Made by a program: the position numbers and the translations under genes
In this document: piece after piece, positions 1 to 35,739 of the stretch
How positions within the stretch are numbered: position 1 is the first letter of the stretch
Layout: the number at the start of each line of letters is the position of its first letter
The notes under the pieces: model-generated
The model's database searches: none
Seen by the model: only the letters and a program-made list of their open reading frames with translations
What the model was told of the DNA's origin: nothing
DNA from: Aliarcobacter sp.
GTDB lineage: Bacteria > Campylobacterota > Campylobacteria > Campylobacterales > Arcobacteraceae
Reading direction: 5' to 3'
Length of the DNA stretch: 35,739 bases
NCBI GenBank assembly: GCA_028681275.1
Contig: JAQUIV010000009.1
Coordinates: forward strand, 1-35,739

Positions 1-1124
1 TGGAAAAAGAATTACAACTAAAAGATTTATATGATGGTTTTAGAGATGCTAAAACCATAAAAGCATTTAAACAAATCATTGATGAAGACCTAAAAGATTA
101 TGATGGAACTATAAATATCATGGAAGTATGTGGTGGGCATACACACACTATTATGAAATATGGAATACCACAACTAATAAATAAAAAAATAAACTTTATT
201 CATGGACCTGGTTGTCCTGTTTGTGTAATGCCAAAAGAGAGAATAGATAGTGCTTATGCTTTGAGTTTACAAGAGAATGTAATACTTGTAACTTTAGGAG
301 ATATGATAAAAGTTCCTGGAAGTAATGGAAGTTTACAAAATGCAAGAAGTCAAGGTGCTGATGTAAGATTTGTCTATTCTCCAATGGAGTGTATAAAAAT
401 AGCAAATGAAAATCCAAATAAAACAGTAGTATTTTTTGCAATAGGATTTGAAACAACAACTCCAATGACTTGTGCATTACTAGAGCAAGTGATAAAACAA
501 GATATAAAAAACATCTTATTTCATATAAATCATATTACAGTTCCAGAAGTAATGCAAGTGTTAGTTCAAGATGAGAACTGCAAAATTGGTGCCTTTTTAG
601 GACCATCACATGTTAGTGTTATAAGTGGAAGTAAAATTTATGAAGAATTCCCAAGAGATTATAATAAACCAGTGGTTGTAAGTGGATTTGAACCAGTAGA
701 TGTTATGCAATCCCTTTCAATGATAGTAAAACAGTTCAAAGAAAAAAGATCTGATTTAGAAGTAGAGTATAAACGACTTGTTTCATATGAGGGAAATCTA
801 AAAGCCCAAGAGTTAATAAACAAATATTTTAAAAAAGTTCCTTTTAAATTCAGAGGAATTGGAGAAGTACAAAATAGTGGTTATGAACTAAAAGACGAGT
901 ATGATAACTACAATGCAAAAATAGTATATAAAGAAATCTTGCCAACCAAAGAAGTAAAAGACAATAAAGCATGTAAATGCCCAGATATTCTAAAAGGAGT
1001 AGCAAAACCACACGACTGTAAAATCTTTGGAAATTTATGTACTCCAACAAATCCTATTGGTTCTTGTATGGTAAGTAGCGAGGGTGCTTGTAGTGCTTAT
1101 TATAAGTATGGGAATTTACTATAA
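1..1124 (+). CDS. hypD: Hydrogenase expression/formation protein HypD (5' partial, the first base of the start codon appears to lie just outside the window)
   Basis: Frame is open from position 3 (EKELQLKDLYDGFRDAKTIKAFKQI...) into the listed ORF; motifs MEVCGGHTHTIMKYG and GPGCPVCVMP are HypD signatures. Confidence 0.95.
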   Translation, partial: EKELQLKDLYDGFRDAKTIKAFKQIIDEDLKDYDGTINIMEVCGGHTHTIMKYGIPQLINKKINFIHGPGCPVCVMPKERIDSAYALSLQENVILVTLGDMIKVPGSNGSLQNARSQGADVRFVYSPMECIKIANENPNKTVVFFAIGFETTTPMTCALLEQVIKQDIKNILFHINHITVPEVMQVLVQDENCKIGAFLGPSHVSVISGSKIYEEFPRDYNKPVVVSGFEPVDVMQSLSMIVKQFKEKRSDLEVEYKRLVSYEGNLKAQELINKYFKKVPFKFRGIGEVQNSGYELKDEYDNYNAKIVYKEILPTKEVKDNKACKCPDILKGVAKPHDCKIFGNLCTPTNPIGSCMVSSEGACSAYYKYGNLL

Positions 1125-1133
1125 AGAGATAAC

Positions 1134-1490
1134 ATGGATATAGAACAAATAAAACAAAGAATACAAAAATTCTCAGATGATAGAAACTGGGAGAGTTTTC
1201 ATAATCCTAAAAATCTAGTTATGGCTTTAAATGGAGAAGTAGGTGAACTAAATGAGATTTTTCAATGGTTAAATTTTGAAGAGTCAATGAACTTACCGGA
1301 TGATGTCTTAGCTCATACAAAAGAAGAGGTTGCTGATATTGCTATTTATCTTCTACGAATTTGTATGAAACTAGATATAAACCTTGAAGAAGCTATTTTA
1401 AACAAGATGACAAAAAATGAAAAAAAATATCCAGTTGAAACATCTCAAGGTGGAAGTAAAAAGTATAGTAAAAGTAGGGAAGATAAATAA
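1134..1490 (+). CDS. MazG-like / dCTP pyrophosphatase-like nucleotide pyrophosphohydrolase
   Basis: ALNGEVGELNEIFQWL...EEVADIAIYLLRICMKLDI matches the all-alpha NTP pyrophosphohydrolase ExxE...ExxD pattern. Confidence 0.85.
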   Translation: MDIEQIKQRIQKFSDDRNWESFHNPKNLVMALNGEVGELNEIFQWLNFEESMNLPDDVLAHTKEEVADIAIYLLRICMKLDINLEEAILNKMTKNEKKYPVETSQGGSKKYSKSREDK

Positions 1491-2489
1491 ATGACAAAAA
1501 CAATAACACTAGCACATGGAAATGGTGGAGCTGAAAACAATGAGTTAATAAAAGAGGTTTTTTATGAAGCTTTTAAAAATGAGATTTTAGAAAAAAGTGA
1601 AGATGCAGCAGTTATTCAAAATGGAACATTAGCTTTTAGTACAGATTCTTTTACAGTTTCACCACTTTTTTTTAATGGAGCAAATATTGGAAAACTTGCC
1701 ATTTGTGGAACTTGTAATGACTTAGCTATGATGGGTGCACGTCCAAAATATCTTACTTGTTCAGTTATTATTGAAGAGGGATTCGAAGTAGAGCAATTAC
1801 ATAAAATTGTGGCTTCTATGAAAGAAGAACTTGCTATTAATGAAGCAATTATTGTAAGTGGAGATACAAAGGTAGTGCCAAAAGGTGCTGTTGATAAAAT
1901 CTTCATAAATACTACTGGTATTGGAGAAATTTTATATAAAGGTATTAGCTCAAATAATATCACACAAAATGACCTAATTTTAGTAAATAGAGACATTGGA
2001 GCTCACGGTGCTACTATTTTTGCTGCACGAGAAGGCATGGATATGAACTCAAATCTAAAAAGTGATTGTGCTTCTTTATATCCACAAGTAAAAGCTTTGA
2101 TTGAAAGAGGTGTAAAAATAACAGCTTTAAGAGATGCCACAAGAGGTGGAGTAAGTGCTGTATTAAACGAATGGGCAAAACAATCAAATGTATGTATAGA
2201 AGTAGATGAAGAAAAAATTCCAGTATGTGATGAGGTTAAAGGAATTTGTGAGATGTTAGGATTTGAAGCTACAAATCTTGCAAATGAAGGAACTTTTGTA
2301 CTTGCTATTGATAAAAATGATGCTCCAAAAGCTATCGAAGTTTTACATACATTTGCACAAGCCTCTAATGCTTGTATTATTGGAACAGTAACAGAACAAT
2401 ATCCACAAAAAGTTGTTTTAAATAGTGCTTGGGGAACAAAAAGATTTTTAGATACACCAACGGGTGAATTGCTTCCAAGGATTTGTTAA
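1491..2489 (+). CDS. hypE: Hydrogenase expression/formation protein HypE
   Basis: AHGNGGAENNELI N-terminus, VSGDTKVV, and the C-terminal PRIC ending in Cys typical of HypE. Confidence 0.95.
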   Translation: MTKTITLAHGNGGAENNELIKEVFYEAFKNEILEKSEDAAVIQNGTLAFSTDSFTVSPLFFNGANIGKLAICGTCNDLAMMGARPKYLTCSVIIEEGFEVEQLHKIVASMKEELAINEAIIVSGDTKVVPKGAVDKIFINTTGIGEILYKGISSNNITQNDLILVNRDIGAHGATIFAAREGMDMNSNLKSDCASLYPQVKALIERGVKITALRDATRGGVSAVLNEWAKQSNVCIEVDEEKIPVCDEVKGICEMLGFEATNLANEGTFVLAIDKNDAPKAIEVLHTFAQASNACIIGTVTEQYPQKVVLNSAWGTKRFLDTPTGELLPRIC

Positions 2490-2532
2490 TTGGTTCCTTT
2501 AACAAATGGAACATTTTTAAAGGAGAAAGTAT

Positions 2533-2874
2533 ATGCATGAATATTCAGTAGTTCAATCATTATTAGAAAGTTGTGAAGAACACGCAAGAGTAAATGAAGC
2601 TTCTAAAGTTACAAAAGTAGTAGTAAAAATTGGAGTTTTGAGTGGAGTTGAGCCTGATTTACTTCAAACTGCTTTTGATACTTTTAAAGAACAAACAGTC
2701 TGCCATGACGCAGTTTTTTTGATAAATCATCAAAAAATAGTCATTGATTGTTTTGATTGTAATACCCAATCAACTTTGGAGAAACATGAGTTCTCATGTC
2801 CAAAATGTCAAAGTGTAAATGTCAAAGTAATTGATGGCGAAGATATGTATTTGATGTCATTAGAGATGGAATAA
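2533..2874 (+). CDS. hypA: Hydrogenase/urease nickel incorporation protein HypA
   Basis: MHEYSVVQSLLE N-terminus and CFDC...CPKC zinc site. Confidence 0.93.
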   Translation: MHEYSVVQSLLESCEEHARVNEASKVTKVVVKIGVLSGVEPDLLQTAFDTFKEQTVCHDAVFLINHQKIVIDCFDCNTQSTLEKHEFSCPKCQSVNVKVIDGEDMYLMSLEME

Positions 2875-2970
2875 AAAATTATTTGATAAAATTTGAACAA
2901 TAAAGTATTCATTTTATCACAAAGTTATGATAATATATTTCCTATAAAAGCTACACTTAAAGGCTTTAGT

Positions 2971-4290
2971 ATGAAAAAAATAACTTTAGAAAGAGTACTT
3001 TATAAAAATTATTTAAGAACATCGCTTATTTCTATATTTTTAATAGAGTTGTTTTTAGTATGTTTTTATTTCTTGATAAATAAAAACATGATTGATAAAA
3101 GTACAAACTTTTTATTAAATGATGTAGAAAATTCTATCTCTTTAATTGTAGAAAATCATTCACAAACAATAGGTGAAGAATCCTCAGATTATTCAATCAA
3201 TCATTTCTCTAAAATGAAACTTCCTTACAATGGTAAAATTATTATAATTGATAATTCCGGAAAGATATTATTTGTTGATGAAGAGATAAATAATGTATTA
3301 AATCTACAAGAAAACAAAATAAATATTTTAAATCATCAAGATTTGAAAATTGTAAATTATTTCAAAGAAATTATAAAAGAAAAAAATCTCAATAAAATAG
3401 TAATAAATAAGAAAAATTATCTTCTGTTTTCTATCAAAGTAGTAAAAAACTCAACCTATGTGGTTGCTTTTATTTCTGAAGATAATATTTTAGAAGGAAT
3501 CCAGAATCTTGGAAAATATTATGAAAAATTAGCATACATTATGGTGTTTGCGGTATTGATTTTTTATATGTTATTCTTTTTTTATATATCATTTAAAGCA
3601 AAAGAGTTTGTTGATAGAATCAACCAACCACTATTAAAAATTATAGAATTCACAAAAAACTTAGGAATGAAAAAAGATATAAAAAATCTTGAATCTTGTG
3701 GTGTTTTTGAAATTGATAGATTAAGTTGTAACTTCAATAATATGATTATTGAATTAGATAGAAGAACAAATAAGTTAGTTTTAGAAGAGACAAAACGAAT
3801 ATATCAAGAAAGACTGGCAAATACAGACCCCTTAACCGGAGCATACAATAGAAGATATTTAAATGAATTTTCATTTGAATATCTAAAAATTGTAAAAAGA
3901 GAAAATAAAGATTTATCTTTATTGTTACTTGATTTGGATGATTTTAAAATCATAAATGATACTTTTGGACATGAAATTGGTGATATTGTAATAAAAGAGT
4001 TGGTAAAAATAGCAAAACTAAGTATTCGAGAAAGCGATTTAGTAGTTAGATTTGGGGGAGATGAATTTATAATTTTATTACCTAATACAAATATTTCAAA
4101 TGCAAGATTAGTTGCAAATAAAATTTTTGATAGCATAGATGAATACAATAAAACAAAGGAGTTTAGTTTCTCAATAAGTATAGGAACTTCATATTATCAA
4201 GCTGGAGATAATAGTATTGATGATTTAATCTCAAGAGCTGATCAATCTTTATATGAAGCAAAAAGGGCAGGTAAAAGTTGTGTTATATGA
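2971..4290 (+). CDS. Membrane-anchored GGDEF diguanylate cyclase
   Basis: TDPLTGAYNRRYL...RFGGDEFIILLP...ADQSLYEAKRAGKS; two N-terminal TM segments flank a sensor region. ATG 2971 (MKKITLERVL, preceded by AAAGG) preferred over the TTG at 2893. Confidence 0.9.
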   Translation: MKKITLERVLYKNYLRTSLISIFLIELFLVCFYFLINKNMIDKSTNFLLNDVENSISLIVENHSQTIGEESSDYSINHFSKMKLPYNGKIIIIDNSGKILFVDEEINNVLNLQENKINILNHQDLKIVNYFKEIIKEKNLNKIVINKKNYLLFSIKVVKNSTYVVAFISEDNILEGIQNLGKYYEKLAYIMVFAVLIFYMLFFFYISFKAKEFVDRINQPLLKIIEFTKNLGMKKDIKNLESCGVFEIDRLSCNFNNMIIELDRRTNKLVLEETKRIYQERLANTDPLTGAYNRRYLNEFSFEYLKIVKRENKDLSLLLLDLDDFKIINDTFGHEIGDIVIKELVKIAKLSIRESDLVVRFGGDEFIILLPNTNISNARLVANKIFDSIDEYNKTKEFSFSISIGTSYYQAGDNSIDDLISRADQSLYEAKRAGKSCVI

Positions 4291-4369
4291 GAAAAACAAT
4301 AGATATTCATTTATTGATTGTTAACCAATTTTTATTAAAATAATAATATATACAAATAGGAAATATAAG

Positions 4370-4780
4370 ATGTTATTAATGAAATTACAAGCAAAAGAGA
4401 AGTTCTCTTTTTTACAATTAGCTCACTATCTTGCACGAATTGACAATAAATACGGGCAAAAAGAAGAAGAGATTATTTTAGAATATTGTACAGAAATGGG
4501 AATCGAAAATTTGGATTCTTTTGATTTTGATAATTTTAGTTTAGACAAAATATTAAATGATTTCAAATCAGAATCAAGTAAACGAATAGTAATTTTAGAA
4601 TTAATGATTTTAATTCATATTGACCACACTTTTAATTTAAATGAAAAAAAATTAATTCAAAAAATATCAGAGAGTTTTGGAATAGACATTGATGATGTAA
4701 ATGATTATTCTCAATGGGGAAAATCAGTTGCAATGTTGTATGAAGTTGCTAAAATCTTTGTAAATGAGAAAAAAATATAA
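4370..4780 (+). CDS. TerB-like / uncharacterised small helical protein
   Basis: Complete ORF with start region and coding-like composition; helical pattern suggests TerB-like fold (tentative). Confidence 0.6.
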   Translation: MLLMKLQAKEKFSFLQLAHYLARIDNKYGQKEEEIILEYCTEMGIENLDSFDFDNFSLDKILNDFKSESSKRIVILELMILIHIDHTFNLNEKKLIQKISESFGIDIDDVNDYSQWGKSVAMLYEVAKIFVNEKKI

Positions 4781-4833
4781 TAATAAGTGTAATTTAAATT
4801 CTAATAGTAGAAATTTTTAGATAAAATATATAC

Positions 4834-5034
4834 ATGGAAATAATAGAAACACTAAATACTAAAATTGATAAATTAATTCACGACTATGATAGATTGCGAT
4901 TAGAGAATCAGTCATTACAACAAGAATTAGATTCTATGAAAAATGAAAATGATGAACTAATAAGAAACAATCAGGATATGTTTCTAAGAATAGATAGTAC
5001 ATTAACGTTAATAAAGGCACGAAATAGTGAATAA
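4834..5034 (+). CDS. Small coiled-coil protein (ZapB-like)
   Basis: 66 aa heptad-rich sequence, overlaps the next ORF by 8 nt. Confidence 0.65.
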   Translation: MEIIETLNTKIDKLIHDYDRLRLENQSLQQELDSMKNENDELIRNNQDMFLRIDSTLTLIKARNSE

Positions 5035-5236
5035 AGAAGTGACATTTCATATAAATAATATGGCATATACTATAACTATCGATGAAAATATATATTCAGA
5101 ACTTTCAAAATATCTCGATTTAGAGAAAAATAATGATACTAAAGATTTATTGATAGCATATTTGCGATTATCTCAGGAATATCATGTATTTAAAAAAGAT
5201 GTAGAAGAAATTACAAATAAACTTTCAAGGTTTTAA
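5027..5236 (+). CDS. ZapA-like cell division protein
   Basis: Short MNKEVTFHINNMAYTITID.. ORF with ZapA-like beta hairpin followed by helices; context with a coiled-coil gene. Confidence 0.55.
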   Translation: MNKEVTFHINNMAYTITIDENIYSELSKYLDLEKNNDTKDLLIAYLRLSQEYHVFKKDVEEITNKLSRF

Positions 5237-5237
5237 A

Positions 5238-5669
5238 ATTAGAAGTTTTTCCCTATTAGAAGTGATAATAGCTATAATTTTAATAGCTATTGTTATCTCT
5301 TTTGCTATCCCTAAATTTACAAATTTAAATTATAATAAAAACATAACTACTTTAAAATCTCAATTAGCTTTAATCCAAAATGGAATTGTTAATCAAAAAA
5401 GTAAAAATATTTTACTTTCAAATAATCAAGAAATAGACTCTTTGGATGAAGCTACTTTGAATAGTAGCGGAGAAAAACTTTTCTCAAAAGTAATAGATTT
5501 TTCAATAATCTCAACAAATAACACAAAAAAAGAGTCTGGAATGTGGGCAAAAATATCAAATAATTCTTATACTTTTTATTTTTCAACTGATAAAAATATT
5601 GAATTTTCATTTGAAAATGAAAAGTTTTTATGTAAAAGTAGTGTTGAATTATGCAAAGAGATTAACTAA
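5238..5669 (+). CDS. Orphan type IV pilin-like / pseudopilin protein (prepilin N-terminal cleavage/methylation motif); start codon non-canonical or uncertain
   Basis: Frame upstream of the listed GTG 5262 reads IRSFSLLEVIIAIILIAIVISFAIPKF, a class III signal peptide with E5; AAGG at 5227-5230 precedes ATT 5238. Confidence 0.75.
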   Translation: MRSFSLLEVIIAIILIAIVISFAIPKFTNLNYNKNITTLKSQLALIQNGIVNQKSKNILLSNNQEIDSLDEATLNSSGEKLFSKVIDFSIISTNNTKKESGMWAKISNNSYTFYFSTDKNIEFSFENEKFLCKSSVELCKEIN

Positions 5670-7516
5670 TGTTTTATTATGAATTAGCCCTTTTAAAATC
5701 ACCTTTAAATAATCTAACTTTTCAAAGTGAAGAAAAAATAGAAATAGGTTTTAAAGTAAAAGTAAAACTTCAACAAAGAAAAAATTTAGATGAAGCAGTT
5801 GTAATAAAAGAGGTTGAAAAACCAACTTTTAAGTGTACAAATATTTCTGAAGTTACGAATGAGTATTTTGATGAAAAAATGCTTCTAATTGCCACTTTTG
5901 TGTCTATGTATTATGTTTGTTCTTTAGGTGAAGCTTTAAGTGTTTATAACTGTTTTGATAAAAATATCGTAAAAGTTTTAGATGAAGAGAAGTTTGATAG
6001 TAAAATAGTTTTATCCCAAGAGCAAGAAAAAGCAAAAAGATTTTTAGATGAAAAAAAGCAAGCTTTACTTTTTGCAAATACAGGTGCTGGAAAAACAGAA
6101 GTTTATATAAAAATCATAGAAGAACATTTAAACCAAAATAAACAAGCAATTTTATTAATGCCTGAAATTTCCCTAACTCCTCAAATGGAAAAAAGACTTG
6201 AAAAAGTTTTTAAAAAAAGTGTAGCTATTTGGCACTCAAAAATTACAAAAAAGAAAAAAGACGAGATTTTACATGGACTTCAAGAGGGAACTATAAAATT
6301 AATTGCAGGTGCTAGGTCAGCTCTATTTTTGCCATATTCAGATTTAGGTGTAATTGTGGTTGATGAAGAACATGATGAATCTTATAAAAGTGATTCAAAA
6401 CCTAGATTTCATACAAAAGATTTAGCTATTTATATGGCAAAAAAGTTTGATATTCAACTAGTTTTAGGAAGTGCAACTGTAAGTGCAAGTTCATTTCATA
6501 AAATCCCATTTTTTAGACTTGAATCAACTTACCATGATACAAATAAATCTTATAGTTTTGACGATAGTGATGCAAATTTATCAAATAAAATCATAGATAA
6601 AATAGCAAAAACTATAAATAGTGGAAATCAAGTAATTGTATTTTTGCCAACAAGAGCAAACTTTAAATATCAAATTTGCACAACTTGTGGAAAATCAGTT
6701 GAGTGTCCTTATTGTTCAGTTTCTATGAGTTTACATAAAAATGATTTGGCTTTAAAATGTCACTATTGTGGATATGCTCAACAAATTCCAGAAACTTGTC
6801 CCTCTTGCCATAGTGGAATAATTCATAACCTAAGAGTTGGAACTGCTCAAATTGAAGAGGAATTAAAAGAGTTATTTCCTCAAAAAGTTATAAAAAGATT
6901 CGACCGTGACCAAATAAAAACAAATAGCCAATTAAAAACCATATTAAATGAGTTTAACAAAGGTGAAATTGATATTTTAGTTGGAACTCAAATGCTTTCA
7001 AAAGGGCATGATTATCACAATGTAAAACTTGCTGTTGTTTTAGGAATTGATTCAGTTTTAAATATGAATTCTTATAAAGCCAGAGAAAAAGCTCTTTCAT
7101 TACTTATTCAAATATCAGGAAGAAGTGGACGGAAAGGTGAGGGTGAAGTAATAATTCAAACAAAAAATGAAGAGTTTTTTAATCACTATTTAAATGATTC
7201 AAATTATAAAGAGTTTTTAGAGAGTGAATTAGAGTTTCGACAAGAGCTTTATCCACCATTTTTAAAGATGGCAAAAATTACATTTTCCCATGCAAATGGA
7301 CTTAAAATAAAAGATGAAATGGATTCTTATGTTCATGTTTTAAAAGCAAATAAAGATATTGAAGTTGTAGGATTTGGGCAAAGTCCTATTTTTAAAATGG
7401 CAAATAAATATCGATATGAAATCCTTGTTCGTTCAAACAATATAAAAGCACTTTTAAATGCACTTCATAGCATTCAAAGCCCAAATGCTTCAATAGATAT
7501 GGATACAATTTACTAA
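5669..7516 (+). CDS. priA: Primosomal protein N' (replication restart helicase PriA)
   Basis: LLFANTGAGKTEVYI, VVDEEHDESYKSD, zinc-binding CTTCGKSVECPYCSVS...CHYCGY..CPSCHS, GTQMLSKGHDY. Confidence 0.95.
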   Translation: MFYYELALLKSPLNNLTFQSEEKIEIGFKVKVKLQQRKNLDEAVVIKEVEKPTFKCTNISEVTNEYFDEKMLLIATFVSMYYVCSLGEALSVYNCFDKNIVKVLDEEKFDSKIVLSQEQEKAKRFLDEKKQALLFANTGAGKTEVYIKIIEEHLNQNKQAILLMPEISLTPQMEKRLEKVFKKSVAIWHSKITKKKKDEILHGLQEGTIKLIAGARSALFLPYSDLGVIVVDEEHDESYKSDSKPRFHTKDLAIYMAKKFDIQLVLGSATVSASSFHKIPFFRLESTYHDTNKSYSFDDSDANLSNKIIDKIAKTINSGNQVIVFLPTRANFKYQICTTCGKSVECPYCSVSMSLHKNDLALKCHYCGYAQQIPETCPSCHSGIIHNLRVGTAQIEEELKELFPQKVIKRFDRDQIKTNSQLKTILNEFNKGEIDILVGTQMLSKGHDYHNVKLAVVLGIDSVLNMNSYKAREKALSLLIQISGRSGRKGEGEVIIQTKNEEFFNHYLNDSNYKEFLESELEFRQELYPPFLKMAKITFSHANGLKIKDEMDSYVHVLKANKDIEVVGFGQSPIFKMANKYRYEILVRSNNIKALLNALHSIQSPNASIDMDTIY

Positions 7517-7575
7517 ATTAACCTAAAATTAGTCTTCTTTGTTGTAAAATAAATCAAAAATTAATAGGAGAACTA

Positions 7576-8763
7576 ATGGCTTATACAAAAGAAGAATTCA
7601 AACAATTAGTAGATGATATTCAATCACAATCATGGTACAAAAATCCAATCGGATTTGGTATTGCAAAAGTAGATAGAGGACAAATTAATAAAGATAAAAT
7701 ATTACAAGCAACTTTCCCTTTAATAAATTGGAATGAAAATTTTGGAAGTGCAGCTGTATTATTAAATGCTTTAAAAGTAGCTGGTGAGAATGTAGATACT
7801 TCAAAATCAGAGTTAGTATGTAAAATTTCAGATGAGTTTTTAACTTCTTGTATTGAAGCTTTTAGACCATTTATTCCTGAAGCAAAAGGTGATGCACATA
7901 AAAATGTTCAAGTTATTTCAACACTTGCATCTTTACCAATTGATTCTGGTTTAACTGCTGATGATTATAGAGTTGTATTTATTTTTGAAGATGTAGCTCC
8001 TGAGTCAACAGAAGCTGTATATTTAAAATTATATGCACTTTCAACTGGAAAAGCAGCTTTAAGAAGCTTAAATTTAACTGGTGCATTTGGTAAATTACAC
8101 AACTGCGCTTGGGTTGGAAATCAACCAATTGAACTTGACTGGTTAAGAGCAAATGAAATCGTATTAAAACTTTCAGGAAAATACCCAACTATTGATATGG
8201 TTGATAAATTCCCAAGATTCTTACAACACATTATCCCTGCTGATAACACAAGAATTTTAGAGACTTCAAAAGTTAGAATGGGAGCTCAATTAGCAGCTGG
8301 AACTACTGTAATGCCAGGAGCTGCTTATATTAACTTCAATGCTGGAACTTTAGGTTCTGTAATGGTTGAGGGAAGAATTTCTTCTTCAGCAGTTGTTGGA
8401 GCTGGATCTGATGTTGGTGGAGGAGCTTCAATTCTTGGAGTTTTATCTGGAACAGATGGAGTACCTGTTACTATTGGAGAAAACACACTTTTAGGTGCAA
8501 ACTCTTGTACAGGAACTGCAATTGGTGATAGTTGTATTTTAGATGCTGGTGTTACAATTCTTCCTGGAACTAAAATAGCATTATCTGATAAAGCAGTTGA
8601 GCAATTAAAAGAGATAAATCCAGGTAAAACTATTACTAATGTTATGAAAGGTAGTGATTTTATTGGAGTAAACGGAGTTCACTTTAGAGTTAACTCTTCA
8701 AATGGTCAAACTATTGCTATGAGAAGTACAAGAGAAGTTAAATTAAACGCTGATTTACACTAA
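7576..8763 (+). CDS. dapD: 2,3,4,5-tetrahydropyridine-2,6-dicarboxylate N-succinyltransferase
   Basis: Left-handed beta-helix hexapeptide repeats and the long epsilonproteobacterial-type DapD N-terminus (IGFGIAKVDRGQ). Confidence 0.88.
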   Translation: MAYTKEEFKQLVDDIQSQSWYKNPIGFGIAKVDRGQINKDKILQATFPLINWNENFGSAAVLLNALKVAGENVDTSKSELVCKISDEFLTSCIEAFRPFIPEAKGDAHKNVQVISTLASLPIDSGLTADDYRVVFIFEDVAPESTEAVYLKLYALSTGKAALRSLNLTGAFGKLHNCAWVGNQPIELDWLRANEIVLKLSGKYPTIDMVDKFPRFLQHIIPADNTRILETSKVRMGAQLAAGTTVMPGAAYINFNAGTLGSVMVEGRISSSAVVGAGSDVGGGASILGVLSGTDGVPVTIGENTLLGANSCTGTAIGDSCILDAGVTILPGTKIALSDKAVEQLKEINPGKTITNVMKGSDFIGVNGVHFRVNSSNGQTIAMRSTREVKLNADLH

Positions 8764-8783
8764 TTAGTTTTTATTTTGATATT

Positions 8784-8818
8784 AAAAGGCAAGGGGTTTA
8801 TTCTTCTTGCCTTTTTTT
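8784..8818 (+). terminator. Intrinsic terminator after dapD
   Basis: AAAAGGCAAG 8784-8793 / CTTGCCTTTT 8806-8815 plus T-run. Confidence 0.85.
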
Positions 8819-8854
8819 ATTTAAACTCTAATCAACATATAACCCACATTATCG

Positions 8855-8860
8855 TATAAT
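8855..8860 (+). promoter_or_regulatory. -10 element TATAAT upstream of the ABC-F gene
   Basis: TATAAT about 40 nt before ATG 8900, after the dapD terminator. Confidence 0.55.
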
Positions 8861-8899
8861 CGTAGCCTTAAAAAATAAAAATCACATAAAAGAAAAAAA

Positions 8900-10687
8900 A
8901 TGATAGAACTAGTAAACATATCAAAAAGTTATCCAACAAACGAGCTTTATAGCAATTTAGATTTAAGATTAAATGCTGGAAATAAAGTTGGACTTGTAGG
9001 AAGAAATGGAAGTGGAAAATCAACACTTTTTAAATTAATTTTAGGGGAAGAACAGCCAGATGGTGGTGAAATTGCACTTCCTAAAAATTATAAAATTGGT
9101 GCTTTAAAGCAATATTTTGACTTTACAGAAAAAACTTTAATAGAAGAAACAGCTTTAGCTTTAGGTGAAGATGATAAATATAACATCTATAAAGCTGAAA
9201 AAATTTTATTTGGACTTGGATTTTCTCAAGAAGATTTAGAAAAAGCTCCAAAAGAGTTTTCAGGTGGTTATCAAATTAGAATTAACTTAGCAAAACTTCT
9301 TTTAACAGAACCAAATATGTTATTACTAGATGAGCCTACAAACTACTTGGATATTTTATCTATTAGATGGCTAAAAGCCTTTTTAAAATCTTTTGAGGGT
9401 GAAGTAATTCTAATCACTCATGATAGAGATTTTATGGATAGTGTTTGTACTCACACAATGGGAATTATTAGAAAAAGTGCGTTTATGATTCAAGGAAGCA
9501 CACATAAATTTTATGAATTATTAGCAAACAATGAAGAGCATTATGAAAAACAAAAAATAGCTCAAGAGAAAAAAATCAAAGAACTTGAAGAGTTTATTGC
9601 AAAAAATAAAGCAAGAGCAGCAACTGCAAATCTAGCTCAATCAAAAGTAAAAATCCTTGAAAAAATGGAAGTTATGGATGATTTACAATATGATGCAAAT
9701 CTTGATTTTGATTTTAATTTTAAAGAAACAGCAGCTAAATTTTTACTTGAAGTAAAAGATGTAAGTTTTGGATATACACCTGAAAATATATTATTTAAAG
9801 ATATCTCTTTTGCATTAAGTAAAGGTGAAACTTTAGGAATCATTGGGAAAAATGGTAAAGGTAAATCAACTTTACTAAATGTAATTGCAGGGGAATTAAA
9901 AGCTTTAACTGGAACTATTGATTATCATACAAGTACAGTTTTTGGACACTTTGGGCAAACAAATATTTCTCACTTAAACAAAAATAATACAATTATGGAT
10001 GAAATTCATTCTACAAATGTAAAACTTCCAGAATCAACTATTAGAGGAATTGCTGGGTTGATGATGTTTAGTGGTGATAATGCTAAAAAGAAAATCTCAC
10101 TTCTTTCAGGAGGAGAAAAAAGTAGGGTAATGCTTGGAAAAATCATAGCAAAAGATGTAAATTTACTTTTCCTAGATGAGCCTACAAATCACCTTGATAT
10201 GGATTCAATTGATGCACTTACAAATGCAATAAAAGCTTTCCCTGGTTCTTGTATTATTGTAACGCACAGTGAAGATTTATTAAGAGCTGTTTGTGATAGA
10301 TTAATTGTATTTACAAACGATGGAGCTGATTATTTTAATGGAACTTATGATGAATTTTTAGAAAAAATTGGTTGGGATGAAGATGAAACTGTTGAAAAGA
10401 AAAAAGTTGAAAAACCAAAAGTAAACAAAAAAGAGAGCAAAAAACTAAGAGCTGCAATTGTTGCAGAAAAATCTAAAGCCACTGCACCAATTAAAAAACA
10501 GATGCAAGAAATTGAAGAACAAATGGAAAAACTTGAAGATGCTCTTGAAGATGCAAGGGTAAAACTATCAAGAGATATTCCAAAAATTGAAAAAGAGATA
10601 GAAGATAAATTTGCTTTATTAGAAGAACTTCAAATTAAACTTGATGTTATGAATAAAGAGTTTGAAATAAGAATGAGTGAGGTTTAA
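8900..10687 (+). CDS. ABC-F family ATPase
   Basis: Two Walker A (GRNGSGKST, GKNGKGKST), two signature motifs (FSGGYQ, LSGGEKSR), linker and C-terminal coiled coil, no TM domain. Confidence 0.92.
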   Translation: MIELVNISKSYPTNELYSNLDLRLNAGNKVGLVGRNGSGKSTLFKLILGEEQPDGGEIALPKNYKIGALKQYFDFTEKTLIEETALALGEDDKYNIYKAEKILFGLGFSQEDLEKAPKEFSGGYQIRINLAKLLLTEPNMLLLDEPTNYLDILSIRWLKAFLKSFEGEVILITHDRDFMDSVCTHTMGIIRKSAFMIQGSTHKFYELLANNEEHYEKQKIAQEKKIKELEEFIAKNKARAATANLAQSKVKILEKMEVMDDLQYDANLDFDFNFKETAAKFLLEVKDVSFGYTPENILFKDISFALSKGETLGIIGKNGKGKSTLLNVIAGELKALTGTIDYHTSTVFGHFGQTNISHLNKNNTIMDEIHSTNVKLPESTIRGIAGLMMFSGDNAKKKISLLSGGEKSRVMLGKIIAKDVNLLFLDEPTNHLDMDSIDALTNAIKAFPGSCIIVTHSEDLLRAVCDRLIVFTNDGADYFNGTYDEFLEKIGWDEDETVEKKKVEKPKVNKKESKKLRAAIVAEKSKATAPIKKQMQEIEEQMEKLEDALEDARVKLSRDIPKIEKEIEDKFALLEELQIKLDVMNKEFEIRMSEV

Positions 10688-10704
10688 GCTAATAATAGCT
10701 TAAA
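10683..10704. terminator. Hairpin across the convergent ABC-F / DUF234 stop codons
   Basis: Perfect 9-bp inverted repeat TTTAAGCTA 10683-10691 / TAGCTTAAA 10696-10704, 4-nt loop; weak T-tract. Confidence 0.4.
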
Positions 10705-11493
10705 GCTCTTTGGCGTAAATAGTCGAAGAGTTTCACTTTTTTGTGATTTTAACTCACTTGAAAACCCATTTTTACTAAATATTACAAAATAATCAACATT
10801 TAAACCAATTGCATTACAATCTTCTTTTAGTTTATTTAATTCATTTTTTTTGATTTTTGAGTTTATATATTTACAATTTCCAGCAATAATTTTTCCAGAA
10901 GTTGTTTTAGCAACAAGGTCTATTTCCCTTTTTTCATCCCAATATTTTCCAAACTGTTTTATAGAATCTTCTTCAAATAAATCTCTAATAAATTCCATAG
11001 ATAACTCTTCAAAAACAAAGTTTCCAAATTCAGCCTCTTTATTTTCAAAAAGGGTATAAAACTCTTTGTAGTTTTTCTCTTTTATACCTTTATAAATAGG
11101 AGAAACAAAAGCAAACCAAAATCTTAAAAATGGAGTTGTAAAAAGAAGTTTTCTAGCAACTTTATCATCACCTCTTTTATTTGCTAAATGATGTTGTGAA
11201 GATTCTATTTCAATAATTCCTCTATCAATAAGATTTTCAACACATCTTGAACCCTCTTCAAAACTAACAAATGCTCTTTTAAATGATGAATTTGTTCTTC
11301 TATCACCTTGCGCAACACCTGTTAAAATAGCATGATCAACTTTATAACCACCAGTTAAACTATGTATTTCATTTCTTAATTGCAAATAATTATCTAAAAT
11401 ATGTTTTTCTATTAGTTCAAGTAGAGGTTTTGTTGTATCTATTTTTATGTTTAAACCACCAAATACAATAAAGTATTTAACAGCTAATTCCAT
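10684..11493 (-). CDS. DUF234-domain protein without an ATPase domain (PD-(D/E)XK-like fold); coding may begin upstream at about 11559-11562
   Basis: ELAVKYFIVFGGLN...REIDLVAKTTSGKIIAGNCKY; frame open upstream to a stop at 11572-11574. Confidence 0.7.
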   Translation of the reverse strand: MELAVKYFIVFGGLNIKIDTTKPLLELIEKHILDNYLQLRNEIHSLTGGYKVDHAILTGVAQGDRRTNSSFKRAFVSFEEGSRCVENLIDRGIIEIESSQHHLANKRGDDKVARKLLFTTPFLRFWFAFVSPIYKGIKEKNYKEFYTLFENKEAEFGNFVFEELSMEFIRDLFEEDSIKQFGKYWDEKREIDLVAKTTSGKIIAGNCKYINSKIKKNELNKLKEDCNAIGLNVDYFVIFSKNGFSSELKSQKSETLRLFTPKSFKLLLA

Positions 11494-11571
11494 ATCTTCT
11501 ATTTTGTTTTCTTTACAAAAAATTCTAAATTGATTTTTTGTTGATTGGTCTAGTAAAATGATGGTATATCC

Positions 11572-12024
11572 TTAGTTTTTATTATATTTTTGCAAAAAAG
11601 CATTAAATGAATTTGCAAACTGTTGAGCATCTTTTTGACTAAAAGGTGCTGGACCTTTAGTCATTTCGCCACTATCTCTTATCTCTTGCATAAGATTTCT
11701 AATTGCTAGATATTGTTTTATATTATCTTTTGTGTACATAGCCCCTCTATGGTCAATTGCATGGGCATTTTTTTCAATAGTTCTATCTGCAAGAGGAATA
11801 TCTGCTGTAATTACCAAATCATTTTCTTCTAACATTTCAACTATTTTATCATCAGCTTCATCAGCACCTTGGTCAACAATTATATATTTTATATAATTAG
11901 AAGTGCCTATATTTATCTTTTTATTTGCAACTACAATTGTATCTATTTTTTGTTTTTCTATTGCCCTTAAAATTATAACTTTTAATAAATTTGGAAAAGC
12001 ATCTCCATCAATAAATAATCTCAT
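11572..12024 (-). CDS. yaiI: YaiI/YqxD family (DUF188) protein
   Basis: MRLFIDGDAFP...DQGADEADDKIVEM...ITADIPLADR...HRGAMYT. Confidence 0.9.
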   Translation of the reverse strand: MRLFIDGDAFPNLLKVIILRAIEKQKIDTIVVANKKINIGTSNYIKYIIVDQGADEADDKIVEMLEENDLVITADIPLADRTIEKNAHAIDHRGAMYTKDNIKQYLAIRNLMQEIRDSGEMTKGPAPFSQKDAQQFANSFNAFLQKYNKN

Positions 12025-13373
12025 TAGATTTTAAATAAATCTTTTGGGTCAATATGAGCAGAATCTTTTGTAGCTTGGAACATTAAAGTATTGTTAACAC
12101 GACCTACAACATAACCTTGTTGTATCCATTTTCCTACAACTAAAGTAGGAGAGATTTCATCTAAATGAGAATAAATTGTATGTAAACCATTTTCATGTTG
12201 AATAATAACAACATTATCAAGCATTCCAGCATTCTTTTTTGCATAAACAACTTTTCCATTTAAAACAGAAACAACTTTTGCTTTATTTTCTTCACTTTTT
12301 AAAACAATAGATTCATTAAACAATTTAATTTTATAAACAGGGTCATAATATGTTCCAAAATTCTTAACTACTTTAAATGATTTTAGGGGTGAAATAGTTT
12401 TTTCACCTTTATATTTTATTATAGTAACTCCATCTGTTGAAGAACCAATTTTTTTTACATCAAGATTTAGATTTTTTGCATATTTTTGATTTCTTACATC
12501 AGCTGTTTGAACTTCATCTTGTGGTGAAGAATCATCAACAACATCTTCTCTTATTGCATCACTATTATTAGGCATGGCTCTTTTTTGAGATAAAAGAGCT
12601 TGTAGTTTTTTTCTTTTTTCTTCTTCTGCTGCTGCAACTGCTGCTTCAGCTTTTTTTGCTTCTTCTTGTTTTAGAATATTTAGTTCAGAAAGAAGATTTT
12701 TTAATGATTCTTGTTCTTTTGCAACTTTATTTAACTCTTCTTGATAAGATTTATGTTGTTGTTCTAAACTAGCAAGTGAACTTGAATGTTTTTCTTTTAA
12801 AACAGTTAATTTATCTTTTGTTTTTTGTCTATCATCAATATAAGAAGATATTTTGTCTATATCTTTTTGATTGTTTTTTGTATTTGCAGATAAACTACTA
12901 TAACTTGTATTTAATTTTAAAACTTTGTCTTTTGAATGTTGAGATAATAAAGTATAAATTTCACTATCTATTAACTCTTGTAAACTATCTTCAGATACCA
13001 ATTTCACAGCAATTGAAATAGAAAACTCTTCAATGATAGTATCTACAATTTGTTCTTCACTACTAGTTTTTTCTCTTATTAATTCAGATGATTTTGATTT
13101 AAGGTCATCTAACTTACCTTTAGCTTCTTCTAAAAGTTTTTGATGTTCATCAATATCTGAATTTATCTGTTTTATCTCTTTTTCTATATTAGTGATATTT
13201 GTATTTTGACTCTCAATTTGTTCAGCTAACTCTTTTATTTTTAAAGAGGTACTATCTCTTTTATCACTACTTGAATCAAGTTTTTCTTTATTTGTTTGTA
13301 TTTTTTGATCAATATTAGAAGCAGCAAAAATAGCACTTATAAATACTATTAATAAAAAAACTATTTTAGTCAT
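12024..13373 (-). CDS. EnvC-like murein hydrolase activator / M23-family peptidase
   Basis: Signal peptide, long coiled coil, C-terminal LytM-like domain (VVIIQHENGLHTIYSHLDEI), directly downstream of ftsEX. Confidence 0.85.
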   Translation of the reverse strand: MTKIVFLLIVFISAIFAASNIDQKIQTNKEKLDSSSDKRDSTSLKIKELAEQIESQNTNITNIEKEIKQINSDIDEHQKLLEEAKGKLDDLKSKSSELIREKTSSEEQIVDTIIEEFSISIAVKLVSEDSLQELIDSEIYTLLSQHSKDKVLKLNTSYSSLSANTKNNQKDIDKISSYIDDRQKTKDKLTVLKEKHSSSLASLEQQHKSYQEELNKVAKEQESLKNLLSELNILKQEEAKKAEAAVAAAEEEKRKKLQALLSQKRAMPNNSDAIREDVVDDSSPQDEVQTADVRNQKYAKNLNLDVKKIGSSTDGVTIIKYKGEKTISPLKSFKVVKNFGTYYDPVYKIKLFNESIVLKSEENKAKVVSVLNGKVVYAKKNAGMLDNVVIIQHENGLHTIYSHLDEISPTLVVGKWIQQGYVVGRVNNTLMFQATKDSAHIDPKDLFKI

Positions 13374-14184
13374 TAGTTATCTTATATTTTAGTAATACAC
13401 CAAATATTGTAAATGTAGAAATACTAAATGATAATAAAAATATTTTTACTAATTCAATAAATATATTTATATCAATATCTACTATTTCGTGTAATTCTAT
13501 TGGAAATAACACCGTCATATTATTTGAAACATAATATAAAAATGCAGCCGAAATTAAAAAGGATAACAACGAACTTAATAATGCATAATTTAATATTGAT
13601 GAAGCACTATATAAAATAGAAGCACCATGTAGCCTTAAAATAGATATTTTAACACTATGTTCATGGAACCAAAGTTTTATTTGTTTTGCAATAATAATTA
13701 CTGCAAAAATTGTAATAATAAAAAATAAAATAAATGAAACACTATTTAATAAAACTAAAAGTAAATATATTTGATTATGATTTTTATAAAAAACTTCAAC
13801 TTTTTTTACATTTTTATTTTGTAATAAAGTTTGTTTAATATCGTCCAATTCACTAGTTGTTGGAAAAATTTCTAAATAAATTTGATAAAAATTTGGAAGT
13901 TTTTGCTTTAATAATTCAATAGAAGTCTCTGATAAATTAGATTGAATAGTTGAAATAATTTTATCATTTGGTAAATTCTGTATTTTTTCTACTTTAATAC
14001 CAGCTAATTCTTTAATTGCATCTTTTTCTAATGGAGTAGTTGTAACTATAATTATAGAATAATCCCTTGAGATCTTTGATTTATAATTATCAACAACATT
14101 ATCTATTAATAAAAATATAGAAAATGTAATTAACATTGAAAGTAAAGGAATTAAAAAAGCAAACAAATTCTTAAGAAACTTCAT
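13366..14184 (-). CDS. ftsX: Cell division protein FtsX
   Basis: Four-TM FtsX topology, follows ftsE; MKFLKNLFAFLIPLL start preferred over the ORF-track start at 14202. Confidence 0.85.
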   Translation of the reverse strand: MKFLKNLFAFLIPLLSMLITFSIFLLIDNVVDNYKSKISRDYSIIIVTTTPLEKDAIKELAGIKVEKIQNLPNDKIISTIQSNLSETSIELLKQKLPNFYQIYLEIFPTTSELDDIKQTLLQNKNVKKVEVFYKNHNQIYLLLVLLNSVSFILFFIITIFAVIIIAKQIKLWFHEHSVKISILRLHGASILYSASSILNYALLSSLLSFLISAAFLYYVSNNMTVLFPIELHEIVDIDINIFIELVKIFLLSFSISTFTIFGVLLKYKITND

Positions 14185-14833
14185 AAATAATTCCATCCTC
14201 AATAGATAATTGTCTAAATTTAATTCCTAGATTTTTTGGAACTCTGTGTGTTACAACAACAATAGTAATTCCTAATTGTTCATTTGCACCTTTTAATAAG
14301 TTCCATACAACTTCAGCTGAAAAATCATCAAGATTTCCTGTTGGTTCATCTGCTATTATTATTTTTGGATTATGAGCTAGTGCCCTTGCTACCGCAACCC
14401 TTTGTTGCTCACCACCACTTAACTCATTTGGATAATAACCAGCTCTATGAGAAAGTCTTACATGAGCTAACAATTTATTTGCTTGGTCTTTTGAAATTTC
14501 ATCAGAATAACCATTTATTTTAAGTGGAATCATAATATTTTCTTCGATAGTAAACTCATTTATTAGTTTATAATCTTGAAAAATAATACCAATATCTTTT
14601 CTTAAAACTCTTAATTTTTTACCTCTTATTCCAAAAACTTCTTGATTCTCTATCTTCAAACTACCATGTTTTAGAGGAATATCTCCATAAAATGATTTTA
14701 AAAGTGTTGATTTCCCACTTCCAGAATTTCCACCTATAAAAATAAATTCTTTAGGTTTTATAGAAAAATTCCCTTTTTTAATAACATATTTATTGTCATC
14801 ATATGAAAGATAAATATTTTTTGCTTCTATCAT
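14171..14833 (-). CDS. ftsE: Cell division ATP-binding protein FtsE
   Basis: GGNSGSGKSTLL, LSGGEQQRVAVARAL, IIADEPTGNLD. Confidence 0.93.
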   Translation of the reverse strand: MIEAKNIYLSYDDNKYVIKKGNFSIKPKEFIFIGGNSGSGKSTLLKSFYGDIPLKHGSLKIENQEVFGIRGKKLRVLRKDIGIIFQDYKLINEFTIEENIMIPLKINGYSDEISKDQANKLLAHVRLSHRAGYYPNELSGGEQQRVAVARALAHNPKIIIADEPTGNLDDFSAEVVWNLLKGANEQLGITIVVVTHRVPKNLGIKFRQLSIEDGIIYEVS

Positions 14834-16023
14834 TTACTTAAAATCTCTTTTAATTTTTCATGTGCATTTATATTTGAACTTGTAGGAAGTGGATTTCCTT
14901 GGTAATAAGAAACATTTCCTTCATTAACATAAATATATTTTGTAACAGGTCTATCAAAATTTCCCATTGTTATTTTTATAAGTCCTGAATTATCTCTATT
15001 TTCAATAGTATAAAGTTCTTCTACATGTATAAAATAGTTTTTTTCAATCAATGATTTTGTTGGAATGTCTTTTAATATTTTATTAAAATCTATTTTAAAA
15101 TCAAAAGAAAAATCAAAATTCAAGTTAATATTTTCATCAATATTAAAAGCTTCTAATACAACATCATAAATATTTTTACCTTGTTTTTTCCATCTATCTT
15201 CATATTTACTTGATACTGCTAAATCTTTATTAATATCAATTGTAATTCTTCCTTTTGGAAGATTTGTTAAAACTTCTGTACAAAAATCAAAATATTTTCT
15301 ACTATCAGTTCTAAGCTCTAAAGTTCCACCAACTTTTAAAACTCTTAGCGCTTCATTTACAAACTCATTTGAATAAATTCTTCTATGTGGTTTTTTGTCC
15401 CAAGGAACAGGGAAATGCACAAATATTTTTCCAACTTTATTTGATTCAATAAATTCCATAAAAAGTCTTGCATCATAATTTACAACTAAAACATTTGTAA
15501 TATTCTGAATTTCTAGTTGTTTTAATAGTTGTTCAATTGATGGATAATGAATTTCAAGACCGATAAACTGGATATGTGGATTTTCTTTCGCTTGGTGTAA
15601 AAGATGTCTTCCACTTCCAAAACCAATTTCTATTTGAATCTCTTTATCTGTATTAAATTCATCTACAAAATAGTTAATATCTTTTAGATATTTATTTATT
15701 ATCTCTTCTTTTTGTTTTAAATTATTTGTATTTGAAAATAAAACATTTGCATCATTTAAATTTACATAGGCATTTAACGCATTTTTTACCAAAGTAACAG
15801 GTGATATTCTAGTTACTTTATCAGCTTTAATCATAAAATCATCATTTTTAGGTTTTAGTGATAATAAAAACTCTTTATTTTCATGCTCTAAAGCAATTCT
15901 ATATTCAGTTTTTCTAGTTTTTTGCGTAAAGTTGTATGATTTTGCAATAAACTTAAAATCTACTCCATCTTTTTGTGATGGAGTTGTAATTAAATCTTTT
16001 TTTTCAAATACTATATGTGGCAT
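14830..16023 (-). CDS. trmB: tRNA (guanine-N7-)-methyltransferase TrmB with N-terminal extension
   Basis: EIGFGSGRHLLHQAKENPHIQFIGLEIHYPS...HFPVPWDKKPHRRIYS. Confidence 0.92.
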   Translation of the reverse strand: MPHIVFEKKDLITTPSQKDGVDFKFIAKSYNFTQKTRKTEYRIALEHENKEFLLSLKPKNDDFMIKADKVTRISPVTLVKNALNAYVNLNDANVLFSNTNNLKQKEEIINKYLKDINYFVDEFNTDKEIQIEIGFGSGRHLLHQAKENPHIQFIGLEIHYPSIEQLLKQLEIQNITNVLVVNYDARLFMEFIESNKVGKIFVHFPVPWDKKPHRRIYSNEFVNEALRVLKVGGTLELRTDSRKYFDFCTEVLTNLPKGRITIDINKDLAVSSKYEDRWKKQGKNIYDVVLEAFNIDENINLNFDFSFDFKIDFNKILKDIPTKSLIEKNYFIHVEELYTIENRDNSGLIKITMGNFDRPVTKYIYVNEGNVSYYQGNPLPTSSNINAHEKLKEILSK

Positions 16024-16034
16024 TTATCTTCTTA

Positions 16035-17081
16035 TTATAATTTTATTTTTTGTAATTTTGAATCAACCATATTTTGTTCAAGTTTTGCGAAGTTAGAGTT
16101 TGTATTAAAAATATTATTAAAACTCATACCTTGAACAGAATTAGAGTCACTTTCTAAACCATCTTTGTCAACGGCAATGATTTTATAATAGTAAGATTTA
16201 CTACTATTTTCTGTTGTATCTGTGTATTCAAAAGTATTTGCATTAACTTCTTTTATTTTTGAATATCCAAAAGCACTAAATCCACTTCTGTGTATTTCAT
16301 ATTTTACAACATCTGCTGTTGGAGATGCATTCCAAGATAAAACGATTCTTTTAGGTTCATTATTTGATGCTCTAACATTTGTAGGTGCTGCTGGAAGAGC
16401 TTTTGTTTTTCCAACAACAACTTTTGTTGGAGCTGACTCAACATCATCAAAACTAAAGGCTTTAATTCTATATTTGTAACTTGTATTATTATCTAAACCA
16501 GTATCAACATATTCCGCTTGAAGTCTTTCGTTTATAGTTTTTAAAAGTATCCATTCATTAAGTAATGTATTATATTTTTCAATTCTATAATATCCTACTC
16601 TTTTATCAGGATGTGGTCTCCAAATTAATTTTACACTATGAGGTAAATTAGAAATAGCTTGCATAAAATCAACAGGTACAATTCTTGGAAGAGTTTCTAC
16701 GATATAAGCATCAGTTGTTCTTGACTCAACTCCCCCTTGAGTTATTGAAGATATTTGGTAAGCATATTTTGTTTTAGGCTCTAGTCCTTTATCAACATAG
16801 TGAGTTGCATATTTGCTATCAAGTACTTTTACAAGTTTTAATTCATTTGCATCTTTACTTAGTTCAGTTCTGTAAAAATTGTAACCAATAACTCTTGGGT
16901 CACTTACTTTTTCCCATTCAAAACCTATATTTGCCATATCAGGAATAGATTTTATAGAACTATAATTTACTACTTCAATAGAGTTATCTACTTTTGGTGC
17001 AGAAGCTGGATTTAAAGTATCCATTACATTAGTACAACCACTAAATAAAAGTATTAAAGTAGCTAATGATGTTGTTTTCAT
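16035..17081 (-). CDS. flpA: Fibronectin type III domain lipoprotein, FlpA-like
   Basis: Lipobox LILLFSGC, FN3-like repeats (AYQISSITQGGVES, YKYRIKAFSFDDVESAP, YYKIIAVDKDGLES); same neighbours as C. jejuni flpA (trmB, ftsEX, rluD-like, mrdB). MKTTSLATL start preferred. Confidence 0.75.
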   Translation of the reverse strand: MKTTSLATLILLFSGCTNVMDTLNPASAPKVDNSIEVVNYSSIKSIPDMANIGFEWEKVSDPRVIGYNFYRTELSKDANELKLVKVLDSKYATHYVDKGLEPKTKYAYQISSITQGGVESRTTDAYIVETLPRIVPVDFMQAISNLPHSVKLIWRPHPDKRVGYYRIEKYNTLLNEWILLKTINERLQAEYVDTGLDNNTSYKYRIKAFSFDDVESAPTKVVVGKTKALPAAPTNVRASNNEPKRIVLSWNASPTADVVKYEIHRSGFSAFGYSKIKEVNANTFEYTDTTENSSKSYYYKIIAVDKDGLESDSNSVQGMSFNNIFNTNSNFAKLEQNMVDSKLQKIKL

Positions 17082-18045
17082 TAAGTTTGTCATTTATATT
17101 CTCCCCTTGAAAATTGTTATTTAGAAATTCTTCCATATCTTTTGGTAAATTTGCTTTGAATCTCATTTGCTTATTTGAAATAGGATGAGTTAAATAAAGA
17201 TAATAAGCATGTAAATAAAATCTGTTTATTTTATTTAATTCGCCCTTAAAACCATATAAATTATCCCCCAATATATGCCTATTTATCGAACTTAAGTGAA
17301 CTCTAATTTGATGAGTTCTTCCTGTATATAATTTTGCTGCTATTAATTCAAAATTCTCTTTATTACTTAATGAAAGTTTATAAAATGCAGATTTTGCATT
17401 TCTTCCATTTTCATCTATTGCCATTTTTAGTCTATTATTTTGACTTCTTGCTATTGATTTATCAATTATTATATTATCTTTTAGTGGCATATCAACTATT
17501 GCCAAATAATATCTACCCATTGTTTTATCTTCTAGTTGTTTAGAGAGTCCTACATGTGCTTGATTTGTTTTTGCAACAACCATAACACCACTTGTTCCTT
17601 TGTCAAGTCTATGAACAATACCATGTCTTTCTTCTCCACTAATTGTAGATAATGAAATATTATTTAGTTTTAACCAATCAACTAAAGTTGCATCTTTAAC
17701 ACTTGGAGCGTCATGTACTGTCAGATTGTATGGTTTATTTACAACTAAAATATCATCATCTTCATAAATAATTTCAACATTTTTATCTTCTAAAGACTCT
17801 TTTACAAACTTTTCATCTTTAATAGGATTTAACTCAGCTTCAGGGAAAAAAACATCAACACTTTGGTTTTCTTTTAGTTTAAGACCTGTTTTAGAAACAA
17901 TCTTACCATCTACTTTTACATACTCTTTTTTGATTAGTTGTTCAATTTGATTTCTTGAAGCATCAATATTTAATGCTAGAAATTTATCTAGCCTATTTGT
18001 TTCAGAAACAATAAAATTTTTATACATATTTAGATACTCTTTCAT
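17041..18045 (-). CDS. rluD: RluD/RluA-family pseudouridine synthase (start may be ATG 18027)
   Basis: S4 domain followed by GIVHRLDKGTSGVMVVAKT and LYTGRTHQIRVHL. Confidence 0.88.
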   Translation of the reverse strand: MKEYLNMYKNFIVSETNRLDKFLALNIDASRNQIEQLIKKEYVKVDGKIVSKTGLKLKENQSVDVFFPEAELNPIKDEKFVKESLEDKNVEIIYEDDDILVVNKPYNLTVHDAPSVKDATLVDWLKLNNISLSTISGEERHGIVHRLDKGTSGVMVVAKTNQAHVGLSKQLEDKTMGRYYLAIVDMPLKDNIIIDKSIARSQNNRLKMAIDENGRNAKSAFYKLSLSNKENFELIAAKLYTGRTHQIRVHLSSINRHILGDNLYGFKGELNKINRFYLHAYYLYLTHPISNKQMRFKANLPKDMEEFLNNNFQGENINDKLNENNIISYFNTFI

Positions 18046-18046
18046 T

Positions 18047-19153
18047 ATGCGTTTATTTGATAAAAGAATTATTTCCCATTTTGATTATTTGTTAATAATA
18101 TTTGTTTTACCTTTGATATTCATATCATACCATTTAATTGGTGAAACAAACGAAAGGTTAGCTAATAAACAGTTAGTATATTACACGATTTCTATTTTTG
18201 CATTTATGATAGTTTTTATTTTACCAATCAGAAAAAAAATTAGACTTATTCCTACATTGTATTGGTTTGGTATTATTTTATTACTTGCAGTTGAATTTAT
18301 AGGTGTCAGTAAATTAGGTGCTACAAGATGGATTCATATACCAATTTTAGATACCACAATTCAGCCATCTGAGCTGATAAAACCAGTGTTTATTTTAATG
18401 CTTGGATTTTTAATTCAACATAAACCACCGCCTAAAAATGGTTATAATTTTTTAGATTTTTGCTATTTTTCTTTTTATATTTTGTTACCATTTTTTTTAA
18501 TTGCAAAAGAACCAGACTTAGGAACAGCTCTTGTTTTACTTTTAGTAGGTTATGGAGTTTTATTTATTGTTGGTGTAAATTGGAAAATTTGGGCAACTAT
18601 TGTTGTCGTAATAGGGTTAAGTTCACCTTTTATTTACACATATTTAATAAAAGATTATCAGAAAAAAAGAATCACAGATTTTGTTTCTGAAGAGCCAAGT
18701 TACCATGTTCAGCAATCTATTATTGCTATTGGTTCAGGTGGACTTACTGGAAAAGAAAGTGGTGAAGCTACTCAAGCTCAGTTAAAATTTTTACCAATTG
18801 CTACAAGTGATTTTATTTTTGCATATTTTGTAGAAAGATATGGATTTTTGGGTGCTATTGGTTTAATATTTTTGTATGCATTAATAATAATACATCTTCT
18901 TAGTATGAATTATTATTTTAAAGATGATTATATAGTCAGGGTTTTTGCTTCCGGATTAGGGCTTTTAATATTTTTTAATATGAGTGTAAATATTTTGATG
19001 GTTATTGGATTTGCACCAGTTGTTGGGATTCCACTACCACTATTTTCTTATGGTGGAAGTTCTTTTATAAACTTTATTGTAACTTTTGCTATTTTGGAAA
19101 ATCTTTTAGCATTTAGATATATGAGTTTGTATAATTACGAAAGAAAATTATAA
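18047..19153 (+). CDS. rodA: Rod shape-determining protein RodA (SEDS family)
   Basis: SEDS motifs GATRWIHI, QPSELIKP, KEPDLGTALVLL, SYGGSSFI. Confidence 0.88.
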   Translation: MRLFDKRIISHFDYLLIIFVLPLIFISYHLIGETNERLANKQLVYYTISIFAFMIVFILPIRKKIRLIPTLYWFGIILLLAVEFIGVSKLGATRWIHIPILDTTIQPSELIKPVFILMLGFLIQHKPPPKNGYNFLDFCYFSFYILLPFFLIAKEPDLGTALVLLLVGYGVLFIVGVNWKIWATIVVVIGLSSPFIYTYLIKDYQKKRITDFVSEEPSYHVQQSIIAIGSGGLTGKESGEATQAQLKFLPIATSDFIFAYFVERYGFLGAIGLIFLYALIIIHLLSMNYYFKDDYIVRVFASGLGLLIFFNMSVNILMVIGFAPVVGIPLPLFSYGGSSFINFIVTFAILENLLAFRYMSLYNYERKL

Positions 19154-19161
19154 AAAAATTT

Positions 19162-19190
19162 AACAGGGAAAATTTAAATTTTTTCCTGTT
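19162..19190. terminator. Bidirectional terminator-like hairpin, rodA / hypothetical protein
   Basis: AACAGG...CCTGTT with A/T extension between convergent genes. Confidence 0.6.
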
Positions 19191-19890
19191 TGTCTAATAC
19201 CTTACTTAAGATTTCTAAATCATAAATTGAATCACCACAAGTTTTTTTATCTGTCTGGATATTTATTATCTCTTCTTCTTTTTCATTTACGTATTTATAA
19301 TCCAAAATATAATCTTTTTTTAATAAATCCAAAGTGTCAGAATCTTCACACAAAGAGTTTTGTATTTGTTTTTTAAATCTATTTCTTAGAACATTATCTT
19401 CTAAATAAACTTCTACAAGTTGGTACTTATAATAGATATTTTTCTCTTCTTTATATATATCAATTAAAGTACTATTCATATCTATTTGCATTGGTAAACT
19501 TTTTCTAAAACTTGATATTTCTTTTTCTAAAAGATAATCTTCATAAAAATAAAATTTAGTAACTTCTATAAAAAAGTTAATAGAAAAAAATAAATTTATG
19601 CTCACTAATACTTTTGATAAAAATGACCATATTTTTGAGCCTTTATATTCATTTGCTGTTCTAAAAATTATTAAAAAAATCGTAAATGAATAAATTAAAA
19701 GAATAAGATATACAAAAAACTCAGTATAGTTTTCTCTATTTTGGGCATAAATACTATCCATAAAAATTGTTTCAAAAAAAAGTTCAATCAAAAAAGATAT
19801 AGATATAAACCAAAGCCAAAATACAACAGCAAATGAACTTTTACCTTTAAAAAGTCTATAAAAATAGTTTTTAATTTCACTTATTGTCAT
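19174..19890 (-). CDS. Hypothetical membrane protein
   Basis: Three predicted hydrophobic helices; follows tonB-like gene closely. Confidence 0.7.
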   Translation of the reverse strand: MTISEIKNYFYRLFKGKSSFAVVFWLWFISISFLIELFFETIFMDSIYAQNRENYTEFFVYLILLIYSFTIFLIIFRTANEYKGSKIWSFLSKVLVSINLFFSINFFIEVTKFYFYEDYLLEKEISSFRKSLPMQIDMNSTLIDIYKEEKNIYYKYQLVEVYLEDNVLRNRFKKQIQNSLCEDSDTLDLLKKDYILDYKYVNEKEEEIINIQTDKKTCGDSIYDLEILSKVLDKQEKI

Positions 19891-19898
19891 TGTTTTCC

Positions 19899-20663
19899 TT
19901 AATATAATCTATATTGTACATTAAATCTTAATTTCGTAGATGTTTGAGGTTTTGGATAATCTTTATATGCAATTTCTATTAATTCAAGGGAATAATCATC
20001 TAAAACAGCATATCCCGAAGAACTAATAACCCTTAAATTTGTAATACTTCCATCTGGATGAAACATAAATTCTATTACATTTACTCCACCAATTTTAAGT
20101 TTTGCAGCAAGTGGAGGATAACCTAATCTAGTTAAAACTCTTTGCGTGATAGTTTGAAAATTACTTAAATTTTTCTCTAAATAAGCTTTTTGTACTTTTG
20201 TAAATTTATCATATTCTTCACCATATAATTTTTGAAGTTCATTTAAAATTTCTTTATTTACTGGCTCTTTTTGAGATAAAAAATTTTCTAAAGTTTTATC
20301 TTGTAAAGACTCTTCTTTATTTACAATTTGTTCGTTTAATATCTTTTTTTGTAAATCTTTAGATTTTACAACATCAACTTTTTTGGTATTATCAACTTTT
20401 TTTTGAATCTCTTTTTGTATTACTTCTTTTTTTACAATCTCTTTTTTGGGTTTTACAGATTCTACTTTAGGTTCAACTTTTTTTTCAACAGGATTATTTA
20501 TTATTGGTTCTTCTTTTTTTATTTTTACAAATTTTACATCTGATTTTTCAATAACTTTTTCTTCCGTTTTGGTATTTTTGGGATACTCTTCCATTTTATA
20601 TGTCTTAAATAAGAAAAAATGTAAAGATATTGAAATAATAAAGGCTAGTATAATAATTCTCAT
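19899..20663 (-). CDS. TonB C-terminal domain (energy transducer TonB family) protein
   Basis: N-terminal TM anchor, Lys/Glu/Val-rich linker, C-terminal RLGYPPLAAKLKIGGVNVIEFMFHPDGSI...SGYAVLDDYSLELI. Confidence 0.85.
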   Translation of the reverse strand: MRIIILAFIISISLHFFLFKTYKMEEYPKNTKTEEKVIEKSDVKFVKIKKEEPIINNPVEKKVEPKVESVKPKKEIVKKEVIQKEIQKKVDNTKKVDVVKSKDLQKKILNEQIVNKEESLQDKTLENFLSQKEPVNKEILNELQKLYGEEYDKFTKVQKAYLEKNLSNFQTITQRVLTRLGYPPLAAKLKIGGVNVIEFMFHPDGSITNLRVISSSGYAVLDDYSLELIEIAYKDYPKPQTSTKLRFNVQYRLY

Positions 20664-20664
20664 A

Positions 20665-20682
20665 GCGCGATTATATTATAAT
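20665..20682. promoter_or_regulatory. Overlapping divergent -10 elements for tonB-like (-) and hemL (+)
   Basis: + strand TATAAT 20677-20682; - strand TATAAT 20680-20675 and 20675-20670. Confidence 0.55.
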
Positions 20683-20712
20683 TCCGCTAATAAATGATTA
20701 ATAGGAATATGA

Positions 20713-21993
20713 ATGTTTGATAAATCAATCAAAGCTTATGAAGAAGCTTGTGGAGTAATTCCAGGAGGAGTTGATTCACCAGTTAGAGCTTTTAAAAGTG
20801 TTGGAGGAACGCCACCTTTTATTGAGAAAGGGGAGGGTGCTTATTTATTTGATATAGATGGAAATAAGTATTTAGATTTTGTACAAAGCTGGGGACCACT
20901 TATTTTTGGTCACTGCGACAAAGATATTGAAAATGCAGTTATTGAAACTGCAAAAAAAGGTTTATCTTTTGGTGCTCCTACTTTACTTGAAACACAATTA
21001 GCAAATGAAATCGTTGATATGTTCGATAATATCGATAAAGTAAGATTCGTTAGTTCTGGAACTGAAGCTGTAATGTCTGCAATTAGACTTGCAAGAGGAG
21101 TTACTGGGAAAAACGATATTGTAAAATTTGAGGGGTGCTATCATGGACACTCTGATTCACTTTTAGTTCAAGCAGGTTCGGGAATGGCAACATTTGGAAG
21201 TCCAAGTAGTCCAGGCGTTCCAGCTGATTTAACAAAACATACACTTTTATGTGAATACAATAATATTGAAAATTTAAAAAAATGTTTTGCTGATTCATCT
21301 GATATTGCTTGTATTATAATTGAACCAATTGCTGGAAATATGGGATTAGTTCCAGCTAGTGATGAGTTTTTACAAGCTTGTAGAGAACTTTGTGATGCAA
21401 ATAATGCATTACTTATATTTGATGAAGTAATGACTGGATTTAGAGCTTCTTTAAAAGGTGCAAGTGGAATTTTAAAAGTTCAAGCTGATATTATTACTTT
21501 TGGAAAAGTAATAGGTGCAGGAATGCCAGTTGGTGCTTTTGCTGCAAACAAAAAAATTATGGGACATTTATCTCCTGATGGAGCTGTTTATCAAGCTGGA
21601 ACTTTAAGTGGAAATCCAGTTGCTATGGCTGCTGGGTTAGTAAGTTTGAAAAAACTAAAAGCAAATCCTTCTGTGTATGCTGATTTAAATGAAAAAGCTT
21701 TAAGACTTGTAAATGGTTTAAAAAAAGTTGCAAATGAAAACAATATTCCTTTACAAATCAATACAAGAGGTAGTATGTTTGGTTTCTTCTTTTGTGAAAA
21801 AGAACCTAAAAACTTCAAAGAAGTAGGTCTTTGTGATTTTAAAAGATTTGCAACATTTCACCACGAGATGTTAAAAAAAGGTTTTTATTTCGCATGTTCA
21901 CAATATGAAGCTGGTTTTATTTGTACTCAAATTACAAATGAAGATATTGATGCTTGTATAAATGCAGCATCTGAAGTTATGAAAAATTTGTAA
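20713..21993 (+). CDS. hemL: Glutamate-1-semialdehyde 2,1-aminomutase
   Basis: [53 protein letters not shown]. Confidence 0.96.
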
Positions 21994-22015
21994 GAACAAC
22001 TAGTTGTTCTTTTAA
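21992..22015 (+). terminator. Perfect 20-nt palindrome overlapping the hemL stop (terminator/attenuator-like)
   Basis: AAGAACAACT|AGTTGTTCTT followed by TT AAT; short T-tract. Confidence 0.5.
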
Positions 22016-22035
22016 TATTAAAAAAAGGAAAAAAA

Positions 22036-22350
22036 ATGACAATTAAAAATGTAGAATTAACAAAAAAAGCAAACATCTATTTTGATGGAAATGTTACAAG
22101 TAGAACTTTTATAGATGAGAATGGAGTTAAAAGAACTTTAGGTATTATGATGCCAGGTGAGTATACATTTGGTACAAATGATGCAGAACATATGGAAATT
22201 ATTGCGGGGAAAGTTGAAGTTTTAATAGCTTGTGGTGATAGTAACTGGGAAACAATAAATGCTGGAGAATATTTTGAAGTTCCTGCAAATTGTAGTTTTG
22301 AGATTAAAGTATTAGAAATAACAGATTATTGTTGTACTTTTATAAACTAA
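22036..22350 (+). CDS. ppnP: Pyrimidine/purine nucleoside phosphorylase PpnP (DUF1255 cupin)
   Basis: KANIYFDGNVTSRTF..TLGIMMPGEYTFGTNDAEHMEIIAG..GEYFEVPANCSFEIKV. Confidence 0.88.
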   Translation: MTIKNVELTKKANIYFDGNVTSRTFIDENGVKRTLGIMMPGEYTFGTNDAEHMEIIAGKVEVLIACGDSNWETINAGEYFEVPANCSFEIKVLEITDYCCTFIN

Positions 22351-22364
22351 TTTTGGTTTATTAG

Positions 22365-22682
22365 ATGGATAATCAAAATAATAGTAAACCAAAACATCAA
22401 GATAAAGTTATCGCTTTAGATAACTTATCTTTAGGAATTTCAATAGTTGCTGCAATTATAATAGGTTTTGGTATAGGATATGGTTTAAAACAATTAACTG
22501 GATATACTTGGACTCTATGGTTAGGAATTGCTTGGGGAATAATGGCCGCAATTATGAATGTATATAAAGCATATAAAAGGGCTCAAAAAGAGTATGAAGG
22601 TATGGAAAATGACCCAAGATACGCTTATAGAGCAAAACATGGGGATAAATCTTTTGATAATAAAGATGATGATGAAGATTAA
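22365..22682 (+). CDS. AtpZ/AtpI-family membrane protein
   Basis: LSLGISIVAAIIIGFGIGYGLKQLTGYTWTLWLGIAWGIMAAIMNVYKAYKR. Confidence 0.8.
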   Translation: MDNQNNSKPKHQDKVIALDNLSLGISIVAAIIIGFGIGYGLKQLTGYTWTLWLGIAWGIMAAIMNVYKAYKRAQKEYEGMENDPRYAYRAKHGDKSFDNKDDDED

Positions 22683-23226
22683 TCCTGAAATCTTAAAATT
22701 TGCAAAGGTTTTTATTATTTTAGACCTTTGTATAATTTTATACTCTTTAATTTTTCAAAATAATTTATGGTTTTTAAATGCCCAAGTTGCATTTTTTTCT
22801 TCACTGTTTATTACCATTGCTTCTTTTTTATCATATAAAAATAATATTCAAAATAGATTATCAAATCTTGATTTAACAAAAACAAATAATCAATTTGAAG
22901 ATAGGGATAAAATTGATGAAATAGATGATCCTTATGATTTATATAGTGAATATGAAGAGATTCCTGAATCAGAATTAACTCCTGAAAAAATTAAAGAGAT
23001 AATAAATGATGAAAAATCAAAAGTAAAAAGAAACTCTTTTAAAAATACTCTTTTTTCTGCAAGTGGATTTTTATCTATTTATAGAGTTTTAGGTTATGGA
23101 ATTTTAATATTTGGTTTTTTTGCTTTAAATAACAATAAGATTTTTTTACCAATTGCTTTTATAGTAGGATTAGGAATAGTTCCTCTTGGAGTTTTATTTT
23201 CAAAGCTTATAGAAAAAAAGCTTTGA
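22672..23226 (+). CDS. Hypothetical membrane protein
   Basis: MKINPEILKFAKVFIILDL... start at ATG 22672 overlapping the end of the atpZ-like gene; the ORF track's upstream start is probably not used. Confidence 0.7.
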   Translation: MKINPEILKFAKVFIILDLCIILYSLIFQNNLWFLNAQVAFFSSLFITIASFLSYKNNIQNRLSNLDLTKTNNQFEDRDKIDEIDDPYDLYSEYEEIPESELTPEKIKEIINDEKSKVKRNSFKNTLFSASGFLSIYRVLGYGILIFGFFALNNNKIFLPIAFIVGLGIVPLGVLFSKLIEKKL

Positions 23227-23229
23227 AAA
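23197..23229. terminator. 12-bp inverted repeat at the convergent gene junction
   Basis: TTTTCAAAGCTT 23197-23208 / AAGCTTTGAAAA 23218-23229. Confidence 0.5.
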
Positions 23230-23230
23230 T

Positions 23231-23911
23231 TTAAAGAATCAAAGGTAAATCTATATTTACTTTTGTTTCATCTGCTGTCAAAATAAAAGAGCTGTTTTCT
23301 TTTGTATTTATAGAAGAAAAATCGCTTTTCTCATTTGATGAAATTTCTACACTTATTAAAGAATATTTTTTATTATCAATTTTAATATACTCTCCAATTT
23401 TTAATAAAATAGAACAAGTTACACTCTCTTTATCTTTAAATGCGTCAAAAACATTATTTAAAGTTTTAATAAATGAACTTGCATCCAATTTAAATTCAGG
23501 AATAGAAGGGTCATAATTTTTTGTAAAATTAATATCATTTTTTATTTTACTTGTTGAAATAGCTAAGTCAACTAAAGTAAAAATATTTGTTGTATTGATA
23601 TTTTTAATATTTAATTTAGACTCTTTTTTTACCATAGCACTTTTATAAAGTTTCATATGAATTTCATCTTCATTTTCATATGTAACAGTTATGGCGTAAA
23701 AAGTATAATTTTTGATATTTAAATCAATATAAGATGTTAATGCTCCAAAAGTTTTTGGAGCATATGTTAAAGCTAAATCAAAAAGTTCTTTTTGCTTAAT
23801 TCTATTTAATAAGAATTGAGCTTCAGAATTAGAATAAATTATTTTTGCATTCGATGAAAAAGATAAAATAGGATTTAAATCTAATTCAACCCACTCTTCA
23901 AAAAAACTCAT
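23231..23911 (-). CDS. Hypothetical protein; possibly PAS-like plus degenerate HATPase-like region
   Basis: N-terminal NPILSFSSNAKIIYSNSEAQFLL is PAS-like; C-terminal ...NIDLPLIL resembles a HATPase-fold end, but catalytic motifs not seen. Confidence 0.6.
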   Translation of the reverse strand: MSFFEEWVELDLNPILSFSSNAKIIYSNSEAQFLLNRIKQKELFDLALTYAPKTFGALTSYIDLNIKNYTFYAITVTYENEDEIHMKLYKSAMVKKESKLNIKNINTTNIFTLVDLAISTSKIKNDINFTKNYDPSIPEFKLDASSFIKTLNNVFDAFKDKESVTCSILLKIGEYIKIDNKKYSLISVEISSNEKSDFSSINTKENSSFILTADETKVNIDLPLIL

Positions 23912-23915
23912 ATTT

Positions 23916-25802
23916 TTAACTTTCTACGTAATTTTTAAGGTTTTTACCTACTTTTGGATGCTTAAGTTTTTTAATAGCACTTGATTCAATTTGTCTAACT
24001 CTCTCTCTTGTAACAGAAAGTTCTTTTCCAATCTCTTCTAATGTTCTATCACTTGCATCTTCCATAAGACCAAATCTCATTCTAATAACTGCTTGTTCTC
24101 TTTCATTTAATTGACCTAAAATTTGATCAATTTGACCTTGTAAATCTTCTTTCATGATATTATCAACAGGTGTTGGAGCTTTTTCATCAGGAACAAAATC
24201 TCCAAATTTACCATCATCATCACTTCCAATAGGAGCTTCTAAAGATACAGGCTCTTTTGTAATTTTAATTACTTGTTTTACTTTATCAACAGGTAATCCA
24301 ACTTCTTTTGCAATCTCTTCAACATCTGGCTCTTTACCATTTTCTTGAATACCTTTTCTGATGATTTTATTAATTCTATTAATAGTTTCAATCATATGAA
24401 TAGGAATTCTAATAGTTCTTGCTTGATCTGCAATTGCTCTTGAAATTGCTTGTCTAATCCACCATGTTGCATAAGTAGAGAATTTATAACCTTTTTTATA
24501 TTCAAACTTATCAACAGCCTTCATAAGACCGATGTTTCCTTCTTGAATTAAGTCAAGGAATGGTAACCCTCTATTTGTATATCTTTTTGCAATAGATACA
24601 ACAAGTCTAAGATTTGATTTTGCCATTCTTGTTTTAGAAGTATCAGTAATTTGTTTACCTCTTTTGATTTGTTCAAGAACATCTTTTAACTCTTCAGGTG
24701 CTAAATCAAAGCCACCTTTTGAAGCTTCTTTAGTCTGGAAAAGTTTTTTGATTTCCATATAAGAAGAAACCATTGTAGCTTCTGGAACCATAGCTGTAAT
24801 TTGTGCTTTTGATAAATTAACAATATTATCTAAAATCTTTTTATGGTTTTTTAATAATGTTTCATTAAATAGAGGTAATTTATACTCTAATCTTTTTAAT
24901 TCACCATCAAAACCTGTATCAGATTTTAAAGCTGTTTCCATTGCTTTTACGATTTCAGTAATTAATTTAGAAGTTGGTCCTAAATCTAATAAAGCTTCTT
25001 TTAAAATTCTCTTTTTAAATGCAACAGCAAGATTAAAAGTCATTTGATCTGTTTCATCATCTGATTTTGCAGTCTCTTTTGCAGCAAATTTAAGCCAATC
25101 TTTTTTTGCTTTTTCTAGTATTTTAAATGCTTCAATAATAGTTTGTGCTCTTTTATCAAGTTTTTTTAACTTTTTAGCACTATTTTTTTCACTATCTTCT
25201 TCATCGTCAATAACTTCACCATCTTCGTCATCTTCAATTTCATCTTCGATTTCATCTTCTTCTTCATTTTCAGAATCATCATCGTCAAAATTTCTAAATA
25301 ACTCTTTTACTTTTCTTTCTCTATTTACTAAAGGTTCTTTATATTCTAAAATGAAATCTATTAAGTAAGGAACATAACAAATAGCATCAAGAATAATATC
25401 TTCACCCATTTCAATTTTTTTAGAGATTTCAATCTCTTCTTCTTTAGTAAGTAATGGAATTTGTCCCATTTCTCTTAAATACATTCTAACAGGTGAATCT
25501 GATCTTGACCATTCAAGTAACTCTTTATTTTTTAATAAATCGTAAACATCGTCTTCATTCTCTATTAACTTCTCTCTTAACTCTTTTCTTTTTTTAGCTT
25601 CTTCAGCATTCATTCTTTTTGCTTGTTCTTGAGAACTAATTACTGTTACATTATATAACTGTATTAAAGCTAGAAGTTTTTTGATGTTTGGACCTGAAGG
25701 TGCTTTGGGAAAGATTTTAATAATTTTTTCGTAAGTAAGTACCGAATCTTTGTACTCTTTTACTAATTGTTCTATAACTTTATTTATATCTTTTACACTC
25801 AT
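23916..25802 (-). CDS. rpoD: RNA polymerase sigma factor RpoD (sigma70)
   Basis: [84 protein letters not shown] 25802 preferred over TTG 25847. Confidence 0.95.
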
Positions 25803-25836
25803 GGTATTAGGGAATCCTCTTTTAAGATGGTCGGAT

Positions 25837-25842
25837 ATTATA
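25837..25842 (-). promoter_or_regulatory. -10 element TATAAT for rpoD
   Basis: TATAAT on the minus strand about 35 nt before ATG 25802, inside the ORF-track extension. Confidence 0.55.
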
Positions 25843-25906
25843 CCCAAATTAGTTAAACATTTAATTAAAAAAAAAGAATTTAAACAAAAATTACTGAAAA
25901 ATTAGA

Positions 25907-25912
25907 TAAAAT
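25907..25912 (+). promoter_or_regulatory. -10 element (TTAGATAAAAT context) upstream of leuD
   Basis: TAAAAT in ATTAGATAAAATGC, same context as at 4822-4827. Confidence 0.5.
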
Positions 25913-25977
25913 GCATTCTTTTTGAAAATATATATTTAATAGCTTTTTAAAGTTTATTAAACTCAAGGACATAAAAT

Positions 25978-26481
25978 ATGAATAAAATTACTGGAAAAGT
26001 ATGGAATTTTGGTGCTAATATCGATACAGATGTTATTATTGCAGCAAGATATTTAAATAGCTCAGACCCTGAACATTTAGCAAAATATGTTATGGAAGAT
26101 GCAGATCCTGAGTTTCCTAAAAAGTTACAAAGAGGTGATGTTATAGTTGCTGGTGAGAATTTTGGTTGTGGTTCAAGTAGAGAACATGCTCCAATCGCAT
26201 TAAAAGCTGCTGGTGTTGCTGCTGTTGTTGCTCCATCATTTGCAAGAATTTTTTATAGAAATGCTTTTAATATGGGATTACCAATTTTTGAATTACCTGA
26301 ATCTTTAGAAATAAAAGAGGGTGAAGAGATTTCGATAGATTTAGATAATGGAAAAATTACTAACAATACTACAAATAAAACTTATGATTTTATTGCAATA
26401 CCTCCATTTATGCAAGAATTAATTGCAGCTGGTGGATTAATAAATTATGCAAAAGCTGAAATGGGAAGAGGAAATAAATAA
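25978..26481 (+). CDS. leuD: 3-isopropylmalate dehydratase small subunit
   Basis: [41 protein letters not shown]. Confidence 0.95.
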
Positions 26482-27548
26482 TGAAAAACTATAAAATATC
26501 AGTAATTAAAGGTGATGGAATAGGTCCAGAAATCGTTGATGAAGCAATAAAAGTATTAAATGCTGTTTCTAAAAAATGTGGTTTTGAATTATCTTATAAA
26601 GAATATTTAATGGGTGGTATTGCTATTGATACTACTGGTGTTCCACTTCCACAAGAGACAGTTGATGGTGTTTTAGATTCTGATGCTTGTCTATTTGGTT
26701 CTATTGGTGGAGAAAAATGGGATACATTACCAAGAGAATTAAGACCTGAAACTGGACTTTTAAAGTTTAGAGAAGAGATGGGTGTTTATGCAAATTTAAG
26801 ACCTGCAATCGTTTATGATGAATTAGTAAATGCATCAACTTTAAAACCTGAAGTAATTCAAGGTTGTGATATTATGGTTGTAAGAGAACTTATTGGTGGA
26901 ATTTATTTTGGTCAACCAAGAGCAAATGATGGATTTAAAGCTTATAACACAATGGTTTATACAAAACCAGAAATTATAAGAATTGGTAAACAAGCATTTG
27001 AACTTGCAATGAAAAGAGATAAAAGAGTTTGTTCTGTTGATAAAGCAAATGTATTAGAAGTTTCTCAACTTTGGAGAGATACTATGAATGAGTTATCAAA
27101 AGATTATCCAGAAGTTACACTTTCTCATATGTATGTTGATAATGCAGCTATGCAACTTGTAAGAAATCCAAAACAATTTGACGTTATTGTAACTGGAAAT
27201 ATTTTTGGAGATATTTTATCTGATACAGCTTCAATGGTTGTTGGTTCTATTGGATTATTACCATCAGCTTCAACTGGAGATAAAACAGCAATTTATGAAC
27301 CAATTCATGGTTCAGCTCCTGATATTGCAGGACTAGGAATTGCAAATCCAATAGCAACAATTTTAAGTGCATCTATGATGTTAAGATACTCTTTAAATGA
27401 ATCGAAAGCAGCAGATATGATAGAAGATGCAATAAAAGCAGCATTAAAAGATGGATATAGAACAAAAGATTTAGCTTCTTTTGACGCTATTGAAGTTTTA
27501 AATACAACTGCTATGGGTGATTTGATTACAAAATATATTAATAAATAA
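26481..27548 (+). CDS. leuB: 3-isopropylmalate dehydrogenase
   Basis: [48 protein letters not shown]. Confidence 0.96.
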
Positions 27549-27624
27549 GGGTTTAATTTTTATTAATAATTTTTTATGATAGAATTGATGAGAAAATAGT
27601 TAAATTATAATTTTGGGATTTCAT

Positions 27625-28554
27625 ATGAGTAAAAAAACATATAGATTAGTTACTAGAAGCGATATGGACGGTTTAGTTTGTGGCACTTTATTAAAATATT
27701 TAAATATTATTGATGAAATTGCGTTTGTACATCCAAAAGATATGCAAGATGGAAAAATAAAAATAACGGAAAACGATATTACAACAAATCTTCCATATGT
27801 GGATGGTGTATATTTAGCATTTGATCATCACTTCTCTGAAACTATTAGAAATGATAAAAAAGATAATCATATAATAAATCCTGATGCTCCAAGTGCTGCA
27901 GAAGTTGTTTATCAATATTATGGTGGAGATGAAGTTTTCCCTGGTTATTTTACTGGAATGATGAATGGTGCAAACAAAGCTGATTCAGCAGATTTTAGTG
28001 AAGAAGATATTTTAGAGCCAAGAGGTTGGGCATTATTAAGTTTTTTAATGGATTCAAGAACAGGTCTTGGAAGATTTAAAGATTTTAGAATTTCTAATTA
28101 TCAGCTTATGATGGATTTAATAGAGTATTGTGCTAGACATAATATTGATGAAATATTGGAATTACCAGATATTAAAGAAAGAATAGATTTATATTTCAAA
28201 TATGAAAAAGACTTCAAAGAACAATTAATAAGATGTACTAAAGTTATTGGGAATCTTTTAGTAATTGATTATAGAGATGAAGAGATAATTTATCCAGGTA
28301 ATAGATTTATGGTTTATGCAATGCATCCTGAACAAAATATTTCTATTCATGTTATTTGGGGAAAAGATAAACAAAATATTGTTTATAGCACAGGAAAATC
28401 AATTATTAATAAATCATCTAAAACAAATGTTGGTGAATTAATGCTTAAATATAATGGTGGTGGACATAAAGCTGCCGGTGGTTGTCAAATTGATGTTGAT
28501 AAAGCTGAAGTTGTATTAGAAGAGTTAATTAAACAAATAAATCAAGATGGTTAA
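27625..28554 (+). CDS. DHH-family phosphoesterase
   Basis: TRSDMDGLVCG, FDHHFSE, C-terminal KYNGGGHKAAGGCQI (DHHA1). Confidence 0.85.
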   Translation: MSKKTYRLVTRSDMDGLVCGTLLKYLNIIDEIAFVHPKDMQDGKIKITENDITTNLPYVDGVYLAFDHHFSETIRNDKKDNHIINPDAPSAAEVVYQYYGGDEVFPGYFTGMMNGANKADSADFSEEDILEPRGWALLSFLMDSRTGLGRFKDFRISNYQLMMDLIEYCARHNIDEILELPDIKERIDLYFKYEKDFKEQLIRCTKVIGNLLVIDYRDEEIIYPGNRFMVYAMHPEQNISIHVIWGKDKQNIVYSTGKSIINKSSKTNVGELMLKYNGGGHKAAGGCQIDVDKAEVVLEELIKQINQDG

Positions 28555-28557
28555 ATT

Positions 28558-28586
28558 AAAAAGAAGTTAGTTATAACTTCTTTTTT
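28558..28586. terminator. Bidirectional terminator between DHH and HIT genes
   Basis: AAAAAGAAGTTA 28558-28569 / TAACTTCTTTTT 28574-28585, 4-nt loop. Confidence 0.8.
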
Positions 28587-28951
28587 AAATTCTCATAAAA
28601 TTCTTCAAAAGAGGGTAAATTTAAATTTGCATCTCTTTGTTTTTTACCCCACATAGGTTCTGGAAAGTAAGAATCTTCCGCAAATCTTGCCATTATATGA
28701 AAATGAACATGAGGAACATAATTTCCAAAAGATGCAATATTTATTTTTTTTGGTTTGAAATAATCTAACATCTCTTTTTCAATAATATCAAGATATTTAA
28801 ATATTTCTTGTTTTGTTTCACTATTACATTGTGAAAACTCTTTTATATTTTCAATTGTAAATATTTTAAGCCACGGTATTTCTGAGTTTTCAATTTCTAT
28901 TTTTATTAATACATTTTTATAAATTAGAGACAAATTTAATCCTTTATACAT
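28571..28951 (-). CDS. HIT-family protein
   Basis: HVHFHIMARF histidine triad. Confidence 0.88.
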   Translation of the reverse strand: MYKGLNLSLIYKNVLIKIEIENSEIPWLKIFTIENIKEFSQCNSETKQEIFKYLDIIEKEMLDYFKPKKINIASFGNYVPHVHFHIMARFAEDSYFPEPMWGKKQRDANLNLPSFEEFYENLKKKL

Positions 28952-29033
28952 TTATTATTTCTGAATATTACAATAATTATTGTTAAACTTAATATTTAAG
29001 AATACATTCAACTAGCTTTAAGCAAATATTAAT

Positions 29034-29039
29034 TATAAT
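29034..29039 (+). promoter_or_regulatory. -10 element TATAAT for the rpmJ-rplQ operon
   Basis: TATAAT in AATTATAATCC, about 155 nt before the rpmJ ATG. Confidence 0.5.
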
Positions 29040-29150
29040 CCAACTCCATTTTTTCAACCATCGAGGAAGTTTTTATAAAATATTTTTTATTTTATAAAGA
29101 GTTGGTAAAAGCTTAAGAATAAAATATATTTATTTTTTAAGGCTTTTTCC
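29040..29150 (+). promoter_or_regulatory. Structured 5' leader with terminator-like hairpin
   Basis: CCAACTC/GAGTTGG stem, 11-bp hairpin 29072-29098, and 29107-29147 hairpin followed by TTTTT. Confidence 0.45.
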
Positions 29151-29194
29151 TGTTGTTAATTTGGGTAATAACACAAATAAAGAGGACAAGACTT

Positions 29195-29308
29195 ATGAAA
29201 GTAAGAGCTTCAGTAAAAAAAATGTGTGATAAATGTAAGGTTATCAAAAGAAGAGGTGTCGTAAGAGTAATCTGCGAAAACAAAAAACATAAACAGAGAC
29301 AAGGATAA
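29195..29308 (+). CDS. rpmJ: 50S ribosomal protein L36 (not in the ORF track because it is short)
   Basis: [37 protein letters not shown]. Confidence 0.97.
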
Positions 29309-29313
29309 GGCAC

Positions 29314-29682
29314 ATGGCAAGAATCGCAGGTGTTGATTTACCAAATAAAAAGAGAATGGAATATGCGTTAACGTATATTTTCGGAATCGGATTACATAAC
29401 TCTAGATTAATTTTAGATGCTGTTGGAATTGATTACAATAAAAGAGCATACGAATTAACAGAAGACGAAGCAGCAATTATTAGAAAAGAGATCCAAGACA
29501 ACTATTTGGTTGAGGGTGATTTAAGAAAAAAAGTTGCTATGGATATTAAAGCTTTAATGGATTTAGGTTCATATAGAGGGTTAAGACATAGAAAAGGTTT
29601 ACCTTGTAGAGGGCAAAAGACTAAAACTAATGCTAGAACAAGAAAAGGTAAAAAGAAAACTGTTGGTGCAGCAACTAAATAA
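29314..29682 (+). CDS. rpsM: 30S ribosomal protein S13
   Basis: [26 protein letters not shown]...[25 protein letters not shown]. Confidence 0.98.
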
Positions 29683-29692
29683 GGGATTGTAG

Positions 29693-30085
29693 ATGGCAAA
29701 AAGAAAAGTTACTAGAAAAAAAATTGTAAGAAAAAATATTGCTGACGGTATCGTACATATTGCTGCAAGTTTTAATAATACAATGGTTACAGTTACAGAT
29801 AATGCAGGAAACGCAATCGCATGGTCAAGTGCTGGAAACTTAGGATTTAAAGGTTCTAAAAAATCAACTCCATTTGCAGCGCAAGCAGCAGTTGAAGATG
29901 CAATGGCGAAAGCAATGGAACACGGAATCAAAAACGTTGGGATTAAAATTCAAGGACCAGGTTCAGGAAGAGATACAGCTGTTAAAGCAGTTGGAGCTAT
30001 GGACGGAGTTAGAGTTACTTGGTTAAAAGATGTTACACCATTACCACATAATGGTTGTAGACCTCCTAAAAGAAGAAGAGTGTAA
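29693..30085 (+). CDS. rpsK: 30S ribosomal protein S11
   Basis: [22 protein letters not shown]...[12 protein letters not shown]. Confidence 0.98.
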
Positions 30086-30095
30086 GGAGTAAATA

Positions 30096-30722
30096 ATGGC
30101 AAGATATAGAGGACCAGTAGAAAAAATCGAAAGAAGACTTGATGCGGATCTTGGACTTAAAGGTGAGAGAAGATTATCAGGTAAAAGTGCTTTAGAAAAA
30201 AGACCATTTGCTCCAGGACAACACGGACAAAGAAGAGCTAAAATTTCTGAGTATGGTTTACAATTAAGAGAAAAACAAAAAGCTAAATTTATGTATGGTG
30301 TTTCTGAAAAACAATTCAGAAAATACTTCCAAGAAGCAGCAAGAAGAGAAGGTAATACAGGGGCTAACCTTATTACATTAATTGAACAAAGATTAGATAA
30401 TGTTGTATTTAGAATGGGATTTGCTACAACTAGAGCAAACGCTAGACAATTTACAACTCATGGACACGTTTTAGTTGATGGGAAAAAAGTTGATATTCCT
30501 TCATTCTTAGTTAAAGCTGGACAAAAAATCGAAATCAAAGAAAAATCAAAAACTAATCCTCAAGTTGTAAGAGCATTAGAATTAACAAATCAAACTGGAA
30601 TGGTTGATTGGGTTAATGTTGATAAAGAAAAAGTATTTGGAATTTTCACAAGAATCCCAGCTAGAGAAGAAGTTGTTATCCCTGTTGAAGAGAGATTAAT
30701 CGTAGAGTTATATTCTAAATAA
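30096..30722 (+). CDS. rpsD: 30S ribosomal protein S4
   Basis: [14 protein letters not shown]...[38 protein letters not shown]. Confidence 0.98.
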
Positions 30723-30739
30723 TAAGTAAAAGGTAGCTG

Positions 30740-31738
30740 ATGAAAAAATTTGCAGAAACACCGTTTTTACCAACAGAAGTTGAAATAGAGGCTATCAGTG
30801 ATAATGAAGCTAAAATATCAGCATATCCATTTGAAGATGGTTTTGCAATTACTTTAGCACACCCTTTAAGAAGACTTTTATTAAGTTCTTCAATTGGTTA
30901 TGCACCAATTGCAGTAAAAATTGAAGGTGCTTCACATGAGTTTGACTCATTAAGAGGTATGTTAGAAGATATAGCTATTTTTGTTATAAATTTAAAGAAT
31001 ATTAAGTTTAAAATAAATGGTGATAAAGAACAAGTTGTTGTTGAGTATTCTTTCAATGGACCAAGAGAAATTAAAGGTGAAGACCTTATTAACTCTGATG
31101 TTGAAATTGTATCAAAAGATGCTCATTTAGCAACAATTAATAGTGACTGTAACTTAACGTTCTCGGTTATTATTCAAAAAGGTATTGGGTATATGCCATC
31201 TGAAGACATTAGAGATATTGTTGGACCAGATTATATTCCAATTGATGCATTCTTTACACCTGTTAAAAAAGTGGTTTATGATATTGAAAAAATGTTAGTT
31301 GAAGATAATCCTAACTTTGAAAAAGCTGTATTTACTATACAAACAAATGGACAAATTTCTCCAATTACTGCTTTTAAAGAAGCTGTATCTGTTATGTATG
31401 CACAAATGTCAGTATTTAACAAAGTATTTGATTTATCAGAAGTAACAGTAAGCGAAAGTGGTGAAGAACCAGTTGAGCTTAAAGAGTTAGTAGTTAAAAT
31501 TGATGATTTGAATTTAAGTGCTAGAAGTTTCAACTCTTTAGATAGAGCTGGACTAAAATTCTTAGGTGAATTAGTACTTATGAGTGAAGTTGAAGTAAAA
31601 AATATTAAAAATCTTGGGAAAAAATCTTATGATGAAATCGCAGAGAAATTAGAATCTCTAGGTTACCCAGTTGAAAATACACTTCCAGAAAATGTTGCTT
31701 CTGCATTAAGAAGAAAATTAGAGCAACTAAAAGCATAA
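30740..31738 (+). CDS. rpoA: DNA-directed RNA polymerase subunit alpha
   Basis: ITLAHPLRRLLLSSSIGYAPIAVKIEG...; alpha-CTD LNLSARSFNSLDRAGLKFLGEL. Confidence 0.97.
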   Translation: MKKFAETPFLPTEVEIEAISDNEAKISAYPFEDGFAITLAHPLRRLLLSSSIGYAPIAVKIEGASHEFDSLRGMLEDIAIFVINLKNIKFKINGDKEQVVVEYSFNGPREIKGEDLINSDVEIVSKDAHLATINSDCNLTFSVIIQKGIGYMPSEDIRDIVGPDYIPIDAFFTPVKKVVYDIEKMLVEDNPNFEKAVFTIQTNGQISPITAFKEAVSVMYAQMSVFNKVFDLSEVTVSESGEEPVELKELVVKIDDLNLSARSFNSLDRAGLKFLGELVLMSEVEVKNIKNLGKKSYDEIAEKLESLGYPVENTLPENVASALRRKLEQLKA

Positions 31739-31751
31739 TTAAGGGTTTAAT

Positions 31752-32102
31752 ATGAGACATAAGCATGGATATAGAAAGTTAAGTAGAACTTCTTCTCATA
31801 GAAAAGCATTGTTAAAAAATATGGCAATTGCTATTATCGAAAGAGAAAAAATCGAAACAACTGTACCTAAAGCAAAAGAATTAAAAAGATATATTGAAAA
31901 ATTAGTAACTGTTGCAAGAGACGCTGATTTAAATACACATAGATATGTATTTGCAGCTTTACAAAGCAAAGAAGCTACTAAAAAATTAATTAACGAAATT
32001 GCACCAAAATACCAAGGTAGAAATGGTGGATATACTTCTATAATTAAAACAAGAATTAGAAGAGGTGATGCTACTCCAATGGCATTCATTTCATTCGTAT
32101 AG
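31752..32102 (+). CDS. rplQ: 50S ribosomal protein L17
   Basis: [25 protein letters not shown]. Confidence 0.98.
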
Positions 32103-32125
32103 TAGAAAATTCTATTATATTTTTT

Positions 32126-32159
32126 AAGGGATAGAAGATTTTCTTCTATCCCTTTTTTT
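32126..32159 (+). terminator. Intrinsic terminator of the alpha operon
   Basis: GGGATAGAAGA 32128-32138 / TCTTCTATCCC 32142-32152, 3-nt loop, long T-run. Confidence 0.92.
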
Positions 32160-32225
32160 ATTTTGAACAAAAAATAACCAACTCCCAAAAACTTTTTTAT
32201 AACCTAAATTTAATCATATTTTAGA

Positions 32226-32231
32226 TACAAT
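32226..32231 (+). promoter_or_regulatory. -10 element (TTAGATACAAT) upstream of gatA
   Basis: TACAAT in TTAGA-extended context, 40 nt before the gatA start. Confidence 0.5.
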
Positions 32232-32271
32232 CCAGCGTAATACTACAACTGTAAAATCATAGGAGAACCGA

Positions 32272-33633
32272 TTGATAACTCTAAAAGAGGCACTAACTTT
32301 AGCTAGTGACGATGTAAAAAAACTAAGAGATGATCTAAATCAAAAAATAAAAGAAAACAATACAGGCGCTTATGTTGAACAATTAACTTCAAGTGAAATT
32401 TCAAAATCTGGTTCAGGTATTCCAATAGCTATTAAAGATAATATAAATGTAAAAAATTGGGAAATTACTTGTTCGAGTAATATTTTAAAAGGTTATATTT
32501 CACCATATAATGCAACTGTAATTAATAATTTAGAAAAAGCTGGATTATCACCATTTGGTAGAACAAATATGGATGAATTCGCAATGGGAAGTTCAACTGA
32601 ATCTTCTTGTTATGGAAAAACTTTAAATCCAGTTGATAATGAAAAAGTTCCAGGAGGAAGTAGTGGAGGTTCAGCTGCTGCTGTTGCTGCTGGAATTGCT
32701 ATTGCTGCACTTGGAACAGATACAGGTGGAAGTATTAGACAACCTGCTGCTTATTGTGGTTGTGTTGGAATGAAACCAACTTATGGAAGAGTTTCAAGAT
32801 ATGGAATTACAGCATATTCATCTTCACTTGACCAATGTGGACCAATAACACAAAATGTTGAAGATGCAGCTATTTTATACGATATTATCTCAGGTTATGA
32901 TCCTATGGATTCAACTTCTGCTAATGTTGATTATTCAGCAGTTACTCCAAAATTAAATGGTGATAGAAAATTAACTATTGCTGTAATTGATAATTTTGTA
33001 TCACAAGCAAGTCCTGCTATTCAAAAAGGTTTTGAAAAAGTAGTTCGCGCTTTAGAAGAGGCTGGACATAAAATTATTCATAAAAATATGTTAGATACAC
33101 AAAAAATAGTTTCAACTTATTATATTGTTGCAACTGCTGAAGCCTCTGCAAATCTTGCAAGATTTGATGGTGTTAGATTTGGAAATAGAAAAGGTGAAGC
33201 TGGACTTAAAGATATGTATGTTCAAACTAAATCACAAGGTTTTGGGCATGAAGTACAAAAAAGAATTATGTTAGGTTCTTTTGTATTAAGTTCAGGATAT
33301 TATGATGCATATTATATTAAAGCTCAAAAAGTTAGACATTTAATAAAAGATGAATATGCTGCTATTTTTGCTGAAGCTGATTTGATTTTATCTCCAGTTG
33401 CTCCTACAACTGCTCCAAAGTTTGGATCATTTAAGACTTCATTAGAGATGTATTTAAGTGATATTTACACTATTTCAGTAAATCTTGCTGGACTTCCTGC
33501 TATCTCATTGCCTGTTGATAAAGATGAAGATGGAATGCCAGTTGGTCTTCAATTTATTGCAAAAGCGTATGATGAACAAACATTATTTGACGGTGCTTTA
33601 TCTTTAGAAAAAGCTATAAATTATAATAAATAA
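32272..33633 (+). CDS. gatA: Glutamyl-tRNA(Gln) amidotransferase subunit A, TTG start
   Basis: GIPIAIKDNINV, GGSSGGSAAAVAAGIAIAALGTDTGGSIRQPAAYCG; AGGAG 6 nt upstream of TTG. Confidence 0.95.
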   Translation: MITLKEALTLASDDVKKLRDDLNQKIKENNTGAYVEQLTSSEISKSGSGIPIAIKDNINVKNWEITCSSNILKGYISPYNATVINNLEKAGLSPFGRTNMDEFAMGSSTESSCYGKTLNPVDNEKVPGGSSGGSAAAVAAGIAIAALGTDTGGSIRQPAAYCGCVGMKPTYGRVSRYGITAYSSSLDQCGPITQNVEDAAILYDIISGYDPMDSTSANVDYSAVTPKLNGDRKLTIAVIDNFVSQASPAIQKGFEKVVRALEEAGHKIIHKNMLDTQKIVSTYYIVATAEASANLARFDGVRFGNRKGEAGLKDMYVQTKSQGFGHEVQKRIMLGSFVLSSGYYDAYYIKAQKVRHLIKDEYAAIFAEADLILSPVAPTTAPKFGSFKTSLEMYLSDIYTISVNLAGLPAISLPVDKDEDGMPVGLQFIAKAYDEQTLFDGALSLEKAINYNK

Positions 33634-33650
33634 ATATTAACTAGGATTAA

Positions 33651-35099
<1,449 letters not shown>

Positions 35100-35107
35100 A
35101 AAATAAG

Positions 35108-35137
35108 AGATGATGTTTTAAACATCATCTTTCTTAT
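35108..35137 (+). terminator. Hairpin after guaB (weak terminator)
   Basis: AGATGATGTTT 35108-35118 / AAACATCATCT 35120-35130, short T-tract. Confidence 0.55.
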
Positions 35138-35155
35138 AAAAAAAGGTAAATTTAG

Positions 35156-35443
35156 ATGTCATTTTCAGAAATATTTTTTTATTTAATATTGTTGTTAATT
35201 CATCTTTTACCATTTCTAATAATCATTAAATCCAATAAAATAAAAGAGAAAAAACTCTTATTTATAATCTTTTCACTTGTGACATTAGCTCCATCTTTTG
35301 GATTTTTATATTTGATTTTTTATTCTATGACTTGTGGAACAGGGTGTTTTAGTGGGATATTTTTTCTTTTTACTTTAATTCCTGCACTTGTATTAACTGT
35401 TATTAGTTTTGTATTAAAGTTAATAATAGAGAGAAGAAGTTAG
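35156..35443 (+). CDS. Small hypothetical membrane protein
   Basis: 95 aa, three hydrophobic segments, CGTGC motif. Confidence 0.6.
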   Translation: MSFSEIFFYLILLLIHLLPFLIIIKSNKIKEKKLLFIIFSLVTLAPSFGFLYLIFYSMTCGTGCFSGIFFLFTLIPALVLTVISFVLKLIIERRS

Positions 35444-35458
35444 TTTTCTCTCTTTTTA
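35428..35458. terminator. Terminator-like inverted repeat at convergent gene ends
   Basis: AGAGAGAA 35428-35435 / TTCTCTCT 35446-35453 plus TTTT. Confidence 0.5.
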
Positions 35459-35739
35459 TTAAATAATTACTTCACCTTTTGGTGTATTTCTTACTTCATC
35501 GATTTTGAAACAATCATTCGCAATATTTCTTGAGCTAATATCTTTGTATTCATTTACTATTTTGTTTATAGTTCTTAATTCATCTTTGTCAAATAGTGAT
35601 TCATCAAAATCTTCTTCCATTTTTATGAAATTTAATTCAATAAATTTTTCTTTTTCAACAACTTCAATATCTAAATAATCTAATAATTCTTGCATTAAAA
35701 AGATTCTTTCATCATCTTCATCTAAATCCTCTTCATTTG
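35459..35739 (-). CDS. Hypothetical acidic protein, 5' partial (runs off the window)
   Basis: Frame remains open upstream of ORF-track Met: NEEDLDEDDERIFLMQELLDYLDIEV... Confidence 0.6.
   Translation of the reverse strand, partial: NEEDLDEDDERIFLMQELLDYLDIEVVEKEKFIELNFIKMEEDFDESLFDKDELRTINKIVNEYKDISSRNIANDCFKIDEVRNTPKGEVII

Follow-up and report, generated by a model that had tools for sequence, protein, structure and literature searches.

The pilin-like gene that lies between a zapA-like gene and priA in Aliarcobacter almost certainly begins at an ATT codon, and not at ATG, as judged from the orthologous loci of the genus. We examined the gene in a 35,739-nucleotide stretch of Aliarcobacter sp. 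DNA (hereafter, the window) and propose that it encodes a minor pilin or pseudopilin. Translation is very probably started at ATT 5238–5240 by the fMet initiator tRNA, with the ribosome placed by an AAGG Shine-Dalgarno (SD) sequence and probably helped by termination on the zapA-like gene; the output would be low and the leader would be removed.

The pilin-like gene and its product

The order of genes at the locus is zapB-like (4834–5034), zapA-like, pilin-like and priA, of which the succession of zapA-like and pilin-like genes was read across the genus and the family. The zapA-like gene (5027–5236, + strand) is present in the open reading frame (ORF) list as a 69-residue protein with a GTG start at 5027; its match to Pfam ZapA, with an E value of only 0.05, lies below the cut-off. 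This ORF ends in TTT-TAA (5231–5236), the stop codon TAA (5234–5236, + strand) being located 1 nt before the proposed pilin-like start codon ATT (5238–5240, + strand), and the SD sequence AAGG (5227–5230, + strand) is found within its last codons, 7 nt upstream of the ATT. The pilin-like gene (5238–5669, + strand) comprises 143 codons plus a stop codon, TAA 5667–5669, which overlaps the ATG at 5669 (TAATG) of priA (5669–7516, + strand, from the ORF list); the downstream junctions were read in the genus. No RNA structure was found at the zapA-like/pilin junction (z = −0.11).

The pilin-like frame is open from position 5205, after the in-frame stop codon TAG at 5202–5204. Re-reading of the window bore out both the coordinates of the original prediction and its statement that no ATG, GTG or TTG precedes the class III signal peptide: none of these codons was found in this frame between 5205 and 5261, where it reads KKLQINFQGFKIRSFSLLEV. 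In the window ORF, GTG 5262–5264 (+ strand) is the earliest canonical start and the codon picked by gene calling that admits only ATG, GTG and TTG. If it were the true start, the protein would be a truncated, non-processed remnant, which we regard as extremely improbable, for the GTG lies inside the hydrophobic helix, a canonical codon is found at its position only in L004, L005 and L007, many orthologues lack a canonical start throughout their first 25 codons despite a conserved K-x-F-S-x-x-E, and a start there would remove the cleavage site.

The signal peptide belongs to class III: F1, S2 and E5 do not vary among the 21 orthologues aligned, and a hydrophobic helix follows. The leader positions are also kept, with K/R at −2 and A/S/G at −1. 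In the window the predicted leader, fMet-Arg-Ser (5238–5246, + strand), is very short, and cleavage would take place before Phe 5247. The aligned orthologues all share two C-terminal cysteines and a W-x-K motif. On residues 12–34 of the stop-to-stop translation, the Pfam N_methyl family (PF07963, prepilin motif) scores 20.5 bits (E = 3e-4), just missing the cut-off of 21.2. The AlphaFold2 model (pLDDT 88) displays an N-terminal helix (residues 6–59) that is followed by a C-terminal β-sheet, and a Foldseek comparison of this model with the PDB gave no significant match (best 1oqw, E = 1.4).

These properties draw a parallel to type IV/type II minor pseudopilins (N_methyl PF07963; GspG-like), with which the protein shares the class III signal peptide with Phe1 and Glu5, the long N-terminal helix and the presence of a prepilin peptidase in the genome. 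Unlike them, it has no close solved structure, and its gene in the window is located between the zapA-like gene and priA and not beside pilus genes. A prepilin peptidase (PF01478) and a T2SS/T4P-type ATPase (PF00437) are encoded elsewhere in the genome in 8 of 8 genomes tested, and a second, paralogous pseudopilin in the genome has a plain ATG start.

Of the 31 genus genomes 30 gave a pilin-like match, as did 100 of the 101 family genomes searched, where some of the weaker matches may be the paralogue. The copy of one genome (L030 / L056, G014:C1:1473557-1473973) carries an apparent frameshift near the C-terminus and one in-frame TAG. Although this copy could be taken to point to a pseudogene or a sequencing error, either is hardly credible as an account of the gene, as the protein is intact and conserved in almost all genomes of the genus. 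Furthermore, a canonical start is likewise lacking in most members of the genus, several of them independent one-contig assemblies, and its absence is not due to a sequencing error.

The start codon across orthologues

To compare orthologues, we counted codons back from Phe+1, such that codon −3 corresponds to the window ATT 5238 and codon −4 precedes it. The comparison covered Aliarcobacter (g1, the window genus), a neighbouring genus represented by a single genome (g15) and two sister genera (g18 and g4). Codon −3 in the 31 g1 and g15 genomes is ATA (11), ATC (8), ATT (6) or a different codon (6). ATH (H being A, C or T) is thus found at this position in 25 of 31 genomes (24 of 30 in Aliarcobacter and the g15 genome) versus 2 of 11 in g18 and g4, whose pilins start with an ordinary ATG at codon −4 that abuts the zapA-like stop codon. 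ATG never occupies codon −3 in these 24 Aliarcobacter orthologues or in the g15 genome, an absence that is not significant alone because G accounts for 17% of ATN triplets, giving about 0.13 for 11 independent states. The situation that the original prediction had named as damaging to it, namely homologues with ATG at this position and an error specific to this strain, is not what the alignment of the 25 ATH-bearing orthologues displays.

All 25 orthologues with ATH carry AGG 7–8 nt upstream of it, and in those of the genus the zapA stop codon lies 0–2 nt before the start codon. The codon just before ATH is AAA, AAT, AGA, GAA, GAT, GCA or even TAA; to judge from the alignment, this variation is the pattern expected of untranslated sequence. 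On the pilin tree rooted on genus g9, g1 and g15 form one clade. The minimum numbers of base changes at the three positions for the 25 ATH tips are 0, 0 and 10 in codon −3 and 4, 2 and 4 in codon −4. The reverse pattern is seen in g18 and g4 (0, 0 and 0 in codon −4; 4, 6 and 5 in codon −3), and the first two bases of codon −3 are fixed solely in genomes that have lost the ATG of codon −4. Read from these counts, the start constraint is shifted by one codon between g18/g4 and g1 plus g15. The 0, 0, 10 pattern alone does not establish initiation, because a conserved elongator Ile codon would give an equal pattern, and the case for initiation, which is built from sequence, rests mostly on the stop codons, the missing starts and the changing frames.

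Not all members of the genus conform. A clade of six (L025–L030) has AAA, CTC or CTT at codon −3, upstream of which the frame stays open and offers TTG candidates, and L005–L007 have a TTG at codon −5 as an alternative start; these genomes may use a different start. The shortness of the three-residue leader also speaks against codon −3 as the start.

The original prediction had further suggested that ribosomes could slip by +1 at the TTT-TAA end of the zapA-like gene, such that programmed frameshifting would produce a ZapA–pilin fusion. The zapA-like gene is indeed one base out of frame and ends in TTT-TAA, TTT-TGA or TTT-TAG in the window and in most genus members, and that of L020 ends in CTT-TGA. 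However, the relation of the zapA and pilin frames is −1 in L005, L006, L007, L009 and L014, and it is 0 in L023, in which a TAA directly precedes ATA. Among the closest relatives the frame is changed by indels, with ATH, SD and stop codon retained, and the pilins of the sister genera begin with a free ATG. As the relation is +1, −1 or 0 depending on the species, a fusion can be dismissed as a mechanism common to the orthologues. A conserved slippery site with a fixed frame relation, by which prfB-like cases are recognised, was not found across the genus orthologues. Overall, we judge a programmed +1 slip to be very improbable.

Initiation at ATT agrees with the features by which the AUH class of starts (AUA, AUC or AUU) is recognised. 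Between the upstream stop codon and the essential N-terminal residues, the window and most of the genus have no usable ATG, GTG or TTG; the SD sequence stands at normal spacing in 25 of 25; and the conserved non-canonical codon has a canonical counterpart in outgroups, an ATG one codon away for the pilin-like gene and a start at the same codon for TatD, described below.

AUH starts in other genes

Since a conserved Ile at codon −3 would look alike, we sought AUH genes that can be checked against outgroups. The survey set an 800-kb stretch of G025 against one of equal length from G029, amounting to about 620 orthologue pairs, with an SD filter, and candidates were judged by eye. A version without the SD filter was abandoned, its matches being mainly conserved stretches that precede ordinary starts, together with an apparently spurious rRNA-derived ORF. 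Candidates q1946, q1279, q143, q1172 and q1283 were not accepted on account of an ordinary start nearby or ambiguity. The survey yielded four further genes with conserved AUH starts, which encode a TetR-like regulator, TatD, a UbiB-like kinase and FtsK.

Besides the window genus, 14 Arcobacteraceae genera were read for tatD (L333–L362, L388–L407 and L408–L422): the start is ATA, ATT or ATC in 12 of them, GTG in g5 and an ATG one codon earlier in g12. Of 20 genomes from other families, 19 have ATG, TTG or GTG at exactly this codon and one is ambiguous. In L403 (G258, family f9), AAA is found at the usual start position and is followed by ATT ATT GAT, possibly another AUU start. The ATA of tatD in G025 overlaps the stop codon of the upstream gene (ATAA). 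In the cell-division gene ftsK (L303–L332 and L428–L457), ATA, ATC or ATT with an AAAGG SD is found in nearly all Arcobacteraceae genera read and, outside this family, in three other Campylobacterales genomes (L454, L456 and L457); g16 has TTG one codon later, and several orthologues contain an in-frame stop two codons upstream of the AUH. The UbiB/AarF-like kinase gene (L363–L385) has an ATA conserved in 21 genus loci; at G025:C1:1490964 this ATA overlaps the stop codon of an upstream coiled-coil gene (AATAA).

The gene of the TetR-like regulator starts with ATT or ATA in the window genus, g15, g18, g4 and some g9, and the same codon is TTG, GTG or ATG in other genera. Its start is weak almost everywhere (ATT, ATA, TTG, GTG, rarely ATG; L213–L262, G025:C1:1092905) and is accompanied by a good AAGGA SD. 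The codon preceding the start varies freely in the tatD, TetR-like and ftsK genes. On this comparative reading, AUH codons stand in for canonical starts at the corresponding positions of other Arcobacteraceae genes.

The TetR-like gene bears on a further explanation, in which ribosomes that stop on zapA reinitiate near the SD, the identity of the codon being of little account and the AUH incidental. The stop codon at 0–2 nt and the ever-present SD are in keeping with such reinitiation, but bases 1 and 2 of the start codon never change while the preceding codon does, and an AUH also occurs in the TetR-like gene, which begins a good distance downstream of the end of the preceding gene. Codon-indifferent reinitiation is improbable in our assessment, and it is compatible with initiation at ATT 5238 rather than opposed to it.

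Discussion

The proposal that ATT 5238 with its AAGG SD is the start of the pilin-like gene is strongly supported by the comparison across orthologues, from which we infer that translation starts here with low yield, that it is sensitive to IF3 and coupled to the zapA-like gene, and that the leader is cleaved. The AAGG 7 nt upstream would position the ribosome at ATT 5238, where the initiator tRNA would pair with the AUH codon despite the third-position mismatch. Because IF3 disfavours such a mismatch, the output of the gene is expected to be low. Ribosomes that finish the zapA-like gene would probably aid the start by termination–reinitiation, as the distance of 1 nt between the stop codon and the start means that terminating ribosomes may supply it. 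The expected product is a small amount of a pilus subunit, the fMet-Arg-Ser leader of which would be cut off before Phe.

The original prediction regarded ATT starts as known mainly for infC. This gene is a known case, but so are pcnB, cvfC1, ccpN and others, and starts of this type recur here in at least five genes, which makes the statement too restrictive. For Escherichia coli, an AUU start that limits translation is described for infC (PMC5472188) and for pcnB (cited in PMC13009471). The pilin-like gene in the window likewise has AUU, although its codon drifts freely among AUA, AUC and AUU in orthologues. Aliarcobacter infC itself has an invariant TTG (L143–L172), in contrast to the AUU, AUC or AUA of E. 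coli, Streptomyces or Staphylococcus aureus, and we rejected IF3-style autoregulation by analogy with infC on this ground. The conserved non-canonical starts of S. aureus ccpN (AUA) and cvfC1 (AUU) give about 10% of the output of AUG (PMC13009471), and one of them belongs to a transcription repressor, akin to the TetR-like gene here; they have an extended SD as opposed to a short AAGG and an abutting upstream gene, and their output was measured whereas ours is deduced from sequence. The Streptomyces sigR start is similarly rare, clade-conserved and variable in its third base (GTC/GTT), but it is GUC and not AUH; it is repressed by IF3 and misannotated in genomes (PMC5472188).

We found no report of AUH starts in Campylobacterota in the open-access literature searched, and none is mentioned in the passages that a term search located in the papers on Campylobacter jejuni Ribo-seq (PMC11955535), the A. 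butzleri genome (PMC2147049) and A. butzleri transformation (PMC8308473). The first A. butzleri genome had its genes called with ATG, GTG and TTG only (PMC2147049).

In teaching, AUH starts usually figure as a curiosity of one or two genes (infC, pcnB). In the present comparison, such a start is apparently kept on a pilin in one genus and conserved across a family (tatD) or beyond (ftsK). It is possible, though on balance doubtful, that the Campylobacterales harbour a deeply conserved set of AUH-started genes (ftsK, tatD, TetR-like, UbiB-like, pilin and probably more), with infC outside it, that would be jointly set by start-codon fidelity through the level of IF3 and would thus constitute a translational regulon hidden by gene callers. 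Given conserved AUH starts in several genes, standard annotation probably misplaces the N-termini of these proteins. Whether weak starts are retained because they hold down the amounts of low-copy proteins, and what number of N-termini gene callers restricted to ATG, GTG and TTG have misannotated, are questions that can now be tested.
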